64,000 bases of DNA from Fistulifera solaris (lineage: Eukaryota > Bacillariophyta > Bacillariophyceae > Naviculales > Stauroneidaceae). The notes under the pieces were generated by a model. That model had not been told where the DNA came from. It ran no database searches and saw only the letters and a program-made list of their open reading frames with translations. A program made the position numbers and the translations under genes. Below, one piece after another: positions 1 to 64,000 of this stretch. Each line of letters opens with the position of its first letter. Positions within the stretch are counted from its first letter, which is position 1. The DNA lies in the NCBI GenBank assembly GCA_030295235.1, contig AP026123.1, forward strand, positions 558,001-622,000, given 5' to 3'.

Positions 1-1790
1 TAACTATCATCTCCATTCCAAATTTGAAACGCAGCTATATGCGTCGAAAAGCAATCCGCATCGTCGAATGCCATTTTCACTATAATGGTAAAGTGATGGT
101 TGTACGCGATCGCGACTAAATAATTTCAGTCACTATCAAAAGAAGAAAACGACATTGAAACGCCACCAAAGTGATCCTCAAACAAAAGCGCGAAGTCTAT
201 AATAAAATTCCTTTCAAATACCAATATATGAAATATGAACTAACTATCATCTTCATTCGAAACGCAACTATATGTGTCGAAAAGCATCCGTTTCGTCGAC
301 TGCAATTTTTACTATAATGGTAAAGTGATGGTTGTACGCGATCAAGACTAAATTTCAGTCGCTTGAAACGCCACCGAAGCAATGAGAGCACCAAAGTTGT
401 TCACAAACAAAAGCGCGAAGTGTATAATCAAATACCAATCAAATACCAATATATGAAATATGAACTAACTATCATCTTCATTCGAAACGCAACTATATGC
501 GTCGAAAAGCATCCGTATCGTCGAATGCCATTTTCACTATAATGGTAAAGTGATGGTTGTACGCGATCGCGACTAAATAACTTCAGTCACTATCAAAAGA
601 AGAAAACGACATTGAAACGCCACCAAAGTGATCCTCAAACAAAAGCGCGAAGTGTATAATAAAATTCCTTTCAAATACCAATATATGAAATATGAACTAA
701 CTATCATCTTCATTCGAAACGCAACTATTTGCGTCGAAAAGCATCCGTTTCGTCGACTGCAGTTTTTACTATAATGGTAAAGTGTTGGTTGTACGCGATC
801 AAGACTAAATTTCAGTCGCTTGAAACGCCACCGAAGCAATGAGAGCACCAAAGTTGTTCACAAACAAAAGCGCGAAGTGTATAATCAAATACCAATCAAA
901 TACCAATATATGAAATATGAACTAACTATCATCTTCATTCGAAACGCAACTATATGCGTCGAAAAGCAATCCGCATCGTCGAATGCCATTTTCACTATAA
1001 TGGTAAAGTGATGGTTGTACGCGATCGCGACTAAATAATTTCAGTCACTATCAAAAGAAGAAAACGACATTGAAACGCCACCAAAGTGATCCTCAAACAA
1101 AAGCGCGAAGTGTATAATCAAATACCATTCAAATACCAATATATGAAATATGAACTAACTATCATCTTCATTCGAAACGCAACTATATGTGTCGAAAAGC
1201 ATCCGTATCGTCGAATGCAGTTTTTACTATAATGGCAAAGTGATGGTTGTACGCGATCAAGACTAAATTTCAGTCGCTTGAAACGCCACCGAAGCAATGA
1301 GAGCACCAAAGTTGTTCACAAACAAAAGCGCGAAGTGTATAATCAAATACCATTCAAATACCAATATATGAAATATGAACTAACTATCATCTTCATTCGA
1401 AACGCAACTATATGTGTCGAAAAGCATCCGTATCGTCGAATGCAGTTTTTACTATAATGGCAAAGTGATGGTTGTACGCGATCAAGACTAAATTTCAGTC
1501 GCTTGAAACGCCACCGAAGCAATGAGAGCACCAAAGTTGTTCACAAACAAAAGCGCGAAGTGTATAATCAAATAACATTCAAATTACAATATATGAAATA
1601 TGAACTAATAACATCTTCATTCGAAACGCAATTATTTGCGACGAAAAGCATGCGTATCGTCGACTGCCATTTTCACTATAACGGTAAAGTGTTGGTTCCA
1701 CGCGATCGCGACTAAATTTCAGTCACTGCCACTGAAGCAATGAGAGCACCAAGGTTGTCCGCAAACAAAAGCGCGAAGTCGATAATCAAA
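1..1790. repeat. Tandem array A, about 225-bp units
   Basis: About eight head-to-tail units follow one another. The anchor CAAAAGCGCGAAGT recurs near 184, 411, 642, 866, 1098, 1323, 1548 and 1764, with spacings of 216-232 bp. Two unit types can be told apart. Type A carries GATCGCGACTAAATAATTTC followed by CACTATCAAAAGAAG. Type B carries GATCAAGACTAAATTTCAG followed by CGCTTGAAACGCC. The order is roughly A-B-A-B-A-B-B-B', so the older repeat is a dimer of about 455 bp. The last unit is diverged and the array fades near 1790. The left end is cut by the window. Every unit holds the GACT..TTTCAGTC core that recurs elsewhere in the window. The 63-92-codon antisense ORFs inside the units follow from the repetition and are not called as genes. 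Confidence 0.93.
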
Positions 1791-2249
1791 TACCATGGAA
1801 ATACCAATAACTGAACTAACACTATCATCTTCATTCGAAACGCAACTATCCAGTTCGGGTAACCTTACAACAGATAGATTGAAAGTAAGTACCGGTAAGA
1901 TAGCTGACTATCACTCGCGTCTTAAAATAAAACACGAGTCGTGTTTTTGTATCTGCTTTATAGTACTCGACGATCTCTCGCTCGCGCATGCAGCTCGCTG
2001 GAAACTGCAAATAATAATGACCAGACGATCGGACGATACAATGATGAAAATACGGAGTAGACTATAAAAAATAAAAACAAGTCAACCGATCCTTTTCGTG
2101 CAATCACTATCCCATTGTCTTCTACTATAAGGAAATTAGGTCTTCATGTCGGCTGCTGCTTCCTCATCTAGAGCTACCCAGAGTAGTTCGGAAAGGAGAA
2201 CGGGCATCATCACTCTGCGTTGAAAGATGAAGTGAACGTACCCGAGTCG
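1791..2249. other. Intergenic region upstream of COG4
   Basis: No convincing gene. It holds a short perfect inverted repeat (AAACACGA-G-TCGTGTTT near 1929) and AT-rich sequence that probably serves as the COG4 promoter and 5' leader. An ATG at 2146 opens a 25-codon frame that ends at 2223. That frame could be a leader peptide, or an N-terminal exon if an intron or a frame error joins it to the COG4 frame. Confidence 0.5.
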
Positions 2250-4916
2250 ATGGCTGCTGCACTCGATTGTGACGACCCTGTGCAAGCTTTGCATCTAATA
2301 TCCAGCCATTCGAATACGTTAGCAACCGAACTCTCGGAAAAACTACTGGAAGATGTTCAGACGTACAAATTGGTTCTCCCGGAGATTCTCGCGTCGACTC
2401 AACAACCCGACCATCCGCTACATTCGGCAATCGCCTGCTCGGAATCGGTTCGACAGTCTTTGAATAAAATTGCTTCCGGAGGCTCACAGGCTTCACAAGA
2501 AATTCGTCTTTTAGAGCAAGAAAAGAGCGAACTGGAGGGGCATGCTCGGGCCGTGCAAATGGCGCTGACGTTGCGAACGTCTTCCGATAAGGCCTTGCAG
2601 GCGATGCAAACGAATCAATTACGAGACGCTGCGGAGGCTGTCAAGCCATGGTTAGAATGGCATGAAGCGCATAGTCAAAGTAATGGGAAGAATACAGAAT
2701 CGGCTCGGTGTCGGGCGTACGCGGGAGAGTACTGTCTCAAACAACTAGCCACGACGCATGGTCACCTCAAAGAAACGCTATTGCAGCAATACGAAGCCGC
2801 TGTACTCAAATCGGATCTTGCCACACTCGGTGAACTGACTCCAGTTTTAAGTCTTGTGCAACTGGAACCCGATGCTGTTCGCTTGTATTTACAATTCCTG
2901 AAATCCATTATCATGGAAGACTTTCAAAAAGCGTCACAGCAGAAGACTAAAGACCAGCTTCCGCAACCCTTCGTACCCATGGCTCGAGTGTATAACGCAG
3001 CCGTTTCCTGTTTGCGCCACCATCTTCCCATGGTTTCACATTTTCTTTACAAAGCAGATGGCGACTCCTCTGTCGTGCAACTCGTGCACGGTGAAGTGGA
3101 ACAAGTCGTACTGCCCTTATTGGAGCAATATCAAAAGGACCGGCAACTCACGGCTGTATACAACCGCGCTCAACAAATATATGCAGCGCTGGAAGAGCGT
3201 TATACGGGTCGAGCTATTATGGATCATAATAAGGGGACATCCGATGATTCTGCGATCGATGATGAGGAAGCAGATGATTGTAATTTTTCCGTCGCCATTG
3301 GCTCGTTGAGCGATGCCGATGCTGCCATGGAAGAAGCTGCACGGTGCATTCAATCTGCAGAATCGTATTTGCGGTTCATCCGTCATTCTGCAGATCAAAT
3401 TAACGAAGCCCGGAGAATTCGCTTTGAACAGTCACGGCGACAGAGTCGATTGGATGGAGAACGGACCAAGTGGAAAAATTCAACAAAACAAAATGACGAC
3501 GGTCACAACGGCGGCGACTCTGACGAAGATGGAAAAGAATATCAACCTAGCATCATTGTTCCTGACAACACCTCGCTTCACACTATGATTACTGAGATTG
3601 GTGGGAAATACGCTGGAATTGAAAAATGTCTTTTATTGGCAAGCATGCAAAGAGCCTTTGTCTCTTCTGATCTTGATCCTCGATACTACCGACCACTCTC
3701 GCTGTCGCTGGAGTCGTCGGTCGCAGCCCTGAGCGTGCTCGCACGAAGGCGCTGCAAACGTCAATGGTGGACGCGTGCATGTACGCTGCCAGACACGGAG
3801 CTCAACGAGCATTTGCCACAGGCCACACGAGCACCGCTAGTGCAATGACCAACTTTGTTTCCGATTGCTTGACTGGAGTTCTCTTGGAAGTATTGAGTCA
3901 ACGAGCCGAAGAAGCAGGGGTCGCTCTTTTGAAACCAGGAGATGGTCTTCTTGTCGGTGTCGCAGGACTTTTCAATAATGCTTCAAATCTGATTCGGCAA
4001 GGGGCACATGCGAGCGGCGTTCGAAAAAGTCACGATGAAGAAGCTGTGAAAAGGCAGAATGATATTGCGCATGCCTGTGCGACGTTAAATGATGTAGAGG
4101 TTGCAGTTGATCAGGTCCAGAGGCTTTCTAAATTGCTGACTGACGCTGTTGCTCAAGGTTTTCCGCCAGGAATACACGAGACTGAACAGCTTAGTCTGTG
4201 CGTCCAATCGCTTTCAAATGTCGTAGATAGTTTCCGGATTGCTTCGAACGGGACGGTGGAATCTCTTGAGTCTGTTTTGAAGCCTCGCCTGAGGTCAATT
4301 GTGGGGGAAGCCGTAGGCAGTGAGGGTGGCACATTTATGGGATCGTCCGTGGCTGCCATGGGTGGCGCTAAGGCAAGCGATCGTGGAGCGATGGCGAGAA
4401 TGAATTATAATCTAGATGAAGAAGCATACAATCTTCTGCAACTATCCGAAGGGTATGTCGCTCGGCTCTGTCATTCTCTCGATGAACTCATGGATCCGCT
4501 CCGGCAATATCTAGCTCCGCGACTTTGGGACACACTGTTACTCAGTGCTATGGGAACCGTGTCCAAGCGTTTAGAGACCTCGATTCGAAAGTGTGAGTTC
4601 ACAGCTCTAGGTGCTTTGACACTGGATGCTGATGTCCGCGATATCGTCAACTTCGTGAAAGAACGTCTTTACGCTCCGGAGTATAACTCCACCGCTGCTG
4701 CTGTAAAAGCCTGCCCCGCTCTTTTCTCGCCTATTGCAAATAGCCAAGTTGCTGTCAGTTGACGATCTGGATGACGTTGTTGACTTGATCAGCAGCGCCA
4801 AGCGAAAAGGTAATTGGGATTTGAAGATAGACGACGCTAAATCTCTTCTGAGCTCAAGGGTTGAATTCGAGAGCTCCAAAGTCAATACATTGCTACGTCT
4901 TCCTGATAATGAATAA
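2250..4916 (+). CDS. COG4: Conserved oligomeric Golgi complex subunit 4
   Basis: This is a subunit of the COG tethering complex, which acts in retrograde vesicle traffic within the Golgi. The N-terminal half (2250 to about 3740) is helical and coiled-coil-rich. The C-terminal half begins with SMVDACMYAARHG, matching the SMVDDVFYIVKK region of animal COG4, and continues with LNDVEVAVDQVQRL and the closing LLQIAKLLSVDDLDDVVDLI. The protein is about 885 aa, a little longer than usual (about 785) because of an acidic insert around residues 340-360. The reading frame changes twice: near 3720-3745 one base appears to be missing, and at the CCCC run 4714-4717 one base appears to be extra. Together these restore one continuous protein. 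The first in-frame ATG is 2250. An upstream TTG at 2220 and the out-of-frame ATG at 2146 leave the true start uncertain. Identity is confident; the exact N terminus is not. Confidence 0.85.
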
Positions 4917-5003
4917 AGCTACAAGTCTCCGAGTCCGGGTTAAATGCTATATCTGCAATGTGAAACTGTGAAATGATAACTTATAACGTTTATACAGTTT
5001 ACG

Positions 5004-5887
5004 TTACTCTTGAAAACATCTCTTTACGAACTTCAGTATCTCTTCGCCGACCTGCTCGGGTTGTTCTAACATGACGAGGTGACTCGCTGAATCGACCACT
5101 ACAAACGTAGCCATGGGGAGCTGGTCAGCAAGATGCTGTCCACATTCTAGTGGGAGAACTCCATCATCCTTCCCGTGAATAATGAGAGCAGGAACATTGC
5201 GAATTGATTGAATGTCGTCTACGGTTGCCCACTGCATGTTGCGATGATAGTTTTTGGCAAGAGCCATATCATTGCGGTTGCTGCCTTTCCGTACTTCCTC
5301 ACGAAGCTCCGTATGATCCGGATGGACTGACATTTTGACAAATTCGTCTGTCATGGTTCTTTGCAGGAATCGTAACATGAAAAGGGGTAGTTTCATGATG
5401 GGATGTCCGCCATCGGAGTGAGGCAAATGCGGATTGCGAATTGACGTGCCGATGAGGACGAGGCCCTCAAATTTGGCAGCGGATTGGTTCGGAGAGTATT
5501 CAGAACAATCGTTGGTCCGTATGAATGTCCAATTACGATGATGGGCACAGTCGAATCAGTAAACTTATCCAAAATTGCAGCAAAATCTTTCGCAAGTTCC
5601 TCATTGTGAAAGGCGGACGGTCGGGTATCTGCAGGACTAGGCGATTGACCGCAACCGACACAGTCGTAGAGAATAAACTTGACGCCTTTCAAGGATAAGT
5701 ACTCGCCGCAACGCTGCTTCAGAGTATTCAAAACCAGGCCATATTGCTGCTCCGTTGCCATCGTTCCGTGCTGAAAAACAAGCTGGAGTTCAACATTGTC
5801 TTCGGCGTTTTCTTGATATTCCTGCCTTACGAAAACGCTACGACCGGGCCGTATCTCCTGTATGCAAGCATCCGGTACATGGTGCAT
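5004..5887 (-). CDS. Alpha/beta-fold hydrolase
   Basis: A serine hydrolase of the alpha/beta superfamily, about 290 aa. The nucleophile elbow IGHSYG, the acid turn HGKDDGVLP and the catalytic histidine in SASHLVMLEQP lie in the expected order. An early FQHGT oxyanion-type turn and the DCVGCGQSP loop also fit. The ATG is at 5887. One frame change occurs around 5485-5510. Upstream codons read TLRTN, and after one restored base the frame gives the strand EGLVLIGTSIR and continues to the stop at 5004. The substrate cannot be told: lipase, esterase and epoxide-hydrolase-like members share these features. No signal peptide is obvious. The gene is convergent with COG4 (88-bp gap). Confidence 0.8.
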
Positions 5888-6048
5888 TGTCGTTTGAGCA
5901 GCGAAGTAATGGGCAACTTTTTTCCAAAAGATAGACTCTTACAAAAACAACGCACGCAACATGCGCAACGTGCAACCTTTTTCTCGTCCCCTTTGGTGCT
6001 TGTGCGACACGATCTGAAATTCTACATACGTATAATATAAACGCTTGG

Positions 6049-6107
6049 GACTATAAGCCCTTACTGTATCTTACGTTTTGCCGCGACTGCGTTTCAGTCA
6101 TGAATCA
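6049..6107 (+). repeat. Dispersed GACTG-TTTCAGTCATGA element, copy 1
   Basis: ACTATAAGCCC, then a spacer, then CCGCGACTGCGTTTCAGTCA followed by TGAATCA. It shares both halves with the copies at 6280, 23598, 23799, 53682 and 57609. The core is an imperfect palindrome (GACTG/CAGTC). Confidence 0.75.
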
Positions 6108-6279
6108 ATATCATTTCGAGTGAGTCAGATTGCTACCTAACCTCCGTTCATTCTGCAAGCATGTTCAAATAGATTTGTCGCTATCACAGTGCAATTGTTA
6201 CTAGCATTTACATCGTTCATTTTCATTCTCATTCTTAACGTTGAAAGACTAGGGGACCTTGGCCTTCGCAACACTACGC

Positions 6280-6332
6280 ATAGACCTAAAGTGTTCGTCG
6301 TTTTTGCCACGACTGCATTTCAGTCATGAGCT
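6280..6332 (+). repeat. Dispersed element, copy 2
   Basis: CATAGACCTAAAGTGTTCG followed by CCACGACTGCATTTCAGTCA and TGAG. This is the clearest match to the copy at 57609. Same orientation as all other copies. Confidence 0.8.
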
Positions 6333-6748
6333 ACACAATTCTTTATTCTTTCCTATGTTGTGTTGATTTTCTTTCCGCCCCACTATAAGCAATTGTTCAT
6401 AACATGCAAAGCCTTATGAGCGTGCCTTATGCCGGAATGAATGGGAAATGGGAAGTGAAATATTGCTGTTCCACGCTTGATCTAGCTTTATTAGTAAAAA
6501 AATGACCGTTCCTTATCCTTAATAATCAAAACCCTTCGAGTTAAAAGCCACGCTCGTCTATATGTCGAGGCGATGATGGCGATGAGCAAAAGAGCCGCCA
6601 TCTCCTTTTCATTTGAAAGTGATTGATGTCCTTTGAAACATGTCTAACTTATAATCAACATGGACGATTAGTTTTTCAAGTTTAAAGAGCCTTCTTCGTT
6701 CTCTCAAGCAATATCTATATCAGATACTCGCAACTTCTTTTTTATGAA

Positions 6749-7598
6749 ATGGCCGAGAGAGATCCGTTTCACACCGACGACGATTTTGGCGCTACGGTAC
6801 ATTCATTCGCTGATACGTTCGATTTCTCGCTAAATACAAAATTGGCTATATTGACGTCTATCCTTTTTGTTCTAATAACTCATTGGAAATGTGAGTGATT
6901 GCGCGTTTTTTCATTATTCTAGTGAGTTTTCTCACGGTCTTTTTTGTCAATGAACCGCAGCCTCAATAGAAAAGTGGTATAGAAGCCTGAGATTTCAACT
7001 AAAGCATATAACAATCAAGGAGTTTATCGTAAACTGGTGGTGGACGAATATTGAGTATGTTCGAGGAGCATGGTTTATCGGAAATGAGATTCTGCGGAAT
7101 ACTTTTTTGATCCTGAGGGGCAGCCCAGATTATTCTAAACGAGATGGTGTGTATACGGACTCGACGGAGAAGCAAGATGGCTATCGGTCGTTTATGCCAG
7201 CGTTACTGCATGATGAGCATCTGAATGATGTACTCGAGCCAAGCAGAAAAGAACAAGGAACAGAGGCCACTTTAACTAATGGTCATCATATTAGACATGA
7301 CAATCGCGCTATCACAAAAGTATCGGCGACAGAGAAAGTACCGTTAAGGCAAGAAGAAATTGAACCTGCGTTCCGTCTTGAAAAAAGCTATCCTCCTGGT
7401 TGGTTAGTATTCCACTCGCGTTTAGGTGTTGTTCCAAAGAGCGTAGCCGACGAATACGATCGGAGAAAAGTTCTTTTGGTGGACGAAGCATCACATGGTC
7501 TGATGCATAATAAAGCACGTAACGAGTGTTTATCCTCTCATGACCCACATCCGCTACTCGCCGGCAATAACAGTCAATCATCGCTTACTGTTCAATGA
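6749..7598 (+). CDS. Hypothetical membrane protein, two exons
   Basis: Joining 6749-6890 and 6961-7598 gives a continuous 259-codon frame. The intron (6891-6960, 70 bp) has GTGAGT at the donor and AACCGCAG at the acceptor, and splits a codon after its first base (AAA-T/CC-TCA). The first exon starts with an acidic stretch (HTDDDFG) followed by one hydrophobic segment (LAILTSILFVLITHW), then a basic aromatic region rich in W and Y (EKWYRSLRFQLK, NWWTNIEYVRGAWF). The second half is hydrophilic and ends with YPPGWLVFHSRLGVVPK. I do not recognise the family. The topology looks like a single-pass membrane protein with a long C-terminal tail. An ATG five bases upstream (6744) opens another frame that soon stops, so 6749 is preferred. 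Confidence 0.6.
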
Positions 7599-8383
7599 GG
7601 CTTGGGAATATCATTGTAACGACTTGACTTTCGCCAACGGCCCTTTGACAGTCAGATTTCTTTTCAAATTCATAGTTTACACAAGGTTGTGAAACTGGCC
7701 ACGAAACCCTAGCTATACGCAGCCGGCCCCTTTACATTAGCAATGCGAAAGTCAGATTCCAGACATGGTAATGAGCGATCCTTACTCTACAGAATAATCC
7801 AATCTGTGTTGCCAACATCACATACCATGTATGTTATATCTAATGGTGTGAATCATTTTTGTCTTGTTCATGTTTCGACGTCGACTCCGGTTATCCTTAG
7901 AATTGAGTCGTAGCGGCATAGTGCTAGGGTTGACGATTGACGACTGACACTCTTAGCTGCCACGTGGTAGTCACAAGTCACAATGCTGAAGAATAAGGTA
8001 AAGGACTGTACATTTTTCGTGATAGTCGCGTAAACAATGACGCAATGACCGCCGAACACCGGAGCAATCGTGTTCGGCGAAACGCTCCTCACTATAGGCT
8101 TATTCTGTGAATTCTGTCCCGGTACGCCGAAAGGCGGAAACCGTTACCGTTATTCCGCACACAATGTACCAGTCTGAATTATCAATGACGGTTTTTAGTG
8201 TACTCCGCAACAAAATCCTGTCGATTTCCTTATGCAGAACGTCTACCGCAACTGGCGTAGAAAAGATTGACATGGCCGAACCGCTTCGAAGGTCTCGCTC
8301 GCTGCGGAACTTTTCATAATTTTCGCAATCGTATCGAGCGAAGACTTTGTTGTTCTATTCCACTTACCAAGCAGATATCAAGC
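7599..8383. other. Intergenic region, polyubiquitin promoter
   Basis: This lies between the membrane-protein gene and polyubiquitin. Short open frames exist (for example 8107-8319) but show no family features. It presumably holds the ubiquitin promoter and 5' leader. No clear TATA box or repeat could be assigned. Confidence 0.5.
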
Positions 8384-9544
<1,161 letters not shown>

Positions 9545-12179
9545 GGCCTTCGTAGATAACTTTGCTCCGGCACATAAGTAGCGTACGATTGTCTCTATGA
9601 GTGCTTTCATACTAATATGTATCATTATCTTTCTTGTTTGAAGAGTGATAACCGGTACTTTATTTTACTAGGGAGTGACTGTTGCCCTGTGTGGCTTCTA
9701 CAGTACGTAGAGGACTCAAGGTTCAGTGCAAGACTCTAGAGGGTCTAGGTTCAAAGTGCGTTTTATGAGAAATTTTTTTGCAAGTACCTGGTAGCATAGA
9801 CTAGACTAGACTAGACTAGACCAGACCAAGTTGATCAACACATTGAACTCTTCAACCAGTCGACACATCGCTCATAACAGCAACAAATGAATATGCAACT
9901 ATTATTAGTCAAGATGAGCCTTCCTTGAGCAGCCAAGTCTTACTACTTGCATACCTGGTACGACATGTTGCGAGAGCAGACTGCCGTCTCGAAACAATTG
10001 CACTGGTTTCGATCACACAATGAACACTAAGTTTGACAACGTCGGTATGGCTACCGACACCAAAGTTTTGAAATAAAGAATCAGCACATGCGATGAGTCG
10101 GTGTCAGATCAAAAAACATTGAGAGAGCCGATCATTGACATGATTCTGGTACGGAGTTGGTAGATTTACAGCATGGATCGGCTCTGTTGACAGAACGCGG
10201 CTGCTTAAAAATATTATTGTTGGCCTGGTCGGTAAAAAAAATCGGGGGGTTAGAATAGACGAGGATGCCTGTTGGTTGGACTTTTGCGCCTAAAAACCAT
10301 CAGTCCTAGTAAACATTGCCTTCATGCATTTAAGTCAAGAAAAAAGACTCTTCATATGGTCGAATGGCGCAAAATCGAAATCGTTTCACAACCTTACCAT
10401 CAAAACAGCAAACACAAGCCTATGCGCAGTCATACATCTCTCTTACTAAAGAGAGGCATCCTTAATAGTGCCGGTCAATGTGTTTCATGGTCTTAGTTAC
10501 ACTTCCGCACAAAAGTCTCTGTCTGTTTCGAAATAAGCACTTTTGCGCCTCTCCTTTAGCATACCTGTAGACCACAAAAGACAATATCATCCTTTTACCT
10601 TTTTTTTTAAAATTGTTAACGAAGAAATAATTATCATGGAATAATTTTGTTGCTTTTATTGCCATCAAAAATGCACCCGAAATCTAGAAAGCAGCGTGGC
10701 GTCTTGCCGAGAAAACCGTGTCCCGTGTAAGTTTAGGTACAGTCAATGTGAGTGTCATGCTTTCCACTCTATAAGTCACGAGTCTTAAAATGAATCCAGT
10801 CTGTCCGTGCGCCCTCCGCGACATTTCACAAGCACACTGCGACATGACATTTCTGACGAGTACCGTTCCGATCTATTTAACACTGTTTATTTGTTATACT
10901 GAAGTCCCTAGTACTTTAAAATCGTATGGTACCCAAACCGTGTTTTTCGGCCAAAAATGCAAGGGCATAGCACAGGATTTTTTCGACCCATTGCTTTTCA
11001 CCTTCATTTCATGCAATTGAGTAAGCTTTCAAAGGCATTTAACGTTTTCCTTCTCCATAATTTCAAGCACTCATGATGGAGATCGTAAGTCAGAGATGTC
11101 GACGATATCTTGCACGGAAATTCGTTGCGGTGAGGGTTTTACCCCTTTGTGAGAGGATGGGTTTGCTCGATGACTTCTGTCGCCGCAGCGTAAATGTCAA
11201 GCCACAACGACAGCAGTGCAAGTTGCGAAGTTTTTAAAGGGACGATCTCCAGTGATGGGTATTCTCAGATGTTCTTAGACGCCAAAATCGCACAGTCGAA
11301 GTCCTACGATAGATTAATATCCAAGCCAACGCAACCCAAGTCCCCCGTGTTAATCGGATCGTCCAGATGAAAGGCGGATTGTGAAACGCTAAATGACGGT
11401 AGTCGACCAGTTTTTAGAGCAACGAAGCAGTTCACGCAGTATACAGCCAAGTTTGGGGAGGTTGCGGTTTGTTACTCCGTAAGATGCTTTATTTACGACC
11501 AAGTTGGGGGCATATTCTTTTTTTCAAGTAGTTGCCACGAAAGAAGATGCCATGTTTTCATTATTAAAAAGAAAATTGAGCTGATTGCAACGGGAAATAA
11601 ATAGTAACGCAGCCACTGCTTTGCAATCTCACTTGAAACTCAACGTGTTGGCTTGCTAGTCAGGATGATCCTCGAATTGTGAAATGCCCAAACACTATGA
11701 TATTCGGTCGGATTAATTCGACCAATCCCATATGCACAGACACCAATCATTATTTTATCTACTCTCGTCGCTTGCACCGCTCGCCACTATTCTATGTTGC
11801 TAAGAGCTGAGGATTCAAGCAAGTCTTAATCGAGCTGAATAAAGACAATACTATCGGAGGTGTCAAACAAATCATTTTCTTTCCGCAACAACGTTACTCC
11901 GTCTATGTATCTTTTTATTTTCTGCTGCCGCCCGAATAAAGATTGCGCGCAGCAAATGCGCTACGTGACTCGATAAGTCAGTCTGGTGTGAATTATGGTT
12001 TCTGTCATCGAACTAAGAACGCTGTTAAACCATATCCCAAACACCAGATTTACGCGATCTAGACATCTCTAACGAAAAATGGAACATAAGGCGCAAAGGA
12101 GCAACATGAAAGCAAGTTGGCTCTGATTTTGTGATACGTGCTGTCCAAATATGCAGTGTTATTTATTGAGTGTAAACAT
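9545..12179. other. 2.6-kb region without a supported gene
   Basis: Only short open frames occur (about 70-80 codons at 10272, 10790 and 12138), with no recognisable domain, presequence or splice-supported extension. A small microsatellite of four to five ACTAG units lies near 9798-9825. I see no tRNA or rRNA. The left part holds the ubiquitin 3' UTR and the right part the 3' flank of the chitin synthase. Confidence 0.5.
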
Positions 12180-15100
12180 TTACAAGAAAGCTTTATATTG
12201 CTTCACGTCCTCCTTGGTACTAAGCTTACCCGAGGCAACAGATTGGCCGTGGGTACCGGGCATCGGCATGTTTTGCGGAATGGAGACGAGACTGGAGCCA
12301 CTAGGTGGGACGTTTGTCAATCTCGTAGCAATAGTAGATGCACCGAGCGAACCCGCATAGGAATCGGAATCATTATATCCGCGGTACCCACTCGAAGGGC
12401 CACCCGTTTTTTCGAGTTCCATCTTCAGAAGAAGATGTAGTAGACTCTTCGTCGGAATCTTCATCGGAATTGCTTCCTTCCGAGTCAGAAGCGTCGCCTT
12501 CTTTGTCGGTCGCTGTCGTAACTGTACGCGTTTTGCCCCAAGAGAAATCATCCATATTGGCGAAAGCGTAAATAGGAAGAATGAAGTAGAACACGGGAAT
12601 ACCAGCGACACAAAGACAGCGAACCACCACAGATAATCCCATCGCGAGCGAACAAGGAATGAAAGCATCTGTAGTGAGAACGAAACTGCATAGAATATCA
12701 ACACAAACGTGTCGATAAGCTCGGGCTGGGTGATGAAAAGATATGCCAGGTAACCAATGTAGATCAATGAGGCTGGGAGAATCATCGTGACGATCAAGTC
12801 CATGACGACGACCATTTTCATGGAAAACATGCAGATACCACACATTGTTTGGACCTTTAGCAGCTCGTACATGTTATGAAACGTAGAATTGATCCAGCGA
12901 CGGCGCTGTGAAAGAAGAATCCACATCGTGTGTGGCACGATCGTCCAACACATCGCTTCGGGTACGAAACTCAGTCTCATTCCTGGAAAGTACTGCAAAA
13001 GCAGTGTTGTAAGCATTCGATCCTCTCCTAGCTCAAAAGATTCTTCTCGTGAAGTGAAGGGATATCGTTGCGTGCGTAATCCGTGTATACCAAATCATGT
13101 GCGATCAAGCATTTCATATCTTCTGTCATCACACGATACCTTCAAAGAAAAAATTAGTCACGAAACGCGAAAGATTTGTAGGGTGTGCCGAGTAAACTTA
13201 CATTGTAAAACAACCGGGTAAGCATGTCACGCAACCGAAAACAGATTCGAAAGCTTTCTTCAAGTGGTGACTGGAATAGTACTCGAACACTTGAATCATG
13301 GTGACCCAAGATTGCGCCTTGTTGTCTACTTGGGTCTCTCCACAGCAAGCCAGAATCTTTTTATCCTGCTCCATGCTGTACACCATGTGGGACATCGAAT
13401 CTACATGGACCCTGGTGTCGGCATCAATTGTCATCAGGTATTCGATGTCTTTCGCGGGCATGCCTAAACTGAAAAGAGCTTTCACGAGAGCCATGTCAAG
13501 CTCACTAGGTTCGCGGTTGTAATGAATGCGATTGAACATGCCAGCCAGAACCAGCTGCGAGTCACGCTTCCCTCGATTACCAGGACGACCGCTAGATTGC
13601 TCTTCTGGGCCGCCACGCTTTACAACCACAACATACTTCAGCGACAATTCAACTTCCTGGACTTCTTTTTCGTAAACTCCAGCGTAAACACTTGCATAGT
13701 TGTCACGTCGACGTCCAAGAGATCGATAATGATGGGTTTCGTCGTCTTCATTTATTTCGAAACCAAGAATACGAGCGCAGATCTCGGGCGTACTGTACTT
13801 TTCACCGCTTCCAGTAATAACACCGTCCGCGACCACGCACACCAATTTGTTCTCCTCGGGGTAAGTTGTGTGGATCACGGAATCAAGAGTCTTACGCAAC
13901 TCGCCATCACCTTCATTGTAGCAAGGGACCATCACCATGACCGCCGCTTGCAAATCGTCCTCCGCAAAGCTTCGGTGAGATCTGCGGAACAAAAAAAGAC
14001 CAGAGAATGAGAAGAAAGACGCGATTTTTTCTCCGAGAACGACAACTCAAGCTGGATCTTACCTGCATAAGTAAACAAAGGAGCACAAAACCTGCGAGTC
14101 AAAAAGATCAAGACGGGAACGTGTCAGTCGCGATTATGGCGTGAGAAAAGCTATGTCCCACAAACGCATTTTTCTTCTCACCTGCACCGCAAGGAATCCT
14201 GTGATGAAGAATAGGAAGAAGTACCTGATAGAGGGGAAAAGAAAGAAGGCGAACGTTAGATGGTGGAAGAATGAGTCATATTTTTGTCGGCTTGGCTCAA
14301 TTGGGCCGTGCCAAGACTCTCCGAAGAGAATCCGGCACCATAGACCCGTCTAGACGCTTCTTGAATTCACATGCAGTTGGACTTACATTAATACACCAAT
14401 GGAATTGCACGCCGGATCGTAGCGGTCGTCCACAACTGCCTCGAAGAAGAGCTGATCCAAACAGCTGGGTGGAAAGGGGTTAGATTGGCGTTCATGTCGT
14501 GACAACGTCATCTGTCCGAGACTTACTATAAGTAATCGTCCGTGTCAAAGAGATCATAATAGATCGCAGTAGCGTCCCTGTTCAACTGGATCATGATCAG
14601 CTGGTGTAAATCCGCATAAAGATAAGCGTTGGGGTGATCGAGGCTCTCCGAGATGGTGTTCGTCTTGTTGTCCCAAAGATCGCTAACGTACTGCGTCACA
14701 TTGTAAATCGTATTCTTGATTCGAATGTATTGCATCCCATTTTGACCAAGCTCCCATTGTGGAATGACCAATTGTCCGGCCACGTCGTCTTTGAACTGTG
14801 CTTTGACGGCGTCGATGCCGACGATCTGATCGTGACAAGGAATTCCGGTAAGCAAATCGAGTTCCGTCAACTGCGTGCAGGTAGATGTATCATGCGTGGC
14901 CAAATACTCGTTCTTGGTCGTATTCAAGCAGAACGCGGGAAGTCGAGCCGGTGCTACACGGGGAAACAGGCGACTAGCGTCATTTCCCAGAAACTGGAGA
15001 ATTCCATCCTTACCACCGGGGTGGCGATCAACGTAGCCAGCCATGTCATAGATAGTTCCAAAAATTGTGATCCAAGCTTCTCCTTGTTGCTTCCAAATCT

Positions 15101-16057
15101 CCGACTGAGTGTACTTGTAACTTTCTTTGCAGAAATAGAGGGGTAAAAAGCCGATTCCTCCTACGGTGATGGCCGACATTAAAATCGCAATCATGCAAAT
15201 GGTCACTTTCTCACTGCGAGAATAAAATGAACATGTTAGTAACTGATGCCGCAAAACAGGTAGCAAACAAGACGAATGCCGCAAGCAACAAAAGTCGAAT
15301 TCAAAGACAAGGACCAGAATTGACAAGAAACGTACCGCCACGCTTGTTTCGGACCAGCACCCTCTTTCGGAACACAAGCATCCGGTATCAAGAAAGTACA
15401 GATAAAAGCAAGCGATCGCCAAGCCTGCGATCCAGGAGGACTTTCGGGACGCTTGTAATCTTGCAAAGGCGGCTCAAATCCGTTTTTGGCCCGCTTTGAA
15501 TTTTTGGAGGCCGCCGAACGCGCACTTCTCGCACTGCGAATACTGTGCACCGATTTCGAGCTGGTACTGCGTCCACTGCGATTCGATCGATTGCTTCGTA
15601 CACTGCGATCTTCGTGACTACCGACCGAAGTGTCGTCGGCGGCAGCTTCGCCGGGTGCGACCGACAATCCGTGTCGATACTCGTCGTACAATGCAGCATC
15701 GCCATCGCGAGGAGGTCCAGCGTATCCGTCATAGGGAATGGGCATTTCCTCGGGGTAGCGAGGAGGCGGGTAATTTCCATGAGGATATGCGCCAGGAGGA
15801 ATGTATCCGCTACCCAGACTACGTTCGTCGCGATAGCCTTGACTGTAGGCCGTCGAGTTGCCCCCATAAGAAGTTCCTGCATACGAAGTGCCCCCGTAGG
15901 ATGTTCCTGTAAACGACCCCGAGTAAGAGGCAGATCCTTGCAGCTGCTGTTTCAACATCATCACCTGTTCCGCCAGTTCCGCTTTCTCTCGAGCTAAACG
16001 TTCCGCTTCTTCGGGAGTGTAATGGCCGTTGTGGCCCATTCCGTTCTCCGGCATCAT
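12180..16057 (-). CDS. Chitin synthase with cytochrome-b5-like domain, paralogue 1
   Basis: A GT2-family membrane chitin synthase of about 1,100 residues that would polymerise UDP-GlcNAc. Seven exons are supported by GT-AG junctions: 16057-15336, 15213-14527, 14464-14387, 14224-14182, 14091-14063, 13981-13202 and 13139-12180. The N terminus is low-complexity (Gly/Tyr/Pro, then Ser/Arg repeats). A membrane segment (MIAILMSAITVGGIGFLPLYF) leads into a cytochrome-b5-like heme fold (WITIFGTIYDMAGYVDRHPGG). The catalytic part has ADGVITGSGE, MTIDADTRV, EYYSSHHLKKAFESVFGC, GEDRMLTT and QRRRW, followed by C-terminal membrane helices and WGKTRTV. Frame breaks sit at the runs 13035-13038 and 12612-12614 (one base missing each) and at 12407-12412 (one extra). 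Correcting them gives exactly 1,100 codons. It faces its paralogue across 16058-17074. Confidence 0.88.
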
Positions 16058-17074
16058 TGTGGATTCTTCAAATTGTGTCTGCCGCAGACGACTTTAGAAA
16101 AAGGCAAGATTCTCTTTGTGTTCTTGACAATCAAAAGAACGTTGTTGATGAAGTCCTTTTCGTCGACAGAAACAAATAAAAAATAATTGAGGTGCAGCTT
16201 GACCCGTCTCCACCGCAATGCTGTGTTTAGGTTTTAGAGTCTTTCGAGAAATTTTTAGTACCGTATCCAATTCGCGACTCTGCACTGGCTGTATGTATAG
16301 TTCACGTTCTATAGACCCCTAAGTGAAAAAGAACACAAGATAGTTTGTTGGACCGGGCTTAAGATGGCCGTGCCTGACAGCTACACTAAAAGCTATAGTT
16401 TCAATCCCTAATGCCAATTGTTTATTGGTTTTGATTGGCTTATCTACGCCAACTAAGCACAGTTCGATGTGCCCTTTGCCAACGAATAATCGAATCACGT
16501 TTCTGAGTTGACATTTAGACAAAGAGCGAAACGTAAAACGCGCCAAGAGCCAGCAAGGATTCTTTCGCCCTTTTTATTTTTTACCGCACAGCGCACAGCT
16601 CATTTTTTCGTTCACTTGTATGTGAAACGTATTCGCTGAACCGGTGCGATGAAAAATATCCATTAACACGGATTACGGTATCGGTCATTGACTATTGCCC
16701 CTGTCGTAGTGTGAAACTCCCATTTTACACCCATCGAATTTATGCAGTAGTGCGGTCCCGGTTCCACCCGTGCCGGTACTCAGGAAAAGCTTGTGAGTAC
16801 AGTACGACCTATTGTAATAAATCTCACTCCGTTTATGGTTCCGCGTCCTTTTGACCCTCTTGTTTTCAAAAGTCAAAAGCGCTTGGGCCGCCAGCATCTT
16901 GTCGGCCAAGAAAACGGAGGCCAACAAATCCATTGCCGTGAAAGTGTGTCTTGACGATTCACTAATCCCTTTTGACTTGCAATTTAACAAAGAGACTCTT
17001 CTCTCACTGAATCTATTTGAATACTCATTTGATTAGTAAAGAGCGAGCCGCAGAGACTCTTTGATTACGAGAAA
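16058..17074. promoter_or_regulatory. Shared region between divergent chitin synthases
   Basis: These 1,017 bp separate the two start codons and must hold both promoters, or one bidirectional promoter. No coding frame is convincing. No long repeat between the two halves was obvious by eye, so any inverted duplication seems limited to the coding parts. Confidence 0.6.
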
Positions 17075-20000
17075 ATGGACACTTCGACAATCTCTTCCAC
17101 CAAGTCGGAAAAGTCGTCCTCGCACGCCTTGTCCGTGTTGGCGAAAATGATGCATGAACAAACCGAATTGGTGAATGCCATGGCGGCAGCCGCAAATCGC
17201 CCCGCACGAACTCCGGAAGAAGCCGCGCGGATCGCTCAAGAAAAAGAAGAACTCGCGCAGCGTGTCTTGTACTTGCAAGGGCAAATGGCGGCCGCGACCG
17301 AAGATGCGAGTCGCATGAGTGCCGGCGGATCGACGTTTGCGGGGGGATCTATATTACCGCCGGGATCGACGTTTACGGCGGGAAATTCGACGTATGTTGA
17401 TTCGCAAGGGGGTCGACATTCCCGGGGAGCTATGTCGACGGAAACATCCCTCCGGGGCCGTATGCGGGTCATCCGGGCTTTGCCAACGGTCCACCGGTTT
17501 ATCCAGGAGGTTATCCTCCTCATCAATTCCATGGACCAGGTCCAATTTATCCGGGGGCTATCCGGTTGGCGCAGCCTATCCTCCTAGTGTGGGTTATTCG
17601 CAGGATGGCTATTCGCAGGGTTACTCCCACGACGGTCGTTCACAAGGTTACTCGCACGATGGCCATTCATATCATTCACAGGGGTATCCACACGCCCCGT
17701 ATCCCCCGGGTGGATACGATCTACCTCCAGGGCCGCCGCCTTACAATGGGCACATGGTACCGCCCGGTCCTTACCCCATGGACCCTCACGAACGAAGTCA
17801 AGGATACGGTGGGGCTCCCTACATCAGCGGAGGTTCCTCGGTGCACAGCGGCATGGGACGCAGTGTTCGAAGCAGTCACAGTGTTCGTAGTAGTCATAGC
17901 GTCCGCAGCAGTCACAGTCGCTCAAGTCGCAGCCGCGGAGCGCATCAACCCTATGATGTCGAAGTCACGTACGGTGCCGGACCCCGGGTTCCGATTGTCG
18001 TTTCGGCCGATTTCAACGGCCCGCCCATGGGTCGTTCCGATGATGAGTATTCGATGGGCAGTCAAAGCTACCATAGTAACAGAAGCGGACGGTCGAATCG
18101 TAGTGGCCGCAGCAACAAGAGTAGTCGCAGCACTGGCGTCTCTATCAGCAGTGGTCGCAGTTCGCGCAGTGGAAAGAGTTCCAAGAAGAAAAAGAAAAAC
18201 CATGGCTTTGAACCTCCCATTGAAGAGTTTGTTCGAGAAGAGAATCCACCGGGTTCGCGTACTTGGAAAAACATTTCTCGAGCTTGCACGTTTCTGGTGC
18301 CCGATGCGTGTGTCCCGAAAGAAGGAGCTGGTCCGAAGCAGGCGTGGCGGTAAGTGATACATGCAACAAATTTTGACAGAAAAGAGTTGTCCAAGATCGA
18401 TTCTAACGTTTCCATTTGCAATTGTAGTGAGAAAATTACCATTTGCTTGATTGCCATCTTCTTTTCTTTGCTCATCGTTGGTGGTATTGGTTTTCTGCCC
18501 ATCTTTTTCTGCCGATCATCGACCAGATTTACTGCAGAGGAAGCCAAGGAGGAGAATCTGATTGGGTTACCGTGTACGGTAACCTCTATAATTTGGGTGC
18601 CTATGAAAGTCAACACCCGGGTGGTGCTGACACGATTCGCGCGTATCGCGGCGAAGACGCGAGCAACCGTTTCCCCGACTTCCGATGGGTTGGATGCCAG
18701 AGTATTGCATGAACTCGAACAAGACAGATTACATCAAGTCCAATTTCATTACTCCCGAATGCGATCTGTCGGCCAAAGAAGAGGAAGGAAATCCTTTCTG
18801 TCACGTCAGCACGGTTGGTCTGGATAGTATTCGAAACCTTTTGAGTGATTACCGGGAAGGTGTGGTAGTTGTTCCTCAGTGGGATCTTGGAAAAGAACAG
18901 CAACAATGGATTCGCATCGACAAGAACATCTACAACGTTACCCAGTACGTGGATTCGTTGCGAGATCCTGCTACAAGGAGAATCAACACCAGCCCCTCGC
19001 ATCCCAACGCACTACTGAACGAAAATCTCCATCTCGTGTTGGTCAATAAGTTGAACCAAGACGCTACGTCGGTGTTTTATGATGTTTTCCAAGACGATGC
19101 TCAGGCGTACATGGAGTAAGTGAACTGCTAGCAGTGCCGACTAACATGATGACGTCGCAATCTCACACAGCTATCCGCAGATGCTTCGACGAGCTTTTTC
19201 TACGAGGCCAGGCTGGACGATCGGTATGATCCAGCCTGCCGAAGCATCGGTGTATTCATGTACTTCTTTCTCTTCTTCATCGCTGGTCTGCTTTTTGTGC
19301 AGGTTGGCTGCTCCCTTGTCTATCTGGCTCGAAAGCATCGAATCTTCCACGAAGATGATCTCCAGGCTGCTGTTATGGTGATGGTGCCTTGCTACAACGA
19401 AGGCAACACTGAGCTAGAGAAGACGTGCAACAGTGTTCTGAGAACCAGCTACCCCGTGGAGAACAAGGTGATGTGTATTGTGGCAGATGGTGTCATTACT
19501 GGCTCAGGAGAAACATGTAGTACGCCAGAGACTTGCGCCAAGATTCTCGGATTTGAAATAGACTTTGAAAAGGACGATACTCATCATTACCGAAGTTTGG
19601 GAAAGAATCGAGACAACTTTGCCGGCGTCTACACTGGAACGTGGAAGAAGAAGGACGGCGACATCGAGCGCGAACTTAAGTACATTGTGATAGTAAAAGA
19701 GGCGGACCGGAAGAAAGAGGCTCGAGTCGCGCCGGTAACCGTGGTAAACGCGATTCTCAACTTGTTCTCACGGGCTTGTTCAATCGTATTCATTATAATC
19801 GAGAGCCTAGCGAACTCGATATTGCTTTGGTGAAGGCCTTGTTTAGTCTCGGACTACCTGCCAAGGACATTGAATACTTGATGACGATCGATGCTGATAC
19901 TAGGGTCCACGAGGAATCGATTTCTCACATGGTTTACCACCTGGAGCACGACAAGTTGGTACTAGCGTGTTGTGGTGAAACACAAGTAGATAACAAGGCT

Positions 20001-21166
20001 GCCTCTTGGGTAACAATGATCCAAGTTTTCGAATACTACTCAAGTCACCATTTAAAGAAAGCTTTCGAGTCCGTGTTCGGTTGTGTCACCTGCTTACCCG
20101 GTTGTTTCACAATGTAAGCTTTCGCGAAAGTGATTCACCAATGAAAGCACCTTTAAACCGTACTCACCATTTTTAACGACAGGTACCGTGTCTTTACAGA
20201 CGAGTTGAAATGCTTGATCTCTAACGATCAAGTGTACATTGATTACGCCCGCAATGACATCCCTTCGCTTCATGAAAAGAACTTATTCGAACTTGGTGAA
20301 GATCGAATGCTTACAACGCTTCTTCTTCAGCACTTCCCGGGCATGCGTCTAAGCTTCGTTCCGGAAGCCATGTGCTGGACCATTGTACCGCATACATTGA
20401 AGATTCTTCTGAGTCAACGTCGACGATGGATCAATTCGACTTTCCACAACATGTACGAATTGCTTAAAGTTGAGACGATGTGTGGAATTTGTTGCCTGTC
20501 CATGAAAACTGTCGTGGTCATGGATCTCATTGTCACAATGATTCTCCCAGCATCTCTTGCCTATGTTGTTTACTTGACCTATCTCTTCGTGACCGAACCT
20601 GAGTCGATTGACATGTTTATCATCATTTTCTATGGTATCACTTTTGGTATGCAGATGGTGTCGTTCCTAATCAGATCCAGGTGGGATTATCTTTGGTGGT
20701 TCTTTGTTTTCACTTTCGTGGGTATTCCGGTCTTCTACTTTCTACTTCCAATTTACGCCTTCACAAACATGGACGACTTTTCCTGGGGAAAAACTCGTAC
20801 TGTTGCTGGCGGAGATGAAGGAAAACAGAAGTCAGGGGGGATGGAAAATCTAAGAGATTTGACTCGAAAGCTGACTTGTTACCGGAAGAAGCGGTATCGA
20901 AACGGCAAGGAGGATCAGTGTCTGGTACATCGCAGTCAAAAAAGCTCAGCAGATCAACGCGTGATTCGCAAACTGGTTCTACTCGAGGACCAAAAGGGGA
21001 TGCATCTATTGCTTCTGGGACGAACTCCGCAGTTTCTGGGGGACCAAGTGGCGCACCTTCAGTAATATCTGGGCTAACAGGGTTCACCGACGGATCCGGA
21101 TTCGTTGGATCTTCATCGGTGAAAGAATCCAAAGAAAAGTTGCAAGAATGCAAAGTGGAGCTTTGA
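17075..21166 (+). CDS. Chitin synthase with cytochrome-b5-like domain, paralogue 2
   Basis: Same architecture as the gene at 12180-16057, in four exons: 17075-18349, 18428-19115, 19171-20113 and 20183-21166. Introns after AWR, in the DYP region and before YRVFTDE match the paralogue, whose three extra introns are absent here. The N terminus is longer and richer in Gly/Tyr/Pro/His (SQGYSHDGRSQGYSHDG) and Ser/Arg/His repeats. The b5-like domain reads WVTVYGNLYNLGAYESQHPGG. Catalytic motifs are ADGVITGSGE, MTIDADTRV, EYYSSHHLKKAFESVFGC, GEDRMLTT and QRRRW. Seven single-base losses break the frame: at G runs 17424-17427, 17553-17557 and 20835-20840, C run 18673-18676, A run 19695-19698, and near 18545 and 19178. 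Restoring seven bases gives exactly 1,299 codons. It is either a real gene with sequence errors or a decaying copy; I favour the former. Confidence 0.82.
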
Positions 21167-21448
21167 GACTTTATATAATATATTTTGTTTAACGTACTTT
21201 TCTTGTCAATTTCCATCCTTGTTCTCTGTATTGTATTTGACTCTAAGGAACAACTCCTTGTAAGACACGGACCCATTCGACTAAATCTGATGGCTGCTTT
21301 GAATAAACAGCTCCTGCACAACTGTGTAAGATCTTTTTCCTTTATTCCTGCACAAGGAAAGCAGCGAAAAAGATAGGCTACGGCTATTTGAAAAAGTTTA
21401 GTAATATTCGAAGTAAAAAGTAACAGATTAAATCCGTCGACGAAAAGT

Positions 21449-23296
21449 TTACGCCTCAACGAATTGGTTGGGATCGACTTCACGCAGAAGCTTTTCGTTA
21501 TCCTTCTTCAGCGTCGCCCCGCCACCAAACGCAATAGCTCCTTGTCCCTTCACACCAGCGGGTTTTCTTGGTTCGTACTTCTTCGCAGCCTCGATAATGT
21601 GTTGCTGAATCTCTTTCATGGGTGGAAGTTCCTTGCCAAGCGCTTTCTTCGCAACAACTTCCGCTGCCAACTTTCCTCCGAATACAGCTCCTTCCATGCT
21701 TCCAAGATATTTCTGCGACGTCCAATCACCAGCCATGGTGAAGTTAGGAATAGGCGTACGCTGACTTGGGCGGTACTTGTTGCGACCAGGGATAGCGGCG
21801 TAAACGGAACGTGGTACCTTGACCACTGCGTACTTGAGAAGCTTTGCCTTGGCGTTCGGATATGCAGAGCCCTGTTTCACTGTCGATGGCCACTTTTCGT
21901 CCGCAGCAATCTCGGTTGGGAATAGTCGCGCCAGTTCGCCCATGGTGGCGTCAATGATCTCTTCGTCTGACTTGGCGATCCAATTGACATTGCCACCAGC
22001 AAGAGGTGAGCATGGAGCAAACACAAGTTCGAGCATACTCTTATCAGGATCGGCGTATTCTTTGCAGGTGACGCTCATGTCAGCATACACAGACAGCAAA
22101 GGTGATCGAGAAAAGCACAAGTGATCAACGGCTTTTAACTTGCGATCAAACCACATGTGTAGGTTGATCACAGGGATACCCTCCAACTCATCGAACTGAC
22201 GGAAGTACGGCATGTTCTGCCATTTCATAGGAACAAAGCGCTTGACGATATCTACAGGCATGGCGGAAACGTATTCATCAGCTACAACCTTTTCGCCCGA
22301 GCGCAGCAACAAAAAATCCACTGAGCCGTCTTCTTTTGTTACAATTTCTTGGACCGGTGCATTTGTAAAGACCTTTCCGCCTCTGGCTTCAATGTGATCA
22401 ACCATGGGCTTACACAAACGATCGGGTTGGTTACCATCCAAGAACGCCATCTGCAAACCATTATCCTCATTGAGGAATCGGTTCATGGCTGTAAGAACCA
22501 CAGTCATGGATAGCTTGTCCGGGTCAATAAAGTCAAGAGCTTTTGCCATACTGATGAAGACTTCCTCGTTGATTCGTTCAGGCATACCGTATTTACGCAT
22601 GAACTCCAGAACAGAGAGTTCATCTTGTTCGTCAATAAAGTCCTGTCCTCGGATGAGCATGGGAATGAGCGGAGGAGCCGTTTGCAACTTCTCTCCCAAC
22701 GTAAGCATCTTTTGGTTGCTCAAGATTGCCAAAGCAAAGTTGAAGGGCGCAGGGATGCCCGGAATGAAATCAAAGGTGGTGAATTCACCCGGCAGCTCCT
22801 GCATGGCGAAAATCATTTTGTGCACTTTCCATTGCAAGCGATCGTGGATGCCGAGTTCATCGAAGAGGTTCATCATGTTGGGATACGCACCAAAGAAGAT
22901 GTGTAAGCCTGTTTCGATCCAATCGCCGTCTTTGTCTTGCCAAGCCGAGACTTTCCCGCCGAGAACGTCTCTGGCTTCGTAAACCACGGGCTCATGTCCA
23001 GCGTCACTCAAATACTTGGCACATGCCAAACCAGAGAGGCCTCCGCCGATGATGGCAACTTTCTTTTTGTTGGCCGGCGAGGCCTTGAGCTCGTTGCGAA
23101 AGGACGAGGATAGCTCGTTGTAAAGGCGATAGTTGTCAGTGTTTTCAACATTTGGCTTGGGATAATCTTTCATAACGAAAGTAGAGGAGGACTTCTGCTT
23201 GGATGGAATGCCCACGGGTGTGTGAGGCGCGAAAGCGAGTGTGCTCGAGGCCATAGCGACCGCGAGTAAGGAATAGAATGCCTTTTGCAAGTTCAT
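21449..23296 (-). CDS. PDS: 15-cis-phytoene desaturase (plant type), plastid
   Basis: Carries out the first desaturations of phytoene toward zeta-carotene in carotenoid synthesis, using FAD and plastoquinone. The dinucleotide-binding motif [20 protein letters not shown] is followed by [11 protein letters not shown], and the C-terminal FAD motif is [20 protein letters not shown]. The ATG at 23296 starts a hydrophobic signal ([17 protein letters not shown]) whose A-F junction is typical of diatom bipartite plastid targeting. A TTG 36 bp upstream is not credible. Length is 615 aa, normal for the family plus presequence. The frame is uninterrupted and there is no intron. It converges with the chitin synthase (282-bp gap). 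Its product feeds fucoxanthin and diadinoxanthin synthesis in diatoms. Confidence 0.95.
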
Positions 23297-23597
23297 TGTC
23301 TCTACAATGCGATGATTTTTGACTGATTCCAAACGTTATACCGTCGACACAGGCAAACCGTCGATCCAGGCAATGAATGACCTGGTAATTATCGAAAAGA
23401 AAGAGGTGTTTCTTGATGTGGTATCCTGACGGGCACGAAACGTAACATCCATCATTGACTTGGCCTCATTTTGTCATCTTTGTTGGCGGCCGCTTCTTCG
23501 ACGAAGGATGAATGACTACTTTCGGAAAAACTGTAGTACGTCAGCCAAGGGCAATTTACCGTCGACCGTCAGACGTCCTTTGAACGAGTATGAATCA

Positions 23598-23645
23598 AAG
23601 TGTAGACGACGTTTTCAACGACTGCATTTTCAGTCATGAATCACA
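23598..23645 (+). repeat. Dispersed element, copy 3
   Basis: AAGTGTAGACG, then AACGACTGCATTTTCAGTCA followed by TGAATCACA. The core carries one extra T. Confidence 0.75.
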
Positions 23646-23798
23646 TTTCGTGTGTGACTCCTCGCTCACTACTGGTAACGTCCATCTTTTCTGCTCGTTT
23701 AAATCAACCCAAGCGACTAAAATGTCCTTAGTTGCATCTGTATTCTACAAATCGACTTTTTACGGCAAAATCGGTGCGGATCATTGCCGTTTGTACTT

Positions 23799-23853
23799 AC
23801 TATACACCCAAAATGTTATTTTTAGGGAACCACGACTGCGTTTCAGTCATGAG
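23799..23853 (+). repeat. Dispersed element, copy 4
   Basis: ACTATACACCCAAAATGTTA, then a spacer and CCACGACTGCGTTTCAGTCA followed by TGAG. It lies 200 bp from copy 3, in the same orientation. Confidence 0.75.
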
Positions 23854-24182
23854 TAATAATTCGAGCTATGTGCGACGTTGTTTGTTTGTGCAAACAAAAA
23901 AAAGTTGTGTCTATAGTAGCGCTATGGTTGAGAAGTGATGCATCGTTATCTAGTATCTTACCGGGAATCTAGGCGCTATGGTTCGTCAGGAACCGAAGCT
24001 TCGGTAGCATCAAAACGTGGTCGGTTACCTCAACTCATGAAAACATTACTTCAAAGTAGACATGCATTAAGGACGCTTTTGCTTTAACATGATCTTAAAT
24101 TTGTACTTATCATTATTTGCTCATTAATCTGATTTAATCATGACTCTTTTGTCATGTCACTCCGTCAGTGCGTTCGTACCTA

Positions 24183-24775
24183 CTAGACTAAATCAATCTT
24201 TGCCCCCACGGCTTCTAATCTCGCTTTGAGCTCTTCCGCTTTATCAGCACTAAGATCCTTCTGTAAAATGGTAGGAGCATTCTCTACGAATTCTTTGGCT
24301 TCCTTGAGACCCAGGCCCGAAATAGCACGAACTTCTTTGATGACTTTGATCTTGGCCTTGTCATCAAAACCCGACAATTGTACCGAAAAAAGCGCCGGTG
24401 CTTCTACGACTGGAGCACTTTCTTCCGCACTAGATCCACCTGTATTGCCGGACGCCAACATCTCTAACTGTCGTTCAATGGCGGCATTTTGCTTGGGTGT
24501 AATGGTCCTTCCTAATTTAAAGTTGATACTGGCCGTCAACAAAGCTGTTTCCATGGTATCCAGCCACAAAATTTTGTGAAAGATCGAGTCGACTTTTTGA
24601 TTTGTTCTTGTGTTAGTCGATGCGTCGTCCAAACGATTTCCTGACAGGCCGGCATTTCAACTTCTTGTTGCAGCCGTACGGCACTATCATGAAATTGCGC
24701 CCGTAAAGGACGTTCTAGACACCTCCGGGCGGATCTCAGTCCCAGTCCTGTACAAGTAGTACGTAATGGTAGCAT
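24183..24775 (-). CDS. Organellar ribosomal protein bL12, probably mitochondrial (copy 1)
   Basis: A stalk protein of the large ribosomal subunit that recruits translation GTPases. The C-terminal domain is canonical ([27 protein letters not shown], ending [11 protein letters not shown]). The N terminus from the ATG at 24775 is rich in Arg, Leu and Ser and lacks acidic residues ([19 protein letters not shown]), as in mitochondrial presequences. One base is missing in the run at 24594-24598; restoring it joins QEQIKK to [19 protein letters not shown]. About 197 aa. The dimerisation segment is unlike that of bacterial L12, whereas the copy at 27453 has a more typical one. The compartment is an inference from sequence composition. 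Confidence 0.85.
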
Positions 24776-25044
24776 TTGTAATTAACTCAAAGAAAATGCG
24801 CGATTAGAATGGAGATATAACAAGAAGGGCATCAATGGCTCATTTTCATCAACAACAGAATCATCAAGAAGGTCGCGCCTTTATTGCCGTACGACGTATA
24901 CTGCCCAGCAGCACAAATGTAGCTCGTGACTGACTCGTGACTGAGGTAACAAGACCTTTTCAAAAATAATGCTGATCGCGAGCCGGATCGATAGCGCCTC
25001 GAATTGTTTCACAACATTTATTAATCAAGTCAAGTGCATTTAGG

Positions 25045-26855
25045 ATGATAAAAATTACTACAAGTAGTTTGCTACGCTCTGTCTCTCGCTCAAACGAGCG
25101 TCGAAGACAGATACGTCGCCGCTTGTCGTCGTCGCAGACGTCGACTTCCTTTGTTCTTTCCTCCGCGGATAGCAACGGGTTCACATCCAATTCTGTCTAC
25201 AAATACTTCAGCAACAATGAATTTGTATCAAGTTCTTTCGAAGATAAACTTTTGCAGGTCACGAACCCCGCTACTGGTGACGTGATAGCTCATGTCCCCA
25301 GTAGTTTGTCTCCGGACGAATTTCAAACTGTTATGGACCGCGCACAGGAAGCCTTTCGAACATGGAGAACTGTGCCTCCTCAACAGCGACAACGTCTTTT
25401 TCTGGAATATCAACGCCTCATACGACAACATACAGACGAGCTGGAGGAACTTATTACCCTCGAGAATGGCAAAACGTTGGCGGATGCCCGCGGAGACGTT
25501 TTTCGGGGACTCGAAGTTGTCGAAACGGCGTGTCAAATTGCTTCGAGTCATTTACTAGGAGACTCACTGGCGGGAGTATCGAGAAATATGGACTGTATCA
25601 GCTACCGCGAACCACTCGGTGTTTGCGCGGGCATTGCGCCCTTTAATTTTCCGGCCATGATTCCGCTTTGGATGTTTCCTCTGGCCATTGCGGCTGGCAA
25701 CGCCTTTGTCCTCAAACCCAGTGAAAAGACACCCGGTTCGAGTATGAAACTGGCACAACTTGCTGTCGAAGCCGGATTTCCACCGAATGTTTTGCAAGTT
25801 GTACATGGATCGACCGAAATGGTGCAAAAGATTTGTCAGCATCCATATATTCGAGCTATTTCGTTTGTCGGAAGCAATGTGGCGGGAGAATCTATTTATC
25901 AACAGGGTACGCTTCATGGAAAACGTGTGCAAGCGAATTTGGGAGCCAAGAATCATGCAGTGGTACTACCGGACGCTATGAACAAGCAAGCGGTTGTACA
26001 GGCTTTGGTGGGGGCCGCGTTTGGTGCAGCCGGTCAGCGTTGTATGGCATTGTCGGTCGTCATTTTTGTTGGTGTGGACTGGGTAGACGATTTGAAGCAC
26101 GCGGCTCGAGAACTCACAGTCGGACCCGGATGGGAAACGGGAGTAGATGTTGGGCCTTTGATCACAAAGGAATCCAAAGAACGCGTGAAAAATATCATCG
26201 GACAAGCTGTGTCAGAAGGCGCCGAATTAATTTTAGATGGTCGAGATGTTACGGTGGAAGGTTACCGAAACGGTAATTTCATTGGTCCTACTATACTGAA
26301 GTGTGCTTCCACCAAGAATATTTGCTATCGAGAAGAAATATTTGGGCCTGTATTAACTTGTTTGCACGTGAATACGCTCGAGGAAGGTTAGTATACTTTT
26401 AAAAGATTCCTCGGTGCTGGTACTTCTTGCCCGTCTCACTTTCAATTCTACTTTTTGTTTCCAATCAGCGATTGCTTTGATTAATGAGAACCCATATGGT
26501 AACGGCTGTGCATTGTTTACATCCTCTGGCAGCACTGCGCGTTATTTTCAGAATGAAGTCGAAGTTACGCAAGTTGGTATCAGTAAGCTTCTACTGCTCC
26601 GTATGATCGTACTGATCGCAATGCTTCTAATCGTTTTTGACATCTGACGATCCGTGCTTTGCAGATACGCCCATTCCGGTGCCGTTGCCAATGTTCTCTT
26701 TTACGGGAGGAAAAGCCAGCATTCGAGGCGACCTGAACTTTTATGGCAAGTCCGGTGTTCATTTTTATACAACACTGAAAACGGTGACGAGCAATTGGCC
26801 TGAGATACCGCACTCTTCTTTGGGAGGTACGACGATGCCGACCATGGAGAAGTAG
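25045..26855 (+). CDS. MMSDH: Methylmalonate-semialdehyde dehydrogenase (acylating), mitochondrial
   Basis: CoA-dependent aldehyde dehydrogenase (ALDH6 type) of valine and thymine catabolism. It converts malonate- and methylmalonate-semialdehyde to acetyl- and propionyl-CoA. Three exons, 25045-26386, 26469-26582 and 26665-26855, give an uninterrupted 548-aa protein. Both introns are 82 bp with GT-AG ends. The N terminus is basic and Ser-rich ([13 protein letters not shown]), which suits mitochondrial import. Family marks are [34 protein letters not shown], the catalytic cysteine in [13 protein letters not shown] and the C-terminal [21 protein letters not shown] bL12 gene lies on each side. 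No key residue is missing. Confidence 0.95.
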
Positions 26856-27452
26856 TAATGTCGGCGCAAATTAATAATTCTGGCAACGTGACGGATTCAT
26901 AATTCGACGATTTTCTTGACTCGCACATAGTCGTATAGCATGTATAAGGTATGCGTTGCTTGTTATACGAAAGTTAAAGGTCGTTCTATGGAAATTTGTC
27001 GACTTGTGAGTAAGATTCGATATTTATTACTCCGAGCTAGGTAAAACCCCTATTACTTGTCCATCCTAGCTTGTCCATCGCAGTCCGTGACTTACGTCGT
27101 TCCTCAGACACAAATAATTCTCACTATCGTCTGTATGTCACCCGGAGCTTTTTTTCTGACGCCGCTCGACCGTCAACTTTCTCCCTCACATTCTCGACAA
27201 AAATAGTCGCCATTCGACTTGATCAGCAATAAACAAGACAATAATAATCACTGCCTGTCGATTACATCCTTGGAACATTCGTTCGCAGTGTAACCATCTT
27301 CATACGTGTTAACGATATCGCTCGGGGCTGATAAAGTGTCGGAATTTTCTCGAAAGCGACGGCGCGCTGTTATATCAATAGTTTCCGAAATAAGATCCGT
27401 CTATCAAATTGCGGCTCTGATTTCTCCCTTTTTCGTCTGTAATTTTCAGAAA
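26856..27452. other. Intergenic region upstream of the second bL12 gene
   Basis: No supported gene. TTTTCAG stands directly before the bL12 start (27450), which could be the acceptor of a 5' UTR intron. The frame open from 27306 upstream of the ATG lacks a methionine start. Confidence 0.45.
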
Positions 27453-28293
27453 ATGGTTCCCTGTTCACATCTTTCGCAGTCGATACATCGCCTCGCGCTA
27501 GCGAGACGAAACCTTGTTCACAATGTCGGACGGAACGCGTCTTCGCGGAACCAATTCGCACCGTCTTTGGATATTCTCGCAAGAACTCGACCTTTCCGTT
27601 CCATGTCTCGAATGATGATTCACTCCACATCGCTCCGGTGGGATGAAAGTAACGCGTCTACGGTAATAGCCAACAACGAAGCACCCAAGGAATACTCGAC
27701 GCCCGAGTTGACGCGCGATGCGGCCCTGCACAAAGCCGGCTTGGAGAATCCGGACTGTCCTTCGTGGCAAAATCCTTTGATTCACCAAAAATCCTCCCAG
27801 TGATCAAGTATTTAAAGAGGATTTTGCTAGTGAGGAAGCTTTTCAGGCGGCCGTGAATCCTGCGCCACCATTGGAAGACACCTCGGGGGCTCCTCCGGCG
27901 CCCGAGTATTTGAATGCTTTGGCGGATGAAATTGTAAATTTGACTGTATTGGAAATGAACGAGTTGGTGAACAAAATGGCAGAACATTACGGCTTTAATG
28001 AAGGAATGTTGTCTCCCGACGATGTGGCTGCGGGGGATATGGGTGATGGTGGAGAAGAAACCGAAGCGCCCGTGGCTAAGACAGTGTTTGATGTCAAGTT
28101 GACTGGTTTTGATGCTAGCTCCAAAATTAAAGTGATTAAAGAAGTTCGTGCGATTGCGGGTTTGGGTCTAAAAGAGGCGAAGGAATTTGTGGAAGGTGTC
28201 CCCGGTGTTTTAATGAAGGACTTGAAGCAAGACAAGGCCGATGAAATCAAAGCAAAGCTAGAAGCAGTCGGCGCGACCGTGGAAATTGCTTGA
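27453..28293 (+). CDS. Organellar ribosomal protein bL12, probably mitochondrial (copy 2)
   Basis: A second bL12. The N-terminal domain (LNALADEIVNLTVLEMNELV) and C-terminal domain ([20 protein letters not shown], ending LEAVGATVEIA) are both canonical, joined by an acidic Gly-rich hinge. About 115 residues come before the L12 fold. They start with a basic, acid-poor leader (MVPCSHLSQSIHRLALARRN) that suits mitochondrial import, then continue with a non-L12 stretch (ENPDCPSWQNPL). The frame changes at the A run 27787-27791, where one base is extra or two are missing; correction joins the leader to NPPSDQVFKEDFASEEAFQ. ATG at 27453. It is more bacterial-like than copy 1, so the two are not a recent duplication. 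Confidence 0.85.
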
Positions 28294-28396
28294 ATAAAAC
28301 ATTCAAAAGTAATAAAAACTATACTGAATTTTTTATTAGCAACTATTGTTTTGGTTTGTATACAATTTCAAAACAGGTAAGAATCAGGAGATTTCT

Positions 28397-29644
28397 TTAA
28401 AGAAGACCGACGGCGTATAGTGTACTGACGATAGTGGCAATTCCACCACACAGCAGGCAAAGGCCATCGACGAGCCGCACACCAAAAGATGCCTCTGAAG
28501 CCAATTGGAGATGCAATAGCGGCGGAAGACACAATCCCAGCACTCCCACGCAGGCACAGCCCACCAAGGCCAGTGCCTCGACAAAACTAGGAACTAGCAT
28601 AGCCAATCCCACCGCGATGGCGCCCATACTGCACCGGACGAAAGACATCTCTTGCCGTGACCGTTCTTGTCGGTTAGGAAAGAGCTTACCCTCGACAAGT
28701 TCACTGCAGGGCACCAGCAGTAACGGCGCTGTGAGCAGTACGACGCCCGCCATGGCGAGTCGCGTCAGTATAGGTATCAGGCCATTGCCCATTTCCTGCA
28801 AAAGTTCACCTTGCACATTGGGAAAAAGCGAATACAATCCAAGTCCGAGAAATACGTAAAACGCAAACACGACCGAAAGAGCACGGGACGTCGCTTCGAC
28901 CATGCGATGAGGTTCTGTCATAGAATCCCGTAGATTGTAAGTAAGTGGAACAACCCCGTACCCGATGACGACGATACCAAACCAATGACTCCATCCTTGA
29001 CGGGAAACGGGCCACCAATGAAGTGGAGATAGTGACGTTGGCTGTAGTTGTCGTAGTATTTGTTGGATGCCCACTAGAGCCACCAAAAGACAACTGGAAG
29101 CCAGAACGATCAATCCAAGCGCACTGGCGCGTGATAAGTCTCCCATGTCATGCACAAGCGATAACAAAACCATGCCCAGACCTGCTACGAAACTCACCAC
29201 ACCTCGATGATAAAAAGGCGTGTCACTGAGAAAATCATCTATCGCCGCGAGATAGGCCACAAGAACTCCCATGAAAAACACCAAAAGCAGCATTTCCAGT
29301 ACCCAAAGACCTCGTTTCCCAAAGGCATACCACATGACCGTTCCCAGTTGTGTGGTACCGTTTGGAGGAGGCGTTGCCCTCGTTATTTTAGCCGACAATT
29401 CCCAACACCGACACAATCGTTCGACCGCATAAACATTCCACAAAGCAATTAGTGCCACACCCGCCACATATAGAACAATTCCTCCCTGTTGACACGCAAA
29501 CGGCAAGGCTAAACAGCCGGTACCCATGCAACTTTTCATGATATTTAATATGGTTTCGCGGACGGAAGCGTGTCCGTGTGACGCGGTTGACTTGGGCAAC
29601 AACAAACACTCCGTTTCGGAGTAACACGTATCACCGGTTGACAT
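28397..29644 (-). CDS. Amino acid/auxin permease-type transporter (AAAP)
   Basis: A secondary amino-acid transporter of about 11 membrane helices and 415 aa. The opening RETILNIMKSCMGTGCLALPFA is the hallmark first helix of the AAAP (SLC36/SLC38) family, with the unwound GTGCLALP segment that binds substrate. Later helices include GIVVIGYGVVPLTYNLRDSM, matching the helix-6 region. The N-terminal tail is short and hydrophilic; there is no cleavable signal. A single uninterrupted exon from ATG 29644. Substrate and membrane (plasma membrane or vacuole) cannot be told. It is convergent with bL12 copy 2, with a gap of about 100 bp. Confidence 0.9.
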   Translation of the reverse strand: MSTGDTCYSETECLLLPKSTASHGHASVRETILNIMKSCMGTGCLALPFACQQGGIVLYVAGVALIALWNVYAVERLCRCWELSAKITRATPPPNGTTQLGTVMWYAFGKRGLWVLEMLLLVFFMGVLVAYLAAIDDFLSDTPFYHRGVVSFVAGLGMVLLSLVHDMGDLSRASALGLIVLASSCLLVALVGIQQILRQLQPTSLSPLHWWPVSRQGWSHWFGIVVIGYGVVPLTYNLRDSMTEPHRMVEATSRALSVVFAFYVFLGLGLYSLFPNVQGELLQEMGNGLIPILTRLAMAGVVLLTAPLLLVPCSELVEGKLFPNRQERSRQEMSFVRCSMGAIAVGLAMLVPSFVEALALVGCACVGVLGLCLPPLLHLQLASEASFGVRLVDGLCLLCGGIATIVSTLYAVGLL

Positions 29645-29795
29645 TCTGTCTTGAATACCAGGTAGACAAATCTATAACATTCATCGGCGTTATTTTATGT
29701 TCTTGTTGTTCTTTTCGCTAATATTTCACAAAATTTCCAGTTGTCGAATGACAAGAAAACATTCGACCACACATAAGAAACGCCTGTTGCTAACT

Positions 29796-29845
29796 TCTAC
29801 GTGCATTTTCACGTAGGCCCCCGTAAGGAAATTTATCGATTGTTG
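29796..29845 (+). repeat. CTACGTG/CACGTAG dispersed element, copy 1
   Basis: CTACGTG-CATTT-TCACGTAG hairpin, then GGCCCCCGTAAGGAAATTTA and TCGAT. Shares its 3' part with copies at 51032 and 51246. Confidence 0.7.
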
Positions 29846-29869
29846 GCTGGCGCCTTTGAGAGGCGGAAA

Positions 29870-30490
29870 AGTGATCAAATCCTTGAAATTTTACTATGAA
29901 ACGGAGTGTTGGTTTACGCCAGCCAAGACTGGATTGTACAGTAGTCATGAGTTATGAACAGAAACAACAAAGGGTTCCGTTTTGGTTTGCGTCTCCTGCC
30001 TCTCGCAACCGTCCATTGTCATTCAGCTGCGAATAATTATAATTACGGGTAGAAAAATTCGCAACAATGATGATTCTGAATTACTTGTTGAAAGTTTTTT
30101 TTCACGTCGAAATAATCCGAGGATCGACACCTTGAATTTCCACTATGAAACGGAGTGTTGGTTTGCGCCAGCCAAGACTGGATTGTACAGTAGTCATGAA
30201 TCATGAACCGAACAAACAAAGGGTTCCGTTTTGCGTCTCTCGCATCCGTCCATAGTCAATCAACTGCGAATATAATTATAATAACGGGTAATTAAAGTCG
30301 CAACAATGATGATTCTGAAATACTTGTTGAGAGTTTCTTTAATTTTCACGTCAAAATAATCCCAGGATCGACACCTTGAATTCCACTATGAAACGGAGTG
30401 TTGGTTTACGCCAGCCAAGACTGGATTAGACAGTAGTCATGAGTTATGAACTGAAACAACAAAGGGTCCGTTTGTGCGTCTCTCGCATAC
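29870..30490 (+). repeat. Tandem array B, about 247-bp units
   Basis: Two and a half units. ACTATGAAACGGAGTGTTGG followed by TTTACGCCAGCCAAGACTGG recurs at 29893, 30141 and 30386 (spacings 248 and 245 bp), each time followed by CAGTAGTCATGA. The order ACTAT, GTGTTGGTTTACG, GACTGGATT, CAGT, GTCATGA repeats that of the dispersed element and of array E, so these look like diverged relatives. Confidence 0.85.
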
Positions 30491-30560
30491 CATAAGAACG
30501 CGACGCGACGTTATTTCATTATTATGACATTGATACACCACATCCTCTTTCATTTTTTTA

Positions 30561-32261
30561 ATGATTCAAAACTACTCTAAATGCTATTTTTTGTCGCCAA
30601 AGGCATTGTTGTTGCTCGCGGCGGCTATCACGGGTGAAGCATTTTCTTTGCAGAAACGCACACATCGAAATTCATCAATTCTTCCTGCAGTTTCTAGGAC
30701 GACGACACGTTGCGAAGTCATTCATTACGATGCCTGGTCACTTCTATCAGGAGACAATCTTACACAGGAAGATTCTCTAAACGATCCGGAGCAAGTTCAG
30801 CTGATGTTGGATCAGATGCAAGTACCAACTGAGTCTCCATGGTGGCAATGGATGAAGGCGACGCCATGTCCTCTAATTGTCATTTGGAGTCAATCGCCAC
30901 GCTACATATGCCGAGTCATTGTTTTGCCTTCTGGAACGTCACTGACAAGTCCACTTCGCGAGCCCGAAGGCACCTTCATTATGACGAAACTATTGATGGG
31001 TGTTGTTTCGCAAGAAGATTTATCGGGAAGACGACAACAACAAACACGACAAAATGAACTATTATCGAAGGAATCAACTACTTGGACCACGCCTGGAGGA
31101 AAAGACCGCATGTTTCACGCGATGGACATGGGTACAGGGGTTCTATTCGAGGTGCTACTTTTTCCTTCGTCACCATCAGCACCAGCCACTCTCTCAACAG
31201 GAGACAACATGTGTCTCAATTCTGCGGATTGGCCTATTGAGCAACGACTGCACTTTCAAAGCTCAAGCACAAAAGAGTCGAAGGACGAAATCATAGAGCA
31301 AGATGAAGCACAGGTCGGCGCTTCCTCCATTCACACAGAATTTCAAGCCGCACTTGGAGGCTTGCAGCCACAAATCGACACCATCGTTCGACGTGTTCTT
31401 GAGGGTCGTGTCCTGCTCCGGTCAAATTCCTCCACAACACCAATGGAAGCGCGCGAATTAGTTTCTCTTGGGCTAGTACCCGTACGAGGACTCTTACTCT
31501 ACGGTCCACCGGGCTGTGGAAAGACGGCGTTGGCGCGAGAGCTGTCTCGTATATTGCGCGCACGGGAACCAAAAATCGTAGCCGCACCCGAATTGTTGGA
31601 TCGGTGGGTTGGCGGCAGCGAAAAGAAAGTCCGTGCTCTCTTTCAAGATGCTGAAGCTGAACTTGCCGCCTGTAGTGGGGATGCAACGAATAGTGCATTG
31701 CACGTTATTGTCATTGATGAAATTGATGCAGTCTTTCGAAAGCGCACTTCGTCCGAAGACAGCGGAGAATCCACGCGTTCGAGTGTCGTGAATCAAATTC
31801 TAACCAAATTAGATGGCGTGCAGGCCATTCCGAATGTACTCTTGATTGGTATGACGAATCGGAAAGAGCTTCTGGACGAAGCACTCTTGCGCCCGGGGCG
31901 TTTGGAGGTACAGATCGAAATACCCATGCCCAGTCGGGAAGGCCGTCGTGAAATATTGGCCATTCACTTTGCCGCTTTACGAAAAAATCATCGATTGTGT
32001 CCACGACTATGCGCTGCGCTGGATGGAACATCGTACGAGAATCAAACGTTTTGGCGCAGAACAGAGAAGTCGACGTACGATCTGGCGTCAAATCGAGCCA
32101 CGGGAGGATTTTCGGGAGCGGATCTGGCGGGCCTAGTGCGATGTGCTGCATCCATAGGATTTGCGAAAGCTAGGAAAGATGGGACAGGTGTCAGCGGTCT
32201 TTTCATAACTTTAGATGATGTTCAACAGGCATTGGTTGAGATGAGAAAATCGAAAGCCTAA
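30561..32261 (+). CDS. NSF-D1-like AAA ATPase, single AAA domain, plastid-type presequence
   Basis: A 566-aa AAA+ ATPase. The core is close to the D1 domain of NSF/Sec18: Walker A GLLLYGPPGCGKTALARELS, then LRAREPKIVAAPELLDRWVG, Walker B HVIVIDEIDAVF, sensor-1 VLLIGMTNR and the arginine-finger segment LLRPGRLEVQIEIP. There is no second AAA ring, and the N-terminal 250 residues do not look like the NSF N domain. The protein begins with a signal-like stretch (ALLLLAAAITGEAFSLQ) whose A-F junction resembles diatom plastid presequences. Single exon, ATG 30561, uninterrupted. Role unknown; it may remodel protein complexes or membranes in or around the plastid. The ATPase class is certain, the location inferred. 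Confidence 0.85.
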   Translation: MIQNYSKCYFLSPKALLLLAAAITGEAFSLQKRTHRNSSILPAVSRTTTRCEVIHYDAWSLLSGDNLTQEDSLNDPEQVQLMLDQMQVPTESPWWQWMKATPCPLIVIWSQSPRYICRVIVLPSGTSLTSPLREPEGTFIMTKLLMGVVSQEDLSGRRQQQTRQNELLSKESTTWTTPGGKDRMFHAMDMGTGVLFEVLLFPSSPSAPATLSTGDNMCLNSADWPIEQRLHFQSSSTKESKDEIIEQDEAQVGASSIHTEFQAALGGLQPQIDTIVRRVLEGRVLLRSNSSTTPMEARELVSLGLVPVRGLLLYGPPGCGKTALARELSRILRAREPKIVAAPELLDRWVGGSEKKVRALFQDAEAELAACSGDATNSALHVIVIDEIDAVFRKRTSSEDSGESTRSSVVNQILTKLDGVQAIPNVLLIGMTNRKELLDEALLRPGRLEVQIEIPMPSREGRREILAIHFAALRKNHRLCPRLCAALDGTSYENQTFWRRTEKSTYDLASNRATGGFSGADLAGLVRCAASIGFAKARKDGTGVSGLFITLDDVQQALVEMRKSKA

Positions 32262-32413
32262 ATTTTTGAGACCGTGTGATACGAGCCAGAGAACCGAACA
32301 CTAGCCACGCCCATATGGGGTGGATAGGTAGCAAAAGCATGCGCTTCATTTGCGACGTTTGATATAACTCGCGATAGTAATGACACAAGACGTTGTTGTG
32401 TTTTGTACTCACG

Positions 32414-33324
32414 ATGTCAAAGATGAAGGATTGCGACAGACTGATAGTCAAAACTAGGAAAACAAGCCCGAATCGTGTCACCTCTTTCGAATCGGGAAAA
32501 CAAACAGCCCCAAATAGTGATCCTTATCTCAGAAATGAAGCTCTTGATCCCAACGATGGGGCTCAACTAGAGGAACAAGATTTGACCGCAACTACAAGTA
32601 GTGCTATCGACCGAAAAGTTGAGGATGTCGCGATTTATGTAGTGAGGAAAATGTATCCACCCTAAAAGCGTACCGGTAAATTGCTTGTTGATATTATAGT
32701 GGCCCTTTCGGTTTCCTGTCACTCTGTCACAAACAACACGTCATACAGGATACTGTCCTTCATTCTCTCTTTTCCCTATTCTATCTATCGACGAAAACCA
32801 TTCCTCATGACAGCGACCTTGTCCTGAGTCTTCTTCGCGCTTTTGTCGAAGTAGAAGCCGTGTCAGCGGACCCATTTTGTGGCGTAAGCGTTGTCTTCAG
32901 TTCCCTCGACTGTTCGTCCGTTCTTAACTAAAATAATGAACACCGTAAACTTTTGCGACTGAGCTATTTTTCTACAGCGCGTTCAGCATCTTCGCTAGAG
33001 CAATATTGGGTCCATAACGCAGACAAAGTGCTGAATGTTCCGCTCATAGACCACTACGGAGTTACAATTAGCGCCAATGTAAAAGCTCATCCAAATATAC
33101 TGAAGTCCGACTCCACTGAATCCAGTCCCGAAACTATTGACGTGATGATTTCATCATCATTGTTGTTAACGGAAGGTTCACGTGACCAAAACCAAGGAAC
33201 TTTGTTGTTGTCGAGCGTACCTACTTTTCTCGGTTCCATCGATGTTGACCACGGAAACACGCAGTTCATCCCCGCTACAGTGCCGTTAGTCCCAACATGT
33301 GAAACACCAGAACCACGGAAGTGA
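32414..33324 (+). CDS. Possible hypothetical gene, two exons
   Basis: An 83-codon frame from ATG 32414 to 32665 and a 120-codon frame ending at 33324 may be exons of one gene. A possible donor (GTGAGG near 32640) and acceptor (TTTCTACAG near 32977) would link them, but I could not confirm the phase. Neither part shows a known domain. The 3' end overlaps the opposite gene ending at 33275. Weak call. Confidence 0.25.
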
Positions 33325-33834
33325 CACGAAGTGCAACGCAATACGAGCACGAAGGCTTCTGTCCAGTTGGTGCCGAATGGCTAATAGACGAGGATTGAAT
33401 CCCTGGTATTCCAGCAATTTCCAATATTCTGTCACCCTGACAGTGTTCCAACACAACGGCGACTTGTTGTTTGAAATAGTCGCATCGCGTCTTGCTCTCT
33501 GCCAGATGAGCAGTTTGGTCAATGTAGACACGGGTGCCGCGAGAGATGTTTCTTGGTAAAAGCCCTTGGTCCGCTTCCAAATACCCGCCAGGATCTTATC
33601 GCTGCAATCCTGATATTTGTAGGTACCTAACGTAAAGTTGGTGACTTCCTTTCGTTTCATCCAAGAAGGTAAATTGCGCTGTGTTTCAACCATATTGTCT
33701 GTAAAATTCATGGCAAAAGCTCGCTCCTCGTTAGGCTGGTCCAGTGGGGAACAGGGTGGGTGAAACAATTTCGTAATGAAAGGATCGTATTTTCCACTCG
33801 ACGCGCGGCGATAGTTCCCGCCTTTATTCAGCAT
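33275..33834 (-). CDS. Hypothetical protein, about 187 aa
   Basis: ATG at 33834. Two overlapping frames become one protein if one base is restored in the A run 33558-33561 (T run in the gene), joining ILAGIWKRTKG to LPRNISRGTRVYIDQTAHL. The sequence has an aromatic, basic middle (PSWMKRKEVTNFTLGTYKY) and a hydrophobic C-terminal tail (VTSVVLVFHMLGLTAL) that could anchor it in a membrane. I do not recognise a family. The same kind of frame break occurs in known genes of this window, which supports it being coding. Confidence 0.5.
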
Positions 33835-34119
33835 TCGCTATGCAATGAGTCAAATATTGTCGCATGAAATACGATTCAGTTCTGTAAAAGAAAATGCCAG
33901 GTCCATAAAAACCGCGCGTCGAAGCGCCGCAGCAGCAACAACAAGGTCCACTGCACCACCCGCAAAACCTTGTTGGCTGCAACGCTTACAGTCCACCGCT
34001 CCGCGTGCGCTTTTTCATTCCGATCCAAAGAATGGACGACAAAAATTGTTGCACGAAGATGGGTGAAGGTGAACTTGCGGCAATGTACATGCGGTAAACC
34101 TTACGGACTAAGACCCCAC

Positions 34120-34790
34120 CATCGTCAGTTAATCTGGACCAGTTGTATTTCACGTTCCCAGGAAATCTGGGAGACTGGTATTTACACTTACACGAGGTCC
34201 AGAAAATCTGGACCAGTTGTGTTTTAACGTTCTCAGAAAATCTGGGGGTTTGGTCTTTACGTGGTCAGAAAATCAGGAAAGGACGTTAAAATTCTGCCTC
34301 TCAGTACAAGTTTCTACTTAGAGCCTACGGCGAGGCAGAATTTTAACGTCCTTTCCTGATTTTCTGACCAGTTGTATTTTCGAAATCCCAGAAAATTTGG
34401 GGGTGGTGTTTACACGTGGTCCAGAAAATCTGGACCAGTTGTATTTAGACGTTCCCAGAAATTCTGGATGTTTGTCTTGTTTACACGTGGTCCAGAAAAT
34501 CTGGACCAGTTGTATTTTCACTTTCCCAGGAAATCCGGAGGTGTGTTTTTCACTTTCCCAGGAAATCCGGAGGTGTGTTGTTTACACGTTGTCCAGAAAA
34601 TCTGGACCAGTTGTAATTTTACGTTCCCGGGAAATCTGGATGACTGGTATTTACACAATGGTCCAGAAAATCTGGACCAGTTGTAATTTTACGTTCCCAG
34701 GAAATCTGGATGACTGGTATTTACACAATGGTCCAGAAAATCTGGACCAGTTGTAATTTTACGTTCCCAGGAAATCTGGATTCAGCCTGC
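34120..34790 (+). repeat. Tandem array C, alternating CCAGAAA-TCTGG palindromes
   Basis: Two short elements alternate with a combined period of about 72-74 bp at the right end. One is the palindrome GGTCCAGAAAATCTGGACCA followed by GTTGTA. The other is GTTCCCAGGAAATCTGGATG followed by ACTGGTATTTACAC. At least seven copies of the first are present, and the last three units are nearly identical. Open frames at 34372 and 34397 are by-products. An inverted repeat (34262-34370) interrupts the array. Related in sequence to array D. Confidence 0.9.
34262..34370. repeat. Perfect 39-bp inverted repeat with 31-nt loop
   Basis: Arms 34262-34300 and 34332-34370 are exact reverse complements (TGGTCAGAAAATCAGGAAAG at the outer left end, GGCAGAATTTTAACG in the inner right). 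The loop is 34301-34331. The flanks belong to array C, and the repeat units on either side are not inverted relative to each other. Confidence 0.95.
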
Positions 34791-34895
34791 GTACTGGTAT
34801 GGCAAAGTTTTTGTTTCACTTCTGTATTCTGTATTTTTTATTACGAGTAAAGAGGAAAAAGATGAAGCTTGAAACGATTAACACAATCGTATAAG

Positions 34896-36090
34896 ATGGA
34901 ATGTGAGAGACGGAATCGAAAGTATTGCGTAGCGCTGTATATTCGATACGTAGCAGCTTTCTTCATTGTGTTCTTCTTCTCTCGACTGCTGCATCTTTGG
35001 CACTCGGTCGAGTCATCGTTCCCGAAAGACCTTATCATTCAGTCATTATCACATTTACCTCCCATTGTAACAACTCACAATGAGAAAGCAGAGCGAAACA
35101 TTATCTTTGTGCATGTAGGAAAAGCCGCAGGAGAGACCATCAAAAATATACTCAAGGCTGGATGTCTCGCTCGAACAGCACGAAGGCGGCAGGAAAAATG
35201 TTTGGCCAGACTTCCGGACAGCCGTCTTTCGGAGCTCGGTAAGATCATTATGCGTCACGAATATTATATATCGTAAGCGCTTGGACTCATAATTTATCCA
35301 GTGAGCGCATACTTTCATTGCTTTGATGTTCCTCGCCTCAAAAAGCTGAAACCGACATCATTTCTTTTCAATGTACGACACCCTGTAGATCGGTAAGTCA
35401 GCCTCGGTCACTCATCTTAGCGATTTGAGAAAGCGGAAACTTATCTGTTTCGCTCTTCGCATCAGTGCGCTTTCGTGGTACGGTTACATTCATCCGGATC
35501 ATTGTAAACATATGGCAACGCCCGCCTGTAAGGCCAAGTGGCAGCTCAAAAATGAAGATACATGGGTTCATCGTTTCTTCGATTGTTTTCCGACTGCGGA
35601 AGAGTGGTTTCTGCCGAAAACGTCACATTGTCGTGCAATCGCGCAACAAGCGTGGAAGGGATCGTTGGATTATAGAGAGGTGCCTTTGGCCGCTCACATG
35701 ATTGCCAATTATCAGCACTACGTCAATAACACAATACACGTATTACCTGACAGCGAGATACTGGTGGTACGCACCACCGAGTTGTGGCATGATTTGAAGG
35801 CCCTCGACGAGTGGTTAGGCGGTACTGGACGCTTTGGTCATGAAATTGAAGGAACAGCAGTTACGCATGGAAGTCATCGCTACGCGAATCCTGTTCTGAA
35901 TGGAACCTCCATGCTCGCCGCTTGTTGTGCATTGCTTCCAGAGCTTAGTGTATATCGGGACTTACTGGCAAGAGCTGCCAATTTAGACCAAATTACGAAA
36001 GATTTAGAAAGGGAAGAAGCTGTTAAACATTGCGGTTCAAAGTCATGGGAGGAACTTCAGGAAAGTTGTTCGCAGCTGCATGCATCCTGA
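34896..36090 (+). CDS. Sulfotransferase-like type II membrane protein
   Basis: Probably a Golgi enzyme that transfers sulfate from PAPS to a glycan. A single N-terminal membrane segment (YIRYVAAFFIVFFFSRLLHLW) precedes the 5'-phosphosulfate loop NIIFVHVGKAAGETIKNILK. A 3'-phosphate-binding motif FNVRHPVDR lies around 35370-35396. The C-terminal part has two cysteine-containing turns (HPDHCKHMATPACKAKW) and ends at 36090. The three parts are not in one open frame. The first ends at a TAA at 35274-35276, in frame with the next part (removable by a 33-nt GT-AG segment). The second ends at a possible 28-nt GT-AG segment from 35396. Either these are exceptionally small introns or indels intervene. 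Family assignment rests on the two PAPS motifs. Confidence 0.6.
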
Positions 36091-36234
36091 GGCGGCAATT
36101 GACAGCAGATATCACCATCTATGGCATTTCGAATGTTATTACCTTTGTTGAAGCTACTTTCAACTGCTGCCGAGGACAATATCTAACTAGAACAAATTTA
36201 ATGGTAGAGGGATTTAGCAGATACCCTGCAAATA

Positions 36235-38712
36235 TTATTCATGAACGCCTTCGACTGCTTTCGCAATAACGGCAATCTCATCCTCCTCCATGGAGGGAAC
36301 ACTGGTTGCGAGGCTTGTTCTTGCCTCATTTTTCCTTTCTCCGTTCGCTTCTTCCAATACAGCTTTGCGACTGAGTCGAATCTTTCCTTTCTCTACACCC
36401 AGATATTTAACCGTCAACTCCTCAACTCCAAGACTTTTAATGTATCCTTCACAATTTCTGATACGATCACGTGCAAGTTCTGACACGTGAACAAGCCCCT
36501 CAAGACCAGGTGTGGATCCGTCCTCAGACCCGGGTAATATTTCGACAAATACGCCGAACGGATGGATTCCGGTAATTTTGCCAGTGTATGTTTCCCCTTC
36601 GACTGGGTCGGGCCCTGCGTATTTGGCTCTCTCTGTCTTGCCACCGCCACCCGCTCCTCCTTTGATCAAGTTCATCACGAACTCTTGGGCTTCTTTCATC
36701 TTCTGTGCATTAAATGAAGAAACTTGAATATTTCCGTCGTCTCTGACATCCATATTTGTCAGTTCAAAGTCTTCGATGATCGCTCGGATTTGTTTGCCAC
36801 CAGGTCCAATAATCTTTCCCAATGATTCACTCGGTACTGTAAACGACATAATTTTGGGTACTGTAGGAGGAAGTTCGGCTCGTGGCGCTGAAAGAACCTT
36901 GTCCATCTCATCCAGGATATGAAGTCGACCCTGGCGAGCCTGTTCAAGAGCGCGTTGCATCGTCTCAAATGTCAGACCTTCACATTTGATATCCAATTGA
37001 AAGGTTGTAACGCCGTGTCTATCGCCAGCGACTTTAAAATCCATGGTTCCCAAGGCGTCTTCTGTTCCAGTAATGTCGGACAAAATCAAAGCGTTTTCAT
37101 CAGACAAGCCTCCTTTGTCGCCCAAAAGCATTCCCATGGCAATACCAGCCACTGGTTTCTTGATGGGCACACCAGCGTCCATCAAAGACAGACAACCTCC
37201 ACAAACGCTTGCCATACTACTTGATCCGTGGGACTCAGTAATTAAAGATTCAACACGGATTGTGTATGGAAACTCTTCTTCGGATGGCAGAGTGGGAATG
37301 AGTGCCCTCTCTGCCAAATTACCGTGTCCCACTTCTCGTCGTCCCGGGGCTCCCACTCGTCCAGTCTCTCCAACGCTACTAGGTGGGAAACTGTACTGCA
37401 AATAGAAGCGCTTCTCTTCCAGACCATCCAATTTGTCGATTTTTTGACGCATTCCCGAGTCACCTAGCGTAGCAGTTGCGATTGCTTGTGTCTCCCCACG
37501 CGTAAACAATGCCGATCCGTGAACTCTCGGCAAGAAGCCGGCCTCAATGTCGATTCTCCGAACGGCACCGAGCTCGCGCCCATCCGCACGCATACCAGTA
37601 GTCCTGGCTCTTTCAAACATGCGGCGGGATAAGAGGTCTTTGAAAGCCATCTTGATCGCAATCGACTCATCCGGAAACTCTTCTTCGAGTCTTTCCACCA
37701 CATTTTTCTGCAATGCTGACATCAATGCACCTTGTTCCTCCTTGGTGCCCAGCGCGGCGTACATCTCATCTACCTTGGTAGTGAACAGTTCGTCGACGCG
37801 CTCCTGTAATCCGTCCGGTGGAAGCTTGAGAGTGTCCAAGTTCTTGGTGATCCCTACTGTCTCTCCAAATTCTTTGATACCTTTGCAAAGAATTTGAATA
37901 GCATCATGCCCGTGCTGTACAGCTTTTAAGAATATTTCTTCTGGTAAAAAATCAGCTGCACCTTCAATCATGAGAATCGCATCCTGCGTTCCAGCCACGG
38001 TCAAGTGTAGTGCGGACTTTGCCATCTGCTCATTCGTCGGATTTAGCAAGAAACTTCCGTCTTCGTCCATGCCTACTTGTACGGCTGCTACCGGCTTGAG
38101 AAGCGGTACGTCAGATAAATACAAAGCCGTGGCGCTGCTCACAATGGCAAGAGGATCGCAAGATCGAATTCCGTCATACGAAAGGACCCACGAAAGCAGC
38201 TGCGTTTCATGACGCCAGCCAGAAGCCACCAGAGGACGAATCGGCCGATCAATCAAACGACAGGTCAATATTTCGTGTTCCGCGGGGCGGCCGTCACGTT
38301 TGTTGTATGATCCACTGGTGAGTCCAGCGGAACTGAATCGTTCCTGATGTTCCACCGACAGCGGCAAAAAGTCAATTTCGGCCCTGGGCTTTTCATCTCT
38401 GGCAGCTGTAGCATACAAAACAGAATCACCACGGGTCAACGTGACAGCACCCGCTGCCTGACGACCGATTTTTCCTGTTTCTATAACAATGGGTGGCATA
38501 TCAGTGCCTTTGTCATTTAGCTTATGGAAAATGATCTTGTGAACAGCTCCACCTTGCGGGCCGTCGTTTGTTGTTTCGATTGAGTAGTATTCATCGGTAG
38601 CGCCGTTTGTTGCGGATCGAAATGTCGGTATTCTCTGGTACGACTGTCGATGAAGCGGCGAGAAAGCCACCGTGGAGACGAGCACGTAGCTTGTAATCAG
38701 GAGCAGCCGCAT
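36235..38712 (-). CDS. PNP: Polyribonucleotide nucleotidyltransferase, plastid
   Basis: Phosphorolytic 3'-5' exoribonuclease and polyadenylase of organelles. Domains in order: first RNase PH core (residues about 60-290), linker, second core with RRIDIEAGFLPRVHGSALFT and SDITGTEDALGTMDFKVAG (the catalytic acidic region), then KH (GKIIGPGGKQIRAIIEDF) and S1 (YTGKITGIHPFGVFVEILPG). The ATG at 38712 starts MRLLLITSYVLVSTVAFSPL, a signal with the A-F junction of diatom plastid presequences; 825 aa. The frame is open upstream to a non-ATG codon at 38919, but that part has no family similarity. Single exon, uninterrupted. Confidence 0.95.
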   Translation of the reverse strand: MRLLLITSYVLVSTVAFSPLHRQSYQRIPTFRSATNGATDEYYSIETTNDGPQGGAVHKIIFHKLNDKGTDMPPIVIETGKIGRQAAGAVTLTRGDSVLYATAARDEKPRAEIDFLPLSVEHQERFSSAGLTSGSYNKRDGRPAEHEILTCRLIDRPIRPLVASGWRHETQLLSWVLSYDGIRSCDPLAIVSSATALYLSDVPLLKPVAAVQVGMDEDGSFLLNPTNEQMAKSALHLTVAGTQDAILMIEGAADFLPEEIFLKAVQHGHDAIQILCKGIKEFGETVGITKNLDTLKLPPDGLQERVDELFTTKVDEMYAALGTKEEQGALMSALQKNVVERLEEEFPDESIAIKMAFKDLLSRRMFERARTTGMRADGRELGAVRRIDIEAGFLPRVHGSALFTRGETQAIATATLGDSGMRQKIDKLDGLEEKRFYLQYSFPPSSVGETGRVGAPGRREVGHGNLAERALIPTLPSEEEFPYTIRVESLITESHGSSSMASVCGGCLSLMDAGVPIKKPVAGIAMGMLLGDKGGLSDENALILSDITGTEDALGTMDFKVAGDRHGVTTFQLDIKCEGLTFETMQRALEQARQGRLHILDEMDKVLSAPRAELPPTVPKIMSFTVPSESLGKIIGPGGKQIRAIIEDFELTNMDVRDDGNIQVSSFNAQKMKEAQEFVMNLIKGGAGGGGKTERAKYAGPDPVEGETYTGKITGIHPFGVFVEILPGSEDGSTPGLEGLVHVSELARDRIRNCEGYIKSLGVEELTVKYLGVEKGKIRLSRKAVLEEANGERKNEARTSLATSVPSMEEDEIAVIAKAVEGVHE

Positions 38713-39018
38713 TCTTGTGAGTAGTGCGTGAAGTGGAAAAACGATCGGAATGAAAACAGCAAACTGAAAGGCCAACTGAGACAAGCTGTAGCACCGCAAG
38801 TGAAACGGGGGCAACCCAGATCTTTCAATACAGCAAATAAGAAGAATAACAAGCACAAAATGACGAACACTCGGCACCTTTTTTTGATCTGACTTCAGTT
38901 GTTGACGTTTTCTCGACAAAGGGGACGTGTGGAAGAGGAAATCAAAAGTCTGGTGTCCACCACGTATGTCCGAGTTTCCGGGACTGTAGTTGAGTCATGA
39001 AATCATTCCGGAAGTTTA

Positions 39019-39375
39019 TTGAATGAATCATCATCGGTGTTTGCAATCATGCAGGAATTCTGTGCATTTCCAGAAATTCCGGAAATCGGTGATTGCAATC
39101 ATACAGGAATTCAGTGCCGTTCCAGAAATTCTGGAATCGGTGTTTACAATCAAACAGGACTTCTGCCTTCCGGACAATCACGAATCGGTGATTGCGATCG
39201 TAGAAAAATTTTGTGTTTTTCCAGAAATTCTGGAATCGGTGTTTACAATCATACAGGAAAACTGTGTCGTTCCAGAAATTCAGGAAAAGGTGTTTGCAAT
39301 CATACAGGAATTTTGTGCCGTTCCAGAAAATCTGGAATCGCTGTTGCGATTATACAGAAATGCTGTGTCCTTGTG
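39019..39375 (+). repeat. Tandem array D, 51-bp units
   Basis: About seven units of ATCGGTGTTTGCAATCATACAGG, a variable centre and GTTCCAGAAATTCTGGA. The unit starts are about 51 bp apart from 39033. Because 51 is a multiple of three, two overlapping frames (39019-39438 and 39023-39391) stay open; both are judged non-coding. The CCAGAAATTCTGG palindrome and the TTTACAAT segment also occur in array C. Confidence 0.88.
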
Positions 39376-39535
39376 CAGAGGTCGTCTTTGATCTCACGCC
39401 TGTATCTAGACTACCCGTTCATACATCATACGAAATGAAAGTTTACTTATCACTCTATGTCACCGATAAAGGTGAAACTCGCACTTCCGCTTCACGCAAA
39501 AGATCATCCATCCCAGAAATGAGAGAAATAAGTAT

Positions 39536-40510
39536 CTAGTCATTGTTACTACTATTTGCATTGTTCTTTCTTCTTCGTTTCGAACTTTCCAACAAAAACG
39601 CGGGGGCACTTGCTTCATCTCTTCCTTTCCGCTTGTTCGCTCGCACGAGTGAATCGGACGGATCGCTGCCGTCTACCTTTTGAGCAGGTGAATCTCCGTT
39701 ACTGCTCTTTGCACTTTTGGCATCCGCGGCTCGTGCTGCGCTGCTCGTCGATTCTGTTTTGTGCACACGAAAGCCGAAAACGCGAGGCACGTAAGTTGTC
39801 GGTATCGGTAATGGATCTGGAGATAAATTGTTGAACGTCATAAGAAACAAGTGCGGGAACGTAGTGCCGAAGGCGGCTCCATCAACGCCAGATGTGTTTC
39901 CCGTCCGACTGCTCCGGATGGGTGGTGGATGATAGACTTGTGAGCATTTCGGACAGTATATTTTAACGGTATCCACGCCTAGGTCGTCCTTGAGACCGAC
40001 CGGAAGAACTGGTTGACCACCGCATTGTACTAATGGACAAGTTCCAAAGTCTTTGGCCACGTACTAAAAGTAGAGATGAAGTGAGTGATAATTGACATGT
40101 ATTAGATGTTGACAAAAGCATGAAACCTACCTTCGAATACATCGCATCTAGACCATGGGCTGTTATTACGTAACGCGCATGAATGAGTGAATAGAGTGTG
40201 CACGCAGATTGTGTAAGGTGACTGTCATCGGAATCATCGGGTCCAATGCGGTCCAAAATGAGATCCAAGCAATCAGAAAAGTTCGATACACAGGTCCGCA
40301 GGCCGTAAAGATTAAAACCATCTTCAATGTAAGATCTCTCGACTTCGCAAAACATTTCATGCCCTTTCAGGCCACAAAACCTAAGTTGCAGAAGCCAATT
40401 CAGATGAGAACTCTTGCTTTTTGAAAAGATACGGAACGTAATAACAAAGCTTACCATTGAATCCAAGGTTCGTCATGACCTGACACTGAAGAATCTTCAT
40501 TGAATGCCAT
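39536..40510 (-). CDS. CKB: Casein kinase 2 regulatory (beta) subunit
   Basis: Regulatory subunit of the protein kinase CK2 holoenzyme. Three exons, 40510-40455, 40380-40131 and 40063-39536, give 277 aa without frame errors. Introns are 74 and 67 bp. Family marks are [52 protein letters not shown], the zinc cysteines CPLVQC and [18 protein letters not shown] and [10 protein letters not shown]. The ATG at 40510 gives [16 protein letters not shown], an acidic Ser-rich start like the autophosphorylation site of other CK2 beta subunits. The C-terminal tail of about 70 residues is rich in Ser, Lys and Asn and is longer than in animals, with a basic [10 protein letters not shown] that may act as a nuclear signal. 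Confidence 0.95.
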
Positions 40511-40969
40511 ATTCAACGTATTATTGAGTTTATTGATCTGTATTTTGGGCACCCCAACTTGGAGGTGAAACGAATTGTGTCAAAGTAGCGCGATAGAAAG
40601 AATGGCGACAAACAAACTATCGACCCCTTTACGGCAAAACTGAGATTCTTGTTGTGTCTTTTTAAACGTTGTCAGCTCTGTGTTAGTGTCAACGCTGATA
40701 TTTCACTTGTTGTATGTTGCCGAGGATCTTTTCATCGGTTTTGCTGTCATCCTTTTCTTGCTGCGGGGTGCTGCGTTTGCCAACAATAAAAAAAAGCTGC
40801 ATTCCAAACAAGATGGCGTCTGATTCTGATGGACGGAAAGACGGATCGCGGTGAATTTCGCTGTGACCAGTGACCAGCGACCAGTGACGACGACTTCTTT
40901 TGTGATAGTCGTAGTTCGCGGTGCGACTGGTCGTTCGACGGACGCCTCCCCGAAACATCGTTGAATGCA

Positions 40970-41890
40970 GAAAACACTATAGTATCAATGTGTTGGTTTA
41001 CCGAGACCGCGACTGAATTTCAGTCACGTTCCAATGACGGAAAACGAATAAAACGGCGATAAGCTGGGCCACAAATGATAGTATGAAATGTATAATCTAT
41101 TTTATAAGGCTTTAATGGGGGTCAAGGTAGATTGAGGTATTTATTTGAAACGCAAAATCTTATTTACGCTTCGAAAAGCTTTCCGGATCGTTGACCTTGA
41201 ATCTAAACGGTGTTTAGATTTATGCGTTGACTGCAAAAACCACTATATTATCAATGTGTTGGTTTACGGAGACCGCGACTGAATTTCAGTCACGCTCTAA
41301 TGACGGAAAACGAATAACGCCTTCGAAAAACTTCCGAATCGTTGACTGCAAAAAACACCATAGTATCAATGTGGCGATAAGCTGGGTTTAATGGGGCGTC
41401 AAGGTAAATAAAGTTGTTTATTTTTTTTAAACGCAAAATCTTGATTTACGCCTTCGAAAAACTTCCGAATCGTTGACTGCAAAAAACACTATAGTATAAA
41501 TGTGTTGGTTTACGGAGACCGCGACTGAATTTCAGTCACGCTCCAATGACGGAAATGAATAAAATGGCGATAAGCTGGGTTTAATGGGGCGTCAAGGTAA
41601 ATAAAATTGTTTTTTTTTTTTAAAGCAAAATCTTGATTATTTACGCCTTCGAAAAACTTCCGGATCGTTGACTGCAAAAAACACTATAGTATCAATGTGT
41701 TGGTTTACGGAGACCGCGACTGAACTTCAGTCACGCTCCAATGACGGAAAACTAAAGAACGGCGAGAAGCTGCGGGCCACAAAAGGTACCAGGTAGTACG
41801 AAATGTATAATCACATCAAAGGCTTTCATGGGTGTCAAGATAAATTGCGGTTTCAGTTGAAACGCAACATCTTGATTTACGCCTTCGAAA
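40970..41890 (+). repeat. Tandem array E
   Basis: CACTATAGTATCAATGTGTT followed by GGTTTACGGAGACCGCGACTGAATTTCAGTCACG recurs near 40975, 41242, 41488 and 41680, with a shortened copy near 41356. Between the copies lie GCGATAAGCTGGG, GGGGCGTCAAGGTAAAT and CGCCTTCGAAAAACTTCCG segments. Units range from about 130 to 265 bp. The core GACTGAATTTCAGTC is a near-perfect palindrome and matches arrays A and B and the dispersed element. Confidence 0.88.
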
Positions 41891-42227
41891 AACGGATCGT
41901 TGGCTGCCAGGGTAACTCTCCCCGCATGCATGCTCCGACAATCAGATGATTAGTCGTCCCATTGTTCCTAGTTTCAGATCAGCTTGAATCAGAAACTTAC
42001 AAAGAGAGCGCCCGCCCGGACTGTCTTTCCCGTTGAAAACGTGCTCAAGACTAGTAGTAGCACGTCCGGTTTGCCGCTTGGCTCCAGCATTCTCACACCA
42101 TGACGAATTCATTAAGATTTATGTTACTGTATAGATTTGCACAATGATCTTGGAAGCCACTACAACGAAAAAGTCAACCGCCTCAAACGATAAGGTTTCT
42201 TCTCTCCTCGAAAGGCACTAATTTGAA
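41891..42227. other. Intergenic region
   Basis: Between array E and the EMC4 gene. Nothing recognisable. Confidence 0.4.
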
Positions 42228-42747
42228 CTATAACATTATCAGATTGTCAGGCGGAATACTCGTCGTTTCCAGCATTTCTTTCCAACCAATTTTGTAGATG
42301 AAATCAGCACTCGTCGTCGGCAGCAATCGCATGGTGGACATTTTGTAAAGTCCGATACCGAGCCACACCAAATTCAAAGCCAGAAAAATCATTTTGGCCG
42401 TCGTTAAATCCACCTTCTGCAAAGCACTGAACTGCTGATTGATGGCAAAATGTTAGTCAGTGGACTCATGATTGCCGAGCTGCAAATATTGATGGAAAAG
42501 ATATTGAGTTGACTGCCCGACATGTACATCATAAAAGCGTTCATCAATATCTGTTGACCTGGCTTCATGGCAATCGCCATGGCCTTGGATTTGCGCTTCG
42601 CGGTGAGTGCATCTTGTTGCGCGACGCTCGACGTCGGAGCTGCGCGGACGACGGCGACGATTTGTGTTGCAGCCACGATTTGTAACCAATGGGGGCCTCA
42701 CACTGCAACAGAGTGGTGTGTCCGTCGTGGCCTTCCTTCACGTTCAA
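42228..42747 (-). CDS. EMC4: ER membrane protein complex subunit 4
   Basis: Subunit of the EMC insertase, which places membrane proteins in the ER. The first helix region [20 protein letters not shown] matches the family's IPMNLFMMYMAGN, and the second part [15 protein letters not shown] matches KCQSMGLLPTHASDW. Two frame breaks: one base missing at the A run 42447-42450 (T run in the gene), which joins AIMSPLTNI to [17 protein letters not shown], and one near 42680. The stop is at 42228. The start is unclear. The frame is open upstream of 42747 ([10 protein letters not shown]) without an ATG, so a first exon or another error may be hidden there. The minimal in-frame ATG lies just before KPGQQIL. 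Confidence 0.82.
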
Positions 42748-43377
42748 GTCAATGTTGTAAGTCGATCTGCTGTTTGAGTGTATGTAAGGTTCGAAGGTCA
42801 GAGAAACAAAGAGGATCAGAGAAGAAAAGGATGATCCACGGGAGATAATTAAGGTGCGGTCGCAATTTCAAATATAGACAACCGCTTACCTTCTGGGCAT
42901 TTTACTACTGATAATCACGCAATATGTTCAACAGATACAGGGTTTCGTCCTTCGTTTTGAATAAGACAAGCGCAGTAATGGCAATCTTTGCTTATTATTG
43001 TGGGTTGTGGCTGCTGATGAACTGCACATCGCACCGGTAAGCGGTAAGACATGATTCATTCCCTCTTATGACCTCAAAATCTAAAAGTGACGTCACTACT
43101 AAATGAATGACATTGCTTTGAAGGCATAATAAACTTATAAGTGCCTCCAATCCGAAGGTAAATACTCCGTACAAAGTAAGTCTGACTCATTCGTGGCTTG
43201 TAATCTCTTACTATAGCCATTCGTGTAGCGAAGATCTTTGATTGCGGCCAAATTCCGCTCCGGTCGCCAACGTACCTTTTTTGACCGCGCTTCGCCGCAA
43301 TGTTTTCATTCGCAACGAGCCATCACTTTCATAAAAAAGCCTGTTGTTTGTGAACTTGTGCATCTTTTCAATAAAAA
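42748..43377. other. Intergenic region, divergent EMC4 / peroxidase promoters
   Basis: No supported gene, although the missing EMC4 N-terminal exon could lie in its left part. AT-rich, without visible repeats. Confidence 0.45.
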
Positions 43378-44364
43378 ATGGCCCCCACAACGGAAGAACT
43401 TCTCAAAGCGCAGAAATTGATCGACGATATCATTCTCGAAAAGAACTGCGGACCGATCTTTGTTCGTCTCGCTTGGCATGATTCGGGTACCTTCGACAAG
43501 GATGTGCAAGGAGAATGGCCGGCGGCCGGAGGCGCCAACGGTTCGATTCGCTTTGCTCCCGAAATCAATCACGGCGCCAATGCTGGTTTGATCAACGCTG
43601 TCAAGCTCTTGGAGCCTGTCAAAGAGGCCTGTCCCACTGTTTCGTACGCCGATATTTTTCAAATGTCGTCGGCTCGCGCCATCGCTCTCGCTGGTGGACC
43701 GGCCATTGACATGAAGTACGGTCGTCTGGACACTTCTGCTCCGGAACAGTGCCCACCGGAAGGCAACTTGCCGGATGGAAACGCGAATCCTGAAACGTAC
43801 GTCACTCTGACACTGTCGTCTCTGCTTTATTGAAACATGACTCTCACAACTTACCTTTCTCACTTTCTTATGCAGCCAAGAATTCGGTGGAGCCGGAGGC
43901 ACCAAACCTACTGTTTCCAAGTCTGCCGAAGGCTACTTGCGTGCCGTCTTTCATCGAATGGGTCTTTCGGATGAAGACATTGTCGCCTTGTCGGGTGCGC
44001 ACACGTTGGGACGCGCCTACAAGGACCGATCGGGAGAAGGCGCCGAAAGCACTAAGTTCACCACCGGACCACAAACGCGTGCGGATGGCACCGAAGCCAA
44101 TTACAAAAAGGTGGATCGTCGTGGACCACCAACTTTTTGCAATTTGATAACTCGTATTTCAAAATCATGAGTGACGAAAGTGCGGATCCGGAACTTTTGA
44201 AATTGGCCACGGACAAGATCATCTTTGTCGACCCTGATTTCAAACCGTTTGCGGAGAAATTCCGCGATGATCAGGATGCTTTCTTCCAGAGCTATGCGGC
44301 GGCTCACAAGAAGTTGTCGGAATTGGGATCCAAGTTTGAACCGGCGGAAGGTATCAAATTGTAG
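43378..44364 (+). CDS. APX: Ascorbate peroxidase (class I heme peroxidase)
   Basis: Removes hydrogen peroxide using ascorbate. The distal heme side is [13 protein letters not shown] (Arg, Trp and the acid-base His). The proximal ligand is in [17 protein letters not shown]. Exons 43378-43796 and 43876-44364 flank a 79-bp intron; the split codon gives [11 protein letters not shown]. One base is missing in the A run 44105-44109; restoring it joins NYKK to [20 protein letters not shown]. About 302 aa. No signal or transit peptide precedes [13 protein letters not shown], so a cytosolic enzyme is likely. A cytochrome-c-type peroxidase activity cannot be excluded from sequence alone. Confidence 0.9.
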
Positions 44365-44596
44365 ACGCACAACATTAATACGTTAGGAAAAACAAAGACG
44401 ATAGACCCGTTTCGAACAAGAATAGCTTATTAGTGATGCCATCTCGCTACTCACTCGCTATGCAAAGAAAAGTTATGTAGTTTATGTAAACAGATTTCGA
44501 AGAGGAATGAGCAGTGTCAATGAAGGGACTAACCAATCGACGGAGACTGATGAAACATGAAGTCATGCATTTGCTTTCACTGCGACCTATCAACAA

Positions 44597-45911
44597 TCAG
44601 ATGAAGAATCCGTATCGTGATCGCTTTTCGGTGTCTTCCTCATCGCCACGCGAACGAGCACGTTTGCGACTACCGTGGATGTTCTTTAGCAATTCAGTTT
44701 CCTGAAATCGCGATGGCTTGTGAACCAAGCGACGACTGCGTTCCCGTACAGGAGTGTCGTAAATCGTGACCGGGACATTGCCTTCGTCCACAGCACCAAC
44801 ACTACTGGTTAATGACGGAATGCTAAAGGTCTCACTGATGAGGCGCCGCCGCTGAGTAGGTGGTGTTACAACGTTACATTCTTTTGTCGGTTCCTTGCCA
44901 AGGCTGTAGATGCCAATGGATGACGAACGCTTCAAAGAACTCGGAGCTTCGATGTTCTGAGACGCCACGATGGGACGAGGTGTTATGACAATAGGGCTGA
45001 TGCATTGAGTGTTGCCTACGACAGTGCAAGTAGTTTGTTGTTGGTGGATGCTGGTTCGGTCACGTTCACACTTCATCTCGTCGAAAGCGCTCACTTCTTC
45101 GTTTGAGTAAAGGTACAGCTCAAACGAGCGCCGATTAATGAGAACCTACTCCAGCAATGTGTACAGATACCCATCCGTTACCCCACTTCTCAACATGACC
45201 TGTGCGTCCTTTGAAAGGACCAGTTCCCACGCGAACTGCCGTCCGATACCAATGATCCGTGGAAAGGGTGGATAGCAGAGCACATGGATGTGCTGCGTCG
45301 ATAATGGGCACATTTCTCGACGATGCATCTAAGACGTCTTGATTCGCAGCTGAGCTGTCCACGGAATTCCCCGAAAGAGATGACGCAGCGGATGGAGGGC
45401 GCCCTGTATGAACAACAATGTCGTCTGCGGCATCTAGAATTTGTTTCTTCGCTTGTTTTCGTGCCCTTGATCTTGATTTCTGCTTCGATACGGTCCTTCG
45501 CGGGGGAGGGTTGGTATCATAATCGGCATGCATGTTGCAGTACTTCGATTCCCCTACAGCGATGTACGCACAACTTCGGCCTCGTGTTGTTGTAGCTGCA
45601 CATTGAGTCTCATTGGTAGATCCTGTATAACGTCGATCTTGTGGTGTCGTCGAGAGTGTTGAAAATTGTTGCGCCTGAAATGCAGATTTCGGTAGGCCTT
45701 GTGATGATTCCTTGCCTGATTCGAACTCAAGACAATGACCTTGCAGTTTGACTTCAAGAAAGTGATTGTGTATCGAAGTGACCGACGACTTACTTTGCCT
45801 GTGAAGGAAAGCATCATCGTCATCTCTGGAGACAGCGGTTACTATTTTCCTTTCGGAGGTAACAACATCACTATCAGGCGCACCGTGGAGATGCAACGGC
45901 GCACCTGCCAT
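44597..45911 (-). CDS. KOW-motif protein with Cys/His cluster, probably nuclear
   Basis: ATG at 45911. A Cys/His cluster (TQCAATTTRGRSCAYIAVGE then YCNMHAD) is followed by a basic Ser/Arg/Lys stretch (RRTVSKQKSRSRARKQAKKQ), which could be a nuclear signal. Then comes a KOW-like segment (VGTGPFKGRTGHVEKWGNGW), as found in RNA-binding transcription and ribosome factors. The frame changes near 45140 (one extra base or two missing), after which NRRSFELYLYSNEEV continues into the Ser/Thr/Arg-rich frame ending at 44597. About 437 aa. No exact family is recognised. The two halves are joined because the second frame lacks a good start and follows directly. Confidence 0.55.
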
Positions 45912-46781
45912 CTTAAACGGCTGGAAAGTCCGCTTTTTTAATGGGAAGGGAGCCAGACAATAGCCGCTTGCTGTGTGATGTGGCGACCTTGTTGCATCGC
46001 TTGGTGGAAGTCATCGCTCGAAGTCAGACGTGGTGAAGAGTCACCGGGGTGAAGACGCAAAGAACGCAAATTGAATCTTGATAGCAGCCTTAAGTCCACG
46101 AAGACTGGCGCAGCTTGAGTGGCGAATCAACCTTAGCAAATGTTGAACGATGGCTTAGTGCGTACTACGTAGATAATCTTGTTCGGTCTCTACAACGTAT
46201 TCTCACACCAATACTTGAGAATTCTTTCTTGTTCAAGGTTCCGCTAAAGAGAAAGTGAGAGTAGAATCTCGTCTCGGGCAACTGGTAATGATTATGAATG
46301 CAGCAGCGACTGCGACGTTCCTAATGCTTTGATTGTAGTCGGCAATAGACCTCCAGGCTGTTTGTGGACGATAACTGAGAAAGGTGATGTGTTATTTCCA
46401 TGTTGTCATGGAAGTTGTTTTTGTGGAAAATTCTCTTTATTTTTGCCAGTACAAAATCTACGTATTCCTTTCTCCCCCTCGCGGATCAAAAAGATACCGA
46501 AATGCGTAAGGAAAAACTGATTATACTAAATGCACCACAGCCACGCCGATCGCACCGGTGTAGCGATAACCGTCGACCAAAGAAAACGGGGCCGGTCGGG
46601 CAACCCTTGGGTCGAGCTTGGCCTAATGCCATGGCAATGGCAATGGATTTCCTCGCCCCCTTTTCGATGTCTCGAGAAAGCGCCAGTTGCTTCCTTGGTT
46701 CAATGCAATAGTGATGCAGAAAATTCTCGATCGAACAGAATACTCTAAATAGCAAAATAAAACGAGTTGAAAAATGTATCT
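45912..46781. other. Intergenic region
   Basis: 870 bp with no gene I can support. Short frames at 46329 and 46530 have no features. Confidence 0.45.
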
Positions 46782-49700
46782 TTAAAACCAAATATCATCC
46801 TCTTCTTCGGGATCTTCTATCGGTGCGAGGGCCAAACCTGTCATCCAATTCTTTGCAGGGGTTACATGTTCCTCTTGTCGGCCTAAGCTGAATGTATTCA
46901 TACTCAGTGATTTCGACATCGTGGGGGCACCAAGAACTTCACCATCGGAAAGTGAACGCTCGCCCACCGATGTCATCTTGGGTAAGGAAGCCAAATCTAG
47001 GGCGGAGTGGAAACGGTTGCCTCTTGTCGAGACCTTCACTAAACCTTCTAGCAATTCCAATGCCGAGTCAACGTCATTCAGGTAGCTAGCAGCTGCACTA
47101 GGTTTCTTCCCCACCGTACAGGTGAAGATATCCAAATCGGGGGAAACGTAATTGTCACAAGAAGACACATCCACCAGCTGTAAAGTGGCTGGCATCGGCA
47201 ACAGCGGCTGGTTCGGTCGTGGTCGAGCTTCGAGCACTCGCCTGCCGATTTGACGCATGACTGATAACATGGGCTCGTCACAGTGGTCGTCTCCCAACAC
47301 AAGGGCGAAATCGACCATTCCTTTTTGAGCAATGTCAGGAAAGCGCTTGATGACGCGCATGGCAAGAACACCTTTGTTAACACCCTTCGGGCGTACCTCA
47401 ACGTAACCACCCTCTTTTAGTCCTCCGTGCAACACATCTACGGGAAAGCTCCTAAGATATTTCGACAAGTGGTCTTCGAGCTCTTTCGCTTGTAGCGAAC
47501 CAAATTCAGTGTCTGCGTCACGGTACTGCCAGAGAACCTTCATCTCAGTCTCTTCAATATAACTTCCATGAGTTCTCGACGTGTATACTTCCATGATGGT
47601 GACAGCTAGAGATCGCCAAGTCCGATCGGTTTCGGGTACAAGTGTTTCCCAACGTCTCTTTGACGACGTCTTAGGTGTCGGCCATGAAATGAACATACCA
47701 TGCTCGGCAGCCAAGCCAAGATTAGGAATGTCACCAAGCGTCTTGGTGAGAGAATGACGCTCTTTCCACTCACGACGAAAACTGTGTTTCTCTTGTCCTC
47801 GCAAAGACCTCGTAGCGCATCTATCATTCGAGCAGTAGGGACCGATTTTCCGTCTCTCTCTTTCACCATTTGAAATCTGGTTAGAGAATCCAACTGAAAT
47901 GTAAAGAATGCAGCATGAGAAGCGATCCATAAGGAACAGAAAGTAAAATAGAGTCCAAATAACTTACGTTGTCGTTGCTCACAATGGTTCCGCCATAATC
48001 TAGCAAGATTAATCGCGCCTTAGACTTTTTGTATGCTCGGGTGACGAGCGCTGAGTCGAGTGATGTGAAACCTGTATCCATACCAAGCAAGCGATAATTC
48101 AAGCCTAGACCAGCCCCTGAGAACTGCACCGGATTAATGTTCTTGTGTACGCCCTTCAAGTCCAGCATTACCGCTAAAGCCCAGCGCTGCGTGGTGACGC
48201 GTGTGACGAACTCCGAAGCGATGCTCAGGCGACGAAGACGCTCTTCCTCCTGCATGTTTGCTGCTTGGAAAAATGCGCTGGCGATCTCCGATATTTTCCA
48301 CGGATTAATATGTAGTGCCCCACGCATCACACGTGTTGAACTGGAAAATTCTGAAAGAATGCAGATGCCCCGTTTACGACCGTCCGCACGTCCAAGGTCT
48401 GTCAAAGCATCTTGATGTGCGATCGTGAACTCAAGCGGAAGCAGATTCAAGCCATCGCGAATAGAAGTGACGACGCACACGTCGGCTGCTCGTAAGAGTG
48501 CCACTCGCTGTTGTAAGCGGATCTCTCGCTCATGAAGAATCTGGAGATGAACTGAGCCTGGCCACTTTTCATTGATCTTTTGCGCAAGGGCACAAGTTTC
48601 GGACTCCGTGCGATGAAAATCCTCTCCACGTTCAAATGCTTTTATTCCAACTTGGATCAAAACAATTTTACCTACCCATTCTGGGCAGCGTGTCAAGAAT
48701 CGTTCGAACCCAAGTAATTTCAACGGGATTCCCTTCAGACTCTCCAATCTGTCGACCCCGCAAAAAATGATTTTATCTGGAAACTGAGTTCGGAGACTGG
48801 ATACCCGCTCCATGGTACTTTGATGAATCAATACCTGCCTCAAGACAGGTGGCTCAATACCAGCGTGAATGCTCGTAACAGCCACATTTCGGCCAGCAGT
48901 GTCGATCGCAAGAGTGTGTCCACCTGATGCGTCAGGAATCATTCCATAATGAAGACCCAGCAGTCGACGGCACGACGTCAAGAAGTGACGAGCGTACTCA
49001 AAAGGTGAAAACCAACCTGATCTGCATTCAGCATACCTCGAAGCAAGTCCTCTCGGCACCATAGTGTTCGGAATATTTCCGATGACGGGAACGGAGTGTG
49101 AAGAAAGATTCCTACCTTTGCCATTGGGATGCGGCGGGTCAAGTAGGAAGGCAAGATTAGCAGATGGAAACCGTGCACCCAAACGAGGTCACCTTCGTGG
49201 AAGCATTGAACAACCTTCTCGGCAAACTGGCGATTGACAGCCGTGTAAGCAGCCCACAACTCTGCCTCGCGGCCACGACCGCCGTGGATAGGACCTTGTT
49301 CAACGTCATCCAAACTGTATTCGGAAAACTCATTTCCGTCAACTTCCGAGATTTTGGACGCGCCGTCACCATTGTCGTCTTCGGGGCCGTTCGAGTACAC
49401 GGACGTCACATTATGTAAAACTGGCCAAAGAACGCCTTTACAGAAGCCATTGTACATTTCACCAAATAGAATGGGGTCGACCCAAACTGGAACGCAGTTG
49501 AAAGGCAACAAACACTCTTCGACTAGCCGGCGCTCATTGCGAGGCACCCCTGCTTTCTCTTGCGTATTTCCATGCCAGCCGCGCCACTTGACAACTCCCA
49601 CGCGGGTCACGCGCAAGTGCGTTTGCATAGACAATAGCATTTCGTAATCCCATTCAGCGGACCACTTTCCGTCGTCGCTGCGATTCAAAATCACTGGCAG

Positions 49701-50640
49701 AAATGCGCTGACCACGACGAGACCGTCGGTTGAATTCAAATGCACAGCTTGTTTCGGAGCTGACTTGGATCCAGTCCCTCCACTTGAGCGGTGATGGGAA
49801 ACCGGAGCAGGTGCAAAACCCACTGCTTTTTTTGCGAGGGGCGCCTACTGGAGCACCAACACCTCCTTGGTTCGCCGAAATGCGCAGAGCAGATATTGTT
49901 AACGCTCCATCCGAGCTGTTGTGTCGTGCATGCAAGTTTTGTGCACGCTGCAACCCTTGATGTGATGGAAGACGATTGTGATCGATATTTGCGGGAGCAC
50001 CCGTGATACCGAGAACATCATTTACAGTGTAGACCTCTCGACTCTGGATGAGATGAAGTGGAACTTCGTGGACCGGTTCACCGCCTTCTGCAGGTTCAGC
50101 AGGAAAATCTGCAGCATGGGGTTGCTCAGGTCCTCCATCCGAAGGATTTTCCCAACGGTGGAAGACACCGGCACGATGAATCGCGTATCGGTAGGTAAAC
50201 TTGCTTTTTGGACGTCCCTCCGAACCGCCTTCAGCGACATCATGGGGATGTTTCGCCGAAAGAGGTAACGTGATCGGGTTAAGGGTATGATACCATGGAA
50301 AATCCGTAGGTGTCGTATGAAGAACAAACGACTGAATAGAAGGAGAGAGAGAGAATTGAGATTTCATGCTCAAAATAAAACCCTGAAAACTCTATATTGA
50401 TCCGAGACACGCAAATCATTCGCCTTTGCTGATAGTCTTGTGTCACTCGAAACACTCGACTGAATTAACAGAATTCTCGAGGATATAACAGTTCATAGAT
50501 AAATTTACCTTTCGTTGTCCTAAGCCCCCCGATGGTACGAGGAAGACCTCTTCACCATGAGACAAAGTCTCACAGCGCACCCGGAAGTTTACATGCGCCA
50601 CGGCGCCTAATTCGAAATCCGCTTTGTCGGTTGCGTTCAT
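46782..50640 (-). CDS. CBM20-trehalose-phosphate synthase/phosphatase-like fusion
   Basis: Domains in order: a starch-binding CBM20-like region (VNFRVRCETLSHGEEVFLVP, later KFTYRYAIHRAGVFHRWE), a GT20 trehalose-6-phosphate synthase domain (HTPFPSSEIFRTLW, GVDRLESLKGIPLKLLGFER, RDGLNLLPLEF) and a HAD phosphatase-like domain (LDYGGT, VVSGK, LGDDHCDEPML). Exons are 50640-50509, 50382-47969 and 47893-46782. Introns are 126 and 75 bp. Frame breaks occur at 49827-49833 (extra base in a run of seven), 49000-49003 and 47763-47765 (one base missing each). Two usual catalytic residues differ: DYDGT is DYGGT in the phosphatase motif, and VWVHDYH is VWVHGFH in the synthase. A regulatory or degenerate role is possible. 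The C-terminal tail is acidic. Confidence 0.88.
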
Positions 50641-51031
50641 CTATTAATTACTTTAAGTCGACGATGAAACAAGCAAATCTTCTGTGGTGCGGACGAAATA
50701 GCAAAATCACCAACACTCGTGCTGCTTCTTCATGATCGTCAGGGTGTGTTTCCTTTGACACTTCGGGAAGGTGCTGAAGGGTCAAACGCGTCTCGTGTCG
50801 TGTACTTTATCGCAGAGAGTGGTCAAAATCATGACGTCTGATGACGGATGCAAGCACGGACGTAAATAAGTCGTCGATGTTTGTGGAATTAGATCATCTG
50901 TTTCTCGGGTATGTTGGACTGAAATGCCATCAGACCTAAACCAGCATCGTTTACTTGCGACAATGAACGATAAACACAAACAATTAGACATTGTGAAGTA
51001 GAGAAAAGCAAAGACATGATGCTTCGATTGT

Positions 51032-51075
51032 CTACGTCCAATTCACGTAGGCTCCGTAGGAATTTTATCGATGCA
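51032..51075 (+). repeat. CTACGT/ACGTAG dispersed element, copy 2
   Basis: CTACGTCCAATTCACGTAGG followed by CTCCGTAGGAATTTTATCGA. The hairpin arms are shortened to six bases. Confidence 0.7.
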
Positions 51076-51245
51076 GGTAGCATCCGGAACTTTTCGAATT
51101 CGACCTCATCAATGGTCGGGTCCGATTGCGACCAACTTCATTGTAATAGCTATTCTCATACCTACATAGAGACGATAAGCGAGAATAGACATTGATTGGA
51201 ACGCCAAACATGCAAAAGACAACAGATTCAATGTTACAAATAAGG

Positions 51246-51292
51246 TCTACGTGACTGTCACGTAGGCTCCGTAGGGAAATTTATCGATAGAG
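51246..51292 (+). repeat. CTACGT/ACGTAG dispersed element, copy 3
   Basis: CTACGTGACTGTCACGTAG, a perfect nine-base stem with a one-base centre, followed by GCTCCGTAGGGAAATTTATC and GAT. Confidence 0.75.
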
Positions 51293-51470
51293 GGGAAACC
51301 CGGATGTTTGATATAGCGTTCAAGGCAGACAGAAAGCCTGATAGAAGGCGACAAACAAGCTATGAAAAAGATCGATCTTTGATTTTCCTTTTAATGAACC
51401 TAACTTATCGAAGGGAAATAGAGAAGCAAGAAGCAAACCATACTAATCAGCAATCAAGCATAGCGTCATC

Positions 51471-52576
51471 ATGCAAAGTAGGACGAATGCAGAGTCAACG
51501 TATTGCGTAGCGATCGAGGATATAAAAGATGCTGCAAAACGGATCGAAGGGATTGCCCATCGGACACCGGTGCTAACTTCTACGTCCATCAACCAAAGGG
51601 CAAAGCGAAATCTCTTCTTTAAAGTGGAAGCCATGCAAAAACTGGGTCATTCAAATTTCGCGGCGCGCTCAATGCTGTCAGAAGTGTCTTGTCGGAGCAA
51701 CCCGACGACGAGATTATGTTTGTCTCCCATTCGTCCGGTAATCACGCCCAAGCGTTGGCCCTCGCTGCGAAGCTCTCTAGACAGAAGGCAACTATTGCAA
51801 TGCCAAACAATACTCCTTCCGTCAAAAGGCAGCTGTTGCTGATTTTGGGGCTTCTATTGTGATGGTCGAGAACACGAATGAAGCACGGGAAGACAAAGCA
51901 ACTGAAATTGTCAATGAAAATGGTGGAGGTGAGTTAATAGCGTGAACGGAAACACAGCCGCATTTCTTTACAGCACGGCTCAAACTATTTAATCGATTTT
52001 CGAAAAGTGTTTGTACATCCCAGTGAAGATTCCCGTGTAATAGCAGGACAGGGCACTGTGTGTCTTGAATTTCTGGAGCAGATGGGGGATATCAAGTTGG
52101 ATGCTGTTATTATTCCCGTTGGAGGAGGGGGCTTAGCTGCAGGAAATGTAATGACTCTTCGATCCTTGCAACCAGACGTCAAAATCATTCTGGCTGAACC
52201 GTCAGCACTAGACGACGCATACCGAAGTTTCAAGGAGAAGACATTACTGAAGCATGCGGAGGATAACAAATTGGAAAGTGTAGCAGACGGTTTGAAAACT
52301 ACGTTGGGACCGAACACGTGGCCGATTATTCGTGATAAAGTTGACAGTATATTTACTGTGTCGGAGAAGGAAATATTGCAAGCAACTAAACTTATTTGGG
52401 AGCGCCTCAAAGTGATGATAGAACCCAGTGCTGGAGTGGGTGTTGCTGTGGCACTGTCGGAAGAGTTTGCGCAAACGTACAGCGATGCACTCAATGTTGG
52501 TATAATTTTATGCGGTGGCAATGTGGATGTTGTAAAAATTGCTGCAAAAATCGATCAGTATGCTATTGCGGATTAA
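51471..52576 (+). CDS. SRR: Serine racemase (PLP fold type II)
   Basis: Interconverts L- and D-serine, and can also dehydrate serine. The PLP lysine lies in KTGSFKFRGALNAVRS. HSSGNHAQALALAAKL carries the Ser typical of racemases rather than the Ala common in threonine dehydratases. The phosphate-binding loop is PVGGGGLAAG. The C-terminal part (SIFTVSEKEILQATKLIWER, EPSAGVGVAVALSEEF) also follows eukaryotic serine racemase, and no ACT regulatory domain follows. Exons are 51471-51928 and 51974-52576 around a 45-bp intron whose phase does not fit exactly. One base is missing at the A run 51637-51641 and another near 51830. ATG at 51471; about 350 aa. Confidence 0.85.
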
Positions 52577-52657
52577 TTATTTATTATACAGTAAAGACTT
52601 ATCACTGATCCCTCTAGCGGGCTATATCTTGGTAAGCTCAGGCAATCGACCAAAAAT

Positions 52658-53416
52658 TTAATCGTTTGACCTCAACAAATTATCAATTCGATCGATTGAG
52701 AGGTGCAAAACGATTGACACAACGACGTTATCGAGGCCACCGGGGCAAGTTGCTTCCACAATGGCAGCAATAGCTCCATAGGATAGGACAAGTCGAAGCG
52801 GCAAAACATCCAAGCCAAGAATATAAAAGAAGATATAAATACCAGCAACCGTCCCTAGAAAGACACCTACCACGGACCCTTCCATACTTTTGCGTGCTGC
52901 AAGAGGCATTTGATACACGTGGCGTCCGAAGAATTCTCCTATCAGCGGCGCCGCGCCAGAGTCCCCTAAACCTACGGCAGCAATTAGAATAGCGGCCCGA
53001 GCAGACATGAAATGATAGAGACCCAAGTAAATCAGAAGTGCAGTAAATTGCATCGGTCCCCATAATAGTTCGGAAGGAGAAGAAGACCGAGACAGCGCTT
53101 GAACTTCGATATCATCTGGATCTTTGCAAATGAAACCTTTGTACCAAAATCGAATCATGAGAGCTGCTGGCACAATTGTGTTGAATCTCCATGTCCAGTC
53201 CGTCGTATCGTAGAGCGGCCAGAAGATCAAACTGCTACTCAACACCATATGAATGCATGGTTTAGTCCAAGTTGATCGGCTTCTGTCCGTGCTGCTCAAT
53301 CGATTGACAAGTTCAAGGCTTATTTTAATGCATATCAACGTCCATTGCAGCACTAAAATATTATTGAAAATTGGGGACAGATTCTTCCATGGTAAGTATT
53401 CCAGAACAAAAGCCAT
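52658..53416 (-). CDS. Phytol/farnesol kinase-like CTP-dependent lipid kinase
   Basis: An integral membrane kinase of the phytol kinase (VTE5)/farnesol kinase/dolichol kinase group. These rephosphorylate phytol or a similar isoprenol for tocopherol and chlorophyll recycling. The conserved block reads VGLGDSGAAPLIGEFFGRHV, then RKSMEGSVVGVFLGT and VEATCPGGLDNV, in the family order. About seven hydrophobic segments. The first in-frame ATG is 53416 (252 aa). The frame is open upstream through a GTG at 53449 without another ATG, so the true N terminus, possibly with a plastid presequence, may lie upstream after an intron. Convergent with serine racemase (81-bp gap). The exact alcohol substrate is not predictable. 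Confidence 0.8.
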   Translation of the reverse strand: MAFVLEYLPWKNLSPIFNNILVLQWTLICIKISLELVNRLSSTDRSRSTWTKPCIHMVLSSSLIFWPLYDTTDWTWRFNTIVPAALMIRFWYKGFICKDPDDIEVQALSRSSSPSELLWGPMQFTALLIYLGLYHFMSARAAILIAAVGLGDSGAAPLIGEFFGRHVYQMPLAARKSMEGSVVGVFLGTVAGIYIFFYILGLDVLPLRLVLSYGAIAAIVEATCPGGLDNVVVSIVLHLSIDRIDNLLRSND

Positions 53417-53449
53417 GATAGCAGACGCGAACAACTTCAAGAGGTTCAC

Positions 53450-54132
53450 TCGGACTGAATGGTGCTGACCAGTATTCGATTCAATATCGATGCTCGGAAA
53501 AGTTTTGGGGCTGGCGTATTATTACGGCATGATGGTTCCTGGTAAGAAAGTGTCAATCAGGGTATGGACGTTCCTCATTCAATCCGAAAACAGCATCAAC
53601 AACAGCAATTATAAGAACCAAGTGTTGTTGTTCCTTTCATTTTCATCTGAATATGTTGTGAAAAGAGGCGCAGGCAGATTTACTATAGACCCAATGTGTT
53701 GATCACATTATCCGCGACTGCTTTTTCAGTCATGAATCACATTTTGTATTTTTTTCATTCTTTCTGCACGCCTTTAAAGGAAGCTTAAAAATCGCCTGAC
53801 GAAAATAAAGTTTAAATGATGACTCATTTAGTTGGGAGCGAAAGACGTCGACAGCGTTTCGCGACCATCTTCTTATCCAACGGAGTTGACTCTGTTATGA
53901 AAGGCGAAAGGCGACACTTTTCCGACGACTCACCCCAATCCCAGTCAGTCACGGAAGAGCCTCGTCTGTCTGTCGACCCAACAGGTCGATCTTGTGGCTT
54001 GCGGCAATGCGGATGATTTTTCGTTCGCCCTTTTTTGTTTTGCATGTTGCTTTGCAAAAGACTGGATTACCTATTGTGCTTTCTTTGAGGGAAAGATTCT
54101 GCGGTGGCTTTTAATGCCTTTAAAATCAGACA
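53450..54132. other. Intergenic region, divergent kinase / UPF1
   Basis: Contains one dispersed element (53682-53741). The frame at 53819-54016 shows no features. It may also hide an upstream exon of the lipid kinase. Confidence 0.5.
53682..53741 (+). repeat. Dispersed element, copy 5
   Basis: ACTATAGACCCAATGTGTTG, spacer, CCGCGACTGCTTTTTCAGTC and ATGAATCACA. The core has two extra T. Confidence 0.8.
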
Positions 54133-57100
54133 ATGGAAGACGAAAAAGCGAGTAACGACCGCATTGGTCACGCCGAAGTGCACTTTAACGACGAGGACGA
54201 CGACGAGGATGAAGATGAGGAAGATGAGGAAGAATCCAGTGACGAAGATGAAGACTTATCTGATGTATCTCACGAGGAAGATGCTTCGGATGATGAAGAC
54301 ATTCTGCTTTATTCTGCTGATCACTACGACGAAGACAACTTACCGGACTATGCGTGTCGTTATTGCGGTATTCACAATCCGTCCTGCGTTGCGATGTGTG
54401 TGGAGTCCAAAAGTGGTTCTGCAATTCATCGGGTACAACCGGTTGCAGCCACCTTGTTCACCACTTGGTTCGATCGCGCTCTCACCAAGTTCAGCTGCAC
54501 CCCAACAGTCCCTTGGCAGACACCGTTCTGGAATGTTATAATTGTGCTTCGAAGAACGTCTTTGTTCTTGGTTTCGTCCCCGCGAGCGCCAGTTCGGTTG
54601 TTGTCTTATTGTGCCGTGTGTGCGTCGAGACAGTGCCTGCTTTGAAAGACATGGATTGGGAACTTTCACAGTGGCATCCGGTGTTGCAGGATCGACAATT
54701 TCTTCCGTGGTTATTATCGGTGCCATCGGAAAAGCTCCAGTTGCGTGCACGGGATATTTCGCAAGCTCAAATGACAAGGTTGGAGGAGTTGTGGAAAACG
54801 AATCCAGATGCGCGTTATGCGGATTTGAATCGCCCGGAAATAACGGAAGAACAGGATTTACCTTCCGTGCTGCGTGTGTACGATGATGGATATCATTACC
54901 AAAACATCCTTGCGCCGCTTGTACAGCTCGAAGGTGATTACGACAGGCAAATGAAAGAAAGTTTGACGGAAGAGAGTATATCTATTCGCTGGGACAAGTC
55001 GTTGGCGGGGAAACACGTGGCCACGTTTTCTTTCCATAGGTTGCAAGCGGAACAGTCGAGGATTGTGATTGGTGACGAACTACGGATCAAACTAGGACAG
55101 GGTTCGCAGTTCTTGTATGGACGAGCATGGGAGGGAGTTGGATATGTCAAGAGTATCATTGATGGTGAAGTCGAACTCGAACTACGTAACGTCTCTGTCC
55201 CTGAGAGTATTACGGATGATTACGTCGTGGAATACGTTTGGAAAAGCACGTCGTATGATCGTATGCAGAACGCTTTGAAAACGTTTGCGATCGATGACAC
55301 TTCGGTCACAGGATATATCTACCACAAGCTTCTCGGACATGCGGTTGAAGAACAGCGAATCGCTACCGCGAAAATACCAGCAACCGAAGCAGAATTCCAT
55401 GTTCCGGGCTTGCCTCCTTTGAACGAGTCGCAATTGGAAGCGGTCAGCACAGTCTTGCAGCGCCCCCTCAGTTTAATTCAAGGCCCCCCAGGTACAGGCA
55501 AAACTGTTACTAGTGCAACCCTTGTTTACCATCTGACGCGACAGAATATGGGTCAAGTGCTTGTGACAGCTCCTAGCAATGTTGCCGTCGATCAACTTAC
55601 TGAAAAGATTGCCGCTACTGGGCTCCGTGTTGTACGTCTTGCTTCAAAAACCCGTGAGCAGACGTCTTCCACAATCGATCATTTGTGTCTGCACGTCATG
55701 ACTCCTTTGGCTGCTGGTGATGAGTTTCAAAAATTGCAACGTCTGAAGGATGAGATCGGCGATCTCTCCGAACGGGATCAGCGCAAGTACCGGGCTCTAC
55801 GCAATCGTACTGAGAAAGAAATCCTTCAAGCAGCTGACGTGATCTGTTGTACGTGTGTTGGAGCTGGTGACCCGCGATTGAAGAACTTTCGTTTCCGCCA
55901 AGTGCTGATCGACGAGGCAACCCAAGCCATTGAAGCAGAAGCTTTGATTCCAATTGCCATGGGAGCAAAGCAAGTAGTTTTCGTTGGCGACCACTGCCAG
56001 CTAGGACCTGTCGTCATGTGCAAAGCAGCGGCAAAGGCGGGCTTGACGCAAAGTCTATTTGAGCGTCTTGTTCTGATTGGGACGCGCCCGATTCGTTTGC
56101 AAGTGCAATACCGAATGCATCCTGCCCTTTCTGAGTTCCCTTCCAATATGTTTTATGAAGGCAGTTTGCAGAATGGAGTGACGGAAGCCGATAGACAGTT
56201 GTTGACTATGCCCAGCTTTTCAGGCAAGGAAGATTTCCCCTGGCCTGTTCCCGAGAAACCCATGTTCTTCTATTGCATTAATGGAATGGAAGAGATTTCA
56301 GCATCTGGTACCTCCTATTTGAACCGAACGGAGGCCTCGTACGTGGAGAGGGTTGTGACCCATTTGTTGCGAATGGGCGTGACTCCCGCACAGATCGGTG
56401 TTATTACGCCATACGATGGACAGAAGAAGTATCTTTCTGATTACATGCGCCGAGTTGGCGCTCTGGCGAGTTCGCTTTATGAAGCTATTGAAGTAGCTTC
56501 GGTCGACGCTTTCCAGGGCCGTGAGAAGGACTTTATTCTTGTTTCATGTGTCCGTTCTAGCGAAACACAGGGTATTGGTTTCTTATCGGATCCACGCCGT
56601 CTAAATGTTGCGCTTACGAGAGCTCGTTTGGGAATAATCTTGTTCGGCAACCCTCGCGTATTGAGTAAAAACCCGCTTTGGGCTGCCTTGCTGATTCATT
56701 TTAAGGAGTACGAATGTCTTGTTGAGGGCCCTTTGACCAATCTGCAGGCAAGCTACATCACTATTTCACGCCCGAAGCGCAACCCGGCTAGTGATTCTCG
56801 TTACGCTTTTACTGCGCTAGCAAGAGGCGGTTGGGATGGACGTTGGGAAGACCGACGAGACCGCCCGAATGAGGCCCCCTGCCTTTAAGCGCCGTGGACG
56901 CAGCAAACAATCGGACTCGAGATTCGACCCTCGGTACGAATCATCTAACGGGGCTCCGGCTAACGCCAATGGATCCAGTGGGGTCTGCCCATTCCCAGCT
57001 TTGCTCCTCTGCCGAGTTACGCTGGCGGCGGTGATGATTTGAGCAGTGTAGGAGGCGACAGTGCTGTCGACTCGCAGTTTGGTGGAAGTAGGGCCAGTTT

Positions 57101-57209
57101 CTTCTCTCAGCAGACGCAGCGAAAAGACGAATCTCGCGGACCATCATTGGGCTACTTTGTCGGCGGACCTAGCGGTAATTTTTTTGGCGGCGATCACGGC
57201 AGAAAATAG
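54133..57209 (+). CDS. UPF1: UPF1 RNA helicase (nonsense-mediated decay)
   Basis: ATP-dependent SF1 helicase at the centre of nonsense-mediated mRNA decay. An acidic N terminus (about 60 residues of D/E) precedes the Cys/His zinc domain that binds UPF2 (DYACRYCGIHNPSC, QKWFCNSSGTTGCSH, LECYNCASKNVFVLGF). Helicase motifs are QGPPGTGKT, LIDEATQA, VGDHCQLGPVVMCKAAAKAG, QVQYRMHPALSEFPSN and DAFQGREKDFI. Frame breaks are near 54385 (one base missing), at the C run 56875-56879 (one extra) and at the G run 56978-56981 (one missing). Correction gives exactly 1,026 codons and a Gly/Ser/Arg-rich tail that ends at 57209 with SQFGG and FFSQQ, possible SMG1-type phosphorylation sites. Without it the protein would end early at 56888. 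Confidence 0.96.
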
Positions 57210-58136
57210 TAACGACTATGGTACAAAAGAGCAGGAACAATGGACGCCGGATCGTCTATTATGAACGATAGCAGAATAGGGTAATCTTCTTTTACTTGAA
57301 AGTAGCTTTTCGGAGAGGAGGCGGCAGGGATTACCTTCCCATTCTTCTCGAGACGATCCAGGTGGTCCAAGCAGGACTTTCTTGTTGCGATCGCTAAACA
57401 GTTCACCACCCTACCAGGATACAACTGTGGATTTTGTCCAGCGACGTCGAACCGGCCATAAGAATTCAATTGAATAGTAAATCATAATAAGACAAGGGGT
57501 AGGTGGATAAGTGTCTAAATGTTTGAAAAACGGTAGATGCTTCTTGCATCGTTTGATTATTCGTAATGTCGAAAGTCGATTGCCTTGAAAAAGTTGGCCT
57601 CCGTATTTACTATATAGACCCAAAGTGTTGTCCGTATTTACCACGACTGCATTTCAGTCATGAATCATTAGTGTTCCGAGTCGTCAGTGTGCTACCTCTA
57701 GCCTTCGTTCTTACTGCTAGAGTGCTAAACTATATTTGCCTTTATCATAATATTGAATATCCTTTAGCAGCATTCGCCATGCACTGATTGATGATGATTT
57801 GTGATAACAAGATGCCTTGGGAACAACGCATTTGTGTTTGCCCACTGATGATTAACCCTAACACTACTTTAGTGTACAAGCCACGTCACGGATGCAGCTT
57901 TTACGCGTTGGTCGCAAATTTTGCAACGGTCAAAACGAACATGAAACGAATGCGAGAACGACGATGGAGGCAGTTCGGTGAACCATTCTACCTTTTCGAC
58001 GTTGTTAATCGCTTTTTATATGCACTAATCCTGTAATTGTCGAAGCAGTGTGTGCAAAGGCCGATTGCCTTGGAATTCTGGTCCCTTTTGCTTTTCTTTT
58101 GAACATTGACCCCCCAGACGCCATCGCATCGAAATC
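57210..58136. other. Intergenic region
   Basis: 927 bp between UPF1 and the PTEN-formin gene. One dispersed element (57609-57667). Short frames at 57566 and 57788 have no features. Confidence 0.55.
57609..57667 (+). repeat. Dispersed element, copy 6
   Basis: ACTATATAGACCCAAAGTGT, spacer, CCACGACTGCATTTCAGTCA and TGAATCA. Nearly the same as copy 2 at 6280. Confidence 0.82.
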
Positions 58137-61100
58137 ATGCTGGCAACAGAACCGACTACGCAGAGATCACGGAAATTGAAATATTTACAGCAACAGGAAC
58201 GGCGGATTTCTGCACTTTTAGACATTAGTTACGTGACGAATCGCATCGTTGCCGCTTCACAACCCATTTCGGACGAAGAACCAACCTATCGAGATCTGGG
58301 ACGGTCTACTTGTGAAGGAGAATCATTCACACAAAGCGAACAACAAAGAGACGCCTCGGAACGTGATGCAGGCACGTATCAAGAATTAGAAGATTCTGTT
58401 TCATCTGCCCGGCAAGTTTCTTATTCGAATTTTGGTGAAATCGGCAAATCAGACTTTCAGAGTCCCAATGACAACGATGATACGTCCTTGAGCTTACAAT
58501 CTGACATCCGTTCTCGCAAAACTTTTAACTCGTCAGTCAGAAACGGAAACAATCAACGAAGAAACACCCCGCATTCGCTGGCTAAATTTCTGAATAAGAA
58601 ACACGGCGAGGGCAACTACCTCTTGTTTTCATTGTGCGATGATCAAGCGGATGACTCCACATTGTTTCACCTGCGCCGTCAAATTGTACAGCTGCCTTGG
58701 AAACTGTCAAGAGACAATGCTTCGGAGCTTCCAACAGTCCCTTTGTTGCTAAATATATGCTACGCCTTTCATGCATGGCTTAACATGGAGGACATTTCGA
58801 ACGGAAACGTAGGTCACTCGTCGCTCAAGCGACCTCAACACGTGGCCGTGATTTACTGTCCCAATGGAAAGACTCGAACAGCTATTGCCATCGCTTGCTA
58901 TCTAAAATTTACTGGTCAAGTCGACAAGACTGAAGATGGTTTCTTACTTTTCCTCGAAAAGCGATGTCCGGATAGTGAGCTTTCACCGGCTACAGTGGCC
59001 AAGGCTCTCCCCGCGTCCATACGTACCTTCTTTAGAAATTTTGATTCCACGATCGAGCTCAAGCGATATATGAATCAACAACCGCTGTTACTTCGGTCAA
59101 TAGTAATGCGTGGTCTTCCCGTTGAAGAGAAACCGTGTTTGAATATTTTCAACGCCCAAGGTGACCATGTGTATTCGAGTCATCCTGACTTATTTGGAGA
59201 TATATCCGTGACGAATCCTTATGCTCAGCAAGATCGGAGCCAATGGGAGGAAGAGGAAGGCTTCTTTCCGGTCAATCAGATCTTGGACGGAGACTTCTAT
59301 TTGCTGTGTCGATTTGGAGGACATTACGCAGGCGATCTCTCTGATCCATCAAAGATCATTTTTCGTTATGCAAACACAACGGGTTTTCTCGGGGCTGGTC
59401 CTATTGACTTAAGATGTGATAGAGTTGATCTGATGCGTCGATACGCGCACCTAATTGATTGCAAGGAATTCTTATTTACTATGTCGTTTGAGGCATCTTG
59501 GAATTGCTCTACTCAGCAAGAAGCTACTTTGCTGCAGAGAGATAGTATATCTGACAATGTTCCTTGCGTGCGAAGCGGATACCAGGCTATGGAACAAGGC
59601 TGGGAAATGATTTCACGTCATCATTCTGCAAAGCCTTCGAACATCGATGTCGACCTTTTACACGCTTCCTGTGAAAGTCTGCGTGAGTGTCCTTATCATC
59701 TATCGGCTTTGGCCTTGCAGCTTAGCAACTTTGATTTGAATGGCGCTGAAAACATGCTCGTAGAAGGAAAAATGCGTATCTGGTGGAGTCCTCGGATAGC
59801 GACAGAGACTCCATCTCACCAATATCAAACTAGTAGCCACGCGCAGCCCGCAATTCGGCGAGAACATCTCGAAATACGAAACAGCATTTTAAATGTGGTA
59901 AGAGGCGTTGGGTCACTATCGACGTCGCATGGAAATGGTTCATTTCAGACAAGGGCTACGAAGCAATCCACAGGGGATATTGAAGAAGGATTCACACCTC
60001 TAATATTGTCAGATGCAGCTTCATGGTATACATCCCCATTGATGCGACCCAAGTCGGGCGATATCACGAATGCAATCGGCAATAATAAATTCATTTACCC
60101 AAAACCGGACCATCCGTCACGCCGAAAAGATCAACCTCTCATTCCCCTTTTCCACACCCGTTACCCATAAAAGAAGGTTCAAGTAGCGTACTCGACGATC
60201 CCCACAATCGCAATGCTTTTGAGATGTTGATGCTTTCAAGCTCTCCTACAATTTCCATGCATGATTTCCTTGCATTGCAGCGTTATCTCAGGGGTGAAAG
60301 TGAGCGTCTTGATTCTGATTCAGCTCAAATCAACGGTGATAGCGCAGATATCATGCAAGGTCGTGAAGGAACCAACGACCTCAACATATTACCTAGCGAG
60401 CTCCAAAATGATGATGTAGTCGACGAGAAAGGGAACGCATATTATGACGAAAACACAGTTCACACGGATGCAGAAGATATTCACTCATCGGGTCCTCCCT
60501 TGAAAGACGATGAATGTTTTACGAAATATTACAAGATGCTGAAGATGGGACTGCCGCGAGGAGCCGTTGAAAATGCGATGACTCGGGATGGCGCCGACTT
60601 GTCGCTCCTTGACTTGGATCCCGAAAAGAGTCTCGCGTCTCAGAGACCGACACAGACTGTATCCTCGGCCTCGGACCCTCCCTTGAAAGACGATGAATGT
60701 TTTACAAAATATTACAAGATGCTGAAGATGGGACTGCCGCGAGGAGCCGTTGAAAATGCGATGACTCGGGATGGCGCCGACTTGTCGCTCCTTGACTTGG
60801 ATCCCGAAAAGAGTCTCGCGTCTCAGAGACCGACACAGACTGTATCCTCGGCCTCGGACCCTCCCTTGAAAGACGATGAATGTTTTACGAAATATTACAA
60901 GGTGCTGAAGATGGGACTGCCGCGAGGAGCCGTTGAAAATGCGATGACTCGGGATGGCGCCGACTTGTCGCTCCTTGACTTGGATCCCGAAAAGAGTCTC
61001 GCGTCTCAGAGACCGACACAGACTGTATCCTCGGCCTCGGACCCTCCCTTGAAAGACGATATATGTTTTACGAAATATTACAAGATGCTGAAGATGGGAC

Positions 61101-64000
61101 TGCCGCGAGGAGCCGTTGAAAATGCGATGACTCGGGATGGCGCCGACTTGTCGCTCCTTGACTTGGATCCCGAAAAGAGTCTCGCGTCTCAGAGACCGAC
61201 ACAGACTGTATCCTCGGCCTCGGACCCTCCCTTGAAAGACGATGAATGTTTTACAAAATATTACAAGATGCTGAAGATGGGACTGCCGCGAGGAGCCGTT
61301 GAAAATGCGATGACTCGGGATGGCGCCGACTTGTCGCTCCTTGACTTGGATCCCGAAAAGAGTCTCGCGTCTCAGAGACCGACACAGACTGTATCCTCGG
61401 CCTCGGACCCTCCCTTGAAAGACGATGAATGTTTTACGAAATATTACAAGATGCTGAAGATGGGACTGCCGCGAGGAGCCGTTGAAAATGCGATGACTCG
61501 GGATGGCGCCGACTTGTCGCTCCTTGACTTGGATCCCGAAAAGAGTCTCGCGTCTCAGAGACCGACACAGACTGTATCCTCGGCCTCGGACCCTCCCTTG
61601 AAAGACGATGAATGTTTTACAAAATATTACAAGATGCTGAAGATGGGACTGCCGCGAGGAGCCGTTGAAAATGCGATGACTCGGGATGGCGCCGACTTGT
61701 CGCTCCTTGACTTGGATCCCGAAAAGAGTCTCGCGTCTCAGAGACCGACACAGACTGTATCCTCGGCCTCGGACCCTCCCTTGAAAGACGATGAATGTTT
61801 TACGAAATATTACAAGATGCTGAAGATGGGACTGCCGCGAGGAGCCGTTGAAAATGCGATGACTCGGGATGGCGCCGACTTGTCGCTCCTTGACTTGGAT
61901 CCCGAAAAGAGTCTCGCGTCTCAGAGACCGACACAGACTGTATCCTCGGCCTCGGACCCTCCCTTGAAAGACGATGAATGTTTTACGAAATATTACAAGA
62001 TGCTGAAGATGGGACTGCCGCGAGGAGCCGTTGAAAATGCGATGACTCGGGATGGCGCCGACTTGTCGCTCCTTGACTTGGATCCCGAAAAGAGTCTCGC
62101 GTCTCAGAGACCGACACAGACTGTATCCTCGGCCTCGGACCCTCCCTTGAAAGACGATGAATGTTTTACAAAATATTACAAGATGCTGAAGATGGGACTG
62201 CCGCGAGGAGCCGTTGAAAATGCGATGACTCGGGATGGCGCCGACTTGTCGCTCCTTGACTTGGATCCCGAAAAGAGTCTCGCGTCTCAGAGACCGACAC
62301 AGACTGTATCCTCGGCCTCGGACCCTCCCTTGAAAGACGATGAATGTTTTACGAAATATTACAAGATGCTGAAGATGGGACTGCCGCGAGGAGCCGTTGA
62401 AAATGCGATGACTCGGGATGGCGCCGACTTGTCGCTCCTTGACTTGGATCCCGAAAAGAGTCTCGCGTCTCAGAGACCGACACAGACTGTATCCTCGGCC
62501 TCGGACCCTCCCTTGAAAGACGATGAATGTTTTACGAAATATTACAAGATGCTGAAGATGGGACTGCCGCGAGGAGCCGTTGAAAATGCGATGACTCGGG
62601 ATGGCGCCGACTTGTCGCTCCTTGACTTGGATCCCGAAAAGAGTCTCGCGTCTCAGAGACCGACACAGACTGTATCCTCGGCCTCGGACCCTCCCTTGAA
62701 AGACGATGAATGTTTTACGAAATATTACAAGATGCTGAAGATGGGACTGCCGCGAGGAGCCGTTGAAAATGCGATGACTCGGGATGGCGCCGACTTGTCG
62801 CTCCTTGACATGGACCCAGATAGAAGCCTCATCTCTCAACTAACAAGCATCTCGAACAAAGATGTTGGGGTTCAACAAGATATTTTAGACAAGGCCGAGT
62901 TTGTTCAGCTGAAAGCCCAGGACATGGCCTCTCAGAAAGGTTCTTCTTCTCGTCTTCCTGCAGAGCCACGACAGAACGCAGCGAAAAAGAATGTGAGACG
63001 AAAAAAGATATTTTGGAATCCAATAAATCCTGGGGAATTGAGAGAGGATTCTTTGTGGTCGCTGGTGAAAGGAAAAGTTCAGATGGATAGTTTAAAATAT
63101 GATGTTCGAGAATTCGAAGATCTTTTCACCGAGTCGCCTGATACAGCAAAAGCCAAAATGATCAAAACAGAAAAGAGGGTAGAAACGAAGAAAAGCGTCC
63201 AGGTTATTGATGGGAAACGATCCATGAACGGAGGCATTATTCTTAAGCGATTAAGGATTGAGTACAAGGCACTTGCTGAGATGGTCGAATCAATGTAAGT
63301 CAAGATGATGATGGATGCTGTCGTTGAAAAGAAATCTTTCTCATGGCAACCTTTACGCCTCAGGGAAATTGGAGCCCTAGACGCTACATCGATCAAAGCG
63401 CTGAAAGAGTACCTCCCGACTGTTGACGAAAGAAACCAGCTTCAATCCTACTTAAAAGCGGCTGGTGATTCCAAGGATATACGAGAAAAGCTCTACGGTG
63501 ATCTTAGTGACTGTGAGAAGTACATGATTTGCATGATGGATATAGCTAAAGCCGATGACCACTTTGATTGCATGTTATTCCGGGTGCAATTTCGATCCAG
63601 ATTCGACGAGCTTATTGATTGCCTTAGAACGGTAGACAAAGCTTGTGATGAAGTCAGGTCTTCTGAAAAGTTTCGACAAATTATGGCAATTATACTAACC
63701 GTGGTCAATCAGATCAATACGGGCGGCGAAGGAAAGGGTCAGGCTATGGGTTTTAATCTTGAAACACTGTTGAAACTTAACGAGGTACGTCTTTGTTGTC
63801 TTGTCATTGGGCATTTTTGCAAATCTCACTTTTCTACTCAAAACAGGCGAAGGCTTTCGATAAAAAGACAAGCGTTCTTCAATATCTCATCAAAGTGGTC
63901 AAACGAAACGACGAGTCGCTAATTGAATTTCACAAAGACCTTCCACATACCAACGACTCAGTTAACATCATCTTGGATTCTCTATGTTCAGATATCAAAG
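58137..64000 (+). CDS. PTEN-domain formin with 13 WASHC3-like repeats (3' end outside window)
   Basis: An actin-nucleating formin with an N-terminal PTEN-like module. The phosphatase-like loop is VIYCPNGKTRTAIAIACYLK, where CX5R is intact but the usual His before Cys is Tyr; a C2-like region follows (LLCRFGG, KIIFRYANTTG). Then come thirteen 61-residue repeats (60494-62830) and an FH2 domain (KKIFWNPINPG, SMNGGIILKRLRIEYKALAE, FRQIMAIILTVVNQINTGGE). One base is missing in the C run 60144-60147; restoring it joins the PTEN and formin frames. Introns are 63295-63363 (69 nt, phase-preserving, containing the apparent stop) and 63785-63847 (63 nt). More than 1,890 residues are visible. PTEN-C2 plus FH2 is the layout of plant class II formins; there is no proline-rich FH1 in the usual place. 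The window ends inside FH2. Confidence 0.9.
60494..62830 (+). repeat. Thirteen 183-bp coding repeats
   Basis: Exact 183-bp period, so unit starts fall at 60494, 60677 and so on to 62690. Each unit encodes PPLKDDECFTKYYKMLKMGL then PRGAVENAMTRDGADLSLLD and LDPEKSLASQRPTQTVSSAS. Copies differ at only a few bases: ACGAAAT versus ACAAAAT after TGTTTT, one KVLKMG (copy 3), one DDICF (copy 4). The last unit ends differently (LLDMDPDRSLISQL). The motif resembles the helical segment of WASHC3/CCDC53 (KYxKMxxxGxPxxAxxxKMxxxGxDPxLL). Confidence 0.97.

Follow-up and report, generated by a model that had tools for sequence, protein, structure and literature searches.

A PTEN-type formin of the diatom Fistulifera solaris with WASHC3/CCDC53-like modules in place of FH1, a possible FH1 substitute

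In formins elsewhere, fast actin growth depends on FH1 and profilin. In a formin gene of Fistulifera solaris, an array of thirteen modules occupies the position before FH2 in which FH1 would be expected. What are these modules, and may they do for FH2 what FH1 does elsewhere? The gene lies at the end of the stretch of DNA analysed here (the window; 64,000 nucleotides of contig AP026123.1). F. solaris is reported to be an allodiploid diatom (PMC13276009, PMC5935921), and the genes studied here were found to be paired on contigs 3/4, 21/22, 23/24, and 25/26 (hereafter C3, C4, and so on) of a genome of 51.7 Mb in 61 contigs. The window copy of the gene is on C3, and its homeolog is on C4. The following features were found in the window copy.

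58137..60170, plus strand: PTEN-like module with the signature YCPNGKTR; the frame breaks near 60145 in the window copy (phmmer, signature, and homeolog frame comparison)
60224..60493, plus strand: fast-evolving linker from the PTEN-like module to the array (89 codons; homeolog dN/dS 1.16)
60494..62818, plus strand: array of 13 CCDC53/WASHC3-type modules, each a 44-aa conserved core with a linker of about 17 aa, the 13th being core only (Tandem Repeats Finder, Pfam, copy-by-copy reading, and dN/dS)
62819..62974, plus strand: variable linker from the last module to FH2 (dN/dS 0.63 over 58 codons, the last of which already belong to the FH2 model match)
62975..63294, plus strand: first part of FH2, model positions 3-106 (PF02181, E 2.1e-9, frame residues 918-1023); the lasso tryptophan is residue 931, codon 63014-63016
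63295..63363, plus strand: inferred 69-bp GT-AG intron in FH2; its removal joins both FH2 frames without a stop, and in the homeolog the in-frame stop is also present and the intron has a counterpart that can be aligned
63364..63784, plus strand: second part of FH2, model positions 111-237 (PF02181, E 7.1e-27), ending at an inferred second intron

The initial annotation had described thirteen near-identical 61-residue units inside a formin, with a PTEN module on one side and FH2 on the other. Both the units and the layout were confirmed. By copy-by-copy reading, a 183-bp (61-aa) unit is repeated 13 times head-to-tail, and Tandem Repeats Finder reported a single array at 60494-62814 with a period of 183, 12.7 copies, 99% matches, and 0% indels. 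Relative to copy 1, copies 2-12 each have 0-2 changed bases out of 183, and an amino-acid change was seen in two copies (M to V in copy 3 and E to I in copy 4). Copy 13 follows the repeat exactly for its first 120 bases and then diverges from it, its core ending at 62818. The period is divisible by three, and the array lies within a single open frame (60224-63298) that reaches the start of FH2. An antisense ORF of 784 aa that overlies the array is regarded as a side effect of the repetition. Residues 142-280 of the upstream frame matched PTEN phosphatase structures in a phmmer search (E 1.2e-4; 9.8e-4 for the homeolog), while the Pfam PTEN_C2 model gave 0.078 for the window copy and 0.2 for the homeolog, both below the cut-off. 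Downstream, FH2 exceeds the Pfam cut-off in each of the two exons listed above, and it extends beyond the window with a continuation at G000 C3:621844-622053. After FH2, SASAIS[AE]FFAAKK motifs were seen (L049 8344-9033, with two in the L049 copy, and L050 7416-8060), and the C21/C22 formin has a similar TASAIADFWK motif after its FH2. These are possibly a shared tail motif of the formins.

PTEN-formins have been reported in diatoms, and those of stramenopiles are described as keeping the arginine and losing the histidine of HCxxGxxR (PMC2386819). The signature YCPNGKTR likewise keeps the C, G, and R of this motif and lacks the histidine. Thus, the window formin resembles the stramenopile PTEN-formins as described in 2008 (PMC2386819) and 2017 (PMC5628938) in having a PTEN-like part N-terminal to FH2 with C, G, and R kept and the histidine lost, although it is only in the homeolog that one frame joins the PTEN-like part to the array. 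In the window copy, the PTEN-like part (58137-60170) and the array (60224-63298) are in different frames, with a stop codon at 60170; this break was overlooked in the initial annotation. Taken at face value, this would make PTEN and array-FH2 two separate genes in the assembled window copy, or the copy a degenerating homeolog. I consider this unlikely. The homeolog on contig 4 reads through the PTEN-like part, the array, and the first FH2 residues in one frame of 1418 aa, and the two copies differ near 60145 by one base in the length of a homopolymer. The homeolog in turn has its own one-base homopolymer break just past the first FH2 residues (L049 near 6940), and Pfam lists no FH2 on the 1418-aa frame. 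Such single-base breaks, at a different site in each homeolog, suggest sequencing or assembly slips as the simplest explanation. In addition, the dN/dS values between the homeologs (0.20 for the PTEN part, and 0.11 and 0.08 for two FH2 exon parts) speak against two separate genes or a degenerating copy.

What is the module? The initial annotation had stated that the unit follows the pattern of WASHC3 and had proposed a profile search of one unit against the WASHC3/CCDC53 families as a check. One 61-aa unit alone matched the Pfam CCDC53 model (PF10152) significantly (E 6.7e-9, 36.8 bits with a cut-off of 24.6). The model matches the array frame as 13 stretches with a whole-protein E of 4.2e-129, but this value is inflated by the repetition, and the single-unit value is the fair figure. 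One unit covers model positions 110-147 of 147, the best stretch covers positions 93-147, and the earliest model start among the 45 listed matches in the genome is at position 63 of 147 or later. Thus, the family resemblance stands as a C-terminal motif of WASHC3/CCDC53, while the N-terminal part of the full-length family model is unmatched. A unit that matches in this motif alone is not a WASHC3 protein.

The structure of one module was predicted by AlphaFold2 without an alignment. The model has helices at residues 4-16 and 21-30 with a short loop between them, followed by a short third element, and its mean pLDDT is 77 with ten-residue means of up to 90. A prediction for two modules has bead-like modules whose connecting linker has a pLDDT below 50. 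No confident structural match to the module was found among solved structures, and a PDB sequence search with one unit gave no relatives at E up to 10. With a 15-row profile, the PDB search gave one match, C6HR1_4r, which is not significant (E 0.55). Alignment A1 consists of 15 motif copies chosen by eye (one from C3, one from C4, two from the C25/C26 pair, five from C21/C22, and six from C23); near-identical C3/C4 copies, homeolog duplicates, all C24 copies, the frame-broken C23 copy, and the degenerate C21 copy were left out of it.

Other identities were considered for the module. In the unit (searched at E up to 10) and the array frame, Pfam showed no WH2 or other actin-binding family apart from FH2, and a WH2 search of the genome gave one candidate, located elsewhere, with E 2.37. 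A WH2 reading, which came from a rough likeness in spacing, was dropped, as Pfam gives it no support. A UBA-like reading, from an MGxP motif, has no confident structural support; UBA was a weak row in some structure searches and absent from the rows shown in others. The names Brz zinc ribbon, EBNA2_N, SecE, and prephenate dehydrogenase also appeared on the arrays; in the long frames, none of them has a stretch that is significant by itself, and I attribute them to the repetition. A two-unit query gave E 0.0026 and 18.8 bits for the Brz zinc ribbon, below its cut-off of 27.9. Among prokaryotic genome contigs, 118 and 23 pattern matches to the module were found and none was confirmed as a relative, and the same holds for 33 and 31 pattern matches among viral contigs.

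Is the combination of module and FH2 common in this genome? An FH2 search of the genome gave at least nine matches, which correspond to six genes in three homeolog pairs, and a CCDC53 search at E up to 1 gave at least 45 listed matches; both counts are lower bounds, as only the best candidates were scored. The listed CCDC53 matches are distributed over C3 (13), C4 (9), C25 (2), C26 (2), C21 (3), C22 (4), C23 (6), C24 (5), and a broken copy (1), so that 33 of the 45 lie in the six FH2 genes, 11 in the C23/C24 pair, and one in the broken copy. In all six FH2 genes found, the modules precede FH2. The lasso tryptophan follows the last module at a distance of 65 residues in the C3/C4 pair, 26 in the C25/C26 pair, and 28 in the C21/C22 pair. 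The module numbers in the formins form a series of 2, 3-4 by the model (about 5 by eye), 9, and 13.

No proline-rich FH1 was seen before FH2 in these genes. None of the 13 ORF pieces around the modules and FH2 has three consecutive prolines, and the maximum is 8 prolines per 40 residues, in agreement with the earlier claim that the array lies where a proline-rich FH1 would be expected. Seventeen further N-terminal, FH2, and tail pieces have a single PPP, in the upstream ORF of the C22 gene.

The C23/C24 pair (L055 and L056; G000 C23:784.7-786.2 kb and C24:759.9-761.5 kb) encodes a protein with 6 and 5 modules, respectively, by the model and no detected FH2. Thus, with 11 matches in this protein, the module is not tied to FH2. 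The protein has seven EVYIRPDGKK-type repeats on the N-terminal side (counted in the C24 copy) and GRGGLLAAIQGRG repeats at the C-terminus. The latter are reminiscent of half a WH2 motif, a likeness for which Pfam gives no support. On the minus strand at L057 ~4955-6671 (G000 C4 near 204 kb) lies another copy of the PTEN-formin, which is partial and broken and has one or two modules in degenerate form. Near it, a repeated element beginning with ADVNKRSQTPMYP lies at L057 3200-3604 and recurs at L049 9534-9899.

Substitutions between homeologs were counted in one unit per array (copy 2 of C3 and copy 2 of C4) and in pieces whose frames are readable in both homeologs; the C23/C24 pair and the remaining C21/C22 modules are outside these counts. 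The 44-codon core has 16 synonymous and 1 nonsynonymous changes between C3 and C4 (dN/dS 0.011), while the 15-codon linker within the unit has 2.8 and 6.2 (dN/dS 0.82). For the stretches on either side of the array, the counts are 12.8 and 50.2 (before) and 13.5 and 32.5 (after), with the dN/dS values listed above. Fisher p values from rounded counts are 0.002 for the core versus the linker, 6e-6 versus the stretch after the array, 3e-8 versus the stretch before it, and 0.058 versus FH2, and they are indicative only, as homogenisation makes the changes less independent. The core ratio is lowered by its dS of 0.90, compared with 0.25-0.46 elsewhere in the gene, but its dN of 0.010 is also the lowest among the gene parts compared. 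In the other two formin pairs, four unrepeated modules have dN/dS of 0-0.035. In the C25/C26 formin, the values are 0.01 for FH2 and 0.14 for a disordered stretch that precedes the modules; since this stretch is also constrained, the contrast between core and spacer is weaker there. In the window gene, selection is strong on the module core and slight on the spacers.

The arrays of the two homeologs differ in size. The window copy (C3) has 13 copies with a period of 183 bp, and the homeolog (C4) has 9 copies with a period of 177 bp (59 aa). Within-array divergence is 0.54% in C3 (copies 1-12) and 0.14% in C4 (copies 1-8), while the same copies have fixed differences between the arrays at 19 of 171 positions. 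Thus, of the earlier claim that the array was recently expanded or homogenised, the homogenisation is borne out by the differences within and between arrays. In each array, the last copy shares its 117-nt core exactly with the first copy, whereas the cores of the two last copies differ from each other at 15 sites, which indicates that homogenisation reaches the array edge in both. Since the separation of the two lineages, the arrays have also changed in copy number and period.

How does this gene compare with known systems? Canonical FH1 has many short sites on flexible linkers in variable number. The array is like canonical FH1 in preceding FH2 and in these three respects. It is unlike FH1 in that it is not proline-rich, its modules are predicted to be helical rather than polyproline tracts, and no profilin was found. 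Like WASHC3/CCDC53, the window unit has the C-terminal motif of PF10152; unlike it, the modules lack the N-terminal part, are in tandem, and are fused to FH2, and no WASH or strumpellin was found in the genome. The stramenopile PTEN-formins are described as PTEN-FH1-FH2 or PTP-C2-FH1-FH2, with CCDC53-type repeats unmentioned in the available text of the two reports cited above, whereas the window formin has no visible FH1. In the lack of FH1, it resembles Dictyostelium ForC as described (PMC2386819), for which CCDC53 modules are unmentioned in the available text.

The partners of FH1 and of WASHC3 were searched for in the genome. No match to the profilin model was found in a six-frame search without introns, in which an empty answer is no proof of absence, while the cofilin model, of similar size, was found with E 2e-36. 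The WASH (PF11945) and strumpellin (PF10266) models likewise gave no match, with the same reservation. The ARPC4 model gave one match on contig 7 at 18.7 bits (cut-off 22.2, E 0.03), and none of the ORFs read by eye there is ARPC4-like; a split or diverged ARPC4 may lie at this site. According to the available text of published papers, many diatoms have no profilins and no Arp2/3 (PMC11420354), and ARP2/3 and WASP-family proteins are absent in Bacillariophyta (PMC3298513). Because WASH and strumpellin gave no match and ARP2/3 and the WASP family are reported absent (PMC3298513), a role in a WASH complex is unlikely. In this genome, it seems that the WASH complex was lost and the module was kept.

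It is plausible from the sequences that the array has replaced FH1. On this reading, each module would bind a partner, and the array would do for FH2 what FH1 does elsewhere. It may capture actin monomers, directly or via a carrier other than profilin, and hand them to the FH2 ring; alternatively, with its many binding sites on flexible linkers, it may hold the filament end. The PTEN-like part probably anchors the protein to a membrane, as the available text on plant class II formins proposes for theirs. The number of polyproline tracts in FH1 is thought to tune the capture rate, and the length of the array would do so here. I favour an FH1 substitute since the module seems to have outlasted the WASH complex, is under strong selection, and occupies the position of FH1, and since there is seemingly no profilin to bind an FH1. 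Against this, the stramenopile PTEN-formins are described with FH1 (PMC2386819, PMC5628938), so that its loss may not be general, and FH1-less formins exist elsewhere (ForC, PMC2386819), so that a substitute may not be needed. Altogether, I put about equal weight for and against the view that the gene is a PTEN-type stramenopile formin without a proline-rich FH1, with WASHC3/CCDC53-like helical modules in its place that probably substitute for it. A bolder version is possible but doubtful: the CCDC53-type module would be an unrecognised binder of actin monomers or of a monomer carrier that replaced FH1 in every formin after the loss of profilin, ARP2/3, and the WASP family, making elongation independent of profilin and its strength dependent on copy number.

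The main rival is that the modules serve for docking or regulation and have no part in monomer delivery; they would bind an adaptor, a cargo, or the formin itself (for clustering or autoinhibition), and the array would provide avidity at a site on a membrane, for instance at the raphe or the silica deposition vesicle. This is a serious possibility, though I do not prefer it. The best argument for it is the C23/C24 protein, in which the modules occur without a detected FH2 and so can act away from it. Also, the motif to which the modules are related belongs to a complex subunit, the PTEN-like region suggests membrane targeting, and a formin-like gene is reported to be upregulated upon silicon replenishment in another diatom (PMC11151724). 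The constant place of the modules a short way ahead of FH2 in each of the six formins found, together with the lack of FH1, is more in keeping with a role coupled to FH2 than with free docking.

Near-identical units, copy number and period that differ between the homeologs, and homogenisation up to the array edge are also what a neutral coding minisatellite would leave, expanding by unequal crossing over and serving at most as a spacer. This seems improbable to me, because the core is constrained (dN/dS 0.011) and its own linker is not (0.82). Homogenisation makes this pattern less independent than it looks, but the four modules of the other two formin pairs, which are not homogenised, are constrained as well. 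Still further from what I would expect is a remnant WASHC3 that assembles a WASH-like complex on the formin. The PF10152 match is significant, but none of the 45 listed matches starts before model position 63 of 147, the WASH and strumpellin models are without a match, and the WASP family is reported absent in diatoms (PMC3298513).

If the array is an FH1 substitute, an ancient motif of WASHC3 would be separated from the WASH complex, which would point to a broader function of this motif in actin assembly. In one genome, all the formins found have a non-FH1 module in the FH1 position, under strong selection and in a natural series of copy numbers, and thus offer a purifiable candidate. They raise the testable question of how actin grows in such cells without profilin. 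Diatom PTEN-formins and the CCDC53 family are already known. No report of a CCDC53-type array in the FH1 position of formins was found in the open-licence literature, where PF10152 was met in the domain table of an oomycete genome and nowhere else; domain databases may already list the combination of CCDC53 and FH2.

Elsewhere in the window, a polyubiquitin gene (named by eye) at 8630-9534 has four near-identical 228-bp units and is another homogenised coding array. Tandem repeats outside the formin gene lie at 22-1849 (period 225/457 bp), 34366-34781 (34/70), and 39033-39367 (51/99). At 12180-21065, two genes in opposite orientation have near-matching ORFs that, read by eye, look like membrane glycosyltransferases of the chitin-synthase type.
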